Shown: positions 1-64,000 of the stretch, one piece after another | How the letters are laid out: the number at the start of each line of letters is the position of its first letter | How positions within the stretch are numbered: position 1 is the first letter of the stretch | Source: Saccharopolyspora galaxeae | GTDB taxonomy: Bacteria; Actinomycetota; Actinomycetes; Mycobacteriales; Pseudonocardiaceae | Reading direction: 5' to 3' | DNA length: 64,000 nt | Assembly: GCF_016526145.1 (NCBI RefSeq) | Contig: NZ_JADDUE010000002.1 | Location: forward strand, 1 to 64,000 | Notes under the pieces: generated by a model | The model's input: the letters and a program-made list of their open reading frames with translations, nothing else | What the model was told of the DNA's origin: nothing | Databases searched by the model: none | Made by a program: the position numbers and the translations under genes

Positions 1-261
1 GCCGAAACCGACCATCACGAACCAGTGGGCCACGCCGACGTGCCCCCACTTGAGCATCTTCGTGTGGCCCACGATCTCTTTGAGCATGTTCCCGAACCGG
101 GCCCCGAACGGGCCGCGCCTGGTCGGGTCAGGTTGTCCGAGGCGGATCGACGAGATCATCCGCCGCACTGTCCGCACGACCATCACCACCGCGACGGCCG
201 TGACGGCCAGGCAGATCAGGCCCAGGACCAGCTGCAGAGCACTCATGCTCGCGGCCTCCAT
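1..261 (-). CDS. EtfD-like membrane (Fe-S) oxidoreductase, N-terminal part
   Basis: Only the first 87 codons are present; the gene runs off the left edge. The visible protein starts with a hydrophobic membrane helix (residues about 6-24), then a basic RTVRRMISSIRLGQPDPTRR segment and a second region, LKEIVGHTKMLKWGHVGVAHW, entering another membrane segment. This arrangement matches the N-terminus of the heterodisulfide-reductase-like Fe-S oxidoreductases (M. tuberculosis Rv0338c, EtfD), which pass electrons from electron-transfer flavoprotein during fatty-acid oxidation to the membrane; the Fe-S motifs would lie beyond the edge. ATG at 261 is used; an in-frame ATG at 246 is an alternative. 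Position left of dnaK agrees with the mycobacterial order. Family assignment rests on a short stretch, so it is probable rather than certain. Confidence 0.72.
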   Translation of the reverse strand, partial: MEAASMSALQLVLGLICLAVTAVAVVMVVRTVRRMISSIRLGQPDPTRRGPFGARFGNMLKEIVGHTKMLKWGHVGVAHWFVMVGFG

Positions 262-717
262 GTTCGGGGTTAGTCCGTTTGGGGAGCGTACGCCTTATTA
301 CCGATCGGTAACCAGCGGGGCTCCGGTGGTGGGAGCAGGGGCTGATTCTGCGAGACCCCGACGCGAAAAACTAGTTGGTCAGCTGTACAGCAAATTGCGG
401 TGCCCTCGCCCCGGAAGACAGGTCGGCGCTCGGGTGGCAAGAAGCGGCCATTGCTCGGGTTTCTGCGGATCGTCCCTGCTGGACGCGGTGCATCCGTGCG
501 CGCTCGCGGTCAGCGCTGCCTGCTGCCCGCGGCGGTTCGCGCCGCTCGCCGGCCGCTGTTCGCGCAGGTGCGATTTTCGCCACTTACCTGCTGCTCGGAG
601 CCTTGATCTTCCTGGGGCTGCGGCTGCCGGGCCCGTCCGTTGATCGTCCTGCGGCCGCGGGTTCGAGTAGGCTGCACCCCGGAAGTAGTACGACCGTTCA
701 GCTTTCTGGGAGATCCG
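262..717. other. 456-bp intergenic region
   Basis: Between the EtfD-like gene (leftward) and the SMR gene (rightward). Apart from the palindrome at 298-311 I see no convincing gene: open frames here are short, Arg/Ala/Pro-rich and without recognisable domains. A ribosome-binding sequence GGGAG lies near 709-713 for the SMR gene. Confidence 0.5.
298..311. promoter_or_regulatory. perfect palindrome, TetR-type operator candidate
   Basis: TTACCGATCGGTAA is a perfect 14-bp palindrome 37 bp upstream of the EtfD-like start. Its form (TNACCGATCGGTNA) is typical of TetR-family operators. The cognate regulator is unknown. Confidence 0.45.
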
Positions 718-1041
718 GTGGGTTATCTGCTGCTGGCGTTGGCGATCTGCTCGGAGGTGCTCGGCACGATCTCGCTGAAGTTCTCCGAGGGGTTCAGCAA
801 GCCGCTGCCGTCCGCGCTGGTCGTGGTCGGCTACGGCGCCGCTTTCGCGGCTCTGGGCGCGGTGCTCAAGGCGGGCTTGCCGGTCGGCGTGGTCTACGCG
901 ATCTGGTCCGGCGCCGGGGTGGCGCTGATCGCCGTGATCGGGGTGCTGTTCCTCGGTGAACAGGTGACCGCGGTGCAGGTCGGCGGCCTCCTGCTGATCA
1001 TCGGCGGGGTGCTGGCGCTGGAACTCGGCGGTGCGCATTGA
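718..1041 (+). CDS. SMR-family multidrug efflux protein
   Basis: A 107-residue protein of four membrane helices, the usual size for small multidrug resistance proteins (EmrE/Sug type), which work as antiparallel dimers exchanging protons for cationic drugs or guanidinium. The conserved glutamate of helix 1 is present in CSEVLGTISLKFSEGF. The GTG at 718 is chosen because it follows GGGAG and gives the standard family length; an upstream extension would add an atypical charged N-terminus. It overlaps the next gene, a TetR regulator, by four bases, so the two form a self-regulated efflux module. A second SMR/TetR pair lies at 55.4-56.4 kb. Confidence 0.93.
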   Translation: MGYLLLALAICSEVLGTISLKFSEGFSKPLPSALVVVGYGAAFAALGAVLKAGLPVGVVYAIWSGAGVALIAVIGVLFLGEQVTAVQVGGLLLIIGGVLALELGGAH

Positions 1042-1637
1042 CCGGGTCAGCGACTTCGGACGGCCGCCGCGCCAAGGGCGAGCGCCGCAGACGCGCCATC
1101 CTCGACGCCACGGCGCGGGTGGTCGAACGCGACGGCGTAGCCGGCGTCAGCCATCGCGCCATCGCCCGCGAGGCCGGAGTGCCCGCGGCATCGATCGCCT
1201 ACTACTTCACCGGCATCGACGACCTGCTGGTGGCGACGTTGCTGGAGAGCGTCGACCTGCTGATCGCGGATATCGCGAACATGCGCGAGCGCGCGCCCGC
1301 GGACGGGCGGGAGTGGGCGCGCGTCATCGCGGAGAACTTGGCGCTGATGATCGACGAGCGGCGGGCGCGCACCATCGCGGAGTACGAGCTCTACTTGCTC
1401 GCTGCCCGCCGCCCGGCGCTGCGCCCGGCGGCGCGCCGATGGATCGAGGTGGCCGCCGCGCAGATCGACGAAAGCCGCGGGGCGGACGCCGGGGCGGTCA
1501 AAGCGCTGTTCGCGGCCATCGACGGGATGCTCATGCAGGCGTTGATCGCGGAGGAGCCGCCGAAGGCCGACGACTTCGAGCCGGCGTTGTACTTCCTCCT
1601 GCGACCGCTGGACCATCTCGGCGCATCGCGTTCTTGA
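1038..1637 (+). CDS. TetR-family regulator of the adjacent SMR pump
   Basis: A 199-residue protein with an N-terminal TetR helix-turn-helix (about residues 12-60; GERRRRAILDATARVV, then VSHRAIAREAGVPAASIAYYF) and an all-helical ligand-binding C-terminal half. It starts with TTG at 1038, overlapping the SMR stop codon, which implies translational coupling. Expected role: ligand-responsive repressor of the SMR-tetR operon. The inducer cannot be deduced. The divergently arranged copy at 55428-56012 has the same MxKGERRR entry and YYFxxxDDL motif, so both belong to the same subfamily. Confidence 0.9.
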   Translation: MTGSATSDGRRAKGERRRRAILDATARVVERDGVAGVSHRAIAREAGVPAASIAYYFTGIDDLLVATLLESVDLLIADIANMRERAPADGREWARVIAENLALMIDERRARTIAEYELYLLAARRPALRPAARRWIEVAAAQIDESRGADAGAVKALFAAIDGMLMQALIAEEPPKADDFEPALYFLLRPLDHLGASRS

Positions 1638-1751
1638 CGCTGCGGGATCGCTGGATCGGGTGTGCCCACCGGGTCCGAGGTGGCGCCGGCCGCGCGGGTC
1701 CGGTGGAAACGGTGCGGACCGTGTTCCGGATCGACCGAGGGGGAAGCGTTC

Positions 1752-2558
1752 ATGCTCTCGAACAAGGCGGCCGTCACCGGCGTCGCGCTGCTGCTGGTCA
1801 CCGCCGGGTGCGGTGGATACGACGGGGTGGTCGTGAACAGCTCCGACTCCGCCGAGCCGAGCGAGTCGGCCGTGGTGACCACGCCGCTCGACGGCATCAC
1901 CGAGGTGCGGCTCGACGCCCGCAGCGCCGGGGTCGACGTGCGCAGCGCGCCGGGTGCGCGCGCGGAGGTCCGCCAGGAGATCGAGACGCACGAGGGCGGC
2001 GACCCGAACCGGCCGCGGCACCAGGTGGACGGCACGTCCCTGCGGCTCCGGGACTGCGGGCGGGACTGTTCGATCCGGTACGTCGTGACGCTTCCCGAAC
2101 CGGTACCGGTCACCGGTGAGCTGACGTCCGGGGCGTTGGACGTCGACGGGATGCGCGAGGTCGACGTGACCGGCGGTTCCGGGCGGCTGAAGGTGGCGCG
2201 GGTCGACGGTCCGGTGCGGGTGCGCACCACCACCGGGCGGATCGAGCTGGACGGTGTCCGAGGCAGCGTGGACGTTGAAAGCACCACCGGGCAGCTCACC
2301 GGCGAGGACGTTTCCGCGGGCACCGTCGCGGCGAAGCTCCGGTCCGGCCAGATCGACCTCGGCCTCACGGCACCGCGCGACGTCCGCGCCGAGACCGGGA
2401 CCGGCACGATCGCGCTGCGGGTTCCGGACGGGCCGTACCGGGTGGACGCGCAGGCGGGTGTCGGCTCGCGGGACGTCCGGGTCGCCGAGGATCCCGGCTC
2501 GGACCGGCGGCTCGCGTTGCGCGTCGAGACCGGCGGCATCGAGGTCGAACCCGGCTGA
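1752..2558 (+). CDS. secreted lipoprotein with DUF4097 beta-repeat domain
   Basis: A 268-residue protein. Residues 1-20 form a lipoprotein signal peptide with lipobox VTAGC, placing it on the outer face of the cytoplasmic membrane. The rest consists of short repeated beta strands (TTGRIELDGVRGSVDVEST, TGQLTGEDV, SGQIDLGLTAP, TGTGTIALRVPDG), the pattern of the DUF4097/adhesin-like beta-helix family, whose function is not established. The ATG at 1752 follows GAGGGGGAAG; longer versions lack a signal peptide at the N-terminus. It stands alone between the SMR/TetR pair and the dnaK promoter. Confidence 0.85.
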   Translation: MLSNKAAVTGVALLLVTAGCGGYDGVVVNSSDSAEPSESAVVTTPLDGITEVRLDARSAGVDVRSAPGARAEVRQEIETHEGGDPNRPRHQVDGTSLRLRDCGRDCSIRYVVTLPEPVPVTGELTSGALDVDGMREVDVTGGSGRLKVARVDGPVRVRTTTGRIELDGVRGSVDVESTTGQLTGEDVSAGTVAAKLRSGQIDLGLTAPRDVRAETGTGTIALRVPDGPYRVDAQAGVGSRDVRVAEDPGSDRRLALRVETGGIEVEPG

Positions 2559-2623
2559 TCGCACGAAAGTGTCGATCTCCGCGGGAACTCTTCGTGCTGC
2601 GCACGCGTTGTTCAGGCAGAAAC

Positions 2624-2644
2624 CTTGAGCCACCGGCGCTCAAA
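2624..2644. promoter_or_regulatory. HAIR element 1 (HspR operator) of dnaK
   Basis: CTTGAGC-N7-GCTCAAA matches the HspR-associated inverted repeat (consensus CTTGAGT-N7-ACTCAAG) with the exact 7-bp spacer. It lies just upstream of the putative -35 box of the dnaK promoter. Confidence 0.88.
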
Positions 2645-2650
2645 TCCGGT

Positions 2651-2680
2651 TTGACGGCCGTTGGACCCGGCCGGTAGAAG
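2651..2680 (+). promoter_or_regulatory. probable dnaK promoter
   Basis: TTGACG (2651-2656), 18 bp, then TAGAAG (2675-2680) resembles a vegetative promoter, and it sits between two HAIR operators, the second covering the -10/+1 region. This is the expected arrangement for HspR repression. Confidence 0.5.
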
Positions 2681-2700
2681 TTGAGTTGGTAAGGCTCAAC
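2680..2700. promoter_or_regulatory. HAIR element 2 (HspR operator) of dnaK
   Basis: GTTGAGT-N7-GCTCAAC, second HspR inverted repeat with a 7-bp spacer, 48 bp upstream of the dnaK start and overlapping the presumed -10 box. Confidence 0.87.
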
Positions 2701-2748
2701 GGACTAACCGGTCCTGGGCGCATGAGCATGAAGCAGGAGGAAACATCC

Positions 2749-4635
2749 ATGGGGCGAGCGGTCGGTATCGACCTGGGGACGACCAACTCCGTCGTTTCCG
2801 TCCTCGAAGGCGGTGAATCGACGGTCATCGCCAACTCCGAGGGCTCGCGGACGACGCCGTCCATCGTCGCCTTCGCGAAGAACGGCGAGATCCTCACCGG
2901 GCAGCCCGCGAAGAACCAGGCGGTGACCAACGTTGACCGCACCATCCGGTCGGTCAAGCGGCACATGGGCACCGACTGGAAGACCGAGGTCGACGAGAAG
3001 GCGTACACGCCGCAGGAGATCAGCGCGCGAGTGCTGATGAAGCTCAAGCGCGACGCCGAGGCGTACCTGGGTGAGGAAGTCACCGACGCGGTGATCACCG
3101 TTCCGGCCTACTTCGAGGACGCGCAGCGGCAGGCCACCAAGGAGGCCGGCCAGATCGCGGGGCTCGAGGTGCTGCGCATCGTGAACGAGCCAACCGCGGC
3201 CGCGCTCGCCTACGGCCTGGACAAGGGCGAGAAGGAGCAGACCATCCTGGTCTTCGACCTCGGTGGCGGCACCTTCGACGTGTCCCTGCTGGAGATCGGC
3301 GAAGGCGTGGTCGAGGTCCGCGCCACCAGCGGTGACAACCTGCTCGGCGGCGACGACTGGGACGAGCGGATCGTCGACTGGCTGGTCGAGAAGTTCAAGA
3401 GCTCGAACGGCATCGACCTGACCAAGGACAAGATGGCCCTGCAGCGGATCAAGGAAGCCGCGGAGAAGGCCAAGATCGAGCTGTCCAGCTCCTCCACCGC
3501 CAACATCAACCTGCCCTACATCACGGTCGACGCGGACAAGAACCCGCTGTTCCTGGACGAGACGCTGTCCCGCGCCGAGTTCCAGCGGATCACCTCCGAC
3601 CTGCTCGAGCGCACCCGCAAGCCGTTCGAGTCCGTGGTGCGCGACGCGGGCACGAAGGTCGCCGACATCGACCACGTGGTGCTCGTCGGCGGGTCCACCC
3701 GGATGCCCGCGGTCAGCGACCTGGTCAAGGAGCTGACCGGCGGCAAGGAGCCGAACAAGGGCGTCAACCCGGACGAGGTCGTGGCCGTCGGTGCCGCGCT
3801 GCAGGCCGGCGTGCTGCGCGGCGACGTCAAGGACGTGCTGCTGCTGGACGTGACCCCGCTGTCCCTGGGCATCGAGACCAAGGGCGGGATCATGACCAAG
3901 CTCATCGAGCGCAACACCACGATCCCGACCAAGCGCTCGGAAACCTTCACCACCGCCGACGACAACCAGCCCTCGGTGCAGATCCAGGTCTTCCAGGGTG
4001 AGCGCGAGATCGCCGCGCACAACAAGAAGCTCGGCATGTTCGAGCTCACCGGGCTGCCGCCGGCGCCGCGCGGCGTGCCGCAGATCGAGGTCTCGTTCGA
4101 CATCGACGCCAACGGCATCGTGCACGTCAACGCCAAGGACCACGGCACCGGCAAGGAACAGTCGATGACCATCACCGGCGGCTCGGCGCTGCCGAAGGAG
4201 GACATCGACCGGATGGTCGCCGACGCCGAGGCGCACGCCGAGGAGGACAAGAAGCGCCGCGAGGAGGCCGACGCCCGCAACCAGGCCGAGACCCTCGTCT
4301 ACCAGACCGAGAAGGTGCTCACCGACAACGACGAGAAGTTGCCGGACGAGACCAAGACCAAGGTCCGGACCGCGATCGACGAGGTCAACGAGTCGCTCAA
4401 GGGCGAGGACGTCTCCGCCATCCAGTCCGCGGTGGAGAAGCTGGCGACCGAGTCCCAGGCGCTCGGCCAGGCCCTCTACGCCGACACCGGTGCGGACGCG
4501 GCCGGTGCCGCGGGTGATGCCGGTGCCGCGGGCGCCGCTGGTGCCGGTGCCACCGCAGGCGGGCAGAGCTCCGGTGCGGACGACGTGGTGGACGCCGAGA
4601 TCGTCGACGACGAGGACGAAAAGAAGAAGAAGTGA
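2749..4635 (+). CDS. dnaK: Hsp70 chaperone DnaK
   Basis: A 628-residue Hsp70. The N-terminal ATPase domain (1-365) has the phosphate-1 motif IDLGTTNS, the phosphate-2 signature [11 protein letters not shown] and the adenosine motif [13 protein letters not shown]; the substrate-binding domain follows the linker [16 protein letters not shown]; the C-terminus is a Gly/Ala-rich tail ending DDEDEKKKK. It folds and refolds proteins with GrpE and DnaJ in the cytoplasm. ATG at 2749 follows a perfect AGGAGG; an upstream extension would be unrelated to the family. First gene of the dnaK-grpE-dnaJ-hspR operon, controlled by the HAIR sites at 2624 and 2680. Confidence 0.99.
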
Positions 4636-5384
4636 CCTCCGAGAGCTCAGGCAACTCCGACCGGCAGCAGGCGCCGCAGGACGGCGAGCAGGAGCCGGTG
4701 GTGGTCCGGGACCGGCGGCGGATCGATCCGCAGACCGGGCAACGACGAGCCGGCACCGAGCAGGAACAGGTGGCAGAGAGCATGTCCGGCACGCTGGACG
4801 AGGAACTGGCCAAGGTCGCCGATGAGCCAACCGAGGGCGACTCGGCGGCGGCCGGTGAGCAGGACGGCGCCGCCGAGGATGCCGCGGCCGAGGGATCCGA
4901 GGAAGCCGGCCTGCGCAAGCAGGTCGACGAACTCACCCAGGACGTCAAGCGGGTCACGGCGGAGTACGCCAACTACCGCAAGCGGATCGAGCGCGACCGG
5001 GAATCGGTGATCAACTCCGCGAAGGCGTCGGTGGCCGAAGACCTGCTCACCGTGCTCGACGACGTGGAGCGGGCCGAGGCGCACGGCGACCTCACCGGCG
5101 CGTTCAAGTCGGTGGCCGACAAGCTCGTCGGTTCGCTGACGAACGCGGGCCTGGAGGCGTTCGGCCAGGAAGGCGACGAGTTCGACCCCTCGGTGCACGA
5201 GGCGGTCCAGCACGACACTTCCGCCGAGGTCTCCGGGCCGACCGTGACGACCGTGCTCCGGCGCGGGTATCGGTTCGGCGAACGGGTGCTGCGGCCCGCG
5301 ATGGTCGCGGTCACCGACCACGAGCCGGAGGCCGCGGCACCGCCGGACGACGGCGCCGCCGCGGGCGAGGACACGGCGCAGTGA
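4632..5384 (+). CDS. grpE: nucleotide exchange factor GrpE
   Basis: A 250-residue GrpE, cofactor that releases ADP from DnaK. Residues 1-90 are an acidic, disordered extension; from about 90 a coiled coil begins ([20 protein letters not shown], then [10 protein letters not shown]), followed by the four-helix and beta-wing head ([32 protein letters not shown]). GTG at 4632 overlaps the dnaK stop as GTGA, implying translational coupling. It is longer than E. coli GrpE (about 197 residues) because of the N- and C-terminal acidic tails, common in actinobacteria. Confidence 0.97.
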
Positions 5385-5760
5385 GATCGCGACCTCGACC
5401 GGTCGTCCCCGCCCGGGAACAGCCGGGCGGGGACTCCGGCGAGCCCGCGCGGCTCTGCGTGCGCGCTGCGCTGCGCCCTGCCGCTGCGCTGCGCCCTGCG
5501 TCGAGCGCTACGTCGCGCAGGGCGGCGCAGGCCGCAGCGGTACGCGCGGAACCGGACGGGGTCGCAGTGCGCATCCCCGCGATGAACGGTCTTGCACGGA
5601 ATTGCCGGGGACGGGCCGGTGCGCAGCCGGTCCGTCCGGCTCCGGCCGCTGGTCGGCCCGGCACCGCCCGGTCGGCCGCCGGAACTCCGCCCCGCCCGGT
5701 GCGGGGCGGCTCGGCGCAGCGAGACCGGAGCCGGATGGGACACGAGAGGAGGGTCGCCCG
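5385..5760 (+). other. 376-bp grpE-dnaJ spacer with coupled open frame
   Basis: An unusually long spacer inside the operon. It contains a direct repeat of GCTGCGCTGCGCCCTGC (around 5466-5500) followed by a complementary GCGCAGGGCGGCGCAG, so a stem-loop can form. A continuous open frame runs from GTG 5381 to TGA 5764, overlapping both grpE stop and dnaJ start, but the 127-residue product is Arg/Ala/Pro-rich without recognisable domains, so I do not call it a gene. It may house an internal promoter or mRNA-processing site. Confidence 0.45.
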
Positions 5761-6954
5761 GTGAGTGCCAGGGAATGGCTCGACAAGGATTTCTACGGCG
5801 AACTGGGCGTCTCGTCCGATGCGTCGGCAGACGAGATCAAGAAGGCGTACCGGAAGCTGGCGCGGGAGAACCACCCCGACGCCAATCCGGGCGACACCAA
5901 GGCCGAGACCAAGTTCAAGGCGGTCTCCGAGGCGTACGGCGTGCTGTCCGACCCGGAGAAGCGCAAGCAGTACGACGAGGCCCGCAGGTTGTTCGGCAGC
6001 GGCCTCGGCGGCGGGCACGGCGGTTTCGGCGGCTTCGGCACCGGTGCGGGCACCGGCACCACCGGCGGTTTCGACATCGGTGACCTGTTCGGCGGCGGCC
6101 GTCCCGGCGGTGGTGCGGGCGGCGGACTCGGTGACCTGTTCGGCGGGCTGTTCGGCAACAGCCGGCGCGGCGGCGGTGCGGGCACCGCGAACCGTCCGCA
6201 GCGCGGTTCCGACGTGGAGACCGAGGTGCGCATCGACTTCGCCGAAGCGGTGCGCGGGGCGACGGTGCCGCTGCGGCTGTCCAGCCCGGCCACCTGCCTG
6301 ACCTGCCACGGTTCCGGCGCTAGGCCGGGGACCCGCGCGCACACCTGCAGCACCTGCTCGGGTGCCGGGCTGGTGACCCGCAACCAGGGCGCGTTCGCGT
6401 TCAGCGAGCCCTGCCCGGACTGCCGCGGTCGCGGTCAGATCATCGACCACCCGTGCCCGGACTGCCGCGGCGAAGGCGTGGCCAACCGCAACCGGACGCT
6501 GACCGTGCGGATCCCGCAGGGCGTCAACGACGGCCAGCGCATCCGGCTGGCCGGTCAGGGCGAACCGGGCCGCAACGGCGCCGCGGCCGGCGACCTGTTC
6601 GTGGTGGTGCACGTGGAGCCGCACAAGTTGTTCGGACGATCCGGTGACGATCTGACGATCACCGCTCCGGTGACCTTCCCCGAGCTGGCGCTCGGCACTA
6701 CGTTGACCGTGCCGACCCTGGACGGGAAGGTCTCGCTGAAGGTGCAGCCCGGTACCGCCAGCGGGCGGACGCTGCGGGTGCGCGGCAAAGGTGTGGGCAG
6801 GAAGTCCGGCGGCAGCGGTGATCTGCTGGTCACCGTGCAGGTCGTCGTTCCGTCCAAACTGGACGATGATGCGACCGAGGCGCTGCAGTCGTACGCGGCG
6901 GCCACCGGCGACCACGAGCCGCGTGCGGAGTGGGACGAGCAGCTCGGGAGGTAG
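5761..6954 (+). CDS. dnaJ: DnaJ (Hsp40) co-chaperone
   Basis: A 397-residue type I DnaJ. The J domain (about 10-75) has the essential HPD in [10 protein letters not shown]; a Gly/Phe-rich segment follows (about 80-140); the zinc-finger domain has four CxxCxGxG repeats ([32 protein letters not shown]); then the two beta-barrel client-binding domains. It stimulates DnaK ATPase and delivers unfolded clients. GTG at 5761 is preceded by GAGAGGAGGG and gives the usual actinobacterial DnaJ1 N-terminus [11 protein letters not shown]. It ends two bases before hspR. Confidence 0.98.
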
Positions 6955-6956
6955 GC

Positions 6957-7448
6957 ATGGGTGACGGTCGGCGCGGCGCGAAGTTCAACATGACGGTCGG
7001 CTTCCCGCCCGGAGCCACCGAGGACAGCCCGATCTTCGTGATCTCCGTGGCCGCCGAACTGTCCGGCCTGCATGCCCAGACGCTGCGCAGCTACGACCGG
7101 CTCGGCCTGGTATCGCCGGGGCGCACCCCGGCGGGCGGGCGCCGCTACTCGGCTCGCGACATCGCGCTGCTGCGCGAGGTGCAGCGGCTGTCCCAGGAGG
7201 AAGGCGTCAACCTCGCCGGGATCAAGCGCATCATCGAGCTCGAGAACGAGGTCGACGCGCTGCGGGACAAGGTGCAGGGCTTGATGGACGAGCTGACGGC
7301 GGCTTACGCGGCCGCGGAGCAGACCGCGGCGCAGGTGCACGCCTCCTACCGCCGCGATCTCGTCCCGGTCCGGCAGGAGACCGCGCTGGTGGTGTGGCAA
7401 CCCCAGGGCGAGCAGAGCCTGCGCGGTCAGCGGCGCAACCGCCGCTGA
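6957..7448 (+). CDS. hspR: heat-shock repressor HspR
   Basis: A 163-residue MerR-type regulator. The DNA-binding domain (about 25-90) shows FVISVAAELSGLHAQTLRSYDRLGL and the wing GGRRYSARDIALLREVQRL, followed by a coiled coil. HspR, with DnaK as co-repressor, binds HAIR sequences; matching sites occur before dnaK (2624, 2680) and clpB (13875), so the operon is autoregulated. It starts two bases after dnaJ with GGGAGG as ribosome-binding site, and converges with the globin gene, only five bases apart. Confidence 0.97.
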   Translation: MGDGRRGAKFNMTVGFPPGATEDSPIFVISVAAELSGLHAQTLRSYDRLGLVSPGRTPAGGRRYSARDIALLREVQRLSQEEGVNLAGIKRIIELENEVDALRDKVQGLMDELTAAYAAAEQTAAQVHASYRRDLVPVRQETALVVWQPQGEQSLRGQRRNRR

Positions 7449-7453
7449 CCGGC

Positions 7454-8626
7454 TCAGTCCAGGGTGAACGGGTCGTAGTGGATCCGGTCCAGCGGCGTTC
7501 CCGCGACCAGCAGCTTCGACACCGTCGCCCGGATCATGGCCGGTGAGCCGCTGACGAACACCTCGCGGTCCTCCCACGAACCGTGCCCGGCCACCACGTC
7601 GGCCAGCGTGCCGTGTTCGGCGCCCGTCGCCGACGGGTCGTCCTCCAGCACCGGCGTGACCGAGAACCACGGGTTCGTCATCGCCACCCGCTGCAGGTTC
7701 TCCAGGTCGTAGAGGTCGTCCCGGGTGCGGCCGCCGTAGAACAGCCGCACGTCCGGGTTCTGCCCGTACTGCGCCAGTTCCTCGATGACCGACCGCATCG
7801 GTGCCAGCCCGGTGCCGCCCGCGATCATCAGCACGTCCGGTCCTTCTTCGCGGTCGACCTGCAGCTGCCCCATCGGCGCGCCGATCCGCCACTCGTCGCC
7901 GAGCTGCGCGTGCCCCACCAGCGCCCGGCTCACCCAGCCCCCGTCCACGGCGCGGACGTGGAACTCCAGCACGCCGTCCTCGGCCGGAGCGTTGGCGGGC
8001 GTGAGGTAGCGCCACAGGCGCGGCCGCTGCGGCACCTCGACGCTGACGTACTGGCCAGGCTGGTACGGCACCGGGTGGTCGGTGCGCACTCGGATGATCG
8101 CCACGTCCCAGCCCAGCCGCTGGTGGTCGACGACCTCCCCCTCGTACCAGGCGGGGCCCTCGTCCTCGGCGGCCGCTTCGATCATCGCCGAGGCCATCAC
8201 GGTGTAGCCCTCGGCCCAGGCGCGTTCCACCGTCTCGGTCCAGCTGTCCCCGGCGAACTTCTTGATCGCCGCCAGCAGTGCGGTGCCCACCGCCTCGTAA
8301 TGCGCGGACACGACGCCGAACTTGCGGTGGTCGCGGCCGAGCTGGTGCAGGAACGGCCGCAGGTCGTCCGGCCTGTCGATCATCTGGATGATGTGCACCA
8401 GCGCCCGCATCAACCGGCTGCGCTGCACCTGCATGTTGACCGAGAACAGCTCGCGGGTGTTCGGGGCCAGGCTGAACAGCATCCCGTAGAAGAACTGCGC
8501 GACCTCGTCCGAACGCGGTTCCACGACGGCCCAGGTCTCCCGGATCAGGTGGACCATCTGGCCCGCGCGGGAGTCCGTCGGCCGGTTCGGGCGCGGTCCC
8601 GGGCTCAGTACGGCGTTCGCTGTCAT
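7454..8626 (-). CDS. flavohaemoglobin-like globin/FAD/NAD oxidoreductase
   Basis: A 390-residue fusion. Residues about 20-150 are a globin (FFYGMLFSLAPNTRELF; proximal-histidine region GRDHRKFGVVSAHY); about 160-250 an FAD-binding beta barrel (QPGQYVSVEVPQRPRLWRYL, a variant of the RxYS motif); about 260-390 an NAD(P)H domain (MIAGGTGLAPMRSV, FVSGSPAMI). This layout is that of flavohaemoglobins (Hmp), which oxidise nitric oxide to nitrate, although some actinobacterial members act differently. It converges with hspR. Upstream lies a MarR gene read divergently, possibly its regulator (inference). Confidence 0.9.
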   Translation of the reverse strand: MTANAVLSPGPRPNRPTDSRAGQMVHLIRETWAVVEPRSDEVAQFFYGMLFSLAPNTRELFSVNMQVQRSRLMRALVHIIQMIDRPDDLRPFLHQLGRDHRKFGVVSAHYEAVGTALLAAIKKFAGDSWTETVERAWAEGYTVMASAMIEAAAEDEGPAWYEGEVVDHQRLGWDVAIIRVRTDHPVPYQPGQYVSVEVPQRPRLWRYLTPANAPAEDGVLEFHVRAVDGGWVSRALVGHAQLGDEWRIGAPMGQLQVDREEGPDVLMIAGGTGLAPMRSVIEELAQYGQNPDVRLFYGGRTRDDLYDLENLQRVAMTNPWFSVTPVLEDDPSATGAEHGTLADVVAGHGSWEDREVFVSGSPAMIRATVSKLLVAGTPLDRIHYDPFTLD

Positions 8627-9039
8627 TGGGTCGCGGTCTCCACGTTGGCCGAAGGCATCCGGACATTATCCGCACCGGTGCTGATTTGGCGTCCCCGGCT
8701 CGGCACCTTAACGCGTGGCCGTGCGCACTTATCCAGCGCGGTTTGCACTCGACATGTCGATCGTGCCGGCGACGAACGGGGTGATCCTGCATCTGCCGGT
8801 GTGGGGCTGGTGCGCCTCGTGGCACTGTGCGCATGTCCCCTTTCCGACCGTGCTGATTCTGCTGCGGCACCGACGGATGCCGACTTCGCCGCGAAGTGCG
8901 AGCGCCGAGCGGGCCCGTTCCGCTCAGCCCGGCACAGCCCGTGTCGGGACACCCCCGGGCGAGGTGCAACACAGCACGAGCGGGACACTGACGGTGCTTG
9001 GGAACTGCGGACAGTGCAGGACGGCGGGCGGAGACAGCC
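8627..9039. other. 413-bp divergent intergenic region
   Basis: Separates the flavohaemoglobin-like gene (leftward) from a MarR gene (rightward) and must hold both promoters. No operator that I can name and no credible small gene was seen. Confidence 0.4.
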
Positions 9040-9522
9040 GTGATCGATCGGATCGAAGCACCGGTGGAGAACCTCGGTGGGACCGGCGACGGCGAGCGTC
9101 GCGGCGCGGCCGAAGCGGTGGAGCGCGAGCTGGTGATGATGTTCCGGCGCGCGCGGAACTTCTCCATGACGGTGGCGGCGCAGGTGCACCCGGACCTGGA
9201 CCCGGCCTCCTACAGCCTGCTGCTGATGGTCGACGACGCCGGATCGTTGCGCGGGATGGACGTCGCGGACCGCACCGGGCTGGACAAGTCCACGGTCAGC
9301 AGGCAGATCGCGACGCTGGTGGAGCTGGATCTGCTGGAGCGGGTGCCGGATCCGGACGACGGCCGGGCGCGGCGCATCCAGTTGTCCGCCTCCGGCCGGT
9401 CGCGGCTGGCGAACGTCCGCGAGCAGCGGCGCAAGCACCTGCACGGCGAGTTCGCGCACTGGTCCACCGCCGACCTCAAGGACCTGTCCCGGCTGCTTTC
9501 CCAGCTCAACACCATGTTCTGA
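9040..9522 (+). CDS. MarR-family regulator
   Basis: A 160-residue winged-helix protein: N-terminal dimerisation helices, recognition region GMDVADRTGLDKSTVSRQIATL and wing RVPDPDDGRARRIQLSASG. GTG at 9040 follows GGCGGAGA; it gives normal MarR length. Read divergently from the flavohaemoglobin-like gene and upstream of another MarR operon; target unknown. Confidence 0.88.
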   Translation: MIDRIEAPVENLGGTGDGERRGAAEAVERELVMMFRRARNFSMTVAAQVHPDLDPASYSLLLMVDDAGSLRGMDVADRTGLDKSTVSRQIATLVELDLLERVPDPDDGRARRIQLSASGRSRLANVREQRRKHLHGEFAHWSTADLKDLSRLLSQLNTMF

Positions 9523-9631
9523 GGCTTCCTGCGGCGCGCCCGGACGTTCGCGGGCGGCGCCTGTTCCCGAACGGCCGAACCCGGCCGGTTCGGTGATCGG
9601 CACGACCGTACAAGTTGCTCCTGTTGGCCGT

Positions 9632-9647
9632 AGTGGCGACCGCCACT
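9632..9647. promoter_or_regulatory. inverted repeat upstream of marR-MFS operon
   Basis: AGTGGCG-AC-CGCCACT, a perfect 7-bp inverted repeat with 2-bp centre, about 75 bp upstream of the MarR start. Could be an operator or a small stem-loop. Confidence 0.4.
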
Positions 9648-9656
9648 GGCAAATAA

Positions 9657-9671
9657 CTTGCCTAAAGCAAC
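9657..9671. promoter_or_regulatory. MarR operator candidate 1
   Basis: CTTGC-CTAAA-GCAAC, an inverted repeat related to the second site at 9685; centres are 29 bp apart, about three helical turns. Probable autoregulatory site of the MarR at 9716. Confidence 0.6.
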
Positions 9672-9684
9672 TAACGGCCCATAT

Positions 9685-9701
9685 AGTTGCGTGCAGCAAC
9701 T
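9685..9701. promoter_or_regulatory. MarR operator candidate 2
   Basis: AGTTGC-GTGCA-GCAACT, a perfect 6-bp inverted repeat with 5-bp spacer ending 14 bp before the MarR start; position and 17-bp size suit a MarR operator. Confidence 0.65.
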
Positions 9702-9715
9702 AAAGGACTGGGTTT

Positions 9716-10255
9716 ATGGGACCAACACCTGAATCGTGCGGAGCACTGCTGCGGCCGCTGCGCGCCCTGATCGGCCTCAAGCAGATCGCGGTGCAAACGC
9801 TCAACCAGCACGTCCACACCGACCTGCCCTACGCCGCCACCGGTCTGCTCGGAGAGCTCGTGCACTGCGGGGAATCCCGGGCCTCCGAACTCGCCGCGCA
9901 CCGCGTCGTCGACGCGTCCGTGGTCAGCAGACAGGTGTCCCAGCTCGAGCAGGCCGGCCTGATCACCCGCCGCGCCGACCCGCAGGACCGCCGCGTCGCG
10001 CTGCTGCGGGCGACTCCCGAGGGCGAGCAGGCGCTGGCACGCATCGAACGCGGCCGCGCCGAGTGGCTCAGCACCGCCCTGCAGGACTGGGACGAGCAGC
10101 AGGTCCGCGAGCTGGCCGGACTGCTCGACAGCTGCGTCGCCGACATCCGGGCCGCGGCGCTGCCGCCGGCACCGCAGGCGACCCCGGCACCGCAGCCGAC
10201 CGAGCACCAGACCGGCACCCACCCCGGCCCGCCCGCGCAGAAAGGAACCAGATGA
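9716..10255 (+). CDS. MarR-family regulator of the MFS-YceI operon
   Basis: A 179-residue MarR protein. The winged helix shows ASELAAHRVVDASVVSRQVS and RRADPQDRRVALLRATPEG; the C-terminus carries a Pro/Gln/Thr-rich tail (about 145-179) longer than usual. First gene of an operon with the MFS/regulatory-domain fusion, which it overlaps as ATGA. Two inverted repeats with TTGC/GCAA arms upstream are its likely operators. Expected role: ligand-relieved repressor of the exporter. Confidence 0.9.
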   Translation: MGPTPESCGALLRPLRALIGLKQIAVQTLNQHVHTDLPYAATGLLGELVHCGESRASELAAHRVVDASVVSRQVSQLEQAGLITRRADPQDRRVALLRATPEGEQALARIERGRAEWLSTALQDWDEQQVRELAGLLDSCVADIRAAALPPAPQATPAPQPTEHQTGTHPGPPAQKGTR

Positions 10256-12870
10256 CCCGCTCGACGATCGGCGAAGCCGCGCCGACGAGCTCACCAGCAC
10301 CGCCAAGCGGTCGGCACCAGCGGGCCGAGGACACGCTGACCAGCGACTCGCCGATGACCCATCGGCAGATCCTGGAGGCGATGTCCGGGCTCATGCTCGC
10401 GCTGCTGGTCGCGATCCTGAGCTCGACGATCGTGTCCAACGCCCTGCCGCGCATCCTGGCCGACCTGGGCGGCAGCCAGAGCCAGTACACCTGGGTGGTC
10501 ACCGCGATGCTGCTGACCTCCACGGCCTCCACCCCGATCTGGGGCAAGCTCTCCGACCTGTTCAGCAAGAAGCTGCTGTACCAGATCGCGATCACCATCT
10601 TCACCCTCGGATCGGTGCTGGGCGGGTTCGCGCAGTCGATGCCGATGCTGATCGGGTTCCGCGCGGTGCAGGGCATCGGCATGGGCGGTCTGCAGGCGCT
10701 GATCCAGGTCGTGATCGCGGCGATGGTCTCGCCGCGCGAACGCGGCCGCTACAGCGGCTACATCGGCGCCACGTTCGCCGTCGCCACCGTCAGCGGGCCG
10801 CTGGCCGGCGGCTTGATCGTGGACTCGCCGCTCGGCTGGCGCTGGTGCTTCTGGGTGACGGTGCCGATCGCGGTGATCGCGTTCATCGTGCTCGGCCGCA
10901 CGCTGAAGCTGCCGGTGATCAAGCGCGACGTGCACATCGACTGGTTCGGCGCGTTGTTCCTGGTCGGTGGTGTGAGCCTGCTGCTGATCTGGGTTTCGCT
11001 GGCGGGCAAGCAGTTCCCGTGGGCATCGCCGGAGACCGCGGGCTTCGTCGGTGGCGGCGTGCTGGCGCTGATCATCGCGTTGATCATCGAATCGAAGGTG
11101 CGCGAGCCGATCGTGCCGCTGGGCATGTTCCGCAACCGGGCGATCACGCTGGCGACCATCGGCACCGTCGCGGTCGGCACCGCCATGTTCGGCGGTTCGG
11201 TGTTCCTCGGCCAGTACTTCCAGATCGCGCGCAGCTACACGCCCACCTACGCCGGGTTGATGACGCTGCCGATGGTGCTGGGGCTGTTCGTTTCCTCCAC
11301 CGTCTCCGGGCAGATCATCTCGCGGGGCAGCGGCAAGGTGAAGCCGTTCCTGGTCTTCGGCTCGCTGATGCTGATCGCGGGCACGGGGCTGCTGTCGACC
11401 ATGGACCACACCACCAACCTGGTCCTGGTCGGCGTGTACCTGGCGATGATGGGCATCGGTGTCGGCTCGCTGATGCAGAACCTGGTGCTGACGGTGCAGA
11501 ACGTCACCGCCAGCGCGGACATGGGTTCGGTGACCTCGGTGGTCACGTTCTTCCGCACGCTGGGCGGCTCGGCCGGGGTGTCGGTGCTCGGCGCGGTGCT
11601 GGCCACGCGGGTCAGCGAATACGTCAACGAGGGCCTGGCCGCGATGGGCGTCCCGGTGGGGGCCGGTGGTGCCTCCGCGGGCGGCGGTTCGCTGGACGTC
11701 GGTGCGCTGCCCGGCCCGATGCAGGAGATCGTGCGTTCGGCCTACGGAGATGCGATCGGGGACATCTTCTTCGTCTCCGCCTGCATCTCGGTGGTGACGC
11801 TGCTGGCCGTGCTTTTCATCAAGGAGGTTCCACTGCGCAGGACGATCGGAACGCAGGACGACGTGCGCGGCGAAGCTGTGGACAGCCCTCTCGAGGTTGT
11901 GGACAACTCCGTGGGGACGGAGACCGCGCCGATCACTCGCCAGAGTGATTCCGCGCAGCTTGCGGGCGTGCGGGCAGCGGTCCCGAGGCCCGCTGACGAG
12001 CCTGTGGACAACTCTGTGGGCAACTATTCCCACGCCTGGTCAACCGGACCTCGATCCGGTGGCGTCGAGGCGAACGGCAGCTATCTCTCCGGTGATCTCG
12101 CGAGTGCCGGAGCGGGTACCGGCGGGCTGTTCGTGCACGGCACCGCGCAGGATTCGACTGGCGCCGCGGTCACCGGTGTGGTGCTGACCCTCGCCGACGC
12201 GCAGGGCAGGCAGGTCGAACGGACCCGCACCACCGCGGACGGCGACTACCGGCTCACCGTCGCCACCGGCGGCACCTACGTGCTGATCGCCTCGGCGGGC
12301 AACTACCAGCCCACCGCGTCGATGGTCGTGGTCGGCGACCGGCCGGTGCGGCACGACGTGCGGATGTTCGGCTCCGGCACGGTCGACGGCGTGGTGCGGT
12401 CCGGGGATCTGGTGGTCGCGGGAGCGACGGTGGTGCTCACCGACGTGCGCGGTGAGGTCGTGGACTCCCTGCGGGCCGGGGACGACGGAGCCTTCCGGTT
12501 CGGTGACCTCGTCGGCGGTTCCTACGCGCTGACCGCCACCGCCGACGGCTTCCGCCCGATGGCCACCCCGGTCACCGTCGCCGACGGCCAGCGCACGTCG
12601 ATCGACGTGGCACTGCCATCGGCGGCCGCGCTCACCGGCGTGGTGCGCTCGGCGAACCTCGGGCTGCCGGTGCCGGACGCGCGGGTGACGTTGCTCGACG
12701 CGTCGGGCGAGGTGGTGCTGGCGACGACCACCGACGGCGACGGCAACTACACCTTCACCGACCTCGCGGACGGGGACTACACCGTGATCGCCACCGGGTA
12801 CCCGCCGGTCGCGACCCCGCTGCGGCTGGACGGGCAACGCGCCACGCACGACGTGGAGTTGGGGTACTGA
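10252..12870 (+). CDS. DHA2-type MFS exporter fused to three regulatory-like Ig domains
   Basis: An 872-residue protein. Residues about 35-545 form a 14-helix drug:H+ antiporter of the DHA2 class (motif A region WGKLSDLFSKKLLYQ; RAVQGIGMGGLQAL; motif C region near SGPLAGGLIVDSPLGWRW). After a polar linker (about 550-625) come three carboxypeptidase-regulatory-like beta-sandwich repeats (about 627-709, 710-790, 791-872), each ending with a GxY-type strand such as GDYRLTVATGGTYVLIASA. With 14 helices the tail should be cytoplasmic (inference). ATG at 10252 overlaps the MarR stop. The linker DNA contains several DnaA-box-like sequences. Fusion partners like these are unusual for MFS pumps; the YceI gene downstream carries the same domain type. 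Confidence 0.9.
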   Translation: MTRSTIGEAAPTSSPAPPSGRHQRAEDTLTSDSPMTHRQILEAMSGLMLALLVAILSSTIVSNALPRILADLGGSQSQYTWVVTAMLLTSTASTPIWGKLSDLFSKKLLYQIAITIFTLGSVLGGFAQSMPMLIGFRAVQGIGMGGLQALIQVVIAAMVSPRERGRYSGYIGATFAVATVSGPLAGGLIVDSPLGWRWCFWVTVPIAVIAFIVLGRTLKLPVIKRDVHIDWFGALFLVGGVSLLLIWVSLAGKQFPWASPETAGFVGGGVLALIIALIIESKVREPIVPLGMFRNRAITLATIGTVAVGTAMFGGSVFLGQYFQIARSYTPTYAGLMTLPMVLGLFVSSTVSGQIISRGSGKVKPFLVFGSLMLIAGTGLLSTMDHTTNLVLVGVYLAMMGIGVGSLMQNLVLTVQNVTASADMGSVTSVVTFFRTLGGSAGVSVLGAVLATRVSEYVNEGLAAMGVPVGAGGASAGGGSLDVGALPGPMQEIVRSAYGDAIGDIFFVSACISVVTLLAVLFIKEVPLRRTIGTQDDVRGEAVDSPLEVVDNSVGTETAPITRQSDSAQLAGVRAAVPRPADEPVDNSVGNYSHAWSTGPRSGGVEANGSYLSGDLASAGAGTGGLFVHGTAQDSTGAAVTGVVLTLADAQGRQVERTRTTADGDYRLTVATGGTYVLIASAGNYQPTASMVVVGDRPVRHDVRMFGSGTVDGVVRSGDLVVAGATVVLTDVRGEVVDSLRAGDDGAFRFGDLVGGSYALTATADGFRPMATPVTVADGQRTSIDVALPSAAALTGVVRSANLGLPVPDARVTLLDASGEVVLATTTDGDGNYTFTDLADGDYTVIATGYPPVATPLRLDGQRATHDVELGY

Positions 12871-12872
12871 GG

Positions 12873-13721
12873 ATGACGGCGGTACACGAAGGGAGCGGGA
12901 ACGCGGTGGACGGCAAGTCCGGGGCCGTGACGGCGACGGTGCGCACCGGGGACGGCTGGCCCGTCCCGGAGGCGGCGCTGACCGTCATCGACGGCGGCGG
13001 CGCGCAGATCGCCAGGGTGCAGGGCGACGCCAATGGCGCGGCGACGGCGAGCGGACTGGCCGCAGGCACCTACACCGCGATCGTCACCGCGCTCGGCTAC
13101 GAGCCGGTCGCCCGCACCACGATGGTCCGCGACGGCGCACCGGCTTCCCTCGGCGTGGTGGAGCTGCGCCGGGCCGGGGCCGCCGAGCTGCCCGCGGAGG
13201 GGTTGTGGCGGATCGACCCGGTGCACTCGTCGGTGCGGGTCAGCGCCCGGCACCTGGGCATCACCAGCATCCACGGCCGGTTCACCGACTTCTCCGGTGA
13301 CGTGTGGATCGCCGATCCGGTGGAGCGGTCCTCGGTCGCCGTGCGCATCGACGCGGCCAGCGTGGACACCGCCAACGCGCAGCGCGATGAGCACCTGCGC
13401 AACGAGGACTTCCTGCACGTGGAGAAGTACCCGGAGATCAGCTTCGCCTCCACCGGGTTGCGGCCGGCAGGCGGGGAGCGCTGGGAACTCGTCGGTGATC
13501 TGACGCTGTGCGGAGTGACCAGGCAGGTCAAGCTGGACACCCACTACTCCGGTGTCGGGCCGGACCCGTGGGGCGGGATGCGGGCGTCGGCCTCGGCGAC
13601 CACCGAGCTGCACCGCGAGGACTTCGCGATCACGTTCAACCAGGCGGTGCGCACCGGGATCGCCGCCATCGGCACCACGTTGCGGGTGGACATCGACATC
13701 CAGGCGGTCCAGCAGGACTGA
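12873..13721 (+). CDS. YceI-family protein with N-terminal regulatory-like domain
   Basis: A 282-residue protein. Residues about 10-95 form a carboxypeptidase-regulatory-like domain (VRTGDGWPVPEAALTVIDGG, AAGTYTAIVTALGYEP) similar to those on the preceding MFS protein; residues about 105-278 form a YceI lipocalin-like barrel (WRIDPVHSSVRVSARHLGIT, FLHVEKYPEISFAST, LTLCGVTRQVKLD). YceI proteins bind long amphiphiles such as isoprenoid quinones. No signal peptide is seen, so it is predicted cytosolic, unlike the periplasmic E. coli YceI. It starts two bases after the MFS gene. Function: probably ligand binding tied to the exporter (inference). Confidence 0.9.
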   Translation: MTAVHEGSGNAVDGKSGAVTATVRTGDGWPVPEAALTVIDGGGAQIARVQGDANGAATASGLAAGTYTAIVTALGYEPVARTTMVRDGAPASLGVVELRRAGAAELPAEGLWRIDPVHSSVRVSARHLGITSIHGRFTDFSGDVWIADPVERSSVAVRIDAASVDTANAQRDEHLRNEDFLHVEKYPEISFASTGLRPAGGERWELVGDLTLCGVTRQVKLDTHYSGVGPDPWGGMRASASATTELHREDFAITFNQAVRTGIAAIGTTLRVDIDIQAVQQD

Positions 13722-13741
13722 CGCCGCGCTCGCACCGCTGA

Positions 13742-13776
13742 GGGCCGTTCGCCGAACACGGGCGAGCGGCCCTTTT
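13742..13776 (+). terminator. intrinsic terminator after the YceI gene
   Basis: GGGCCGTTCGCC pairs with GGCGAGCGGCCC (13761-13772) and is followed by TTTT; a classical terminator for the marR-MFS-yceI operon. Confidence 0.85.
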
Positions 13777-14031
13777 GCGTGCGTGATCAGGGGCGGAAGC
13801 TCGGGTGGTGGAGGCGGCGACGGTAACTCGCCGTGTCGGAAAAATACGGTGCGCCACGATGATGTTCGTGTAATATTGAGCGCAACGGACTCAACTTTCC
13901 TGTTGGTGCCGCTCGCGGCGGTTCCTGTTCCGACTTCGGATCGGGCGCCATCGAGCGGCGCGGCAGGTGTGCACGGCGGCATTTCGACGCGAGCATGGTG
14001 ACCCGCGAGCGATGCCCGGCGAGGTGGAGGA
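13777..14031 (+). other. clpB leader region
   Basis: Contains a good -10 hexamer TAATAT (13871-13876) that runs into the HAIR operator, then about 135 bases of untranslated leader before the clpB start at 14032. No gene seen. Confidence 0.55.
13875..13895. promoter_or_regulatory. HAIR element (HspR operator) of clpB
   Basis: ATTGAGC-N7-ACTCAAC, a HAIR-type inverted repeat with the 7-bp spacer, overlapping a TAATAT -10 box. It brings clpB into the HspR regulon, as in Streptomyces and mycobacteria. Confidence 0.87.
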
Positions 14032-16614
14032 ATGGACGCTTTCAACCCGACCACGAAGACCCAGCAGGCGATCTCCTCGGCAGCGCAGGCCGCGACGGTC
14101 GCAGGCAATCCCGATGTCGTCCCGGCCCGGCTGCTCGGGGCCCTGCTGGCGCAGGGAGACGGGCTCACCGCGCCGCTGCTGTCGGCCGTGGACGCCGACC
14201 CGGCCGCGGTGCGCAGCGAAGTGGAGGGGTTGATCGGCGGCCTGCCCACCGCTTCGGGCTCGACCGTTTCGGCGCCGCAGCTGTCCCGGGACGCGGTGAA
14301 GACGCTGACCCACGCGCAGCACCTCGCGACCGAGATGGGCGACGACTACGTCTCCACCGAGCACCTGCTGGTCGGCCTGGCCGCCGAGGGCGGACAGGTG
14401 GCCGACCTGCTGCGCAGGCACGGCGCCACGCCGGACGCGCTGCGCGAGGCGTTTTCCGATGTGCGCGGTTCCGCCCGCGTGTCCAGCCCGGATCCGGAGG
14501 GCACGTACCAGGCGTTGGAGAAGTACGGCCAGGACCTCACCGACCGCGCCCGCAAGGGCGACCTGGACCCGGTGATCGGCCGCGACTCGGAGATCCGCCG
14601 GGTGGTGCAGGTGCTGTCCCGGCGCACGAAGAACAACCCGGTGCTCATCGGCGAACCGGGCGTCGGCAAGACCGCCATCGTGGAGGGCCTGGCGCAGCGG
14701 ATCGTGGCCGGTGACGTGCCGGAGTCGCTGCGCGGCAAGCGGGTCGTCGCGCTCGACCTCGGTTCGATGGTCGCGGGCGCGAAGTACCGCGGGGAGTTCG
14801 AGGAGCGGCTCAAGGCGGTGCTCAAGGAGATCACCGACTCCGCCGGCCAGGTCATCACGTTCATCGACGAGCTGCACACCATCGTCGGCGCCGGTGCCAC
14901 CGGCGAGGGCGCGATGGACGCGGGCAACATGATCAAGCCGATGCTCGCGCGCGGTGAGCTGCGCATGGTCGGCGCGACCACGCTGGACGAGTACCGCGAG
15001 CACATCGAGACCGACGCCGCGCTGGAGCGGCGGTTCCAGCAGGTGATGGTCGGTGAGCCGAGCTCGCAGGACACCGTGGCGATCCTGCGCGGGCTCAAGG
15101 AGCGCTACGAGGTGCACCACGGCGTGCGGATCACCGATGGCGCGCTGGTGGCGGCCGCGACGCTGTCCGACCGCTACATCCCCGCGCGCTTCCTGCCGGA
15201 CAAGGCGATCGACCTGGTGGACGAGGCCGCGTCCCGGCTGCGGATGGAGATCGATTCGCGGCCGGTGGAGATCGACGAGGTGGAGCGCGCGGTGCGCCGC
15301 CTGGAGATCGAGGAGATGGCGCTGGCCAAGGAATCCGACCCGGCTTCGGCGGATCGGCTGGCGACGCTGCGCGGCGAGCTCGCCGACCGGCGCGAGCAGC
15401 TCTCCGAGCTCACCGTGCGCTGGCAGGGCGAGAAGGAGTCCATCGACAAGGTCCGCGACCTCAAGACCCAGCTCGAACAGCTCCGCGGCGAGTCCGAGCG
15501 CGCCGAGCGCGATGGTGACCTGGGCAAGGCCGCCGAGCTGCGCTACGGCCGGATTCCGGCGCTGGAGAAGGAACTGGCGGAGGCGACCGAGGAGCAGACC
15601 GAGCAGAAGGCGATGTTGCAGGAGGAGGTCACTCCGGACGACGTGGCCGGCGTGGTCAGCTCCTGGACCGGCATCCCCGCCGGGCGTCTGATGGAGGGCG
15701 AGACGGCGAAGCTGCTGCGCATGGAAGACGAGCTGGGAGCCCGCGTGGTCGGCCAGGCCGAGGCGGTGCGCGCGGTGTCCGATGCGGTGCGGCGCACTCG
15801 CGCCGGGGTCGCCGATCCGGACCGGCCGACCGGTTCGTTCCTGTTCCTCGGGCCCACCGGCGTCGGCAAGACCGAGCTGGCGAAGGCGCTGGCCGGGTTC
15901 CTGTTCGACGACGAGCGGGCGATGATCCGGGTGGACATGAGCGAGTACTCCGAGAAGCACTCGGTGGCTCGCCTGGTCGGTGCGCCGCCCGGCTACGTCG
16001 GTTACGACCAGGGCGGTCAGCTGACCGAGTCGGTGCGCCGCAGGCCGTACTCGGTGGTGCTGCTGGACGAGGTGGAGAAGGCGCACCCGGACGTGTTCGA
16101 CGTGCTGCTGCAGGCGCTCGACGACGGGCGGCTCACCGACGGGCAGGGCCGGACGGTGGATTTCCGGAACACGATCCTGGTGCTGACCTCGAACCTCGGA
16201 TCGCAGGCGATCGCGGATCCGAACCTCACCGAGCAGCAGCGGGACGAGGCGGTCATGACGGTGGTGCGCTCGCAGTTCAAGCCGGAGTTCCTGAACCGGC
16301 TGGACGACGTGGTGGTGTTCCACTCGCTGTCCACCGAGGAGCTGACGTCCATCGTGGACATCCAGGTGGACCGGCTGGCGCAGCGGCTGGGCCAGCGGCG
16401 GCTCACCTTGGACGTGCGCCCGGCGGCGCGCGATTGGCTGGCGATCAACGGTTTCGACCCGATCTTCGGCGCGCGGCCGCTGCGGCGGCTGGTGCAGTCG
16501 GCGATCGGTGATCAGCTGGCCAAGCAGCTGCTGGCGGGTGAGGTCCGGGACGGCGACAAGGTGATCGTGGACGTCACCGACGACAACTCCGCGCTGACGG
16601 TCCAGGCGGCCTGA
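14032..16614 (+). CDS. clpB: disaggregase ClpB (Hsp100)
   Basis: An 860-residue Hsp100. Two N-terminal Clp repeats (1-150), AAA+ domain 1 with Walker A GEPGVGKT at residue 207, the coiled-coil middle domain (about 400-520), and AAA+ domain 2 with Walker A GPTGVGKT at residue 607 and the [16 protein letters not shown] Walker-B region. It extracts proteins from aggregates together with DnaK/DnaJ/GrpE. ATG follows GAGGTGGAGG. Regulated by the HAIR site at 13875. Transcription stops at the stem-loop at 16624. Confidence 0.99.
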
Positions 16615-16623
16615 TCGCCGCCA

Positions 16624-16669
16624 GTGCGGTGTGGGGACCGAATCGAGGTGAACGGTCCCCGCACCGCAC
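16624..16669. terminator. bidirectional stem-loop between clpB and DUF397 gene
   Basis: A 17-bp stem (left arm 16624-16640, right arm 16653-16669; one mismatch) with a 12-base loop between two convergent genes. No T-tract, typical for actinobacteria. Confidence 0.8.
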
Positions 16670-16674
16670 GCGTG

Positions 16675-16866
16675 TCAGCGGTCGTAGCGGCCGGACTTGA
16701 TCGCTGCGAGGAACGCGGACCACTGAGTGCTGTCCGCGGTGAGGTAACCGGCCGCGCGATTCTTGGTGTCGCGCACCGCGGCGCCTAATGGGAGCCTGCC
16801 TACCTCGACGCAGCTAGAGACTTGCTGGGAACGACTGGACTTGCGCCAGTTCGTCGGTTCCGTCAT
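16675..16866 (-). CDS. DUF397 small protein
   Basis: A 63-residue DUF397 protein: opening WRKSSRSQQVSSCVEVG, then AAVRDTKNRAAGYL and the closing WSAFLAAIKSGRYD are the family hallmarks. Such proteins are encoded next to XRE/DUF5753 regulators throughout actinomycetes; in known cases (bldB/whiJ-type loci) they act as a partner of the regulator, possibly as antagonist. Its ATG overlaps the regulator stop codon (ATGA). A second such pair is at 43.4-44.5 kb. Confidence 0.92.
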   Translation of the reverse strand: MTEPTNWRKSSRSQQVSSCVEVGRLPLGAAVRDTKNRAAGYLTADSTQWSAFLAAIKSGRYDR

Positions 16867-17714
16867 GGATCTGCACCTTCCAGCTCGCGAGCGGTGGTGG
16901 CGATGAGTTTTGCCGACTGGTCTCGGTCCATCGCTACCTGTTGCAGCGTAGCCAACGCGGATCGATAGGGGCTGACTTCGTCGTCGCCATAGAGAAAGAC
17001 GCCGGATGCGTAGTGCTCCAAATGCACCATCGGCGTGGTCTTGGCGAAGTCGAAGAAGATGAAAGCGCCAGCGTGCGCCGGGTGCCAGCGTTCGGAAACC
17101 GCGGGGATCACATTGATGGTGACGTTCTCGAGCTCTGCCATCGATTCTAGGTGGCGGAGCTGTTCGAGCATGGTCGCCGCTCCGGCGAACCTGTCTCGGA
17201 GCACGTTTTCGGAGATGAAGGCGTCGAAGTTGATCGGATTCTTTCGGTGCAGAACTTCACGGCGGCCGACTCGCATGGCCACGTACGGCTCGATCTCATC
17301 GGTAGCCATGTCGGCCATGACGGATCGCGCGTAGTCAGCTGTTTGCAATAGGCCTGGAATGACGCCGATCGCGACGTCCGTGATTTTGGTCGCCGTGCGT
17401 TCGAACTCGATCAGCCTGGTCAGTTCCTTCCGGATTCCTTGACCGGTGTCGAGCCAGTTGGGCTGGTCCGCGCCGCGGGACAGGTCGACAAGCCGGCTGT
17501 ACCTGTCGCCCGTCACGCCGAGGACGGTCAGCAGCTGTGCCACGTCCTCGGGCTTCGGTGAGCGCGAGCCGGTTTCGTAGCGGGAGACCGAGACGTAGCT
17601 GACGCCGATCCGGTCGGCGAGCTGCTGCTGGGTCAGGCCGGTTTCGAACCGGCACTCGCGCAGTTCAGCACCGAGCGCCCGAGCTTTCGGGGTGTTCTCC
17701 GATTTTCCGGTCAT
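16863..17714 (-). CDS. XRE/DUF5753 regulator (WhiJ-like)
   Basis: A 283-residue protein with an N-terminal lambda-repressor-type helix-turn-helix (about 10-70: RECRFETGLTQQQLADRIGV and SYVSVSRYETGSRSP) and a C-terminal DUF5753 domain (WLDTGQGIRKELTRLIEFE, IPGLLQTADYARSVM, FIFFDFAKTTPMVHLEHYAS). Members control development and secondary metabolism in Streptomyces. ATG at 17714 places the protein start close to the helix-turn-helix; an upstream in-frame ATG at 17750 is less likely. The upstream sequence ACCCCTCGATCGGGGT near 17751-17766 is a possible operator. Confidence 0.9.
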   Translation of the reverse strand: MTGKSENTPKARALGAELRECRFETGLTQQQLADRIGVSYVSVSRYETGSRSPKPEDVAQLLTVLGVTGDRYSRLVDLSRGADQPNWLDTGQGIRKELTRLIEFERTATKITDVAIGVIPGLLQTADYARSVMADMATDEIEPYVAMRVGRREVLHRKNPINFDAFISENVLRDRFAGAATMLEQLRHLESMAELENVTINVIPAVSERWHPAHAGAFIFFDFAKTTPMVHLEHYASGVFLYGDDEVSPYRSALATLQQVAMDRDQSAKLIATTARELEGADP

Positions 17715-17835
17715 GAAAATTAGGCTACGGTCCCGCGCCGAAAAGATCACCCCTCGATCGGGGTATTGATCCGGCAGTTACCCGTGTCGATCATTCAAAG
17801 GTAAGGCTGGTAAAGGAATTGACTGGGGGTGCTGA

Positions 17836-18030
17836 GTGTCGGTGTGGGCGGCGTCGTGTGGGCCGGTGGATTCGTTCTGGCACGTGGTGCGGCGGACGGA
17901 TGGGGGTGTGTTGCCGGCGGTGTGCGGGGTTTTCGTGTACGGGCCGTTGCATCTGCGGCGTGGCGAGTGTCCGGATGGGGAGTTCGACCGTGATGCGTGC
18001 CGGAAGTGTCTGGATGCCTGCGATGTCTGA
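17836..18030 (+). CDS. small zinc-finger-like protein
   Basis: A 64-residue protein rich in Cys/His: SFWHVVRRTDG, AVCGVFVYGPLHLRRGECPDG, then CRKCLDAC. The W-H...C...C-x2-C-x3-C pattern suggests zinc binding. GTG at 17836 follows GGGGGT. It overlaps the next small gene by eight bases. Such mini-proteins occur beside XRE/DUF397 modules in actinomycetes; function unknown. Confidence 0.65.
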   Translation: MSVWAASCGPVDSFWHVVRRTDGGVLPAVCGVFVYGPLHLRRGECPDGEFDRDACRKCLDACDV

Positions 18031-18253
18031 GGTGTCCGCGCGGCATTTCTGGCGGCCGAGCGGTGATGTGGTGCGGCACGCCTTCCGCGGTCGTCGCTGG
18101 TGCGGGCAGACCGAGGCGACCGCGGTGTGCGGCAGCACCGTGTCGTTGGCCACCGAGGTGGCCGAGCTCGACTGGGTCCGCGCCCCCACGTGCGAAGCGT
18201 GCAACGCGGTGCTGCGCAGCGAACTCCCGAAGATCACCGGATTCTTCGGCTGA
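18023..18253 (+). CDS. small zinc-finger-like protein
   Basis: A 76-residue protein with HFWRPSGDVVRHAFRGRRWC, then VCGSTVSLATEVAELDWVRAPTCEACNAVL. The HAF...C...CG...CxxC signature is seen in short actinomycete zinc-finger proteins. It overlaps the previous gene by eight bases, so both are probably translated together. No function can be given. Confidence 0.68.
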   Translation: MSEVSARHFWRPSGDVVRHAFRGRRWCGQTEATAVCGSTVSLATEVAELDWVRAPTCEACNAVLRSELPKITGFFG

Positions 18254-18433
18254 TCCTTGAACTTCCTCGGGCCCGAGCGGCTCTCCCGCCCCTCCACCGC
18301 CGGACTCCGAGGACGGCCTCCCGCCCGCCGCGACGCCCAGCCCCGACACGGCGCCGCGCGACCGGAGGCCGGCGGGGGCACGCCACTCCTCCCCGGCGCG
18401 CCCCCGCACTCGTCTCCCAACGAACGATCTCCC

Positions 18434-18484
18434 GAGCGAACGGACCGTTCGTCCGAATAGATTGGGCGAACAGGCCGTTCACTC
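18434..18484. repeat. 51-bp palindromic repeat, copy 1
   Basis: Arms GAGCGAACGGACCGTTCGTC... and ...GGGCGAACAGGCCGTTCACTC (17 of 21 paired), central loop GAATAGATT. Member of the dispersed family described under 55205. Confidence 0.85.
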
Positions 18485-18518
18485 ACAACGAAACCGTGCG
18501 AAGCGGAGCGGAGGTCCC

Positions 18519-18569
18519 GAGTGAAGGACTCCATCGACCGTTCTATCGGGGCGAATAGGTCCCTCACTC
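18519..18569. repeat. 51-bp palindromic repeat, copy 2 (divergent)
   Basis: Starts GAGTGAAGGACTCCATCG and ends AATAGGTCCCTCACTC; same length and terminal GAGTGA/TCACTC but a diverged core, closest to the 42-bp relative at 41389. Confidence 0.7.
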
Positions 18570-18642
18570 CGAACGGAACTGCGCTGGTCGGGCGGCGTGT
18601 GGGCGTGTCGGGCGGGAAATTCCGCGGGAGGAGCGGACGCGC

Positions 18643-19866
18643 TCAGGTGCGGACGTGGGTGCTGGTCCAGGCGACGGTGGCGAACAGCGCGGCGGCGATC
18701 GCGAAGATCAGCGTCGAGGTGGTCAGGCCGATGTGGGTGGTGAGGATCCCGAGGACCACGCTCGGTACCGCCGAGGACAGGTACGCCACCACGTAGATCA
18801 TCGACGCGGTGCCCGCGCGGCTGTCCGGATCGGCGAGCGCCGTCATCAGCCGGAACCCGCCCACGAACATCAGTCCCCAGCCGATCCCGAGCACCACGGC
18901 TCCGCCGAAGAACATCGCGGCGCTGCCGACGAGCACCGAAGCCGCGACTCCGGCGAGCCCGACGATCAGCAGCGGAGCCGCGACGCGGACCGAACGCCGC
19001 CCGCTCCATCCGGAAAGCAGCAGCTGCGCGATCGCACCGACGCCGGTCACCGCGCCCACCGCGAGACCGCCGATCAGGTAAGAGCCTCCGCCGACCAGGC
19101 CCTTGGCGACCGACGGCCCGAGGGACATGAACATCCCGCCGACCGACCAGGTCGCCAGCATCGTCGTCGCGAGCAGCGCGAAGACCTTCCCGCGGCCCGC
19201 GGGCACGGTGGGTCGTTGTGGTCGCAACGAGTCGCGCAGCGACCCGCTCACCAGCACCGGCTCGGGCATCGCCCAGAGCACCGCCAGCGAGACCGCGAAC
19301 CCGGCGATCAGCAGCAGGTAGCTCAGCGTCGTGGGCATCGGTGCGAACTGCACCAGCAACCCGGCCGCCGCCGAGCCGACCGCCATGCCCGCACCGGCGG
19401 CGACCGCGTTGATCGTGGCTCCGCGACCCGTCCCCGCGGGCTGGAAATCCAGCAGCGAACCGCTGATCGCGCTGGTCGCCGCGCCGGTGGCGATCCCTTG
19501 CAGCACGCGGCCCAGGAACAGCCAGCCCACGCCGGGCGCGAACGCCAGCACCACCATCGACACGATCTCCAGCGCCACCGAGGCCAGCAGCACCGGACGC
19601 CTGCCGATCCGGTCCGACAAACCGCCCAGCAGCACCAGCGCCGCGAGGATGCCGACCATGTACACGGCGAAGACCTCGGTGAGCACCGTCGCCGAGAATC
19701 CCCAGCGCTGCTGGTAGATCGCGTACATCGGGGAAGGCGCGGTGGAGGCCATCAGGAACAGCGCCAGCAGCCCGCCCACGGACCAGAACGCCTGTCGCCG
19801 GGTCAGCGTCCGCCGCGGAGTCAGTGCGGCGGCGGGACGGTCGAGCGCGAGCTGCGGAGCGGACAT
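18643..19866 (-). CDS. MFS transporter (12-helix)
   Basis: A 407-residue major facilitator with 12 predicted helices; motif A LLGGLSDRIGRRPVLL after helix 2 and RVLQGIATGAATSAISGSLL in helix 4. Probably a drug exporter of the DHA1 type. ATG at 19866 is chosen as the first start after the divergent promoter. It is read away from a TetR gene, with paired operator-like repeats between them, indicating TetR-controlled efflux. Confidence 0.9.
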   Translation of the reverse strand: MSAPQLALDRPAAALTPRRTLTRRQAFWSVGGLLALFLMASTAPSPMYAIYQQRWGFSATVLTEVFAVYMVGILAALVLLGGLSDRIGRRPVLLASVALEIVSMVVLAFAPGVGWLFLGRVLQGIATGAATSAISGSLLDFQPAGTGRGATINAVAAGAGMAVGSAAAGLLVQFAPMPTTLSYLLLIAGFAVSLAVLWAMPEPVLVSGSLRDSLRPQRPTVPAGRGKVFALLATTMLATWSVGGMFMSLGPSVAKGLVGGGSYLIGGLAVGAVTGVGAIAQLLLSGWSGRRSVRVAAPLLIVGLAGVAASVLVGSAAMFFGGAVVLGIGWGLMFVGGFRLMTALADPDSRAGTASMIYVVAYLSSAVPSVVLGILTTHIGLTTSTLIFAIAAALFATVAWTSTHVRT

Positions 19867-19881
19867 GATCCTCCTCCTTGC

Positions 19882-19901
19882 GGAACGGATGACTCCGCTC
19901 C
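19882..19901. promoter_or_regulatory. TetR operator candidate 1
   Basis: GGAACGGA-TGAC-TCCGCTCC, an inverted repeat (7 of 8 paired) in the divergent promoter; nearly identical to the site at 19918. Confidence 0.7.
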
Positions 19902-19917
19902 GCCGCAACCCGCCCGC

Positions 19918-19937
19918 GGAACGGATGATTCCGCTCC
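19918..19937. promoter_or_regulatory. TetR operator candidate 2
   Basis: GGAACGGA-TGAT-TCCGCTCC, second copy, 36 bp from the first; the pair lies between the MFS and TetR starts. Confidence 0.7.
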
Positions 19938-19953
19938 GGCGTAGAGTGTGGTC

Positions 19954-20583
19954 GTGACCACAGCGCAGCGGCCGATCAGCTATGCCGACCGGGTCATCAC
20001 CGCGGCCCGGGAAGTGTTCGCCGAACAGGGCTTCAACGCCCCGATCTCGGAAGTGGCCGCCCGCGCGGGCGTCGGCGTGGCCAGCATCTACCGGCGCTAC
20101 CCGAGCAAGACGCAGCTCGCCGAGGAAGTGCGGATCAGCTGCCTGCAGCGGATCGCGACCGAAGCCGCCGAGGCCCGTGCCGCGGAAGCCGATCCGTGGC
20201 GTGCGTTCACCCGATTCCTGTTCCGCTGCTTGGCGGAGGACAGCGGAGTCGGCACCGTGCTGCCGCCGGACGACCAGCCGCACTCGCCGGAGTACCGGCA
20301 GGCGCGCCAGGAGATGTCCGAGGCCGTCGAGGCCCTGGTCCGCGCCGCGCACGAAGCAGGCGAACTGCGCGGCGACTTCGTGGCGGCCGACGTGGTGCTG
20401 CTGTTCAAACACCTCAACCCGGCGTTGCCGACCGATGAGCCGCGGCGTGCCGAACTCCGCTCGCGCTACCTGGCGCTGGCGATCGAGGGCCTGCGGGCTT
20501 CCGGAGCGCGTGCCGCGCTTCCGGGCGCCGAGCCGGACTGGAGCGAGGTGCACGCGATGCGGGAGCCCGACGACCTCGCCTGA
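19954..20583 (+). CDS. TetR-family regulator of the divergent MFS gene
   Basis: A 209-residue TetR protein: DRVITAAREVFAEQGFNAPI and AARAGVGVASIYRRYPSKTQL make the helix-turn-helix (about 10-60), followed by a helical ligand domain. GTG at 19954 or the GTG at 19948 could serve as start. Divergent from the MFS gene with two repeats between them that are its likely binding sites. Confidence 0.9.
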   Translation: MTTAQRPISYADRVITAAREVFAEQGFNAPISEVAARAGVGVASIYRRYPSKTQLAEEVRISCLQRIATEAAEARAAEADPWRAFTRFLFRCLAEDSGVGTVLPPDDQPHSPEYRQARQEMSEAVEALVRAAHEAGELRGDFVAADVVLLFKHLNPALPTDEPRRAELRSRYLALAIEGLRASGARAALPGAEPDWSEVHAMREPDDLA

Positions 20584-20774
20584 GCCCGGCTGCCGCGAGC
20601 GGGTCGTGCACCGCCCCCGGCCACCGCCCGGACAGCTCAGCGCACACGCCCGTGCGTGTCCGATTGATCACTCCGAGGGTCGTCCGCCCAGCGCACATGG
20701 CACGGATGGCGCAATTCGCGACGCAGGGCCCCGGCGATCTTCGCGGTGGCGGACCTCGGGACTACCCTGCCCGT

Positions 20775-21656
20775 GTGGGTATCCCTGCCTGGGTCTGGTT
20801 CCTGATCGCCGTCGTAGCCGTCGCGGCCGGTGTCGCGCTGCTGATCGCCGACCGCGCGCGCCGCGCCCCGACCAACCGCGAACGCCGCCGCTGGGCCGCG
20901 CTGCGCGGCTGGCAGTTCGCCGAAGCCGACCAAGTGCTGCCGAGCAGGTGGGAGCGCGGCGCGCTCGCCCAGCACCACGGCGGCAGCGCCACCGACGTGG
21001 TCGCCGGGTCGACGTTCACCGCGGACGGTCGCAGGCAGGTCTACGTCCTCGACCTCACCGTCGGCGGCAGGGTCGCCACCGTGCTCGCCGGGGTGCGGTG
21101 CCGCCGGAAGGTCAGCACCACCATCGAGCTGTGGCAGCCGGACGTGCCGGTGCCGCAGGACTCCGGACTGGACCTGCTCGGCCCGGTCGGGTCCCGCTAC
21201 GCCTTCGTCACCGAGGTCGCCGCGGCCCGCCCGCTGGTCACCCCGGCCATGGTCGAGGCGGCCGAAGAGGTCGGCGGCGACGTCACCGTCGTGTGGCTGG
21301 AGCAGGACTGGGTGCTGGCCGCCATCGAACCGGACGCCGCCGACCCGGCCCGGCTGGAACGCCTGCTGCGTTCGCTGGGTGAGCTCGCGGACTTGATCGA
21401 CCCGTTCGAGACGGATCCCAACGAGCAGGAGCACGCCGCGGACGAGCAGCGGGCCGACGAGGACGTTCTCGACGTCGACAACGGCACCGACCTTCTCGAC
21501 GTCGACAACGGCACGGAAGTTCTCGACGTCGAGGACGACACCGAAGCGCCCGACGATGAACCGACCGAGCGCACCGGCCGCACCGGCGCGACCTCCCCGG
21601 CCGACACGAACGACACCGTGAAGATGCAGCGGGAGCACTCGGAAAACCAGTCCTGA
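20775..21656 (+). CDS. single-pass membrane protein with acidic repeat tail
   Basis: A 293-residue protein of unknown function. One membrane helix near the N-terminus ([20 protein letters not shown]), then a basic stretch [14 protein letters not shown] and a soluble cytoplasmic domain (about 30-215). The acidic tail has two tandem LDVDNGT units and a third degenerate one, encoded by a 27-bp repeat at 21463-21540. GTG at 20775 sits immediately before the hydrophobic helix; the upstream extension looks non-coding. A stem-loop at 21657 follows. Confidence 0.75.
21463..21540 (+). repeat. 27-bp in-frame tandem repeat
   Basis: GTTCTCGACGTCGACAACGG and relatives occur three times in frame, giving VLDVDNGTD / LLDVDNGTE / VLDVEDDTE in the acidic tail of the membrane protein. 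Confidence 0.8.
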
Positions 21657-21682
21657 AACCGGTCCGTTCGACCGAACCGGTT
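21657..21682. terminator. stem-loop after the membrane-protein gene
   Basis: AACCGGTCCG pairs with CGAACCGGTT (9 of 10), directly after the stop codon; probable terminator. Confidence 0.6.
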
Positions 21683-21694
21683 ACGGTGCCACCC

Positions 21695-22468
21695 ATGCCT
21701 ACCGCACTCGTGACCGGCCCGACCTCCGGGATCGGCAACGCCTTCGCCCGGCGGCTGGCCGCAGAGGGCCACGACCTGGTGCTGGTCGCCAGGGACGCCG
21801 CGCGGCTGGAGGAACTGGCCGCAAGCCTGCGCGAACGGCACGGCGTCGAGGTGGAAGTGCTCGCCGCCGACCTCGCCGACGCCGAGCAGCTCGCCGAGGT
21901 GGAGCGGCGCGTCGCCGACGAGCGCCGTCCGGTGGACCTGCTGGTCAACAACGCCGGGTTCGGCACCTCCGGTGCGTTCTGGAACACCGAGTCGGAAACG
22001 CTGCGCAAGCAGCTCGACCTCAACGTCGCGGCGGTCCTGCGGCTCACCCACGCGGCCGTGCCGGGGATGCGGGCGCGCGGCGGTGGGGACGTGATCAACG
22101 TTTCCAGCGTCGCCGGGTTCTTCTCGGTGTCCGGTTCCACCTACTCGGCCACGAAGTCCTGGGTGACGACCTTCTCCGCCGGGCTCGCCGGTTCGCTGAC
22201 CGGCTCGGGAGTGCGGGTGCTGGCGCTGTGCGCCGGGTTCACCCGGACCGAGTTCCACCAGCGGGCCGGGCTGGACATGGGGCGGTTGCCGAAGCTGTTC
22301 TGGCTGCGCGCCGACGACGTGGTGCACGAGGGCTTGGCCGACCTGCGGCGCGGGAAGTCGGTGTCGATCCCCGGCGCGCAGTACAAGGCCCTGGTGACGG
22401 TCGGCAAGCTCATCCCGTTCGGCTTGCAGCGCGCGATCGTCACCCGCACCGTTCCCGGCCGCACCTGA
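21695..22468 (+). CDS. short-chain dehydrogenase/reductase
   Basis: A 257-residue classical SDR: cofactor motif TGPTSGIG near residue 8, NNAG in [12 protein letters not shown], catalytic Ser in [13 protein letters not shown] and YSATK (Tyr/Lys). The following helix and C-terminus resemble SDRs of the DltE/mycolate-reductase-like group ([14 protein letters not shown]). Substrate unknown. ATG at 21695 preferred to GTG 21686. Its 3' end runs into the 16-bp tandem repeat. Confidence 0.9.
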
Positions 22469-22556
22469 ACCCTGCCGCACTTGAACCCTGCCGCACTTGA
22501 ACCCTGCCGCACTTGAACCCTGCCGCACTTGAACCCTGCCGCACTTGAACCCTGCA
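22465..22556 (+). repeat. 16-bp tandem repeat, five full copies plus partial
   Basis: Unit TTGAACCCTGCCGCAC repeated head to tail from the SDR stop codon to 40 bp before pyrE; only the first copy (starting C) and the last (ending GCAG) differ. No spacers, so not CRISPR. Confidence 0.95.
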
Positions 22557-22595
22557 GCCCGGGCGGGTGCGTCGCGGTGCGTATGCTGGCGGTTC

Positions 22596-23144
22596 GTGAA
22601 CCAGCTCGACCAGCGGCAGCGCACCGAACTCGCCCGGCTCGTCACCGATCTCGCCGTGGTGCACGGCAAGGTCACGTTGTCCTCCGGCAAGGAGGCCGAC
22701 TACTACGTCGACCTGCGCCGGGCCACGCTGCACCACGCCGCTGCTCCGCTGATCGGCTCGCTGTTGCGGGAGCTCACCGCGGACTGGGACTACACCGCCG
22801 TCGGCGGCCTGACGCTGGGCGCGGACCCGGTCGCCGCCGCGATGCTGCACGCCGGGGGCGACCCGCTGGACGCCTTCGTCGTCCGCAAGGACGCCAAGTC
22901 GCACGGCATGCAGCGGCGCATCGAAGGCCCGGACGTCGCAGGCAAGCGGGTGCTGGCGGTGGAGGACACCTCTACGACCGGCGGCAGCGTGCTCACCGCT
23001 GTCGATGCGCTGCGCGAACAGGGCGCCGAGGTCGCCGGGGTGGCGACCGTGGTGGACCGCGCCACCGGGGCGAAAGAAGCCATCGAAGCGGCGGGAGTGC
23101 CGTACCGCTCGCTGCTGGGCCTGGCCGATCTCGGGCTGGCCTGA
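22596..23144 (+). CDS. pyrE: orotate phosphoribosyltransferase
   Basis: A 182-residue type I phosphoribosyltransferase of pyrimidine biosynthesis (orotate + PRPP to OMP). PRPP-binding motif VLAVEDTSTTGGS at about 117-129; substrate loop VVRKDAKSHGMQRRIEG; N-terminal SSGKEADYYVDLRRA. GTG at 22596 gives the family start. The order clpB...pyrE...methyltransferase is shared with M. tuberculosis (Rv0382c, Rv0380c). Followed 18 bp later by the methyltransferase gene, likely cotranscribed. Confidence 0.97.
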   Translation: MNQLDQRQRTELARLVTDLAVVHGKVTLSSGKEADYYVDLRRATLHHAAAPLIGSLLRELTADWDYTAVGGLTLGADPVAAAMLHAGGDPLDAFVVRKDAKSHGMQRRIEGPDVAGKRVLAVEDTSTTGGSVLTAVDALREQGAEVAGVATVVDRATGAKEAIEAAGVPYRSLLGLADLGLA

Positions 23145-23162
23145 CGAGGAGCCGACCGGACA

Positions 23163-23813
23163 GTGCAGGACCAGGACCAGGTAGGCCCCACCGAGTGGGG
23201 TACCAGCGTCGGCGTCGGACCGTGGGAAGGTCCGTGGCCGCAGGACGACCGCTACGACCCGGAGCTGCTGGAAGGCGGCGACCGCCGCAACGTCGTCGAC
23301 CACTACCGCTACTGGCGCCGCGAGGCCGTCGTCGCCGATCTCGACACCCGCAGGCACGACTTCCACGTGGCCATCGAGAACTTCCAGCACGACCACAACA
23401 TCGGAACCGTCGTGCGCACCGCAAACGCGTTCGCGGCCCGCGCGGTGCACATCGTGGGCCGCCGCCGCTGGAACCGGCGCGGCGCGATGGTCACCGACCG
23501 GTACCAGCACATCCACCACCACCCGGACCTGGCGGCGCTGCGCGAGTTCGCCTCCCGCGAGCAGCTGTCGGTGGTCGCCGTGGACAACACGCCCGGCGCC
23601 ACCCCGATCGAGCGCACCCCGCTGCCGCGGCGCTGCCTGCTGCTGTTCGGTCAGGAAGGGCCGGGGCTGCGCGAGGACTCCCGCGGGACCGCGGACGTCG
23701 TCGTGTCCATCGCCCAGTTCGGTTCCACCCGCTCGATCAACGCGGGCGTCGCGGCCGGGATCGCGATGCACACCTGGGTCGCGCAACACGCGAACCCGGA
23801 CCGAGCCTGGTAA
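23163..23813 (+). CDS. SpoU/TrmH-type RNA 2'-O-methyltransferase
   Basis: A 216-residue SPOUT methyltransferase. Motif 1 NFQHDHNIGTVVRTANAFAA, motif 2 LLLFGQEGPGLRED and motif 3 VVSIAQFGSTRSINAGVAAG make the knotted SAM-binding fold. It should methylate a ribose in tRNA or rRNA; the exact target is not evident. GTG at 23163 after GAGGAGC. Stop codon lies in the loop of the stem-loop at 23801. Confidence 0.93.
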   Translation: MQDQDQVGPTEWGTSVGVGPWEGPWPQDDRYDPELLEGGDRRNVVDHYRYWRREAVVADLDTRRHDFHVAIENFQHDHNIGTVVRTANAFAARAVHIVGRRRWNRRGAMVTDRYQHIHHHPDLAALREFASREQLSVVAVDNTPGATPIERTPLPRRCLLLFGQEGPGLREDSRGTADVVVSIAQFGSTRSINAGVAAGIAMHTWVAQHANPDRAW

Positions 23814-23826
23814 CGACCAGGCTCGG
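23801..23826. terminator. bidirectional terminator between methyltransferase and DedA genes
   Basis: CCGAGCCTGG-TAACGA-CCAGGCTCGG, a perfect 10-bp stem whose loop carries the stop codon of the methyltransferase; genes converge here. Confidence 0.85.
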
Positions 23827-23837
23827 CGGGCAACGGC

Positions 23838-24572
23838 TCAGGCCGCGTCGGTGGCCTTGGTGCGGCGGTTGCGCACGTACTCGAAGATGATCGGCAGGAT
23901 CGAGATCAGCACGATCACGATCGCCATCGCCTCCAGGTTCTCCTTGATCCACGGGATGTTGCCGAGGAAGAACCCGAGCACGGTCATGCCCGCCGCCCAC
24001 AGCACCGCGCCGATGGCGGAGTAGGCGAAGAACTTGCGCTGATCCATCTGGCCGACGCCGGCGACCGCGGTGATGAAGGTGCGCACGATCGGCACGAACC
24101 GGGCGAGGATGATCGCGCGGGCGCCGTAGCGTTCGAAGAACTCGTGGGTCTTGTCCACGTGCTCCTTCTTGAACAGCTTGGAGTCCGGCTTGTTGAACAG
24201 CGCCGGGCCGACTTTCCGGCCGATCCAGTAACCGGTCACGTTGCCGATGAAGGCGCACAGCGAAAGCAGCAGGCAGGTCAGCCAGATCGGCGTGCTGATG
24301 GCGCCGGTGCCGACGAACAGGCCGGCCACGAACAGCAACGAGTCACCGGGCAGGAAGAAGCCGACGAGCAGGCCGCACTCGGCGAAGATGATCAGGCAGA
24401 CGCCGACCAGTGCGAACGGTCCGAGCGAGCGGATGATGTTCTCCGGGTCCAGCCAGGACGGCAGCAGCGCGAGGTTCTCCGGGGCTGCGGCGTGCAGCAT
24501 CGCGGGGAGTTCGGTGGTCACGGCCGCCAACGGTACCGGTACCCGGTGTGCCTGCGTGCCCAGCCCGGTCAT
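23838..24572 (-). CDS. DedA-family membrane protein
   Basis: A 244-residue DedA/VTT protein with about five membrane segments. Family motifs: FLPGDSLLFVAGLF, GYWIGRKVGPALF, and ERYGARAIILARFVPIVRTF, whose Arg/Glu residues are needed for function. DedA proteins are implicated in lipid (undecaprenyl phosphate) flipping and envelope homeostasis. Converges with the methyltransferase gene. Neighbour of fba in mycobacteria too (Rv0364). Confidence 0.93.
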   Translation of the reverse strand: MTGLGTQAHRVPVPLAAVTTELPAMLHAAAPENLALLPSWLDPENIIRSLGPFALVGVCLIIFAECGLLVGFFLPGDSLLFVAGLFVGTGAISTPIWLTCLLLSLCAFIGNVTGYWIGRKVGPALFNKPDSKLFKKEHVDKTHEFFERYGARAIILARFVPIVRTFITAVAGVGQMDQRKFFAYSAIGAVLWAAGMTVLGFFLGNIPWIKENLEAMAIVIVLISILPIIFEYVRNRRTKATDAA

Positions 24573-24616
24573 CGACGTGACCTGCGCGGATCCGGTTCAG
24601 CGGGGCTCCACCGGGC

Positions 24617-24841
24617 TCACGGCAGGGACAAGAACGCGAGGATCGCTCCCGCGGCCAGCCCCAGCAGCAGGGCGAACACCAGCGCCGACGCGATCGGCAG
24701 CCGGGGGCGGGCGGTTTTCCCGGGTTTCCCGGTGGGCGTCGGGGCGGGCGCCGGCGGCTGCTCCCGTTGGTCGCCACCGGCCGCTTGGGCGCGCAATGCC
24801 GCCGAGAGCACGCGCTCCGGGTTCTCCGGCTGGTTGTCCAT
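24617..24841 (-). CDS. small membrane protein
   Basis: A 74-residue protein: polar, Pro-rich N-terminal part (QPPAPAPTPTGKPGK) and one C-terminal membrane helix (PIASALVFALLLGLAAGAIL). No family recognised and only a weak ribosome-binding site, but the composition (charged head, hydrophobic tail) is coding-like. Lies downstream of nagA on the same strand. Confidence 0.55.
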   Translation of the reverse strand: MDNQPENPERVLSAALRAQAAGGDQREQPPAPAPTPTGKPGKTARPRLPIASALVFALLLGLAAGAILAFLSLP

Positions 24842-24927
24842 GAGTCCAGGTTAAAGAGTGCGACAACGAAGGATCGCGCACTGGTGCGTCCGGCTCGGCC
24901 GTGGCCGCATCGCGGGCGCTGCGGTGA

Positions 24928-26106
24928 TCAGCTCACCCACGAGCCGTCTTTCATCACGTGGCGCAGCGTCAACTCCTCGTCCAGGAACACCAGGTCCGCG
25001 GCCAGTCCCGGGCGCAGCGCCCCCACGCGGTCGCCCGCGCCGAGCAGCTCGGCGGGCCGGGTGGCGGCGGCGGCCACCGCTTCCGGCACGGACAGGCCGC
25101 AGCCGGTGACCAGGTTGCGCAACGCCGTGTCCATGGTCAGCGTGCTGCCCGCGAGCGAACCGTCGGCCAGCCGGGCTTCGCCGCCGGAGACCGTGACCGG
25201 CAGCTTGCCCAGCTCGTAGGTGCCGTCCCCGGCGTCGGTCGCGCTGATCGCGTCGGTGACCAGCACCGTCCGCCCCGCGCCCGCGTGCCGCGCGGCCAGG
25301 CCGGCCACCGTGGGATGCAGGTGCACGAAGTCGCAGATCAGCTCGACGGTCACCCGCTCGTCCGCCAGCAGCGTGCCGACCGGCCCCGGTTCGCGGTGGT
25401 GCAGCGGGCGCATCCCGTTGAACAGGTGCGTGGCCACGGTCGCGCCTGCCTCCACTGCGGGCACGATGTCTTCGCGGACCGCGTCGGTGTGCCCGATCGC
25501 GGCGATCACGTCCGCATCGGCCAGCTCGCGGACCGCCTCGACGGAGCCGTCCAGCTCCGGGGCGAGCGTCACCATCCGCACCGCGCCGCGGCCCGCGGTG
25601 AGCAGCTTGCGCACCGACTGCTGGTCCGGCGCGCGCAGCACCGCCGGGTCGTGCGCGCCGCAGCGGGCCGCGGACAGGAACGGGCCCTCCAAGTGGATCC
25701 CGTCCAGCCGCCCGTCCTCGACGAGTTCGCGCAGCGCCGAGATCTGCTTGGTCAGGTCGGCCAGCGGCGCGGACACCAGGCTGGCCAGCATGGTCGTCGT
25801 GCCGTGCGCGCGGTGCGCGGCCAGCGCCGCCTCGGCCTGGTCGAGTTCCACGCCGGTGAACGAGCCGCCGCCACCGCCGTGGCAGTGGATGTCGACGAAG
25901 CCCGGTACCAGCCAGCCCGCACCGAGGTCGGTGATGTCCGCCGGTCCCGCACCGGGGTCGGTGCTCGCAGGCGGAGTGCCGCTGCCGAGTTCGGCGATGC
26001 TCGCACCGGAGAGCCGGATCCAGCCGGGTTCCAGCACGCCCTGCGGCGTGACGATCCGGCTCGCGGCGATCGTGCGGACACCGGTGTCGTCGTGCGCGCT
26101 GTGCAC
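24928..26106 (-). CDS. nagA: N-acetylglucosamine-6-phosphate deacetylase
   Basis: A 392-residue amidohydrolase that deacetylates GlcNAc-6-P in amino-sugar use and cell-wall recycling. Metal/active-site motifs in order: FVDIHCHGGGGG, DGIHLEGPFLS, AAIGHTDA, THLFNGMRPLHHR, LVTDAISATDAGDG (catalytic Asp). ATG at 26106. About 125 bp upstream lies a near-consensus DasR operator (26232), so induction by glucosamine-6-phosphate via DasR is likely, as in Streptomyces. Confidence 0.95.
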   Translation of the reverse strand: MHSAHDDTGVRTIAASRIVTPQGVLEPGWIRLSGASIAELGSGTPPASTDPGAGPADITDLGAGWLVPGFVDIHCHGGGGGSFTGVELDQAEAALAAHRAHGTTTMLASLVSAPLADLTKQISALRELVEDGRLDGIHLEGPFLSAARCGAHDPAVLRAPDQQSVRKLLTAGRGAVRMVTLAPELDGSVEAVRELADADVIAAIGHTDAVREDIVPAVEAGATVATHLFNGMRPLHHREPGPVGTLLADERVTVELICDFVHLHPTVAGLAARHAGAGRTVLVTDAISATDAGDGTYELGKLPVTVSGGEARLADGSLAGSTLTMDTALRNLVTGCGLSVPEAVAAAATRPAELLGAGDRVGALRPGLAADLVFLDEELTLRHVMKDGSWVS

Positions 26107-26231
26107 TGGTCGTACCCACTTTCCGTTCTGCGCTGCGCCCGGCGTACCCGGTTCACCGGGGCCGCACCGCGCGGACCGGCGGCGGAACCGCCGCGGACGG
26201 TGTGCCGTCCATCTTCCGCCACGGGCGCGCG

Positions 26232-26247
26232 AGTGGTCTACACCAGC
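26232..26247. promoter_or_regulatory. DasR-type operator (dre) upstream of nagA
   Basis: On the minus strand GCTGGTGTAGACCACT; 14 of 16 bases agree with the DasR consensus ACTGGTCTAGACCACT. Placed between nagA and the sigma-factor gene. Confidence 0.75.
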
Positions 26248-26268
26248 TCGATGTGGTGTTGCCCGCGA

Positions 26269-26853
26269 TCACTCGGTCCGCATGATCTTCTGCAGCGCTT
26301 CGAGCGCGCGGCTGGCGGTGGACTTCACGGTGCCCTTCGAGACCCCGGTGGCCTCGGCGATCTCGGCCTCCGAGAGGTTGCCGTAGTAGCGCAGCACGAG
26401 CACTTCCCGCTGCCGCGGCGGCAGCCCGGACAGCGCGGCGACGACCGACTGGTGCTCGGCGGTGAGCATCGCCAGCGACTCCGCGGAACGCGCGTCGGCC
26501 TGGTGCGGCGGCTGGTACTCCCGCGCGGTCTTGCGCCGCCGCAGCACCGACCGGCTGCCGTTGACCACGGCGGTGCGCAGGTAGCCGAGCGCGGCGTTCG
26601 CATCGCGCAGTCCGGACCAGTTGCGGTACAGGCCGGTGAACGCCTCCTGCACGACGTCCTCCGCGGTCGCGGGTTCGTCGACGAGCAGGATCGCCAGGCG
26701 CACCATGCGCATCCGCTGCTGGCGGTAGAGGTCTTCGAGGGTGAGCGGCTGGCCGTCGGTCGCGGTGGCCGAGGTGTCGATCGCGCGCAGATGGCCCAAG
26801 GTCTTCTCGACGCTGCGTTCGACCCCCGATGAATGATCCCCGAGCATGGCCAT
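26269..26853 (-). CDS. SigE-family ECF sigma factor
   Basis: A 194-residue sigma-70 factor with regions 2 and 4 only. Region 2 (about 40-105): LYRQQRMRMVRLAILLVDEP and ATAEDVVQEAFTGLYRNW; region 4 (about 135-190): LSGLPPRQREVLVLRYYGNL, SEAEIAEATGVSKGTVKSTA. It belongs to the actinobacterial SigE-like group. No anti-sigma gene is adjacent, unlike the second sigma gene at 53943. ATG at 26853; divergent from the YciI gene. Confidence 0.93.
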   Translation of the reverse strand: MAMLGDHSSGVERSVEKTLGHLRAIDTSATATDGQPLTLEDLYRQQRMRMVRLAILLVDEPATAEDVVQEAFTGLYRNWSGLRDANAALGYLRTAVVNGSRSVLRRRKTAREYQPPHQADARSAESLAMLTAEHQSVVAALSGLPPRQREVLVLRYYGNLSEAEIAEATGVSKGTVKSTASRALEALQKIMRTE

Positions 26854-26931
26854 GAAGCTACCCGGCTCGCGGTCCCGCGTGTCCCACGGGCGGTAGGGTC
26901 CGCGCCGCCGGAGTAGTCAGGGAGGTCCGCA

Positions 26932-27213
26932 ATGGCGAAGTTCGTGGTCGAGATGGTCTACGGCGACGACGAGGAGCACCGGCTCGCGGTGCGCCCGGCG
27001 CACCGGGAGTACTCGAAGTCGTTGGCGGACAAGGGGATCCTGCTGGCCGGCGGCCCGTACGCGGACGGCAGGGGCGCGCAGATCATCTACGAGGCCGCCG
27101 ACGACGCGGAAGTGCAGGCCCTGCTCGACGAGGACCCGTACCTCAAGGAAGGCGCGCTGGCCTCGGCCACCATCCGCGAGTGGAACACCGTCACCGGCGC
27201 CTGGGTTTCTTGA
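26932..27213 (+). CDS. YciI-like protein
   Basis: A 93-residue ferredoxin-fold YciI protein: FVVEMVYGD, VRPAHREYSKSLADKGILLA (conserved His), GGPYADGRGAQIIYEA, EDPYLKEG. Members resemble muconolactone isomerase and some are dehydrochlorinase-like; function here unknown. Complete length for the family. Confidence 0.9.
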   Translation: MAKFVVEMVYGDDEEHRLAVRPAHREYSKSLADKGILLAGGPYADGRGAQIIYEAADDAEVQALLDEDPYLKEGALASATIREWNTVTGAWVS

Positions 27214-27407
27214 TCGATCGGCAGGTCGGACCGCTGCTCGTGTGAGGATTCCGACAACGGTGCAGTACCAGACCGATCAAGTTGTTTTCACTGTGACGCG
27301 AACGGGTAGCGCTGTCTGAAAGAGGGCCGCGCGGACCTAGCGCGCCCTCGTAGGATTCGGCGCATCTCCCGCCGCCAAGATTCACTCCACCCCGAGGAGG
27401 ACGACCG

Positions 27408-28442
<1,035 letters not shown>

Positions 28443-28462
28443 GCAGCGGCTCGCTGATCCGA

Positions 28463-28494
28463 AACGCCGCCCCGGCCGAGGCTGGGGCGGCGTT
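28463..28494 (+). terminator. terminator stem-loop after fba
   Basis: AACGCCGCCCC pairs perfectly with GGGGCGGCGTT (28484-28494) across a 10-base loop. Confidence 0.8.
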
Positions 28495-28520
28495 CGTGTG
28501 CCGGGTGACAGGATGGCGCC

Positions 28521-28925
28521 ATGACGAACCTGTTGGAACCGCCGGAAACGCTGCTGCCGGAGAACTCCCAGGCGCAGTCCGCGCTGGACGCCGGGAACGA
28601 CCCGGCCCAGGTCGCCGCCGAGCACCCCACGTGCAGCGCCGCGTGGGCGCAGCTCGGGGAGACCGCGCTGGAGCGGGGCGAAGTGATCGCCGCCTACGCC
28701 TACGCCCGCACCGGCTACCACCGCGGGCTGGACGCGCTGCGCAAGTCCGGATGGAAGGGCTTCGGCCCGGTGCCGTGGCGGCACCGCCCCAACCAGGGCG
28801 TGCTGCGCGCGGTCGCGGTGCTGGCCAAGGCGGCGGGTTCGATCGGCGAGCAGGACGAGTACGACCGCTGCAGGCAACTCCTCCTCGACAGCGACCCGGC
28901 CTCGCTCGACGCGACCGGTCTGTAG
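28521..28925 (+). CDS. DUF3151 protein
   Basis: A 134-residue soluble protein with TPR-like helices (AAWAQLGETALERGEVIAAY, AYARTGYHRGLDALRKSGWK). It corresponds to the actinobacterial DUF3151 family, encoded close to fba also in mycobacteria (Rv0360c). Function unknown. Confidence 0.9.
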   Translation: MTNLLEPPETLLPENSQAQSALDAGNDPAQVAAEHPTCSAAWAQLGETALERGEVIAAYAYARTGYHRGLDALRKSGWKGFGPVPWRHRPNQGVLRAVAVLAKAAGSIGEQDEYDRCRQLLLDSDPASLDATGL

Positions 28926-28930
28926 AAGGT

Positions 28931-29110
28931 GTTTTGCGTAGCTGGTTGCGTGGCGGAACCTCAGACGTCTGCTCGCTGCGGGATCTCCTCCTGAAGTAGC
29001 GCCCTACTAGGCGTCGGAGCTGTCCTCGCGAGCAGACGCCTGAGAACCCGCGGCGGTGCCGGCTGCTCGGGTGGTCGGCGCAAGCGGCTTCGCCGCTTCT
29101 TCAAAAGAAC
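28931..29110. repeat. 180-bp intergenic repeat, copy A
   Basis: The first 132 bases are identical to 48707-48838; the rest is similar. Inside are inverted arms CTCAGACGTCTGCTCGC and GCGAGCAGACGCCTGAG (16 of 17 paired) around about 50 bases, and a second hairpin AAGCGGC-TTC-GCCGCTT near the right end. No open frame or transposase. It fills the gap between the DUF3151 and FUSC genes. Confidence 0.95.
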
Positions 29111-29171
29111 CCCGCTGAGTAAGCGCCCTGATCACTTCAGGTCGGCTTTCGGGTGACGGAGAATCTCGCCC

Positions 29172-30272
29172 GTGCATCGACTTCGCCAGGAACTGATCCG
29201 CCGGCTGCGCCGCCTGCTGCGCACCGGCACTCCGATCGTGCAGTGCGCGGTCGCGGCCGGGCTCGCCTGGTGGCTGGCCAAGCACGTGGCGGGGCATCCG
29301 CAGCCGTTCTTCGCGCCGATCGCCGCGGTGATCTCGCTGGGGGTGTCGCTGGGCCAGCGGATGCGGCGGTCGCTGGAGCTGGTGGTCGGAGTCAGCATCG
29401 GCATCGGCGTCGGCGATGTGCTGATCTCGCAGATCGGCACCGGGCCGTGGCAGATCGCGCTGGTCGTCGCGCTGGCGATGAGCACGGCGGTGCTCACCGA
29501 CAGCGGCGGCGTCATCGTGATGCAGGCGGCCTCGTCGTCGGTGCTGGTGGCGACGTTGCTGCCGCCGCTGAGCGCGGGCGGGTGGACCCGGATGATCGAC
29601 GCCGCGATCGGCGGCATGGTCGGTTTCGTCGTCGCCGTGCTGCTGCCCGCGAACCCGCTCGCGGTGGCGCACCGCAACGGGCGGCTGGTGCTGGGCGCGC
29701 TGGCCGACGGGTTGCGCGGCGTCGCGGGCGCGGTCGCGCGCCGGGACCCGGACCTGGCTTCGGACACGCTGGCGGGGGCGCGCAAGAGCCAGAAGCTGGT
29801 CGACGAGTTCCGCACCGCGCTCACGGCAGGCGGCGAGATCGCCAAGTTCGCGCCGATCCGCTGGCGGCGCCGCGGCGACCTGGAGCGCTACGAGTCGGCG
29901 GCCACGCCGATCGACCGGGCGCTGCGCAACACGCGCGTGCTCGCGCGGCGCGCACTGGCCGCGCTGCGCGATGGCGAGCCCGTTCCGCACCCGCTGCCGG
30001 GCCTGCTGGAGGAGCTGGCGGGTTCGGTCGTGCTGCTGCGCGATGAGCTGGCCAGCGGGGTGGAACCGTTGCAGGCGCGGGAGACCGCGCGTTCGGTCGC
30101 CCGCGCGTCATCGGTGGAACTGCTGGGCGAGGGCGACTTCTCGATGCAGGTCGTGGTGTTGCAGGTGCGATCCATCGCGGTGGACCTGTTGCAGGCCAGC
30201 GGGCTCACCCGCACCGAAGCGATCTCGGCGCTGCCGCCGCTGCACCCCCGCCGCGAGGGCGAGCACAGCTGA
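29172..30272 (+). CDS. FUSC-family membrane protein
   Basis: A 366-residue protein. Residues about 20-165 contain some six membrane helices (FFAPIAAVISLGVSLGQRMR, LELVVGVSIGIGVGDVLISQ); the remainder is a long helical cytoplasmic domain. This is the fusaric-acid-resistance/aromatic acid exporter-like architecture. Substrate unknown. GTG at 29172 is the start; it lies 61 bp after repeat copy A, which may carry its promoter. Confidence 0.85.
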   Translation: MHRLRQELIRRLRRLLRTGTPIVQCAVAAGLAWWLAKHVAGHPQPFFAPIAAVISLGVSLGQRMRRSLELVVGVSIGIGVGDVLISQIGTGPWQIALVVALAMSTAVLTDSGGVIVMQAASSSVLVATLLPPLSAGGWTRMIDAAIGGMVGFVVAVLLPANPLAVAHRNGRLVLGALADGLRGVAGAVARRDPDLASDTLAGARKSQKLVDEFRTALTAGGEIAKFAPIRWRRRGDLERYESAATPIDRALRNTRVLARRALAALRDGEPVPHPLPGLLEELAGSVVLLRDELASGVEPLQARETARSVARASSVELLGEGDFSMQVVVLQVRSIAVDLLQASGLTRTEAISALPPLHPRREGEHS

Positions 30273-30273
30273 G

Positions 30274-30309
30274 CCGGCGGCGGCGTCCACTGCGGAACGC
30301 CGCCGCCGG
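30274..30309. terminator. bidirectional terminator between FUSC and nuclease genes
   Basis: CCGGCGGCGGCGT and ACGCCGCCGCCGG form a perfect 13-bp stem with a 10-base loop between convergent genes. Confidence 0.85.
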
Positions 30310-30314
30310 GATGC

Positions 30315-30953
30315 TCAGCAGGTGCCGAGCGCCTGTTCCAGCGCGCCCTTCTCCGCCTCGGTGACGGTCAGCTCGTACTTGTGCTTCGAGCCGATCCACA
30401 TCGACGCGTAGGTGCAGTGGTAGCCGGCCTCCGGCGGCAGCCACTGGTCCGGGGGCTGGTCGCTCTTCTCCTGGTTGACGTTGTCGGTGACCGCGATCAG
30501 CTGCGGGCTCTCCAGGTCGTTGGCGAACGCCTGGCGCTGCTCCTGGGACCACTGCGCGGCACCGGAGCGCCAGGCCGCGGCCAGCGGCACCACGTGGTCG
30601 ATGTCCAAATCGGACGGTTTGGTCCAGGATCCGCCGTCGTACGGGCTGTTCCAGGTGCCCGAGGTCGGGTAGCAGTCCGAGCCGACCTCGACGTTCTCGC
30701 CGTCCCGCTTGAGCACCGCCTCGCGGGTGCTGCAGCCGTCGGAACCCTCGTTCCAGTGCGGGAACTTGTCGCGGTCGTAGCCGTCCAGCGAACCTTCCGG
30801 GGCGACGACGAGTTCGCCGAGTTCGGCCTGCGCGGTCGCCGGGTCGGGGATGCCCGGCGGCTCGGCGCCCGCCGGTGTCGCCAGGCCCAGCGTCAGCACG
30901 CCGGCCAGCGGGAGCGCGGTCAGCGCCGCGCGCAGGGATTGCTTCGTGGTCAT
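30315..30953 (-). CDS. secreted HNH-type nuclease (DUF1524)
   Basis: A 212-residue exported protein. Signal peptide 1-30 (ALTALPLAGVLTLGLATPAGA, cleavage before EPPG). The core has DLDIDHVVPLAAAWRSGA, the DHxxP metal-binding/catalytic site of the GmrSD/DUF1524 HNH family, then NDLESPQLIAVTDNVNQEKS and a closing KYELTVTEAE. Cys residues (CSTRE, CYPTSG, CTYAS, C-terminal C) suggest disulfides. Probable extracellular nuclease for DNA scavenging. Confidence 0.9.
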   Translation of the reverse strand: MTTKQSLRAALTALPLAGVLTLGLATPAGAEPPGIPDPATAQAELGELVVAPEGSLDGYDRDKFPHWNEGSDGCSTREAVLKRDGENVEVGSDCYPTSGTWNSPYDGGSWTKPSDLDIDHVVPLAAAWRSGAAQWSQEQRQAFANDLESPQLIAVTDNVNQEKSDQPPDQWLPPEAGYHCTYASMWIGSKHKYELTVTEAEKGALEQALGTC

Positions 30954-31068
30954 CGAGTCCTCCGCAAGGCTGCTCGGCGGTGTCGATCCTGACCTTCACG
31001 GAGCGAAGTGGCCGTGGCAATGCCGCAAAGTGACTATGGAGTGACTTGGCGTGAAAGCGCCACGATGT

Positions 31069-33181
<2,113 letters not shown>

Positions 33182-33252
33182 GTTCCGCGCGCCGGCTCGG
33201 ACCGGCGTGCACGCCTCCGCCGCGGTCGCGCGGCGCCCCTCCCGGCGCCCAG

Positions 33253-33300
33253 CGGTGCGGGTCCCCGGAAACCCCCAGGTCGCTCCGGGGACCCGCACCG
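33253..33300 (+). terminator. terminator stem-loop after purA
   Basis: CGGTGCGGGTCCCCGGA (33253-33269) pairs perfectly with TCCGGGGACCCGCACCG (33284-33300); 17-bp stem, 14-base loop. Confidence 0.85.
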
Positions 33301-33382
33301 GATCCGGACTCGTTGTGGCGTCCGCAGCGCGTCAGGTATTTTTGACGCGCCTCGGTGTGAACCGTACGTGCGGGCACCTAGC

Positions 33383-33424
33383 GTGTCAAACATTCAAGAC
33401 GGTACTGTCGTACATGCTTGACAC
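33383..33424. promoter_or_regulatory. 18-bp inverted repeat upstream of XRE-ImmA operon
   Basis: GTGTCAAACATTCAAGAC and GTCGTACATGCTTGACAC are inverted copies (13 of 18 paired) around a 6-bp centre. The right arm contains TTGACA, a -35-like hexamer. Likely operator/promoter bound by the XRE protein encoded next. Confidence 0.55.
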
Positions 33425-33456
33425 AAGCTCGGGGGGTACGGATAGGAGGCGTCGTG

Positions 33457-33840
33457 ATGGCTGAGGCGGATGACGCACGCGAGGCGTTCGCCGCGCGGCT
33501 GCGCGAGCTGATGGACGCAGGAGTTCAGGACAGCGGCAAACCGTGGACGATCCCCGCGGTGGCCACGGCGCTGACCGAGCGCGGATACCGGATCTCGCGC
33601 CAGCACCTGTCCGGTCTGGTGAACAAGCACCACGCGCCCGCGTGGGACCTGGTGCGCGCGCTCGCGGACCTGTTCGGCACCACGACCGACTCGTTCACCG
33701 GCCGCGGCGATTCCGGGCGAGGGGTTCCCGACGAGCTCCCGGTCCTGCTCAACCGGGCCGGTGAGCTCCCGGAACCGGAGCGCAAGCAGGTCGCCGACTT
33801 CATCCGGTTCCTGCACCAGCAGCGCGGTTCATCCGGCTGA
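33457..33840 (+). CDS. XRE-family regulator
   Basis: A 127-residue helix-turn-helix protein (about 10-80: PAVATALTERGYRISRQHLS, GLVNKHHAPAWDLVRALADL). AGGAGG at 33444 favours the ATG at 33457 over GTG 33454. The next gene encodes an ImmA/IrrE protease, which in other systems cleaves or destabilises its XRE partner. The pair heads a four-gene operon. Confidence 0.88.
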   Translation: MAEADDAREAFAARLRELMDAGVQDSGKPWTIPAVATALTERGYRISRQHLSGLVNKHHAPAWDLVRALADLFGTTTDSFTGRGDSGRGVPDELPVLLNRAGELPEPERKQVADFIRFLHQQRGSSG

Positions 33841-33886
33841 GCAGGGGGCTCGGCACCGGCCCCGGACGAGCGCGAGCGGAGGGACG

Positions 33887-34435
33887 ATGGTCAACGGTTC
33901 GCCCAGCGGATGGCGGCGCAGGCGCGAGGAGAGCAGGCTGCGCCGCGAACTGCGCCAGATCATGCGACGCGCCCGGATCGACAGCCCGACCAGCATGACC
34001 GAGGTGTGCGAGCGGATCTCGAAGATCTGGGAGGCGCCGATCGTCGCCGCGCCGTTCGACCTCCCGGCGGCAGGCCCGTTCGGGCTCACCGTCCGCTACG
34101 CGCCCGATCCGGACGACCCCGGCGCGTTCTACATCCTTTACCAAGCCGTCGCGACCGCGCTGCACCAGGAGCACGTCATCGCCCACGAACTCGGGCACGT
34201 GCTGGCGAAGCACCCGCTCAAGACGGTGCGCGACCTCAGCGAGATCGACCCGGACGACAGCGCCGGGGCGCTGCGCCGGACCTCCTACACGACCGGGATC
34301 GAGCGGGAGGCCGAGACGATCGCGACGCTGCTGCTCGGCAGCGCGGCTGCCCAATCCGGCGTGGCGCTGCCGTCGGCCAGCGACCGGGCGCGCAGCGTGC
34401 AGCGCGCCCTCGGCGATCGGGTCGACTGGCTGTGA
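33887..34435 (+). CDS. ImmA/IrrE-type metallopeptidase
   Basis: A 182-residue zinc protease-like protein. The HExxH motif is in HVIAHELGHVLAKH (about residues 97-110), preceded by FYILYQAVATALHQEH; helical N-terminal region about 15-60. ImmA of ICEBs1 and IrrE of Deinococcus relieve repression by cutting XRE-type repressors, so the upstream XRE protein is the natural candidate substrate (inference). ATG at 33887 after GGAGGGACG. Confidence 0.87.
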   Translation: MVNGSPSGWRRRREESRLRRELRQIMRRARIDSPTSMTEVCERISKIWEAPIVAAPFDLPAAGPFGLTVRYAPDPDDPGAFYILYQAVATALHQEHVIAHELGHVLAKHPLKTVRDLSEIDPDDSAGALRRTSYTTGIEREAETIATLLLGSAAAQSGVALPSASDRARSVQRALGDRVDWL

Positions 34436-35604
34436 AGGTCATCGACTACCTGGAACTCGCGCTGACCGCGTGGTTCGCCTACCGGCTCGTGCGCAGTCCG
34501 CAGGACCGCGGGCTGCGCGTGATCGTCATCGCGCTGCTGGCGATGCTGCTGGGCGAAGGGTTCGTGATCGCGGCGCTGCGCGTGCTCAGCGCCGAGCTGA
34601 TCACGCCGGGGCTCGGCAAGGTCGTGCAGAACTGCTCGCTGGCCGTTGGCTTCTGCGCGGTCATGGTGTTCTTCCTGCTCTCGGCTTCGGGAACGCGGTT
34701 CGACAGCGGGCTGCACAAGCAGCGGCTGCCTGCGCGGGTGTGGTGGGAAAGCGCCGTGGTCTTGGTGGTGTGCGCGGTGCTGGCGGTGGCGATGGCCCGC
34801 ACCCCCGCGCCGTTGCAGGAAGGCGCCTACCCGAGCAGCGGCCGGTTGCAGGACGCCGCGCTCGGGCGGCCCGAGGTGGTCGCGTTCTACCTCGTCGCGG
34901 TCGGCTACTTCGCTTACGCCGCCACTTGCTCCGCGGTGTGGGCGGCCCGCTACGGGCGCGAGTCCAGCGTGCGCGCGCGGATCGGACTGTGGATGGCCGC
35001 CGCGGGCATGGTGCTGTTCGGCGTCGCCTCGGCGTGCCGCGGCCTCTACGTCGGCTTGCGCGGACTCGGGATGACCGCGCCCGCCCCGGTGACCAACGTT
35101 GCGACGGTGCTGATCGACCTCGGCGCGACGTTGTGGATCGCGGGCCTGCTGGCCGTGGGGATCGCGGCCCGCGGCGCGGCGCTGCGGGTGCGGCTGCGCC
35201 ACCGGCGGGCGTTCCACGCCCTGCGGCCGCTGTGGGAGCCGTTGCACGCGGCGTTCCCGGAGGACGCGCTGGACGACCACGCCAGGCGCGAACCCGGGAG
35301 GCTGTGGCGCGACCGGCTCTCCCCCGGCCAGCTGCACCGGGAGTACTGGCGCCGGTCGGTGGAATGCCGGGACGGGCTTTCGAAGCTTTCGCCCTGGCTG
35401 CGCGACGTCGGTTACAGCAGCGCGGACCCACCGGGCGAGCAGGCGGCCGCGGTGCGCCGCGCCCTGCGGCTGCGCGAGCGCGGGCACACGCCCTCCTCGG
35501 ACGCGCCGCTGCTGGTCGCCGCGCCGGCTGCCGCGAACACGACGGTGGACAGCGACGTGGCCGAGCTCGTCCGGCTCGCCCAGGCCATGCCCGAGCAGGA
35601 ATGA
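34432..35604 (+). CDS. MAB_1171c-like polytopic membrane protein
   Basis: A 390-residue protein with about seven membrane helices in residues 1-245 and a soluble C-terminal domain (RHRRAFHALRPLWEPLHAAF; REYWRRSVECRDGLSKLSPW; DVAELVRLAQAM). This matches the actinobacterial family called MAB_1171c-like putative transporter, regularly linked to XRE and ImmA/IrrE genes. GTG at 34432 overlaps the protease stop (GTGA). Function unestablished; the linkage suggests signal sensing or transport regulated by the XRE/ImmA pair. Confidence 0.85.
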   Translation: MKVIDYLELALTAWFAYRLVRSPQDRGLRVIVIALLAMLLGEGFVIAALRVLSAELITPGLGKVVQNCSLAVGFCAVMVFFLLSASGTRFDSGLHKQRLPARVWWESAVVLVVCAVLAVAMARTPAPLQEGAYPSSGRLQDAALGRPEVVAFYLVAVGYFAYAATCSAVWAARYGRESSVRARIGLWMAAAGMVLFGVASACRGLYVGLRGLGMTAPAPVTNVATVLIDLGATLWIAGLLAVGIAARGAALRVRLRHRRAFHALRPLWEPLHAAFPEDALDDHARREPGRLWRDRLSPGQLHREYWRRSVECRDGLSKLSPWLRDVGYSSADPPGEQAAAVRRALRLRERGHTPSSDAPLLVAAPAAANTTVDSDVAELVRLAQAMPEQE

Positions 35605-35613
35605 GAGGTTCCG

Positions 35614-36819
35614 GTGCAGCGACTCATCACCGCAGGTCAAGTGCTGGTAGGCCCGGCCGGGGAACGGATCCCGGACGGAGCGGTGCTCGTCGACGACGAC
35701 ACGATCACCGCGGTCGGCCCGCGCGCCGAGGTCGAAGCGCAAGCCGGTGCCGAAGCCGTGCGGCACAGCGCAGCCACCGTGCTGCCCGGCTTGATCAACG
35801 GCCACGTGCACCTGGTTTGGGATGCCGGTTTCGGAATGCTGGACCGGTATCAGGAGGCCGGTGACGAGCAGCTGCTGCTCGGCATCGCCGGTCGCGCGCA
35901 GCAGGCCCTCCGCGCCGGGGTCACCACCTTGCGGGACCTGGGGGATCGCGGCGGGCTCGTGCTGCGGGTGCGCGATTCGATCGACCGCGGGGAAATCACC
36001 GGTCCGCGCCTGCTCGGTTCCGGCCCGCCGCTCACTCCGCCGAAGGGGCACTGCTGGTTCTTCGGCGGCGAAGTGGACGGCCCGGAGGCGATCCGCGACC
36101 GGATCCGCCGCAACGCCGAGCTCGGCGCCGACGTGATCAAGGTGATGGCCAGCGGCGGCCAGATGACCCGGGAATCGGCGCCCACCTGGCAGAACCAGTT
36201 CGACGGCGACGAACTGGCGCTGGTGGTCAAAACGGCCGCCGAGTTCGATCTTCCGGTGGCCGCGCACGCGCACGGCACCGACGCGATCGTGGCCGCGGTC
36301 GAGGCCGGGGTCGACACCCTGGAGCACTGCTCGTGGCAGGCCGCCGGTGGCGAGGGAGCCGACCTGCGCGACGACGTCGCGCGCGAGATCGCCCGCCGCG
36401 GCATCACCGTCTGCCACGCCTACCCGCCGGACTGGGCCGGATTCGCCCGGATCACCGGCGAGGCGGGTGCCCGAGCCGCGGTCGAGCGGGTGCGCTGGAT
36501 GGACGAGTTCGGCGTGCGGTTCGTGCCCGGCACCGACGGCGGGCTGCCGACCTCGGTGTTCGACAACTACGCGGGCGCGTTGAACTACTACGTCGAGGCG
36601 GTCGGCTGGAGCGCGGAACGGGTGCTCGACATGGCCACCACCGGTGCGGCGCAGGCGCTCGGCCTGACCGGGGTCGGTCGGCTCGCTCCCGGGTGCGCGG
36701 CGGACGTGCTGGCGCTCGACGGCGATCCGCTGGCGGACTTCGCCGCGCTGCACCGGCAGCGGCTGGTGCTCGCGCGGGGCCGCGCGGTCGCCCCCGACGC
36801 GCAACTTCTTTCCGAGTGA
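35614..36819 (+). CDS. amidohydrolase-family enzyme
   Basis: A 401-residue metal-dependent hydrolase of the imidazolonepropionase-like subclass. Motifs: LPGLINGHVHLVWD (HxH), IKVMASGGQM (Lys ligand), VAAHAHGTDAI, DTLEHCSWQA, FVPGTDGGLPTSVFDNY (catalytic Asp). It lies nine bases after the MAB_1171c-like gene and probably shares its operon. The substrate is unknown. Its stop codon is provided by the first bases of the 51-bp palindrome at 36814. Confidence 0.9.
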   Translation: MQRLITAGQVLVGPAGERIPDGAVLVDDDTITAVGPRAEVEAQAGAEAVRHSAATVLPGLINGHVHLVWDAGFGMLDRYQEAGDEQLLLGIAGRAQQALRAGVTTLRDLGDRGGLVLRVRDSIDRGEITGPRLLGSGPPLTPPKGHCWFFGGEVDGPEAIRDRIRRNAELGADVIKVMASGGQMTRESAPTWQNQFDGDELALVVKTAAEFDLPVAAHAHGTDAIVAAVEAGVDTLEHCSWQAAGGEGADLRDDVAREIARRGITVCHAYPPDWAGFARITGEAGARAAVERVRWMDEFGVRFVPGTDGGLPTSVFDNYAGALNYYVEAVGWSAERVLDMATTGAAQALGLTGVGRLAPGCAADVLALDGDPLADFAALHRQRLVLARGRAVAPDAQLLSE

Positions 36820-36864
36820 ACGGACCGTTTGACCAATCTAGCGGGACGAAAGTTCCGTTCACTC
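36814..36864. repeat. 51-bp palindromic repeat, copy 3
   Basis: GAGTGAACGGACCGTTTG... to ...AGTTCCGTTCACTC. Its reverse complement aligns closely with copy 5 (55205), so it has the opposite orientation. It supplies the last codon and stop (GAG TGA) of the amidohydrolase gene. Confidence 0.85.
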
Positions 36865-36928
36865 CGGCTTGATATCACTGGCTGGGACCACGTTGACGGT
36901 CCATCGCGCTGCTGCGAACCTTCCGCGC

Positions 36929-37009
36929 ATGTCCGAGCGCCCCGCCCTCACCGGGCGCCTGCACGTCGACCTCCGGCGCCAAGCCAGCGCGATCTGTCAC
37001 CGCGGCTGA
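36929..37009 (+). CDS. leader peptide of the sulfonate operon
   Basis: A 26-residue open frame: ATG at 36929, then LTGRLHVDLRRQASAIC near its C-terminus and stop at 37007. The motif GRLHVDLRRxxSAxC is that of the actinobacterial 'putative leader peptide' family found ahead of sulfur-assimilation transporters and FMN-dependent monooxygenases. Too short for ordinary gene finders. A stem-loop (37017) follows directly, suggesting ribosome-mediated attenuation sensing cysteine or another sulfur signal. Confidence 0.82.
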   Translation: MSERPALTGRLHVDLRRQASAICHRG

Positions 37010-37016
37010 TCCTTCG

Positions 37017-37041
37017 CGCCGGGATGCGCTGATTCCCGGCG
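37017..37041 (+). terminator. attenuator-like hairpin after the leader peptide
   Basis: CGCCGGGA-TGCGCTGAT-TCCCGGCG, a perfect 8-bp stem starting eight bases after the leader-peptide stop; position suits a conditional terminator or pausing hairpin. Confidence 0.55.
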
Positions 37042-37096
37042 AAGACCGCGTTGACGGGTCGCCGCTCGGCGGCCGCATGTTCCCGCTCACCGGCCG

Positions 37097-38164
37097 GTGC
37101 CCAGCAGTTCCGCACCGCCGGGAGATGCCGTCGCCGAACGAAAGCGAACGACCTTGCGCCGTCGTGACTTCCTGTCCGCACTCGTACTGACCACTTCCGC
37201 AGGCGCGCTGACCGCGTGCGCGAGCGCGCCGAGCGGGAACGAACCGGTTCCGGTGCCCGACCGGGTCGGACCCGAAGAGCTCCGCAGGGTGCGGCTGCGG
37301 GTCGGCGACCAGAAGGGCAATTCGCAGTCCCTGTTGCGCTCGGCGGGCCTGGACCGCGCGCCTTACGCCATCGAGTGGTCCACGTTCACCTCCGGCCCTC
37401 CGCTGCTGGAGGCGGTGTCCGCGGACGCCGTCGACGCGGGCGGCGTCGGCAACACCCCGCCGCTGTTCGCCGCGGCCGCGAAGCGCGACGTGAAGGCCAT
37501 CTCGGTGTCCAGGGGCAACGTGACCAGCGATGCGCTGGTCGTGCGCAAGGACTCCCCGCTGCAGCGGGTCGAGGACCTGCGCGGCAAGAAGATCGCCGTG
37601 GCCAGGGGCAGTTCCGCGCACGGCCAGATCCTGCTGAACCTCCGCAAGATCGGCATGAGCCCGGACGACGTGCAGCTGGTGATCCTGCAACCCGCCGACG
37701 CGCTCGGCGCGTTCAACAGCGGCGACGTGGACGCTTGGGCGATCTGGGACCCGTACTTCTCGCAGGTGCGGCTGGAAACCGGCGCGCGGGTGCTCACCGA
37801 CGGCACCGGCATCGCCAACGGCTACGACTTCCTGATCGCGGGCACCGCGGCGCTCGCCGACCCGGCCCGCAACACCGCGCTGGCCGACTTCGCGGTGCGG
37901 CTGGCGAAGGCGCAGGTCTTCTCGGACCGGCACCGGCCGGAACGCGCGCGGGCCTGGGCGCAGGACACCGGACTGCCGATCGAGGTGACGACTCCGGCCA
38001 CCGAGGCGGGGCCGAACCTGCCGATTCCGCTGGACGCGGAGGTGATCCGGTCCTCGCAGCAACTCGCGGACGCGTTCGTGCAGGCCAAGGAGATCCCGCG
38101 CCCGTTCCGGTTCGCCGACTACGTCGACACCCGCTTCCAGCCGCAGCTCGCCGCATTCCACTGA
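37097..38164 (+). CDS. sulfonate ABC transporter substrate-binding lipoprotein (SsuA-like)
   Basis: A 355-residue exported protein. The N-terminus RRRDFLSALVLTTSAGALTAC combines a twin-arginine motif with lipobox LTAC, so a Tat-exported lipoprotein is likely. The body has the aliphatic sulfonate-binding pattern: GVGNTPPLFAAAAKRDVKAI, LRGKKIAVARGSSAHGQIL, DVDAWAIWDPYFSQ. It binds sulfonates outside the membrane. GTG at 37097 is used. Notably, no permease or ATPase gene (ssuC, ssuB) is present nearby. Confidence 0.88.
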   Translation: MPSSSAPPGDAVAERKRTTLRRRDFLSALVLTTSAGALTACASAPSGNEPVPVPDRVGPEELRRVRLRVGDQKGNSQSLLRSAGLDRAPYAIEWSTFTSGPPLLEAVSADAVDAGGVGNTPPLFAAAAKRDVKAISVSRGNVTSDALVVRKDSPLQRVEDLRGKKIAVARGSSAHGQILLNLRKIGMSPDDVQLVILQPADALGAFNSGDVDAWAIWDPYFSQVRLETGARVLTDGTGIANGYDFLIAGTAALADPARNTALADFAVRLAKAQVFSDRHRPERARAWAQDTGLPIEVTTPATEAGPNLPIPLDAEVIRSSQQLADAFVQAKEIPRPFRFADYVDTRFQPQLAAFH

Positions 38165-38210
38165 GCCGCCGCTCGTCGACCTGATCTCCGAACGCAGGGA
38201 GGACGCCGCC

Positions 38211-39368
38211 ATGAGCATCACGTTGCACTGGTTCCTGCCCACCCACGGCGACGGGCGGTCCATTGTGGACCGTCCGCACGTCACCGCCACCGGTGCGAAC
38301 ACGCCCAGGCAGCCGGACGTCGACTACCTGGCGCAGGTCGCGCAGGCCGTCGAGCACCTCGGCTTCACCGGGATGCTCACCCCGACCGGCAGCTGGTGCC
38401 AGGACGCGTGGGTCACCACGGCCGCGCTGCTGGGGCGCACCAAGCGCATCAAGTTCCTGGTCGCCTTCCGGCCCGGCTCGCTCACCCCGACGCTCGCGGC
38501 GCAGATGGCGACGACGTACCAGCGGGTCTCCGGCGGCAGGCTGCTGCTGAACATCGTCACCGGCGGCGAGTCCGTGGAGCAGCGCCGCTACGGGGACTGG
38601 CTGGACCACGACAAGCGCTACGAGCGCACCGACGAGTTCCTGGCCGCGATGCGCGCGATCTGGTCCGGCGAGCCCGCGGACTTCGACGGCGAGCACTTCC
38701 AACTGCGCGGCGCCACGGCGTTCGACGTGCCCGATCCGCAGCCGCCGCTGTACTTCGGCGGCTCCTCCGATGCCGCGCTGCCGGTCGCGGCCCGGCGCGC
38801 CGACGTGCACCTGACCTGGGGCGAACCGCCTGCGAAGGTGGGCGAGCGGATCGCGCGGCTGCGCGAGCTGGCCGCCGCCGAGGGCCGCACGCTGCGGTTC
38901 GGACTGCGCGCGCACACGATCACCCGCGACACCTCGGCGGATGCTTGGGCCACCGCGCAACGGTTCCTGGAGCAGATGGATCCGGCCGAGGTCGCGGCCT
39001 CGCAGGCGAAGTTCGCCGAGACCGAGTCCACCGCGCAGCGCCGGATGGCCGAGCTGCACGGCGGGGTGCTGCACGGCGACGCGCGGAAGCTGGAGGTGCA
39101 TCCGGGCCTGTGGTCCGGCATCGGGCTGCTGCGCGGCGGTGCCGGGACCGCGCTGGTCGGGAGCCACGAGGAGGTCGCGGACCTGATGGCCGAGTACCAC
39201 GCGGTCGGCGTCGACGAGTTCGTGTTCTCCGGCTATCCGCACCTGGAGGAGGCGTACTGGTTCGGCGAGGGCGTGCGGCCGGTGCTGGCCAGCCGTGGAT
39301 TGCTCGCCGGGCACGACGCGGCGGCGGAGTCGCCGACGCGCGAACCTTCGCCGGTCCCCGCGTCCTGA
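38211..39368 (+). CDS. FMNH2-dependent alkanesulfonate monooxygenase (SsuD-like)
   Basis: A 385-residue bacterial luciferase-like enzyme that releases sulfite from alkanesulfonates. Motifs: LHWFLPTHGDGR at the N-terminus, GFTGMLTPTGSWCQDAW (Cys of the SsuD active site), FLVAFRPGSLTP, NIVTGGESVEQRRYGDWLDH, YFGGSSDAAL and the C-terminal FSGYPHLEEAYWFGEGV. Forms an operon with the binding protein (46-bp gap, AGGGAGGACG). Needs a flavin reductase encoded elsewhere. Confidence 0.94.
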   Translation: MSITLHWFLPTHGDGRSIVDRPHVTATGANTPRQPDVDYLAQVAQAVEHLGFTGMLTPTGSWCQDAWVTTAALLGRTKRIKFLVAFRPGSLTPTLAAQMATTYQRVSGGRLLLNIVTGGESVEQRRYGDWLDHDKRYERTDEFLAAMRAIWSGEPADFDGEHFQLRGATAFDVPDPQPPLYFGGSSDAALPVAARRADVHLTWGEPPAKVGERIARLRELAAAEGRTLRFGLRAHTITRDTSADAWATAQRFLEQMDPAEVAASQAKFAETESTAQRRMAELHGGVLHGDARKLEVHPGLWSGIGLLRGGAGTALVGSHEEVADLMAEYHAVGVDEFVFSGYPHLEEAYWFGEGVRPVLASRGLLAGHDAAAESPTREPSPVPAS

Positions 39369-39617
39369 CGGTCGGCTCGCCCCGGACCTGGCTCGCTGCA
39401 CGGTGACGGAACCCGGGCCCGCCGCGGCTTCTCGATCAGGGTGATACCCGTACAGCTCGTCCCGGACCCGATTCCGGATTCGTGCGGGATCTCCCTGAAA
39501 CCGGAAATGTCGAACACCCGAAAAGGTCGACGGAAAACACGAGGGAATTCCCTGAAGTGGCGTTCGCCGGTGCGCCGGCCTGGTAGGTCGTTGCGCTCGT
39601 GATGCGATGCTCGGGAC

Positions 39618-40061
39618 ATGCGAGAAGATGTTGTGAATTCGACGAACACGCAGTCCCGTCCGCGTCGCCGCGCGTCCGTGCTCGGCTTGATGGGCGCGAG
39701 TCTGGCGTTGAGCGCGCTGGCGTTCACCGGCATGGCCGGTGTTGCGAGCGCGGGCGAGAACAACGAGCTGACCGTCTGCAACGAAGGCTCCGGCTACGAT
39801 GCCAAGGCCGTCACGAACGACGGTGCGCACGCGACCGACTTCGCCAAGCCGGGCGAGTGCAAGACGACCACCGCTCCCGGCTACGCGGGCTACCACATCA
39901 CGTTCTCCAAGGACGGCAAGACCGAGGACTACGGCGGCGACTTCCTCGCGGTCTACGACGGAGCCCAAGGATCCGGCGTCGTGAACCAGACGAAGAACGA
40001 TTACGCCAACAAGGAAGTTGTGCCTTACTCGTCCGAAAAGTGGCACAACTGGAAGGGCTGA
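39618..40061 (+). CDS. small secreted protein, unknown function
   Basis: A 147-residue protein with a signal peptide (residues about 14-45; RPRRRASVLGLMGASLALSA, cleavage near GVASA/GENN). The mature part of about 102 residues has two Cys (LTVCNEG, GECKTTT), probably a disulfide, and a repeating aromatic/Gly pattern (APGYAGYHITFSKDGK, WHNWKG end). No family recognised. GTG at 39633 is an alternative start. Stand-alone between ssuD and the GDPD gene. Confidence 0.75.
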   Translation: MREDVVNSTNTQSRPRRRASVLGLMGASLALSALAFTGMAGVASAGENNELTVCNEGSGYDAKAVTNDGAHATDFAKPGECKTTTAPGYAGYHITFSKDGKTEDYGGDFLAVYDGAQGSGVVNQTKNDYANKEVVPYSSEKWHNWKG

Positions 40062-40090
40062 TCGCCGAATCAGCGTCAAATCGGACGCAT

Positions 40091-40106
40091 CGAGCAAATT
40101 TGCTCG
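40091..40106. terminator. AT-centred perfect palindrome
   Basis: CGAGCAAATTTGCTCG, a perfect 16-bp palindrome in the short gap between convergent genes; probable bidirectional terminator or protein-binding site. Confidence 0.45.
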
Positions 40107-40118
40107 GATGTGCCCGGA

Positions 40119-41222
40119 TCAGTTGATTCCGTCGCGCGCCTGCACGGCCAGGTCCGGGAAGTCGCTGAAGATCCCGTCGATGCCCTGGTCCAGCAGCAGG
40201 CCGAAGTAGCCGAACACGTCGCCGTGCCGCGCCGGGTCGGCCGAGGAGCGCAGGTCCGCGGGCAGGAAGTCGTTCTCCGCACGCACCGTGTAGGGCACGA
40301 CTTCGAGCCCCGCGGCGTGCGCGTCGGCGGTGACCGTCGTCGGCTTCGTCAGGTGGTCGCTGTCGTCGACCGGCAGCAGGACCTTGGTGTCCGGCCCGAG
40401 CACGTCGGCGTACTCGGCGATCTGCCGCAGCCCGCCGGGTTCGACCATGTCCGCGTAGGTGCGCGGGTCGCCGGCCTCGATGAAGTCCTGCGGCGCGCCG
40501 CTGTCGCTGATCAGCTGCACCAGCTCGACGCGCAGCGAACGGTCCAGCTCACGCAGGTTGCCGACCTCGAACGACTGCACCACCACCTTCGCGTCCGGCC
40601 GGTTCAGGCCGTTGTCGTCGAGCGCGCGCACCACGCCCGGCTCCAGCGGCAGCCCGATGCGGCGGAAGTGGCTGGGGTGCTTGGTCTCCGGCGCCACCCC
40701 GATGTCCCGGTGCAGTTCCCCGGACAGCCGCTTCGACAGGTCGATGACCTCTTGGAACGTCGGGACCTGGAACTTGCCGTCGTAGGCCGTGTTGTTCGGG
40801 CGCAGCTGCGGGATGCGTTCCTTGGCGCGCAGCGTCTTGAGCTCGGCGAGGGTGAAGTCCTCGGTGAACCAGCCGGTCAGCTCGACGCCGTCGATGACCT
40901 TCGTGGTCTTGCGGTCGGCGAATTCGGGGTGGTCGGCGACGTCGGTGGTGCCGCTGATCTCGTTCTCGTGCCGCGAGACCAGCACGCCGTCCTTGGTGCT
41001 GACCAGGTCCGGTTCGATGTAGTCGGCGCCCATCCGCGCGGCCAGCTCGTAGGCGGCCAGGGTGTGCTCGGGGCGGTAGCCGGACGCGCCGCGATGGCCG
41101 AAGACCTCGACCTCGCCGGCCCCGGGCCGACCGGCGGGCTCCGCGTTGGCCGGGATCGTGAGCGTGGCCAGTGCGGCCGCGCCGGCCACCGCGATGACCA
41201 GGGCACATGTCCGGATCTGCAT
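40119..41222 (-). CDS. secreted glycerophosphodiester phosphodiesterase
   Basis: A 367-residue GDPD TIM barrel that hydrolyses glycerophosphodiesters to glycerol-3-phosphate and alcohol. Signal peptide 1-28 (ALVIAVAGAAALATLTIPANA). Catalytic/metal motifs: VFGHRGASGYRPEHTLAAYE and DYIEPDLVSTKDGVLV (His, Arg, Glu, Asp), then HRDIGVAPETKHPSHF; the closing DGIFSDFPDLAV is typical. ATG at 41222 after GGAGGTCTG; upstream extensions lose the signal peptide. GlpQ-like, calcium-dependent in relatives. Confidence 0.94.
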   Translation of the reverse strand: MQIRTCALVIAVAGAAALATLTIPANAEPAGRPGAGEVEVFGHRGASGYRPEHTLAAYELAARMGADYIEPDLVSTKDGVLVSRHENEISGTTDVADHPEFADRKTTKVIDGVELTGWFTEDFTLAELKTLRAKERIPQLRPNNTAYDGKFQVPTFQEVIDLSKRLSGELHRDIGVAPETKHPSHFRRIGLPLEPGVVRALDDNGLNRPDAKVVVQSFEVGNLRELDRSLRVELVQLISDSGAPQDFIEAGDPRTYADMVEPGGLRQIAEYADVLGPDTKVLLPVDDSDHLTKPTTVTADAHAAGLEVVPYTVRAENDFLPADLRSSADPARHGDVFGYFGLLLDQGIDGIFSDFPDLAVQARDGIN

Positions 41223-41388
41223 CAGACCTCCAATGTTTCGGGCACCGGCGAGCTTCGCCGCCACGAGCGACGATCCGGACACCGGTGCCCGACGTCGCGC
41301 CGACCGCCAGGTGAAGCCACGGCGACGCGGCCGCCCGGAAGGCTCGCACGCTCTGCACCTACCCGCGCCCACCCATCCCGCGACCGCG

Positions 41389-41430
41389 GAGTGAAGGCCC
41401 CGATCCATCGGGACGAACGACCCCTCACTC
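41389..41430. repeat. 42-bp relative of the palindromic repeat family
   Basis: GAGTGAAGGCCCCGATCC... to ...GAACGACCCCTCACTC; same termini as the 51-bp elements but nine bases shorter, closest to copy 2. Confidence 0.65.
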
Positions 41431-41470
41431 GGCGCGGTCCCAGCCCGATCGGGCGACGTCGGCGCGGGTC

Positions 41471-41598
41471 GGACGCCGTGCGCCCGTGAACCATTGGACG
41501 CCGCGCGCGCTTGCGGCTCATTGGACGCCGTGCGTCCGGGGGTGCATTGGACGCCGTGCGGCCGGGGTGCATTGGACGCCGTGCGTCCGCGGCTCAGT
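41471..41598. repeat. degenerate 25-27-bp tandem repeat, five units
   Basis: Units begin GGACGCCGTGCG at 41471, 41496, 41523, 41549 and 41574 and are joined by CATT. The best copies contain GGACGC-CGT-GCGTCC, a perfect hairpin, so the tract could form serial stem-loops. It ends 138 bp before purD. Confidence 0.85.
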
Positions 41599-41736
41599 CG
41601 CCAGGGCGAAAGCCCAGCACCCGCGGCGGGCGCGGTGGCAGGCAGGTGACTGAGCGGGAGACACCGGGTGTCGCGAGGGCCACCGGCCGCCGGGGTCCTG
41701 AACCGCCCGGCCGCGGCAGGTTCTACGCTTCCGGAC

Positions 41737-42990
41737 GTGCGAATCCTCGTGATCGGTGCGGGCGGCCGGGAGCACGCGATCGTGCTGGCGCTGTCCCGCG
41801 ACCCGTCGGTGACCGCCCTGGCCTGCGCCCCCGGCAACGCCGGCATCGCCGCGCTGGCCGAGTCCTACCCCGTCGACGTCGCCGACCCGGCGTCGGTGAC
41901 CGAGCTGGCCACCGGCTGGGGCGCGGACCTGGTCGTGTTCGGGCCGGAAACCCCGCTGGTCGCCGGTGCCGCCGATGCGGTACGCGCCGCGGGCATCGCC
42001 TGCTTCGGCCCGTCCAAGCAGGCCGCCCGCATCGAAGGTTCCAAGGCGTTCGCCAAGGACGTCATGGACGCGGCAGGCGTGCCCACCGCGCACAGCGAGA
42101 CCGTGGACAACCCGGCCAAGCTCGACGCCGCGCTGTCCCGCTTCGGCCCGACCTGGGTGGTCAAGGACGACGGGCTGGCCGGCGGCAAGGGCGTGCTGGT
42201 CACCTCCGATTTCGACGCCGCCCGCGCGCACGCGATCACGCTGCTCGACGACGGGCACCCGGTGCTGCTGGAGTCGTTCCTGGACGGTCCGGAAGCCTCG
42301 CTGTTCTGCCTGGTCGACGGCACCACCGTGGTGCCGCTGCTGCCCGCGCAGGACTTCAAGCGGGTCGGCGACCAGGACGCCGGGCCGAACACCGGCGGGA
42401 TGGGCGCCTACGCGCCGCTGCCGTGGGCGCCGCCGGAACTGGCCGCGGATGTGGTCCGCACGGTCGTGCAGCCGGTCGTCGACGAGCTGGCCGAGCGCGG
42501 CACGCCGTTCTCCGGGCTGCTCTACGCCGGACTCGCGCTCACTTCGGCCGGACCGCAGGTCATCGAGTTCAACTGCCGCTTCGGCGACCCGGAGACGCAG
42601 GCCGTGCTCGCGCTGCTGCACACCCCGCTCGCAGGGCTGCTGGACGCGGTCGCCCGCGGTGAGCTGGCCGAGCAGCCGCCGCTGGAGTGGGAGCCGGGCA
42701 CGGCCGTGACGGTCGTGCTCGCCGCCGAGGGCTACCCGGGCAGGCCGCGCTTGGACGACGTGCTCACCGGCGGCGACGCCATCGGCGTGCTGCACTCCGG
42801 CACGCGCAGGCGCGAGGACGGCGCGGTGCTCTCCGCCGGTGGCCGCGTGCTGTCGGTCGTGGCGACCGGCGCGGACCTGGAGTCGGCCCGCACCGAGGTG
42901 TACCGGCGGGTCGCCGAGGTCCACCTGCCCGGCTCCCATCACCGCACCGACATCGCCCTGCGCGCCGCCCGCGGCGAAATCACCGCTTAG
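41737..42990 (+). CDS. purD: phosphoribosylamine-glycine ligase
   Basis: A 417-residue ATP-grasp enzyme of purine synthesis (PRA + Gly + ATP to GAR). N-terminal [23 protein letters not shown]-grasp motifs [15 protein letters not shown] and [15 protein letters not shown], and [16 protein letters not shown] at 41737 gives the family start. The 51-bp palindrome at 43003 follows 12 bases after the stop. Confidence 0.98.
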
Positions 42991-43002
42991 CAGCTTCTCC
43001 AG

Positions 43003-43053
43003 CAGTGAACGGACCGCTCGCCCGATCCATTGGGACCAGTGGTCCGTTCGCTC
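43003..43053. repeat. 51-bp palindromic repeat, copy 4
   Basis: CAGTGAACGGACCGCTCG... to ...GTGGTCCGTTCGCTC, between purD and the convergent 71-residue gene; could terminate both. Confidence 0.85.
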
Positions 43054-43060
43054 GGCGAGA

Positions 43061-43276
43061 TCAGCCGGGGGTGGCGGCGAACCGGGCTAGTGCGTGCGAG
43101 CCGGCTTCGACGATGCGAGCGAGCGCTTCCCGGCCGAGCAGCAGGATGAACTCGTCCCTGCCGAAGAACAGCGTGACGACTTCGTTCAGCTCGTCCACCT
43201 CCTGCCGCACCGCCACATCCGCCGCCATGTCCACAAAGGACTCCACGGACACCTTCGATGAGTCGTAGAGGGTCAT
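43061..43276 (-). CDS. small hypothetical protein beside XRE gene
   Basis: A 71-residue acidic protein (YDSSKVSVESFVDMAADVAV, VVTLFFGRDEFILLLGREAL, closing FAATPG). No family recognised. ATG at 43276 follows AAGGGAGCG; an upstream ATG at 43315 is possible. Read divergently from the XRE regulator, with a perfect palindrome in the shared promoter, so probably controlled by it. Confidence 0.6.
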   Translation of the reverse strand: MTLYDSSKVSVESFVDMAADVAVRQEVDELNEVVTLFFGRDEFILLLGREALARIVEAGSHALARFAATPG

Positions 43277-43321
43277 GACGCTCCCTTGTCGCGTGACTAC
43301 GATGAGCTTGCGCACTACAGC

Positions 43322-43342
43322 TAAGACTGACTGTCAGTCTTA
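43322..43342. promoter_or_regulatory. perfect palindrome in divergent promoter
   Basis: Arms TAAGACTGAC and GTCAGTCTTA pair perfectly around one base. Located between the 71-residue gene and the XRE/DUF5753 gene; strong operator candidate for the XRE protein. Confidence 0.7.
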
Positions 43343-43403
43343 AAGGTAGATCGGCGCCGTTCGTCTTGTAAGTCGATCTTTAGGGTGAAACCGGAGTTCC
43401 ACC

Positions 43404-44273
43404 GTGGGCCGAGCACGCCAAACGTTCGAGCGCCGTCAACTCGGCCTGACGCTGCGTCGCCTGCGCTCGGCGGCAGGCAAATCGCAGCAGGAAGCGGCCA
43501 AGACTCTTGGCAAGGCCCGCTCCAGGATCGTGCAGATCGAGGACGGCGAAGGCGCACCGCCCGCTGCGGACCTGGACGCGCTGCTCGACTTTTACGGCGT
43601 CGACCCCGATGAGCAGGAGACGGTCCGCGCCCTTGCGGCAAAGGCGCGGAAACGCCAGCCGAGGCGCTCTTACGTCGACACCCTGCCCGATGCCTTCCAA
43701 CGGTTCGCGGATGTAGAAGCGAGCGCGACGAACATCTGCACCTTCGAACCCGCCATCGTGCCGGGAATCCTGCAATCTCCGAAATATGTTCGAGCGTTGA
43801 TAGCGGAGTGGGGTGAGATATTCCCGAGCGAGTCCGCAACGGAAGTCGAAGACCGCATCGCCTTCCGCCGCGCACGACACGCACAGATCTTCGTTCCGGA
43901 TGGGCCGCAGTCCGTGCGCGCAGTCGTCGATGAGGTCGCGTTGCGCACGACCGTTGGTGATACCGAGGTGATGCGCGAGCAACTGGCTCACTTGTTGGCA
44001 CTCAACGACCGGCACGCCTGTCTCGATGTGCGTGTGCTGCGGTCGGGTGTCTTCGCGCATCCCGGCCGAGGCGGCGGCTTGACGCTCTTCGGCTTCGGTG
44101 ATCGTGGCTGCCCGGTCGCGTACTCCTCGGTGGTGTATGGGCCGTCGGTCTACCTGGACGATCAATCCGATATCGCAGTGATGTCCCGGATTTTCGAGCA
44201 CACGTATCGGAACGCGCTACCTGCCGATGAATCACGCGACCTGATCGAAAAAGTACTCAAGGAGTTCTCATGA
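43404..44273 (+). CDS. XRE/DUF5753 regulator (second copy)
   Basis: A 289-residue regulator: N-terminal helix-turn-helix (LTLRRLRSAAGKSQQEAAKT, LGKARSRIVQIEDGE), then DUF5753 (ICTFEPAIVPGILQSPKYVR, RARHAQIFVPDG, GLTLFGFGDRGCPVAYS, closing SRDLIEKVLKEFS). GTG at 43404. Codon use is less GC-biased than in neighbours, suggesting horizontal acquisition. Coupled (ATGA) to a DUF397 gene and followed by the deaminase/immunity genes. Confidence 0.9.
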   Translation: MGRARQTFERRQLGLTLRRLRSAAGKSQQEAAKTLGKARSRIVQIEDGEGAPPAADLDALLDFYGVDPDEQETVRALAAKARKRQPRRSYVDTLPDAFQRFADVEASATNICTFEPAIVPGILQSPKYVRALIAEWGEIFPSESATEVEDRIAFRRARHAQIFVPDGPQSVRAVVDEVALRTTVGDTEVMREQLAHLLALNDRHACLDVRVLRSGVFAHPGRGGGLTLFGFGDRGCPVAYSSVVYGPSVYLDDQSDIAVMSRIFEHTYRNALPADESRDLIEKVLKEFS

Positions 44274-44464
44274 GCGCTGACTGGATCAAAAGCAGCAAAA
44301 GCTCAGGCGGTAGCGACAACTGCGTGGAAGTCCGGTTATCCGCTGATCACGTAGGCGTGCGTGACTCGAAGGACCGCTCCGGCCCGCCGCTCGTGGTTCC
44401 GGTTGCGGCGTGGAATTCGTTCCTCACCGCGGCGAAGTCCGGATACCTCGACGACCCGGCCTGA
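44270..44464 (+). CDS. DUF397 small protein (second copy)
   Basis: A 64-residue DUF397 protein: WIKSSKSSGGSDNCVEVRLS, VGVRDSKDRSGPPLVV, and closing WNSFLTAAKSGYLDD. Overlaps the XRE stop codon. Presumed partner of that regulator. Confidence 0.92.
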   Translation: MSADWIKSSKSSGGSDNCVEVRLSADHVGVRDSKDRSGPPLVVPVAAWNSFLTAAKSGYLDDPA

Positions 44465-44596
44465 TCCGCGGTTCGCCGGAAAGTGCGCGGACCAGCAGTA
44501 CGAAGCTCGCCGAGCGGCTGCGAGCGGACAGGATGTCAGGGGGCACCGGCATGATCGGCGACCTGACCCGTGTTCCGACCGGTCGAGGGGGCGCCG

Positions 44597-45352
44597 ATGG
44601 CATCCGCCATGGAACAGCTCGGCGAGGGGATCGCGACAGCGATCCGCAAGATCGGTGAAGCCGCCGATCACCTCACCCAAGCGATCAGCCACTCCGACGA
44701 CGCCCACGAACACCTCGGAAGAGCGCTACAGGGCGCCGCTGCCGACGACGCGGTTGCCGCAGCACGCCAACAGCAGGCCGTGCCGCAGCAACTTGCTGCG
44801 CAACGCGAACAGATACGGCTCGCGGCGACACTGATCGACGCCTACCGGCAGAACATCGGTCTGCCCGCGGTTGAACCAACACCGAATCCCACACCGGCCG
44901 CGCCGCAGGCTGGCGAAACCGCGCCCGGGATCCAAACCCGAAGATCCGAACTCCCACGTCCTCCGCGTCCTGGCAAGACCCACGGCCGTTGGTTCACGCC
45001 CGATGGCGATGCGGTGATGCTGGAGAGCGGAAGAGGCGGACAGTACTACGGTGCCGCACGTCAGCGGGGCGTGGAGCTCGGGCTGACTTACGGGCGCCCC
45101 GGCGCTGAGCCTGCCATCGCTCGGCACCTGGAGGTTCAGTTCGCGATGCGAATGGCGGATCAGGACATCAGCCACGCTGAGATCGAGATCAACCGTCCCG
45201 TCTGCGGGAGCAGACCAGGCATCGATGATGATCTCCCCGAAACATGCGACAAGCAACTGGCACGCTTCCTGCCAACGGGAAGCACGCTGAGAGTAAAAGA
45301 TGGAAGCAGTCCAACCGGACGGCTCTACAACGGCAAGGAATGCAGACGATGA
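44597..45352 (+). CDS. DddA-like (SCP1.201) deaminase, toxin candidate
   Basis: A 251-residue protein. Residues 1-88 are a helical N-terminal domain (QLGEGIATAIRKIGEAADHL, ISHSDDAHEHLGRALQGA) like the DUF6244 type seen at the front of actinobacterial polymorphic toxins; 90-125 is a Pro-rich linker; 126-251 resembles the SCP1.201-like deaminase fold (GRWFTPDGDAVMLESGRG; catalytic HxE at H177-L-E179 in RHLEVQFAMRM; IEINRPVCG and ETCDKQLARFLPTGSTL with Cys203 and Cys217 as zinc ligands). The family includes DddA, which deaminates cytosine in double-stranded DNA. Spacing of 13 residues between the cysteines is longer than usual. The immunity gene overlaps it. Activity is inferred. Confidence 0.82.
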   Translation: MASAMEQLGEGIATAIRKIGEAADHLTQAISHSDDAHEHLGRALQGAAADDAVAAARQQQAVPQQLAAQREQIRLAATLIDAYRQNIGLPAVEPTPNPTPAAPQAGETAPGIQTRRSELPRPPRPGKTHGRWFTPDGDAVMLESGRGGQYYGAARQRGVELGLTYGRPGAEPAIARHLEVQFAMRMADQDISHAEIEINRPVCGSRPGIDDDLPETCDKQLARFLPTGSTLRVKDGSSPTGRLYNGKECRR

Positions 45353-45783
45353 CCATCGACGCTCGTTGGGCAGTGATCACCGAGGACGGCGGTGAACGGG
45401 CCGGGAACCTGCTGATAACTGACGAAGTAACGGTCGGCGAACTGGTGCAGGAGCTGTCCGATCCGATGGCCGACCTCGCACGGCTGATCCACTGTGATCG
45501 CCCCCTGTACGACGAGGAACACGGCTTCCGTGATCACGACGTGTACGCCAACGTGGTGGATGGCTTCGGCTACCTCAGCCACCAGGACCGCAACCACGAC
45601 AAGGCATACCCCGTCGGCGATCCCCGATCGGAGGGTTGCGAGTTCGACGACGACGATTTCCCGCCGGGCTCGGGCCTGCCGCTGGAGACCTTCACCGCTG
45701 TCCTCGGCGAGTTCTTGCGAACCGCTGAACGACCGACCGCGGTCACCTGGCGAGGATTCGATCCGGAAGCGGCGGCGGAATGA
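45349..45783 (+). CDS. Imm1-family immunity protein
   Basis: A 144-residue acidic protein with the Imm1 pattern: EELVQELSD-like N-terminal helix, DVYANVVDGFGYLSHQD, AYPVGDPRSEGCEFDDDDF, PPGSGLPLETFTAVLGEFLR, RPTAVTWRGF. Imm1 proteins neutralise deaminase toxins. ATG at 45349 overlaps the deaminase stop (ATGA), as expected for a toxin/antidote pair needing matched synthesis; AAGGA at 45335 is the ribosome-binding site. Confidence 0.88.
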   Translation: MTIDARWAVITEDGGERAGNLLITDEVTVGELVQELSDPMADLARLIHCDRPLYDEEHGFRDHDVYANVVDGFGYLSHQDRNHDKAYPVGDPRSEGCEFDDDDFPPGSGLPLETFTAVLGEFLRTAERPTAVTWRGFDPEAAAE

Positions 45784-45810
45784 CGAGTCCGGTCTGGCAC
45801 CCTCCCGGGC

Positions 45811-46986
45811 ATGGTTGAGCAGTCCGGTGCACTTGCGGTGGCTAGCCGCGCGAACGTCCAGCCGTTCCAGGTGATGGAGGTGCTTTCCGCCGCGGCGGCC
45901 CGGCAGCGGGTGCGCGGCGACGTCGTCTCGCTGGCCGCGGGCCAGCCCGGCACTCCGGCCCCGAAGGCGGTCCGGGAAGCGGCCGCCGAGGCGCTGCACC
46001 GCGATCCGCTGGGCTACACTGAACAACTCGGTCTGCCCGAGCTGCGCAAGGCCATCGCCGGGCACTACACCCGCACCCACGACCTGACCGTCGAGTCCGA
46101 CGACGTGGTGGTTACGACGGGTGCATCCGGCGCGTTCCTGCTGGCGTTCCTGAGCGCGTTCGACGCGGGCGACCGGGTGGCGCTGGCCCGCCCCGGCTAC
46201 CCGGCCTACCGGAACATCCTGTCCGCGCTGGGCTGCGAGGTGGTGGAGCTGCCGTGCGACGCGTCCACCCGGTTCCAGCCGACCACCGCGATGCTCGACG
46301 AGCTGGACGAGCCGGTGCAAGGCCTGATCGTGGCCAGTCCGGCCAACCCGACCGGCACGGTGCTCACCGGCTCCGAGCTGAGCGCGCTCACCTCCTGGTG
46401 CGACCGCAACGGCGTGCAGCTGATCAGCGACGAGATCTACCACGGCATCGGGTACGACGAGCCGCTGCGCTCGGCGTGGGAGTTCTCCCGCGAGGCGATC
46501 GTGGTGAACTCGTTCTCGAAGTTCTGGTGCATGACGGGCTGGCGGCTCGGCTGGATGCTGGTGCCGCCGCGGCTGCTGCGCGCGGTGGACTCGTTGACCG
46601 GGAACTTCAACCTCTGCCCACCGGCGATGTCGCAGCACGGCGCGGTCGCCGCGTTCACCCCGAGCGCCTACGACGAGGTCGCCGAGCACGTCCGGCGGTA
46701 CGAGACGAACCGGGAACTGCTGCTGTCCGGACTCTCCGAGCTGGGCATCGACAAGGTCGCGCCCGCCGACGGTGCGTTCTACGCCTACGCCGACATCGGG
46801 CACCTCACCGACGACTCGGCGGATTGGTGCCACCGGCTGCTGGAGGACACCGGGGTGGCGGTGGTTCCCGGCGTCGACTTCGACCCGGAACGGGGGCGGC
46901 GCTTCGTGCGGATGTCGTTCGCCGGCGCCACCGAGGAGATCGCCGAAGCGCTCGCGCGGCTGGCTTCCTGGCTGCGGCAACCCTGA
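45811..46986 (+). CDS. class I PLP-dependent aminotransferase
   Basis: A 391-residue fold-type I aminotransferase. PLP lysine in NSFSKFWCMTGWRLGWML; other motifs VVVTTGASGAFLLAFLSAF, ARPGYPAYRNILSALGCEVV, ASPANPTGTVL, SDEIYHGIGYD. It resembles aspartate/aromatic aminotransferases but the substrate cannot be fixed. ATG at 45811, 27 bases after the immunity gene. Confidence 0.92.
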   Translation: MVEQSGALAVASRANVQPFQVMEVLSAAAARQRVRGDVVSLAAGQPGTPAPKAVREAAAEALHRDPLGYTEQLGLPELRKAIAGHYTRTHDLTVESDDVVVTTGASGAFLLAFLSAFDAGDRVALARPGYPAYRNILSALGCEVVELPCDASTRFQPTTAMLDELDEPVQGLIVASPANPTGTVLTGSELSALTSWCDRNGVQLISDEIYHGIGYDEPLRSAWEFSREAIVVNSFSKFWCMTGWRLGWMLVPPRLLRAVDSLTGNFNLCPPAMSQHGAVAAFTPSAYDEVAEHVRRYETNRELLLSGLSELGIDKVAPADGAFYAYADIGHLTDDSADWCHRLLEDTGVAVVPGVDFDPERGRRFVRMSFAGATEEIAEALARLASWLRQP

Positions 46987-47084
46987 TTTTTCCCGGAGGT
47001 CCAGCAAATCGGGGCCCGCGACCCGGCGCGGCGCGGCTACCGTGGAAGCAGCGTTGCCGGGTGTGGAACCGGGGTGGGGCGAAG

Positions 47085-47285
47085 ATGTGGTGGAAGATTA
47101 TCGGCGGCCTGTTGCTGCTGTGGCTGGTCCTCAGCGTGGCCGGGGCCGTGATCGGATTTGTGGTCAAGGGCGTGTTCTGGCTCGCCGTGATCGGCGGAGT
47201 GCTGTTCGTCGCGACGGCGGCCGTCGGCTACGCCCGTGACAAGAACAAGCTCGGCTCGAACGGCAAGAAGCTCGACGCCAAGTAG
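47085..47285 (+). CDS. small membrane protein
   Basis: A 66-residue protein with two hydrophobic helices (WKIIGGLLLLWLVLSVAGAV, FWLAVIGGVLFVATAAV) and a basic tail (DKNKLGSNGKKLDAK). ATG follows GGGGTGGGG. Small actinobacterial membrane protein of unknown role. Confidence 0.72.
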   Translation: MWWKIIGGLLLLWLVLSVAGAVIGFVVKGVFWLAVIGGVLFVATAAVGYARDKNKLGSNGKKLDAK

Positions 47286-47296
47286 TCGCGCGGACC

Positions 47297-47329
47297 GCTG
47301 CGGCCGGGCCGGACGAGCCCGGCCGCAGC
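47297..47329. terminator. bidirectional terminator stem-loop
   Basis: GCTGCGGCCGGGC and GCCCGGCCGCAGC form a perfect 13-bp stem with a 7-base loop between convergent genes. Confidence 0.85.
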
Positions 47330-47333
47330 CGGC

Positions 47334-48671
47334 TCATGCGGGCACGGGATCTTCGACGGGACGCGTGCCCAGGTCCGCGGTGCGCACGCGGTGCGTCTCG
47401 CGCCCGGTGGCCACCGCGATGATGTTGAGCAGGCACAGGCCCGCGGTGAACGCGGAAACCGCGATCCAGCCGTCGCGGCCGGGACCGATCGCCTCGGCGA
47501 TGGTCGGTGAGAACCCGGCGATGGCGAAGCCGATCTGGGTGCCGATGGCCATCCCGGACAGCCGCACCTTCGGCGGGAACATCTCGGCGTAGAAGGCGGG
47601 CCACACCCCGTTCGGGGCGCTGTAGGCGACGCCGAACAGCAGGATGCCGCTGGCGAAGATCAGCGTGTAGTCGCCGGTGGAGATCGACCCGAGGTAGCCG
47701 AACATCAGCACCGCGCAGGCCGCCGTCCCGCCGATGAACACCGGTTTGCGCCCGACCCGGTCGGACAACAGCGCGCACAGCGGGATCGCCGCCAGAGCCA
47801 CGACGTTCGCGAGCACGCCCACCCACAGCATGGGTGTGCGTTGCAGGCCGACGGTGTTCACCGCGTAGCTCAGCGCGTGCACGGTGAACATGGTGCTCAC
47901 CGTGGCGACCGCGGAGGCCACCACGACCCGCAGCACGTCGCCCCAGTGTTCGCGCAGCAGCACGACGAGCGGGAGCTTCGAGTGATCGGTCTCCCGCTCG
48001 AACACCGGCGTCTCGTCCAGCGAGCGGCGGATCAGCAGCCCGGCGACGACCACGATCGCGCTGAGCCAGAACGGCACGCGCCAGCCCCAGCTCATCAACT
48101 GTTCCTGCGGCAGCGCGGCGACCGGCAGGAACGCCGCGGTACCCAGGATCTGCCCGGCTTGGGTGCCGCTGAGCGTGAAGCTCGTGTAGTAGCCGCGGCG
48201 GTGCTCCGGGGAGTGCTCGAGGGTCATCGAGTTCGCCCCCGCCTGTTCCCCCGCCGCGGAGAAGCCCTGCAGCAGCCGCAGCGTCACCAGCAGGATCGGC
48301 GCGGCCACCCCGATCTGGTCGTAGCTGGGCAGGCAGCCGATGCCGACCGTGGCCAAGCCCATCAGCAGCACCGTCATGACCAGCACGCGCTTTCGGCCGA
48401 ACCGGTCGCCGACGTGCCCGAGCACGAGCGCGCCGACCGGGCGGGCGACGTAGCCGACGCCGAACGACGCCAGCGCCAGCAGCGTGCCGGTGGCCGGTGA
48501 GGCGTCCGGGAAGAAGATGTCGTTGAACACCAGGGCCGCGGCGGTGCCGTAGATGAAGAAGTCGTAGTACTCCAGCGCGCTGCCGATCCAGGCGGCGATT
48601 GCGGCGGTCCGTGGGGTGCCGGGGGCGGGATCCCCGGGCTTGCGAGGCTCGGTCACCGAGGCTCCTGACAT
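47334..48671 (-). CDS. MHS-type transporter, probably shikimate/quinate uptake
   Basis: A 445-residue metabolite:H+ symporter of the MFS with 12 helices. Family motifs: IGSALEYYDFFIYGTAAALV, ALVLGHVGDRFGRKRVLVM, RLLQGFSAAGEQAGANSMTL, VFERETDHSKLPLVVLLREH. Relatives include ShiA and other organic-acid symporters. The shikimate dehydrogenase and dehydroshikimate dehydratase genes nearby make shikimate or quinate the likely substrate (inference). Repeat copy B sits between its start and the operator-like motif at 48941. Confidence 0.88.
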   Translation of the reverse strand: MSGASVTEPRKPGDPAPGTPRTAAIAAWIGSALEYYDFFIYGTAAALVFNDIFFPDASPATGTLLALASFGVGYVARPVGALVLGHVGDRFGRKRVLVMTVLLMGLATVGIGCLPSYDQIGVAAPILLVTLRLLQGFSAAGEQAGANSMTLEHSPEHRRGYYTSFTLSGTQAGQILGTAAFLPVAALPQEQLMSWGWRVPFWLSAIVVVAGLLIRRSLDETPVFERETDHSKLPLVVLLREHWGDVLRVVVASAVATVSTMFTVHALSYAVNTVGLQRTPMLWVGVLANVVALAAIPLCALLSDRVGRKPVFIGGTAACAVLMFGYLGSISTGDYTLIFASGILLFGVAYSAPNGVWPAFYAEMFPPKVRLSGMAIGTQIGFAIAGFSPTIAEAIGPGRDGWIAVSAFTAGLCLLNIIAVATGRETHRVRTADLGTRPVEDPVPA

Positions 48672-48706
48672 CCGTGCTCCATTGCTAAGTGCCTGTTCCT
48701 CGTCTG

Positions 48707-48885
48707 GTTTTGCGTAGCTGGTTGCGTGGCGGAACCTCAGACGTCTGCTCGCTGCGGGATCTCCTCCTGAAGTAGCGCCCTACTAGGCGTCGGAGCTGTC
48801 CTCGCGAGCAGACGCCTGAGAACCCGCGGCGGTGCCGGTTGCTCAGGTGGTCGCCGGCAAGCGGCTTCGCCGCTTCAACAAGAAC
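48707..48885. repeat. 180-bp intergenic repeat, copy B
   Basis: Bases 48707-48838 are identical to 28931-29062 (132 of 132); the remaining part differs by a few substitutions and indels. Same internal inverted arms and terminal AAGCGGC-TTC-GCCGCTT hairpin. It begins 36 bp upstream of the MHS transporter start. Confidence 0.95.
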
Positions 48886-48940
48886 ACTGAACGCGACCAG
48901 ACAGGTTGCAGAACAGGCAGTCAGAACAATGCGAAGCAGT

Positions 48941-48959
48941 TATGTACCATCTAGTTAGT
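48941..48959. promoter_or_regulatory. shared TetR motif, transporter side
   Basis: TATGTACCATCTAGTTAGT matches the motif at 49774 in 16 of 19 positions. It lies beyond repeat copy B, about 270 bp from the transporter start. Confidence 0.6.
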
Positions 48960-49024
48960 CCGCTACCTTGCGACCACATCTCCGCCCTGTCAAGGTTTCG
49001 CCGTGCTGCGGCCCGGCCGCCCGC

Positions 49025-49696
49025 TCACTCCGCGCCGAGGTAGCGGACCACGAGATCGCCGACCATCCGCCGGTACTGCTCGCGGCGCTGCGGCGCCAGC
49101 ATGTCGCGGCCGAAGATCGCTTGGAACGTGTGCCGGTTCGCGGTGCGGAACACGCAGAACGAGCTGATCACCATGTGCACGTCCAGCGCGTCCGCGTCCG
49201 AGCGGAACCGGCCCTCGGCCCGGCCGCGCTCCAGGATGCCGGTGAGCACTTCCAGCGCGGGCGTGGCCAGCCCGGGCAGCTCGGCGGATTTCGCCAGGTG
49301 CGCGCCGTGGTCGATGTTCTCGATGGTGACCAGCCGGATGAACGCCGGATGCGACTCGTGGTGGTCGAAGGTCAGCTCGGCGAGGCTGCGGATCGCCTGC
49401 ACCGGGTCCAGGTGCTCGACGTCGAGCTCGCGCTCGATGCTGCGGATCACCGCGTAGGCGCGTTCCAGCACGGCGACGTAGAGCTGCTCCTTGCCGCCGA
49501 AGTAGTAGTAGATCATCCGCTTGGTGGTGCGGGTGCGCGCCGCGATCTCGTCGACCCGGGCGCCCGCGTAGCCCTTGTCCGCGAACTCCTCGGTGGCGAG
49601 GTCCAAGATCTCCTCGCGGGTGCGCGCGGCGTCCCGCTGCCGGGGCGGCGAATTCTCCGCGGCAGCCGGGCCATCGGCGGGTGCGGACGATGCCAA
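49025..49696 (-). CDS. TetR-family regulator of the shikimate cluster
   Basis: A 223-residue TetR protein: REEILDLATEEFADKGYAGA and RVDEIAARTRTTKRMIYYYF form the helix-turn-helix (about 25-75); the C-terminal domain resembles regulators of aromatic catabolism. It is divergent from the shikimate dehydrogenase gene and upstream of the transporter; the same motif before both targets is its likely operator. Confidence 0.9.
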   Translation of the reverse strand: MASSAPADGPAAAENSPPRQRDAARTREEILDLATEEFADKGYAGARVDEIAARTRTTKRMIYYYFGGKEQLYVAVLERAYAVIRSIERELDVEHLDPVQAIRSLAELTFDHHESHPAFIRLVTIENIDHGAHLAKSAELPGLATPALEVLTGILERGRAEGRFRSDADALDVHMVISSFCVFRTANRHTFQAIFGRDMLAPQRREQYRRMVGDLVVRYLGAE

Positions 49697-49773
49697 CGAG
49701 GACTCCCTGGTCGCCGGGTCGGGGAGTCCACCCTAATCCGCCGGGCTTTCCCGGCGGGCTGCTGGCGCCCTAG

Positions 49774-49792
49774 TATGTACTAGCTAGTTCGT
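49774..49792. promoter_or_regulatory. shared TetR motif, dehydrogenase side
   Basis: TATGTACTAGCTAGTTCGT, containing the palindrome ACTAGCTAGT, between the TetR and dehydrogenase starts. Confidence 0.65.
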
Positions 49793-49814
49793 TCATAACT
49801 TTCCCGACCGGGAG

Positions 49815-50720
49815 GTGGAACCCATCGACGGCCACGACGGCGACGAGGGCGTGCTGACCGGGCTGATCGGCGCCGGCATCGGCCCATCGCTGAGCCCCGC
49901 GATGCACCAGCGGGAGGCCGCCGAACTCGGGCTCGGCTGCCTGTACCGCAGGATCGACCTGGACCTGCTCGGACTGCCCCCGCAGGCCGCGGGCGAGTTG
50001 CTGCGCGCCGCGCGGCTGACGGGTTTCACCGGCCTCAACATCACCCACCCCTGCAAGCAGGTGGTGATCGAGCACTTGGACGAGCTGTCCGCGGACGCCG
50101 CTGCGCTCGGCGCGGTGAACACCGTCGTGTTCAGCGCGGGCAGGGCCGTCGGGCACAACACCGACTGGTCCGGGTTCGCCCGCAGCCTCAGCCGCGGGCT
50201 GCCGGACGTCGCGCTGGACCGGGTCGTGCTGCTGGGTGCCGGAGGCGCCGGGGCCGCCGTCGCGCACGGGCTGCTCACGGTCGGAACCGGAACGGTGCAC
50301 GTGCTCGACCTCGAGCGGCACCGGGCCGACGAACTCGCCGCCGCGCTGCGCGAACGGTTCGGCGCGGACCGCGCGGAGTCCGGCGGTGCGCCGGTGCGGG
50401 CGCTGCGCGCTGCGGACGGTTTCGTGCACGCCACCCCGGTCGGGATGGCCGCGCATCCCGGCCTGCCGGTGCCGGAAGAAGCGCTGCGCCCGGACCTGTG
50501 GGTGGCCGACGTCGTCTACCGGCCGCTGCGCACCGAGCTCGTGCGCACCGCGCGGGCGCGGGGATGCCGGGTGCTGGACGGCGGCGGCATGGCGGTGTTC
50601 CAAGCCGCCGACGCGTTCCGGCTGTTCACCGGGCACGAACCGGACGCGGACCGCATGTTGGACCACTTCGAGGCCCTGGTGGCCGGTACTGGAGGTTCCG
50701 ATGTCCACGCCGCCCGCTGA
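49815..50720 (+). CDS. shikimate/quinate dehydrogenase
   Basis: A 301-residue AroE-type oxidoreductase. N-terminal substrate domain with IGPSLSPAMHQ (Ser pair), NITHPCKQVV (catalytic Lys) and GHNTDWSGFARS (Asp); NAD(P) domain with LLGAGGAGAAVAHGLL. The sequence NITHP-K-Q and gene context favour the catabolic quinate/shikimate dehydrogenases over biosynthetic AroE. The annotated GTG at 49815 overlaps the GGAGG sequence, so the real start is uncertain (GTG 49851 is another option). Its end overlaps the next gene by 20 bases. Confidence 0.88.
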   Translation: MEPIDGHDGDEGVLTGLIGAGIGPSLSPAMHQREAAELGLGCLYRRIDLDLLGLPPQAAGELLRAARLTGFTGLNITHPCKQVVIEHLDELSADAAALGAVNTVVFSAGRAVGHNTDWSGFARSLSRGLPDVALDRVVLLGAGGAGAAVAHGLLTVGTGTVHVLDLERHRADELAAALRERFGADRAESGGAPVRALRAADGFVHATPVGMAAHPGLPVPEEALRPDLWVADVVYRPLRTELVRTARARGCRVLDGGGMAVFQAADAFRLFTGHEPDADRMLDHFEALVAGTGGSDVHAAR

Positions 50721-52566
50721 CCGCGACCGCTCGATCGCCACGGTCTGCCTGTCCGGCCCGCTGGAGGACAAGCTCACCGCTGCGGCGGCCGCGGGCTTCG
50801 ACGGCGTGGAGATCTTCGAGAACGACCTGATCGCCGCGGCCTGCTCGCCCGCGCAGGTCCGCGCGCAGTGCGCCGACCTCGGCCTGTCGATCGACCTGTA
50901 CCAGCCGTTCCGGGATTTCGAGTCGGTGCCGCGCGACGTGCTGCGGGCCAACCTGCGCCGCGCCGAGCGCAAGTTCGACCTGATGGCCCAGCTGGGTGCG
51001 GACACCGTGCTGGTCTGCTCATCGACCTCGCCGGGTGCGGTGGACGACGACGACCTCGCCGCCGAGCAGCTGCGCGAGCTGGCCGAGCTCGCCGCCGGTC
51101 GCGGCATCCGGGTCTGCTACGAGGCGCTGGCCTGGGGCCGGTTCGTGAACACCTACGAGCACGCCTGGCGGATCGTGCGCCGGGCCGATCACCCGTCGCT
51201 GGGGGTCTGCCTGGACAGCTTCCACATCCTGTCCCGCGGCAGCGACCTCACCCCGATCCGCACCATCCCGGCGGAGAAGCTGTTCTTCCTGCAACTGGCC
51301 GACGCGCCGAGGCTGAACATGGACCTGCTGCAGTGGAGCAGGCACCACCGGCTGTTCCCCGGGCAGGGCGAGTTCGACCTGGCCGGATTCGTGCGCACGA
51401 TGCTGGCGGCCGGCTACGCGGGGCCGTTGTCGCTGGAGGTCTTCAACGACGTGTTCCGGCAGTCCGATCCGGGGCCCGCGGCGGTGGACGCGATGCGGTC
51501 GTTGCGGGCGTTGGAGGAGTCGGTCGACGGGCCGCTGTCCGGTTCCGCGCCCCGGCCAGATCCGGCGCTGCCTGCGCCGCCCGCGCTGTCCGGGACCGCA
51601 TTCGTGGAGCTCGGCGCGGACGACGCCGGTGCCCAGCGGCTCAGCGGCACCTTGTCCGCACTCGGTTTCCGGCACACCGGCACGCACCGCTCCAAGCCGG
51701 TGCGGCTGTGGACCCAGGGCGACGCCCGGGTGCTGGTCAACACGGGACCGGAGCACGACGGCGGGCAACTCGCCGCGCTCGGAGTGCACAGCGACGCGCC
51801 GACCGATTCGGTGCGCCGGTCGGAAGGACTGCTGGCGCCGGTGCTGCCGCGCACGGCCAGGCCGGACGAGGCCGACCTGTCCTCGGTCGCGGCACCCGAC
51901 GGCACCGCGCTGTTCTTCTGCCGCACCGGCGCGTCCGAGGAAGCCGGGTGGCTCGGCGACTTCGAGCCGACCGGCACGCCGGTGACCAGCGCAGGGATCA
52001 CCGGGATCGACCACGTGACGATGACCCAGCCGTTCGACCACTACGACGAGGCGATCCTGTTCTACCGGTCGGTGCTCGGCCTGCACCCGATGCCGCCGGT
52101 GGAGTTCGCGGCGCCGTTCGGGCTGGTGCGCAGCCGGATGGTGGTGGACCGCGAAGAGTCGGTGCGGATCGCGCTGGACTCCGCGGTGCTGCGCCGCGGG
52201 CCGTGGGCGCCCGCTGTGCGACACCCGCAATACGTGGCGCTGCGCAGCGAAGACGTTTTCGCGACGGCGCGCGCGGTGCGGGACGCGGGGGCCTCGGTGG
52301 TGCAGATCCCGGACAACTACTACGACGACCTGGACGCCCGGCTGGAGCCGCGGGCGGAGCTGCTGGCCGAGCTGCGCGCGAACTCGGTGCTCTACGACCG
52401 CGACGCCGCGGGCGAATACCTGCACTTCTCGGTGGCCGTGCCGGGTGCGCGGGTGTTCTTCGAGGTGGTGCAGCGCATCGGCGGCTACCGGGGACGTGGG
52501 GAGAGCAACGCGCCGGTCCGGATGGCCGCGCACCGGCGCGAGCGCCTGGAGCGTGGTTCCGCGTGA
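50701..52566 (+). CDS. 3-dehydroshikimate dehydratase fused to HPPD-like domain
   Basis: A 621-residue two-domain enzyme. Residues 1-285 form a TIM barrel (GFDGVEIFENDLIAAACSP, CYEALAWGRFVNTYEHAW, LGVCLDSFHILSRG, FLQLADAP, LSLEVFNDVFR) with Glu/Asp/His/Glu metal ligands: the dehydratase that makes protocatechuate. Residues about 300-610 are a vicinal-oxygen-chelate fold like 4-hydroxyphenylpyruvate dioxygenase (TGIDHVTMTQPFDHYDEAIL, HPQYVALRSEDVFATARAV, YLHFSVAVPGARVFFEVV). The same fusion is known as QsuB in Corynebacterium. Completes transport, oxidation and dehydration of shikimate in this cluster. Confidence 0.92.
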   Translation: MSTPPADRDRSIATVCLSGPLEDKLTAAAAAGFDGVEIFENDLIAAACSPAQVRAQCADLGLSIDLYQPFRDFESVPRDVLRANLRRAERKFDLMAQLGADTVLVCSSTSPGAVDDDDLAAEQLRELAELAAGRGIRVCYEALAWGRFVNTYEHAWRIVRRADHPSLGVCLDSFHILSRGSDLTPIRTIPAEKLFFLQLADAPRLNMDLLQWSRHHRLFPGQGEFDLAGFVRTMLAAGYAGPLSLEVFNDVFRQSDPGPAAVDAMRSLRALEESVDGPLSGSAPRPDPALPAPPALSGTAFVELGADDAGAQRLSGTLSALGFRHTGTHRSKPVRLWTQGDARVLVNTGPEHDGGQLAALGVHSDAPTDSVRRSEGLLAPVLPRTARPDEADLSSVAAPDGTALFFCRTGASEEAGWLGDFEPTGTPVTSAGITGIDHVTMTQPFDHYDEAILFYRSVLGLHPMPPVEFAAPFGLVRSRMVVDREESVRIALDSAVLRRGPWAPAVRHPQYVALRSEDVFATARAVRDAGASVVQIPDNYYDDLDARLEPRAELLAELRANSVLYDRDAAGEYLHFSVAVPGARVFFEVVQRIGGYRGRGESNAPVRMAAHRRERLERGSA

Positions 52567-52579
52567 CCGGTCGCGCGGC

Positions 52580-53602
52580 TCAGTGCTTGCTGCGTTTGAT
52601 CCGGCGGAGTGCTTCCTCGATGTCGCGCTTGCCGACGTTGCGGTGGGTGACGAACCGGACGTGCCCGTCCATCGGCACCGCCAGCACCCCGCAATCGCGC
52701 AGCCGGTCGAGGGTGAGCCGCACGTCGGGCACCTCGGCCAGCACGATGTTCGTCTGCGGCGTGGTGATCTGCCAGCCCAGCTCGGTCAGCCCTTCGGCGA
52801 GCCTGGTCGCGTGCGTGTGATCGTCGGCCAGCGCCTCGACCCGGCCCAGCGCGACCAGCCCGGCCGCGGCGAGCACCCCGCCCTGGCGCACCCCGCCGCC
52901 GAGCATCTTGCGCACCCGGCGCGCCTCGCGGACGAAGTCGCTGGTGCCTGCCACCACCGAGCCGACAGGCGCGCCGAGGCCCTTGCTGAGGCACGCCTGC
53001 ACGGTGTCCACGCCCACGGTCAGCGCCGCAGGCGGCACGCCGAGCGAAGTCGCGGCGTTCCACAACCGCGCCCCGTCCAGGTGCACCCGCAAGCCGCAGT
53101 CGCGCGCCGCGGCGGCCAGTTGCGCGTGCTCGTGCGGCGGGATCACGGCGCCGCCTGCGCCGTTGTGCGTGTTCTCCAGGCACAGCAGCGTGGTGCGCAG
53201 CGCGTCGTAGCGCTCCCCGTCGCTCGCTTCGGCGCGGATCACGTCGGCCGTGGGCCGTCCCGGACCGGCGTTCCACTCCAGCGGCTCGGGCATCCCGCCC
53301 GCGAGCCACGCAGCGGACCCGAGCTCGTGGGTGAGCACGTGCGCGCCGCGCGGTGCGAGGAACCGATCTCCCCGGTGCAGGTGCAACGACAGCGCGATCA
53401 GGTTGCCCATGGTGCCGCTGGGCACCCATAACGCCGCGGCCGTGCCGAGCAGCTGCGCGGACTTCTCCTCCAACGCGCGCATCGTGGGGTCGTGGTCGAG
53501 CACGTCGTCCCCGACTTCGGCGGCGGCCATCGCCTTCGCCATCTTCTCGTCGGGGCGCGTGACCGTGTCGGAACGCAGATCGATGGATGCCGTTTTGGTC
53601 AC
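52580..53602 (-). CDS. ltaE: low-specificity L-threonine aldolase
   Basis: A 340-residue PLP enzyme splitting threonine to glycine and acetaldehyde. Motifs: IDLRSDTVTRPDEKM, VGDDVLDHDPT, CLENTHNGAGGAVIP, VHLDGARLWNAATSLG, ACLSKGLGAPVGSVVAG (PLP Lys). GTG at 53602 gives the normal start; upstream reading is non-coding. Converges with the dehydratase gene, 13 bases apart. Confidence 0.94.
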   Translation of the reverse strand: MTKTASIDLRSDTVTRPDEKMAKAMAAAEVGDDVLDHDPTMRALEEKSAQLLGTAAALWVPSGTMGNLIALSLHLHRGDRFLAPRGAHVLTHELGSAAWLAGGMPEPLEWNAGPGRPTADVIRAEASDGERYDALRTTLLCLENTHNGAGGAVIPPHEHAQLAAAARDCGLRVHLDGARLWNAATSLGVPPAALTVGVDTVQACLSKGLGAPVGSVVAGTSDFVREARRVRKMLGGGVRQGGVLAAAGLVALGRVEALADDHTHATRLAEGLTELGWQITTPQTNIVLAEVPDVRLTLDRLRDCGVLAVPMDGHVRFVTHRNVGKRDIEEALRRIKRSKH

Positions 53603-53942
53603 GAACCGATCACACCACATCCGTGCGGGGGAGAGGCAACTGCGTGATCCAGGCCGGTCGGTTTCCCGGAGAACTCGCAGCGACGCGGGTCCGCTCCGTG
53701 GAACGGCGCCGTCCGCGGCCAACCCGGCCCCCCGCGCGAGCGTCAAGCATTGCGGAGGCAGGTGCGCGACATCGGTGCGCCCGTCGGCACTAAGGTGCCC
53801 GGCACGTGCCGACGGGCAGGTTCCGGCGGGCGAGGTGCGGTCCGCCGGGGTGGCGAACAGCACCGTGACCCGGCCTCGTGCAACGGTGGGAGGCGGGCGC
53901 ACCGTCCTAGTCAGTGCAAGCACGGACGAGCGGAGAGTCCGC
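53603..53942 (+). other. 340-bp ltaE-sigma intergenic region
   Basis: Divergent promoter region. Holds a stem-loop at 53780-53816 but no convincing small gene. Confidence 0.45.
53780..53816 (+). other. stem-loop in the sigma-gene leader
   Basis: CCCGTCGGCAC and GTGCCGACGGG pair perfectly (11 bp) across 15 bases, 127 bp before the sigma start; a leader hairpin or operator. Confidence 0.5.
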
Positions 53943-54461
53943 GTGGACCAGCGCGAAGAGCAGGAGTTCGCGGAGTATTTCGCGGCCCGGCGGGAGGCGG
54001 TGCGTCGAATGGCGTACATGATGTGCGGTGACTGGCACCGCGCGGACGACCTCGCGCAGACCGCGTTCATCTCGCTGCACCGGCATTGGCGCAAGGTGCG
54101 GGACAAGGGCGCGTTGGACGCTTACGTGCGCCGGACGCTCAGCCGCGCGGTGATCGACGAATCGCGCCGCCCGTGGCGGCGGGAACGCTTCACCGATGTG
54201 CTGCCGGACCGGCCCGCCGAGGGCGCGGAGGTCGACGACGGCATCGCGACCAGGCAGACCTTGGTGGCGGGCCTGCGGCAGGTGCCTGCCAAGCAGCGCG
54301 CCGTGCTGGTGCTGCGATTCCTGGAGGGGCTCGACGTCGCCGGGGTCGCCGAGGTCATGAAGTGCAGCGAAGGCACCGTGAAGAGCCAGTCCGCGCGCGG
54401 GCTGGAGGCGCTGCGGGCCGCGCTGGGCGGACAGCTCGACGATCTGCGGTCGACGTCGTGA
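53943..54461 (+). CDS. SigE-family ECF sigma factor with adjacent anti-sigma
   Basis: A 172-residue sigma factor. Region 2: EYFAARREAVRRMAYMMCGD, RADDLAQTAFISLHRHW; region 4: RQVPAKQRAVLVLRFLEGL, VAGVAEVMKCSEGTVKSQSA. GTG at 53943 is nine bases after GGAGAG. Coupled to a membrane protein gene typical of SigE-type operons, so the pair is likely a sigma/anti-sigma switch responding to envelope signals. Confidence 0.92.
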   Translation: MDQREEQEFAEYFAARREAVRRMAYMMCGDWHRADDLAQTAFISLHRHWRKVRDKGALDAYVRRTLSRAVIDESRRPWRRERFTDVLPDRPAEGAEVDDGIATRQTLVAGLRQVPAKQRAVLVLRFLEGLDVAGVAEVMKCSEGTVKSQSARGLEALRAALGGQLDDLRSTS

Positions 54462-54475
54462 GGAGGTGCGGGGAA

Positions 54476-55156
54476 GTGGACGAGGCAGAGCTCAGCGAGG
54501 TTTTCCGGCAGGCCGCGCACGGCGGTCCCGCGGCGTCGTTCGACGAGCAGGACGTGCGGCGCGGCTCGCGCCGGGTCACCGCGCGCCGCCGCACGGCGCT
54601 GGCGGGCGGCACGCTGGTGTCCGCGGCCCTGCTGGCGGGCGGGGTCGGTTTCGGCACGGGTGCGTTCGGGCCGTCCGGCACGGTGGCGCAGCCGCCGCGG
54701 CAGGAGCCGAGCGCGCCGATGGACCAGTCGCCGATGGCGCTGCCGGACCCGCAGAGCCCCGCCACGCCGCGCTCCGGCCCGATCGTGCTCGGCGATCCCG
54801 GCGGCGGCGCGGAGTGCGGCCCGCCGGACCAGGCCGTGGCGTCCGCGCTGCGCAGCGAGTTCCCGGAGGCGGCAGGCACGCAGCCGATCGGTGCCAAGCC
54901 GCCTTGTCCGGACGGGGCGCGCACCGCCGCGGTGACCGTGCGGCAGGGCCCGGCCAACGGGAAGGTCGCCGTGCTGGTGACGCCGCCCGGGTCGGCGAAC
55001 GCGGCCGAAGACCGGCCGAAGGGCACGGCGATCACGCAGCTGCCCACGCGCAGCGGCGGCACGGTGACGGTGCTGAGCGAACCGGTCGGCGCTTCCCAGG
55101 CGCCGTACGCCGACCGGATCTCGGCGATCGCCGAAGGCCTCGCGCCGCGCTTCTGA
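54476..55156 (+). CDS. membrane anti-sigma-like protein
   Basis: A 226-residue protein: N-terminal cytoplasmic segment (1-37, DEAELSEVFRQAAHG), one membrane helix (about 38-58, TALAGGTLVSAALLAGGVGF), and a Pro/Ser-rich extracytoplasmic part ending in a small domain (CGPPDQAVASALRSEFPEA, CPDGARTAAVTV). This is the layout of SigE-family anti-sigma partners, without a clear zinc motif. GTG at 54476 after GAGGAGG; GTG 54458 overlapping the sigma stop is the alternative. Confidence 0.78.
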   Translation: MDEAELSEVFRQAAHGGPAASFDEQDVRRGSRRVTARRRTALAGGTLVSAALLAGGVGFGTGAFGPSGTVAQPPRQEPSAPMDQSPMALPDPQSPATPRSGPIVLGDPGGGAECGPPDQAVASALRSEFPEAAGTQPIGAKPPCPDGARTAAVTVRQGPANGKVAVLVTPPGSANAAEDRPKGTAITQLPTRSGGTVTVLSEPVGASQAPYADRISAIAEGLAPRF

Positions 55157-55204
55157 TTCCCCGGCCGACGCGCCCGCGCGCTACGCGATCAGGGGATGCG
55201 TTCG

Positions 55205-55255
55205 GAGTGAACGGAACTTTCGTCCCACTAGATTGGACGAACAGTCCGTTCACTC
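55205..55255. repeat. 51-bp palindromic repeat, copy 5
   Basis: GAGTGAACGGAACTTTCG... to ...CAGTCCGTTCACTC with centre ACTAGATTGG. Copies 1-7 are all exactly 51 bp with GAGTGAAC-type ends, arms of about 20 and an A/T-rich centre. Confidence 0.88.
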
Positions 55256-55321
55256 GGAAAATCTTGATGCGGCCGGTGCGGTGACACGCCCGCGCGCCAC
55301 GCGATCAGCCGCGTGCATTCG

Positions 55322-55372
55322 GAGTGAACGGAACTTTGGTCCCACTAGATTGGTCTAACGGTCCGTTCGCTC
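55322..55372. repeat. 51-bp palindromic repeat, copy 6
   Basis: GAGTGAACGGAACTTTGG... to ...ACGGTCCGTTCGCTC; direct repeat of copy 5, 117 bp away. Confidence 0.88.
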
Positions 55373-55427
55373 GGGATCGTTTCGCTCGGAGCAGCCGCCG
55401 GGGCCGCGAGCCGTTGTGGAACGCCGG

Positions 55428-56012
55428 TCACGCGAGCTGGGCGTGCAGCATCCGGTAGGCGGCGCCGCGCGGATCGGGATCGCTTTCGATCAGCGCGTTC
55501 ACCACGGCGCCGTCGACCAGCGCGATCAGCTCCAGCAGCCGGTCCCGCCCGACCGGCATCCCGCAGCGCTGCAGGATCTCCGCCAGCAGGCCGTGCAGTT
55601 CCGCCGACAGCTCGCGCATCAGCGGCGCCAGGTACGGCCGCCGCGGCGAGCCCACCAGCCGCTCGTAGCGCAGCAGCACCGTTTCCGCCCCGCCGTCGCG
55701 GGAGTCGCTGCCCAGCAGCATGTCCAGCAGCAATCCGATCACGGCGGCCGTGCTGTGCGGCTCGTCGGTGAGTTCGGCCAGCCGGGCGCGGCCGGTGGCC
55801 AGCTCGGCACGCCCCTCGTGCTCCACCGCGGCCGCGACCAGGTCGTCCAGCGAGGAGAAGTAGTACGTCGTGGACGCCAGCGGCAGCCCGGCGCGGTCGG
55901 CCACGGCGCGGTGCCGCACCGCCTCGAAACCGCCCTCGGACAGCAGCTCGGACGCGGCTGCGACCAGCGCTTGCCGTCGCCGTTCGCCTTTCGGGGTGCT
56001 GGCTGCCGTCAT
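55428..56012 (-). CDS. TetR-family regulator of second SMR pump
   Basis: A 194-residue TetR protein: KGERRRQALVAAASELLSEG, AVADRAGLPLASTTYYFSSL. Same subfamily as the regulator at 1038. Lies 88 bp downstream of the SMR gene on the same strand, so the order is pump then regulator, as in the first module. Confidence 0.9.
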   Translation of the reverse strand: MTAASTPKGERRRQALVAAASELLSEGGFEAVRHRAVADRAGLPLASTTYYFSSLDDLVAAAVEHEGRAELATGRARLAELTDEPHSTAAVIGLLLDMLLGSDSRDGGAETVLLRYERLVGSPRRPYLAPLMRELSAELHGLLAEILQRCGMPVGRDRLLELIALVDGAVVNALIESDPDPRGAAYRMLHAQLA

Positions 56013-56100
56013 GTCGGAATCCTAGGCATCCGGTGCCGCCCGGTGCCGCCCCCTCGCGCGGGAGCGCCGCGGCCGGCCGGGAACGCGCCGATGCGGCGCA

Positions 56101-56421
56101 TCAGTGCGCGCCCGCGAGGTTCAGCCCGATCACACCGCCCACGATCAGCACCAGCGAAACGATCTTGAGCACGGACACGCCGTCGCCGAGGAACACCATC
56201 CCGATCGCAGCGGTGAGCGCGGCCCCGATGCCGGTCCACACCGCGTACGCCGGTCCGGCGGGCAGTTCGCGCATCGCCCACGCCAGCCCGGCGAAGCTCG
56301 CCGTCGCGAGCACCAGGAACGACACCGACGGCCACAGCTTGCTGAACCCGTCGGAGAGCTTCAGCGAGATCGCCCAGCCCGCCTCCAGCACGCCGGAGAT
56401 CATCAGGACCACCCAGGCCAT
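56101..56421 (-). CDS. SMR-family efflux protein (SugE/Gdx-like)
   Basis: A 106-residue four-helix protein: MAWVVLMISGVLEAGWAISL (essential Glu13, and the Trp typical of the SugE/Gdx guanidinium exporters), KLSDGFSKLWPSVSFLVL. ATG at 56421 after GGGAGG. Likely exports guanidinium or quaternary ammonium compounds. Confidence 0.93.
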   Translation of the reverse strand: MAWVVLMISGVLEAGWAISLKLSDGFSKLWPSVSFLVLATASFAGLAWAMRELPAGPAYAVWTGIGAALTAAIGMVFLGDGVSVLKIVSLVLIVGGVIGLNLAGAH

Positions 56422-56569
56422 GTGCGCACCTCCCTAGGAGAATTACTGGCACGACCGTACCAAAATTCCCCGGGTGCTCGACCGCGAACTGCTGGAGTGC
56501 CCGGTCACATCAGGTCCACCGGCCTTCGCTGCGCAGCGATCGTTCGGGAGTGCGCAGCTCGCGCCGCGA

Positions 56570-58309
56570 TCACTCCGCAGCACCGGAGGCGGCGTGCAGC
56601 TCGGCGTAGGAACCACCGGCCGCGAGCAGCTCGGCGTGCGTGCCGAGCTCGACGATCCTCCCGTCCACCAGCACCGCGACCCGATCGGCGTTGCGCGCGG
56701 CGTGCAACCGGTGCGCGATGGCGATCACCGTGCGCCCGGCCAGCAACGTCGACAACGACCGTTCGACGTCCCGCGAGCTGTCCCCGTCCAGCAGCGAAGT
56801 CGCCTCGTCGAGCACCAGCGTGTGCGGATCCGCCAGCACCACCCGCGCCAGCGCGATCTGCTGCGCCACCGCCGCGGGCACCGGGTGACCGCCCGTGCCG
56901 AGCACGGTGTCCAGCCCTTCCGGCAGGCTCCGCGCCCACTCCAGCGCACCGACGGTCGCCAGCGCGTCCAGCAGCTCCCGGTCGCCGAACTCGCCGGGCA
57001 GCGACAGGTTGTCGCGCAGGCTGCACCCGAACACGTGGTGTTCCTGGGTGAGCAGCACGACCTCGCGCCGCACCCGCTCGGTGGGCAGCGTGGTGATCTC
57101 CACGTCGCCGAAGGCGACCGATCCGGAACCGGGCGCGTGCACACCGGCGACCAGCAGCCCCAGCGTGGACTTGCCCGCACCGGACGGGCCGACGATCACC
57201 ATCCGCTGCCCGGCAGGCACCTGCAGGTCGATGCCGTGCAGCACCTGCCGGTCCGCGCGGTAGGCGAACCGCACGTCGCGAATCACCAGGTCGTGGCCGG
57301 AACCGCCGCCCGCCGCGCGGTCCGGACCGCGCGGCGCGGGCACTTCCCGCACGCCGAGGATCCGGCGCAGCGCCGCGTGCCCGACCTGCAATTCCTCCAG
57401 CCAGCTGAACAGCTCGTCCATCGGCGAGGACAGCGCGGCCGCGTACAGCACGACGGTGGTCGCGGTGCCGAGGTCGACGATCCCGGCCGCGTGCCCCCAT
57501 CCGGCGATCAGCAGGATCGCCGCGATCGGCACGACGTAGGACAGCTCCAGCGTCGGCAAGAACACCGACAGCAGCCCGCGGTACCGCCGCTCCAGATCGA
57601 TCGCCCGCCCGATGGCGCGGTCGTTGTGCGCGCGGCGCCGCCCGGCCAGCTGCAGCGAGTTGATCGTGCGCGAGCCCTGCACGGTTTCGTGGATGCTGGA
57701 CTGCACCCCGGCCCATGCGTCCAGCATCCGCGGCAGCAACCTGCCCGCGCGCGGGAAGTACCAGCGGCAGCAGACCACCAGCAGCGGCACCGCGACCAGC
57801 ATCCCGCAGGCCAGCAGCGGCGAGGTCGCGATCATCGCGGCGGCGGTGAGCAGGATCGTGAGCACGGCGGCGGTCAGTTCCGGCGCCGCGTGCCGCACGG
57901 TGAAGTCCAGCCGGTCCACGTCCGATGTGGAACGGCTGAGCAACTCCCCGGTACCCGCCGCTTCCACGGTGCCCAGCGGCAGCCGCAGCGCGCGGCCGAT
58001 CACGTCCTCCCGCGTCTCGGCCAGCACGGCTTCGCCGAACACCGCCGCGCGGTAGCGGGCGGCGCGGGCCAGCAGCGCGTGCGCGACGAGGACGCCGAGG
58101 AACACCAGCGCCAGCACGTCCACCCGCCACGGCTCGGTGCCGCGGGTGACCGAGTCCACCAGGTGCCCGAGCAGTTGCGGCCCGATCAGCCCGACCAGCG
58201 TGGTCAGGCCGAACAGCAACATCATCGCGGTGAACTCGCTGCGGTGCGCCGCGGCCGTCGCCCGCATCCACCGGCGGACCGCGGCCGTGCTCGCCAGCGG
58301 CAGCTTCAC
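56570..58309 (-). CDS. ABC exporter half, intact Walker A but degenerate signature
   Basis: A 579-residue membrane-ATPase fusion: six helices (1-320) and ATPase (about 340-579). Walker A GPSGAGKST is intact and Walker B is TLVLDEATSLLD, but the signature is replaced by HPVPAAVAQQIALAR, lacking LSGGQ. The gene overlaps the partner half-transporter (GTGA). Together they should form a heterodimer with one working and one degenerate ATP site. Substrate unknown. Confidence 0.92.
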   Translation of the reverse strand: MKLPLASTAAVRRWMRATAAAHRSEFTAMMLLFGLTTLVGLIGPQLLGHLVDSVTRGTEPWRVDVLALVFLGVLVAHALLARAARYRAAVFGEAVLAETREDVIGRALRLPLGTVEAAGTGELLSRSTSDVDRLDFTVRHAAPELTAAVLTILLTAAAMIATSPLLACGMLVAVPLLVVCCRWYFPRAGRLLPRMLDAWAGVQSSIHETVQGSRTINSLQLAGRRRAHNDRAIGRAIDLERRYRGLLSVFLPTLELSYVVPIAAILLIAGWGHAAGIVDLGTATTVVLYAAALSSPMDELFSWLEELQVGHAALRRILGVREVPAPRGPDRAAGGGSGHDLVIRDVRFAYRADRQVLHGIDLQVPAGQRMVIVGPSGAGKSTLGLLVAGVHAPGSGSVAFGDVEITTLPTERVRREVVLLTQEHHVFGCSLRDNLSLPGEFGDRELLDALATVGALEWARSLPEGLDTVLGTGGHPVPAAVAQQIALARVVLADPHTLVLDEATSLLDGDSSRDVERSLSTLLAGRTVIAIAHRLHAARNADRVAVLVDGRIVELGTHAELLAAGGSYAELHAASGAAE

Positions 58310-59883
58310 GCGGAACTCCCCTCGACGGCGCGGATCCGGTCGGCCACCGTCCGCCACAGCGGGCTTTGGCTGAGCACCACCGTGGTCCGGCCGCTGCGCA
58401 GTTCCCGCACCCGCCGCACGATGCGCGCTTCGGTGTGCGCGTCCACCGCGGAGGTCGGTTCGTCCAGCACCAGCGCGTCCGCGTCCGCGCACAGCGCTCT
58501 GGCCAGCAGCAACCGTTGGCGCTGGCCGCCCGAGAGGGTGCGCGCCCGCTCGCTGAGCACGCCGTCCTCGAGCGCGTCGAGCACGTCCTCGGCGTCCGCG
58601 GCGTGCAGCGCTCTCGGCACGTCGATCCCCCCGAGGTCCAGTTCGTCCCGCACCGGCCCGGAAAACAGCAGGTCCTGGTTGTGCACCAGCACGATCCGGC
58701 GGCGCAGCTCCGCGGTGCCGACCTCGTCGAGGGGCACGTCACCGGCCAGCACCCGGCCTTGCGCGGTGTGCCAGGTGAGGCGTTCGGCCAGCTCCTCGCC
58801 CTTGCCGAGCGCGTCGATGACGGTCAGCTCGCCCGCTTCGGCGCGCACGCCGGTCGTCTCGTCCAGCAGCGTCAGCGGGCCGTCCGGGAGCGACCGCGGC
58901 TCGGCGGGCTCAGCCGGTTCCGGCCGCAGCCGCAGCAGCGCGCAGGCGCGCCCGGCGGAGACGATCGCGGAGGCCCACGTGCCTGCGGCTTCGGTCGCGG
59001 TGCGCACCGGGATCACCAGGAAACCGGAAACCCCGTAGAACGCCACCAGCTCGCCCGGGCTGATCGTCCCGGCCAGCGCCATCCGCGCACCGACCCAGGT
59101 GACCAGCACGGTGACCAGCCCCGGCAGCAGGATCTCGGCTCCGGCCAGCCACGCCGAGACGCGCCCGGCGGCGACTCCCGCTTCCCGCACGCGGGCGCTG
59201 GCCTCGGTGAACCGCGCGCGGAAGCGGGACTCGCCGCCGATGCCGCGCAGCACCCGCAGGCCGGAGACGATGTCGGCGGCCAGCGTGCTCAACCCGGCGA
59301 GGTTCTCCCGCTGGGTTTCCTCGCGGTGCCGCATCGGGCGCAGCAGCGGGCCGATGCCCAGCGTCGCCAGCGGCACTCCCGCCAACGCGATCACACCCAT
59401 GACCGGCGAGATCGTCAGCAACGCCGTCCCGGAAACCAGGAACGCCACCACGGCACCGGAGATGCGGCCGAGGATCTCGAACGCCTTGCCCACCTGGTAG
59501 ATGTCCGAGGAGCCGACGGCGACCACCTCACCGGTGCGGACCCTGCGGGTCAGCGCGCCACCGAGCCCGGCGACGTGGTGCAGCACCGCGCGCTCCGAGG
59601 ACCCCGCGCCGTGCAGCCACAACGTGTGGTCCACCCAGCCGAGCGAGCTCGCCCCGATCGCCTGCACCACGCCGAGCAGCAGCACCACGCCGATCCAGCC
59701 GAACAGCGCGGAGAAGTCCCCGCCGCCGATGCCGGTGTCCAGCGCCCGGCCGAGCACCAGCGGCAGCACGGCGGGCGGCAGCAGCCACAGCGAGCCGGTG
59801 ATCGGCGCGAACACCAGCAGGCCCGGCCGCGCGCGCAGCAACGACCACAGGAAGCGGGAGGGGCTACGCGGATCCGGACTCAT
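58306..59883 (-). CDS. ABC exporter half with degenerate Walker A
   Basis: A 525-residue partner: six helices (1-310) and ATPase (about 330-525). The signature LSGGQRQRLLLARAL and Walker B ALVLDEPTSAVD are intact, yet the P-loop position reads VIDALGKGEELAERL without GxxGxGK[S/T]. Its signature would complete the intact Walker A of the other half. First gene of the two-gene operon; ATG at 59883. Confidence 0.92.
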   Translation of the reverse strand: MSPDPRSPSRFLWSLLRARPGLLVFAPITGSLWLLPPAVLPLVLGRALDTGIGGGDFSALFGWIGVVLLLGVVQAIGASSLGWVDHTLWLHGAGSSERAVLHHVAGLGGALTRRVRTGEVVAVGSSDIYQVGKAFEILGRISGAVVAFLVSGTALLTISPVMGVIALAGVPLATLGIGPLLRPMRHREETQRENLAGLSTLAADIVSGLRVLRGIGGESRFRARFTEASARVREAGVAAGRVSAWLAGAEILLPGLVTVLVTWVGARMALAGTISPGELVAFYGVSGFLVIPVRTATEAAGTWASAIVSAGRACALLRLRPEPAEPAEPRSLPDGPLTLLDETTGVRAEAGELTVIDALGKGEELAERLTWHTAQGRVLAGDVPLDEVGTAELRRRIVLVHNQDLLFSGPVRDELDLGGIDVPRALHAADAEDVLDALEDGVLSERARTLSGGQRQRLLLARALCADADALVLDEPTSAVDAHTEARIVRRVRELRSGRTTVVLSQSPLWRTVADRIRAVEGSSA

Positions 59884-59982
59884 ACAGACCCGAAACTAGT
59901 CGGCCGCCGAGTCCCGCGGCGACCGATTTCCCGAGGACGTCGAAGACGGGTGACCGCCCCCACGCAAGTATCGTTGCCCGCC

Positions 59983-61413
59983 GTGACGGTCAAGCCCCAC
60001 CTCCCGAACGTGCTCGCCGCCCGCTACGCCTCGCCGGAGCTGGTCGAGCTGTGGTCCCCGCAGCACAAGGTCGTGCTGGAGCGGCAGCTGTGGCTGGCGG
60101 TGCTGCGCGCGCAGGCCGACCTCGGCGTCGAGGTGCCCGCGGGCGCGGTCGCCGACTACGAGCGCGTCATCGAGCAGGTCGACCTGGACTCCATCGCCGC
60201 CCGCGAGCGCCAGACCAGGCACGACGTGAAGGCGCGCATCGAGGAGTTCAACGCGCTGGCCGGGCACGAGCACGTGCACAAGGGCATGACCTCGCGCGAT
60301 CTCACCGAGAACGTCGAGCAGCTGCAGGTGCGCCGCAGCCTGGAGCACGTCCGGGACCGCACCGCCGCGGTGCTGGCGCGGTTGGCGAAGCTGGCCGCCG
60401 AGCACGGTGAGCTGGTGATGGCCGGGCGTTCGCACAACGTCGCCGCGCAGGCCACCACGCTCGGCAAGCGCTTCGCGAGCGCCGCGGACGAGCTGCTGGT
60501 CGCGTTCGGCCGGGTCGAGGACCTGCTGGCGCGCTACCCGCTGCGCGGGATCAAGGGGCCGGTCGGCACCTCGCAGGACATGCTGGACCTGCTCGGCGAC
60601 GCCGAGAAGCTCGCCGACCTGGAGCGCCGCGTGGCCGATCACCTCGGTTTCGCCCGGGTGCTGACCAGCGTCGGCCAGGTCTACCCGCGCTCGCTGGACT
60701 TCGAGGTGGTCACGGCGCTGTCGCAGCTGGCGGCCGCGCCGTCGTCGGTGGCCAAGACGATCCGGCTGATGGCCGGGAACGAGCTGGTCACCGAGGGGTT
60801 CCAGCCCGGCCAGGTCGGTTCCAGCGCGATGCCGCACAAGATGAACACCCGCTCCTGCGAGCGCGTGAACGGGCTCGCCGTGGTGCTGCGCGGCTACACG
60901 TCGATGTCCGGGGAGCTGGCCGGGGACCAGTGGAACGAGGGCGACGTGTCCTGCTCGGTGGTGCGCCGGGTCGCGCTGCCGGACGCGTTCTTCGCGTTGG
61001 ACGGGCTGCTGGAGACGTTCCTGACGGTGCTCGACGAGTTCGGCGCCTACCCGGCGGTGATCGCTCGCGAGCTGGACCGCTACCTGCCGTTCCTGGCCAC
61101 CACGAAGGTGCTGATGGCCGCGGTGCGCGCCGGGGTCGGCCGGGAGACCGCGCACGAGGCGATCAAGGAGAACGCGGTGGCGGTGGCGCTGGCGATGCGC
61201 GAGCAGGGCATCGAGCGCAACGACCTGCTGGACCGGCTCGCCGCGGACGAACGGCTGCCGCTGGACAAGCCGGAGCTGGCGGACCTGCTGGCGGACGAGC
61301 TCTCGTTCACCGGCGCCGCCACCGACCAGGTCACCGCGGTCGTCGCGGCCGTCGACGAAGTCCTCGCCCGCCACCCCGACGCGGCCGCCTACACCCCTTC
61401 CCCGATCCTCTGA
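59983..61413 (+). CDS. purB: adenylosuccinate lyase
   Basis: A 476-residue fumarase-superfamily enzyme acting twice in purine synthesis (SAICAR and adenylosuccinate cleavage). Motifs: TRHDVKARIEEFNALAGHEH, KGMTSRDLTENVEQL, AGRSHNVAAQATTLGKRF (catalytic His), VGSSAMPHKMN signature. GTG at 59983. Ahead of tenA and purC; product feeds from PurC to IMP. Confidence 0.97.
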   Translation: MTVKPHLPNVLAARYASPELVELWSPQHKVVLERQLWLAVLRAQADLGVEVPAGAVADYERVIEQVDLDSIAARERQTRHDVKARIEEFNALAGHEHVHKGMTSRDLTENVEQLQVRRSLEHVRDRTAAVLARLAKLAAEHGELVMAGRSHNVAAQATTLGKRFASAADELLVAFGRVEDLLARYPLRGIKGPVGTSQDMLDLLGDAEKLADLERRVADHLGFARVLTSVGQVYPRSLDFEVVTALSQLAAAPSSVAKTIRLMAGNELVTEGFQPGQVGSSAMPHKMNTRSCERVNGLAVVLRGYTSMSGELAGDQWNEGDVSCSVVRRVALPDAFFALDGLLETFLTVLDEFGAYPAVIARELDRYLPFLATTKVLMAAVRAGVGRETAHEAIKENAVAVALAMREQGIERNDLLDRLAADERLPLDKPELADLLADELSFTGAATDQVTAVVAAVDEVLARHPDAAAYTPSPIL

Positions 61414-61430
61414 TCCCCGCATTCCTCCAG

Positions 61431-61481
61431 GAGTGAACGGACCGCTCGTCCGAATAGATCGGCTGAACAGGCCGTTCACTC
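61431..61481. repeat. 51-bp palindromic repeat, copy 7
   Basis: GAGTGAACGGACCGCTCG... to ...CAGGCCGTTCACTC, 17 bp after purB; closest to copy 1 in the centre (GAATAGAT). Confidence 0.88.
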
Positions 61482-61554
61482 GCGGAGGAGCTGCGCCGAG
61501 GGGACGTCGTGCGGGCGTGTCGGGCCCGGGTGCAACGGCTTCGCCAGGTGCCGC

Positions 61555-62244
61555 TCAGCTCGTTCCGGTCGATGCCCCGCCGGGCCAGTGCGCGTCGAAG
61601 AAGTCCCGTTCGCACCGGGTGGCGCGCTGGAACAGCCGCAGGCAGCGCGCCTGATCGCGCTCGTCCAGCTCGGCTCCGACGCGGTCGAGTTCGGCGCGCA
61701 GCCAGCGGACCCACTCGGCGAAGCCGTCGTTGTTGTGCAGCGAGACCCATTCGGCGTGCACGAAGTTCCCCGCCGGACCGGTGCCGCCCGCGGGTTCGGC
61801 CTCCGGCGCCCGCTGCGCCCACGCCAGGTAGCTCCACTCCGCGACCGCCAGCACGGTCAGCACCTCGGCGTAGTCGCCGCGCGCGTTGGTGTCGGTCATG
61901 AGCGCGCGGAACTCCTTGGTCGCCTCGTCCAGCACCGGCTGCTCGCGGTCCGCCGCGGACACCCCCAGCGCGTCGAAGGACCGCTCGAAGTAGGTGTTCT
62001 CCTCGCTGGTGACGACCCCGATGCTGCCCGCGATCGCCAGCCGCGAGGTGTACCGGTCGGCCTTGGCCAGCGCCGCGCCGAGCAGCGCCAGGAAGTCGTC
62101 CACGAACTGGTAGTCCTGCACCAGGTATGACCGCATCGCCGGGTCCGGCAGCGAACCGTCGAACAGCGCGTCGGTGAACGGGTGCGTGATCACCGCGGTC
62201 CAGTCCGGTTCGCTGCGGGCGCGCAGCCAGTCGGTAAAGCTCAC
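61555..62244 (-). CDS. TenA-family protein
   Basis: A 229-residue all-helical TenA/thiaminase II-like protein: [69 protein letters not shown]. At the usual catalytic-Cys position (PCxWxY) it reads VAEWSY, suggesting the TenA_E type that salvages thiamine pyrimidine fragments. GTG at 62244 after GAGGAG. Placed between purB and purC, tying purine and thiamine-pyrimidine metabolism. Confidence 0.88.
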
Positions 62245-62343
62245 CGAGTCCTCCTCGCATCGCCGTGCCCACATGGTGCCGCGTTCGCGCTGACCGCCTC
62301 GCCCGCGCGCGGCCGCGCGCGGGCGGTGGGGGAGAATTCCGGC

Positions 62344-63231
62344 GTGGTCGCACTCTCCGATTACCCGCGGATCGCCGCGGGCAAGGTTCGCCAGCTGCAC
62401 GCCGTGGACGACGAGCACCTGCTGATGGTGGCTTCGGACCGGATCTCGGCTTACGACCACGTGCTGGACACGCCGATCCCGGACAAGGGCCGGGTGCTGA
62501 CCGCGATGAGCGTGTTCTGGTTCGAGCTGCTGGCCGACCTGGTGCCGAACCACCTCGTCGCCGCCGACGATCCGCGCATCCCGGCTGAGGTGCGCGGCCG
62601 CGCGCTGCTGGTGCGCAGGCTGGAGATGCTGCCGGTGGAGTGCGTGGCGCGCGGCTACCTCACCGGCTCCGGTCTGGCCGATTACCGCAGCACCGGCGCG
62701 GTCTGCGGGATCCCGCTGCCGGACGGGCTGGTGGAGTCCTCGGCGCTGCCGGAACCGATCTTCACCCCGGCCACCAAGGCGGAACTCGGCGCGCACGACG
62801 AGAACGTCAGCTTCGACGCCGTCGCCGCCGAGGTCGGCCGCGACCGCGCCGAGCAGCTGCGGGACCTGACGCTGCGGGTATACCGCCGGGCCGCCGAGCA
62901 CGCGCGAGGCCGGGGCGTGGTGCTGGCCGACACCAAGTTCGAGTTCGGCCTCGCCGGTGGCGCGCCGGTGCTGGCCGACGAGGTCCTCACGCCGGACTCG
63001 TCCCGGTTCTGGCCCGCCGAGGAGTACGCAGCGGGCCGGGTGCAGCCCTCGTTCGACAAGCAGTTCGTGCGGGATTGGCTCACCTCGCCGGCGTCGGGCT
63101 GGGATCGGGCGTCCGATGCGCCACCGCCGCCGTTGCCGGACGAGATCGTGGCGGCCACCCGCTCCCGCTACGTCGAGGCCTACCACCGGATCACCGGCCG
63201 CGACCTGGCCGACTGGCCCGAACCGGCCTGA
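62344..63231 (+). CDS. purC: SAICAR synthetase
   Basis: A 295-residue enzyme joining CAIR and aspartate. Motifs: [98 protein letters not shown] at 62344 divergent from tenA, about 100 bp apart. Longer than E. coli PurC (237) as usual in actinobacteria. Confidence 0.97.
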
Positions 63232-63249
63232 CCGCCCGTTCCTCGCGGA

Positions 63250-63293
63250 GTTGAACGGCCCGTTCGCCTGCTCTTGCCGGGCCGGTTCGCCGG
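63250..63293. repeat. degenerate relative of the palindromic repeat
   Basis: GAGTTGAACGGCCCGTTCGC begins 19 bp after purC; the left arm resembles the family but the right arm (GGGCCGGTTCGCC) is broken. Confidence 0.35.
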
Positions 63294-63369
63294 ATTTGTG
63301 CTCGGTGGTCACCTGCGGGTCAGGCCGGGGTCAGGGGGTGGACATCCACGACCCGCCCAATGGGGAGCC

Positions 63370-64000
63370 GTGGTCAACTCGCTGGTCGTGTCGCTTTCCG
63401 GGCTCGGGGACCGGGCCGTGGACCGCTGCGCCGAGTTCGCCGCCGAGCTGGACCGGCGCAACGTGCCGTTGACGCTGCTGGTCGCTCCGCGCCCGCAAGG
63501 TTCGGAGCGGCCCGCGCCGGACGGTCCCGCGGTGGGGTGGGTCCGCGGACGGCTGCACCGCGGCGACGTGTCCGCGCTGCACGGTTTCGACCACGCTCCC
63601 TCGGGGCAAGGGCTGCTTCCCAGGGTCGCGAGCGCGGGCCGCGCGTCGGCGGCGGTCCGGGGCGCCGAGTTCGCCGCGCTGCCCGCGCACGAAGCCGGTC
63701 TGCGGCTGTCCGCGGCGACCGCGGCACTGGACGCCTTCGGCCTGCGAACGGACCTGTTCGTGCCGCCGCGCTGGCTCTGCTCGCCGGGCACGGTGACCGC
63801 GCTGCGCAGGCGCGGGTTCGCGGTGTGCGCGGATGCGCTCGCGGTGCACGAGCTGGGCACCGGCGAGGTGCACCGGGCACGGGTGCACGCGCTCGGACCT
63901 GGTGCGCGAGTGGAGCAGTGGTGGTGCCGAGCCCTCGTGCTCGGCGTCGGCCGGGCGGCCCGGCGCGGCCGGATGGTGCGGCTCGCGGTGGACTCCGCGG
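63370..64000 (+). CDS. DUF2334-type polysaccharide-deacetylase-like protein, partial
   Basis: The first 210 codons of a gene running off the right edge. Start VNSLVVSLSGLGDRAVDRCA, then VPLTLLVAPRP, HGFDHAP (metal-binding HGxxH-like), AHEAGLRLSAATAALDAFGL, FVPPRWLCSPGTVTALRRRG. This agrees with DUF2334 NodB-like deacetylase relatives, often beside purC in this group. GTG at 63370 after GGGGAG. Confidence 0.75.
   Translation, partial: MVNSLVVSLSGLGDRAVDRCAEFAAELDRRNVPLTLLVAPRPQGSERPAPDGPAVGWVRGRLHRGDVSALHGFDHAPSGQGLLPRVASAGRASAAVRGAEFAALPAHEAGLRLSAATAALDAFGLRTDLFVPPRWLCSPGTVTALRRRGFAVCADALAVHELGTGEVHRARVHALGPGARVEQWWCRALVLGVGRAARRGRMVRLAVDSA

Follow-up and report, generated by a model that had tools for sequence, protein, structure and literature searches.

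The window, that is, the whole 64,000-nucleotide stretch of Saccharopolyspora galaxeae DNA analysed here, encodes a likely deaminase toxin followed by an Imm1 antidote, and the two make up an ordinary, well-formed polymorphic toxin-immunity pair of a widespread family. This reading is supported by profile matches, by the predicted fold, and by the presence of an Imm1-type ORF that overlaps the downstream end of the toxin gene in all 56 relatives whose flanks were examined; in 24 of them the overlap is the identical 4 bases. The pair likely serves competition between bacteria, with a hairpin-carried DNA deaminase as the weapon and Imm1 as its antidote. Comparison of two genomes of the species showed that warhead and antidote were replaced as a block by recombination. 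The features of the locus are as follows.
43300 to 46500, no strand assigned: mosaic stretch of lower GC, from purD to the middle of an aminotransferase gene, delimited by GC content and by the identity profile against a same-species genome.
43404 to 44273, forward strand: XRE regulator with HTH_31 and DUF5753 (Pfam), a possible regulator of the island.
44270 to 44464, forward strand: DUF397 partner of the XRE protein (Pfam).
44597 to 45352, forward strand: toxin, a 251-aa SCP1.201/DddA-like deaminase (PF14428), from the ORF and its translation, Pfam (64.3 bits), and AlphaFold2.
44606 to 44854, forward strand: N-terminal two-helix hairpin, residues 4-86, the presumed carrier or export domain (AlphaFold2 helices 4-43 and 50-86).
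44933 to 45328, forward strand: deaminase domain, residues 113-244.
45125 to 45133, forward strand: catalytic H177-L178-E179, from the translation; E179 is invariant in the 57-row alignment.
45203 to 45247, forward strand: zinc loop bounded by C203 and C217, carrying an acidic insertion of 13 residues.
45349 to 45783, forward strand: immunity protein Imm1 (PF14430), 144 aa, with an ATGA overlap with the toxin gene.

The sequence-only reading of this DNA had described the ORFs exactly, including the length of 251 aa, the H177-L178-E179 motif, the cysteines C203 and C217 with 13 residues between them, and the ATGA overlap. The SCP1.201-like deaminase domain that it proposed was borne out by Pfam, in which residues 113-244 match PF14428 at 1.4e-17 and 64.3 bits (cut-off 25), and by an AlphaFold2 model (mean pLDDT 87.9) with the deaminase fold; H177, E179, C203, and C217 supply the HxE motif and the two zinc cysteines. 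In a fold comparison, the nearest solved folds were the DddA and TOD structures. A profile of the 57 aligned members searched against PDB sequences retrieved UmbC1, TOD, and DddA; UmbC1 was the best match, by sequence only because its toxin domain is not resolved in the map, as stated in PMC11062931. The toxin sequence alone retrieved only unrelated PDB chains (E 0.53 and above) and two insignificant NCBIfam matches (E 0.19 and 0.4). An Rfam scan of 42900-47000 returned nothing, nor did promoter and terminator scans, which are uninformative in high-GC DNA.

The downstream gene fits Imm1, as had been claimed: its product scores 2.2e-15 and 57.9 bits against PF14430 (cut-off 22.4) and has a DddI-like fold; NCBIfam gave no match to it. 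PF14430 was also found at E <= 0.001 in 56 of the 57 members of the antidote set A2, a count that is partly circular because the antidote ORFs of A2 were picked by an iterated profile seeded with the window's Imm1. Imm1 has already been tabled as an antidote of SCP1.201 deaminases in PMC3482391. Three further Imm1 genes (L102, L104, and L105) are present in the same genome, which holds no PF14428 gene besides the window's. The product of L102 is 44% identical to the window's Imm1, and its gene adjoins an RNase PH-like gene; L104 follows an XRE-like protein, with the toxin seemingly missing (both neighbours named from reading of translations, not from profiles).

The toxin is ordinary for its host family. 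At least one PF14428 gene was present in 147 of 297 genomes sampled from the family, and a few genomes carried more than ten. Within the genus, a relative was found in three of six genomes: the window's own, which has one PF14428 gene; G074, a genome of the same species with its relative at the equivalent position; and G001, elsewhere and at 32% identity. A single-protein search of the genome contigs with the toxin yielded no relative; among plasmids, a single weak hit came from one of Streptomyces anulatus (34%, E 4e-4), and our search found no literature on SCP1.201 together with Pseudonocardiaceae. The loci collected for comparison are best-scoring matches, not a random sample, and their warheads are PF14428 only. 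In total, 61 toxin ORFs were extracted, after L001, L002, L012, L013, L014, L026, L027, L035, L042, L047, L052, L073, L074, and L075 had been skipped (self, duplicates, short, cut, or internal stop); the alignment A1 omits L019, L028, L036, L054, and L060 (wrong frame, near-duplicate, short, or cut). In 27 of the 57 members an Asp replaces the zinc-ligand His (DVE 25, DIE 1, DAE 1; L007, L011, L016, L018, and L020 included), and four (L010, L017, L023, and L025) carry Asp instead of the first Cys. Toxin deaminases are given as [HCD]xE in PMC3482391.

The spacing between the zinc cysteines had been singled out as an insertion. It is real against the usual 5-residue form, which is found in 31 of the 57 members of A1, but it is common to a close clade (12 residues in L057, L003, and L062) and to other long-loop members; with 11-14 residues in 10 of the 57, the insertion is not unique. 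Long loops need four changes on the best tree, at least three of them forced by well-supported branches. The window's loop contains four acidic residues and no aromatic, and its 13 residues compare with 10 in UmbC1 and with the CxxC of DddA and TOD.

Taken in the sense of activity on double-stranded DNA, the label "DddA-like" is not supported: the published markers of such members were missing. A true double-stranded DNA deaminase working as DddA does would wedge an aromatic residue of the zinc loop into the DNA and flip the target base out. The Pfam family and fold that the toxin has in common with DddA, together with the nearness of the DddA and TOD structures, speak for such a mode; the 13-residue loop in place of CxxC speaks against it. 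Thr216 stands at the place of DddA Phe1375 and Gln220 at that of Met1379, Phe1375 being equated, by counting along the alignment, with the CxxC residue that directly precedes the second Cys. An aromatic just before the second Cys occurs in none of the 57 members; the Met1379-equivalent position keeps M, I, L, V, or F in 44. In DddA, F1375A/R and M1379A/R are reported to abolish activity, F1375 being the intercalating residue (PMC10442228). SPKK-related tails accompanied double-stranded activity in four of four homologues, and four of four without such motifs had little or none, according to PMC9935910. Rendered by us as [ST]P[KR][KRSTA], this motif was found in the last 45 residues of none of the 57 members; the window toxin carries SPTG there. 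The CxxC marker is not proven necessary: in the one screen that found seven of 28 homologues active on double-stranded DNA, all 28 had been chosen for HVE and CxxC, and homologues with other loops were therefore not put to that test (PMC10587121). Many tested SCP1.201 members act on single-stranded and not on double-stranded DNA (PMC10847098), and the toxin domain of UmbC1 causes C-G to T-A changes in Escherichia coli (PMC11062931). Judged from the loop and residue comparison, the double-strand screens, these single-strand members, and the UmbC1 data, single-stranded DNA is probably the substrate, and attack on double-stranded DNA in the manner of DddA appears improbable.

A comparison with G074 revealed sharp identity steps around the toxin gene. 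GC content is 62-68% over 43000-45999 and 69-75% on both sides. The flanking proteins are nearly identical between the two genomes (purD 99.8%, MFS 99.3%, TetR 99.6%), whereas those of the island differ (XRE 48%, DUF397 92%, toxin 74%, Imm1 63%). In 200-base bins, DNA identity is 54-63% in the XRE gene and rises to 93-96% across DUF397 and the toxin N-terminus. It falls to 55-65% in the warhead and the beginning of Imm1, recovers to 73-82% through the remainder of Imm1 and the first aminotransferase half, and reaches 96-100% beyond. Within the toxin, 81 of residues 1-88 are identical (92%), against 103 of 162 over residues 89-251 (p 4e-7). The warhead of G074 shares 73% identity with its counterpart in G028, which belongs to another genus, and 63% with that of the window; for the N-terminus, the corresponding values are 27% and 92%. 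These steps and comparisons indicate that carrier and warhead have separate histories and that warhead and antidote moved together. Thus, the exchange of a C-terminal warhead with its antidote behind a kept N-terminal part, as expected of polymorphic toxins, is documented for one genome pair, the window's genome (G000) and G074. The XRE gene, at the opposite end of the conserved stretch from the warhead, diverges as well, which shows that there was more than one exchange. Fast evolution was rejected as the cause of the divergence, because low identity (69-84% per 100 columns) extends through the first aminotransferase half and gives way to 98-100% in the second; the step lies near column 700, and before it the difference is at least at the between-species level in the genus. 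Among the close relatives, which come from the same species and from other genera, the warheads of L057, L003, and L062 are 56-67% identical to the window's, each with an overlapping Imm1, and the N-termini are 92%, 26%, and 8% identical, respectively; L062 thus joins a warhead of the window's clade (56% identity) to an unrelated N-terminus. Further divergence between the two same-species genomes was seen at 39301-39500 and 41101-41700, where G074 carries an extra 1.3 kb and a variable stretch covers the 5' region of the listed GDPD ORF.

The slot between purD and the aminotransferase gene has other occupants in the genus. In G001 (L087, interval 7800-10050), two other proteins are encoded there: one, 102 aa long, has no significant Pfam match, and the other combines a WXG100 domain (39.1 bits; cut-off 27.3) with an SLT transglycosylase domain. 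Similar ORFs, identified by ORF reading and not by profiles, occupy the slot in G002-G004 (L088-L090, same interval). A full-length counterpart of this WXG100-SLT protein was absent from the window's genome at E <= 0.001.

The N-terminal part of the toxin is predicted to be a helical hairpin (helices 4-43 and 50-86), as in WXG100-like ESX/type VII (T7SS) substrates, whose hairpins have about 100 aa; the shape is a generic one. The best-ranked fold matches in PDB, ESCRT-III and designed bundles, were judged generic helical pairs and set aside. A WxG turn and a YxxxD/E tail are the motifs of WXG100-like ESX/T7SS substrates. The suggested check for such signals turned up neither motif in the toxin: WxG in the hairpin turn occurs in one of 57 members and is absent from the other 56, and D or E at +4 after the Tyr following helix 2 was found in none of the 30 Tyr-bearing members. 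DUF6244, proposed for the N-terminus, had no match in the toxin at E <= 1 and matched weakly in two of the 57 aligned members (best E 0.0037). Secretion genes are absent from beside the locus, as had been remarked, and elsewhere the genome contains two EccB (ESX) genes and 12 WXG100 matches, 10 of them over the cut-off. The presence of these genes makes ESX export of the toxin plausible.

The XRE and DUF397 genes directly upstream were also confirmed by Pfam, and the pair may control the toxin. DUF397 is frequent, with 50 in the window's genome and 335 in 10 genomes. A same-strand XRE gene lies upstream of the toxin in eight of 56 relatives, and a same-strand DUF397 gene in six, against 0.15-0.30 expected; none of the 56 has a same-strand DUF397 gene downstream. 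Five of these six lie within 162 bases of the toxin, compared with 591-1343 bases for the opposite-strand upstream ones. When the same-species row is left out and L011 and L039, of the same genus, are counted once, four cases remain (P about 2e-5 to 3e-4, in a test devised after the window had been seen). Opposite-strand DUF397 genes are also frequent, with eight matches at six of 56 loci, four upstream and four downstream; shared accessory regions therefore explain part of the link, and a dedicated XRE-DUF397 switch becomes less likely. The pair was rejected as a constant part of the module, as the flanks retrieved for 48 of 56 relatives contain no XRE match on the toxin's strand upstream of it.

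The same neighbourhood bears on whether the toxin leaves the cell at all. An XRE-linked toxin and antidote could act inside their own cell, as a toxin-antitoxin or phage-defence module under XRE-DUF397 control with no export, and the adjacent regulator, the same-strand enrichment, and the lack of neighbouring secretion genes agree with this. However, PADLOC matched neither toxin nor antidote, the opposite-strand DUF397 genes weaken the link, and two findings suit exported polymorphic toxins better: a carrier that is conserved while warhead and antidote are exchanged, and Imm1 genes without a PF14428 partner. An intracellular role is improbable, slightly more so than a DddA-like mode. Least probable of all is that the deaminase has decayed or changed its catalysis, the long acidic loop having abolished activity or redirected it to RNA or free nucleotides: the loop itself, free of aromatics, and HLE, which only the window toxin has among the 57, are in its favour, but both frames are open, the zinc and catalytic residues are kept, close relatives in three other genomes have long loops, and UmbC1, which is mutagenic (PMC11062931), has a 10-residue loop.

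An exported toxin with its antidote remains the preferred reading. The N-terminal hairpin would serve as the carrier, probably recognised by an export system for which ESX/type VII is the best candidate. The zinc deaminase would then turn cytosines of DNA, most likely of single strands, into uracil, and the recipient would be poisoned or mutated. Imm1, translated from the overlapping start codon, would bind the deaminase as DddI binds DddA, protecting the producer and its kin.

Among known systems, the UmbC1/UmbD1 pair of the Streptomyces coelicolor Umbrella particle resembles the window's pair in its PF14428-type deaminase with a long zinc loop and in the Imm1 protein encoded immediately downstream; UmbD1 is co-precipitated by UmbC1 (PMC11062931). 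UmbC1 differs in its large size, its ALF repeats and HINT domain, and its place in a secreted particle (PMC11062931), whereas the window toxin has 251 aa and a helical hairpin. DddA/DddI of Burkholderia cenocepacia differs in the zinc-loop features described above and in type VI delivery, a link not seen for the window toxin. The Sdd single-strand deaminases of the SCP1.201 branch share its Pfam family, a likeness drawn from their description and not from sequence. One could speculate, with little confidence, that the toxin belongs to a class of small, exported DNA deaminases. In these, a short helical hairpin would take the place of giant carriers, a long acidic zinc-loop arm would set a substrate choice unlike that of DddA, and a dedicated XRE-DUF397 pair would turn on toxin and chemical weapons at once.

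The locus is instructive for its documented warhead exchange and for the evidence against double-strand activity. It provides a clean case of natural exchange of a warhead plus antidote inside one species. The long-loop clade fits poorly with a family named "double-stranded"; its strand preference thereby lends itself to testing, and long-loop deaminases could widen the set usable for base editing. Finally, the repeated occurrence of XRE-DUF397 beside such toxins may point to a link of protein toxins with antibiotic control.
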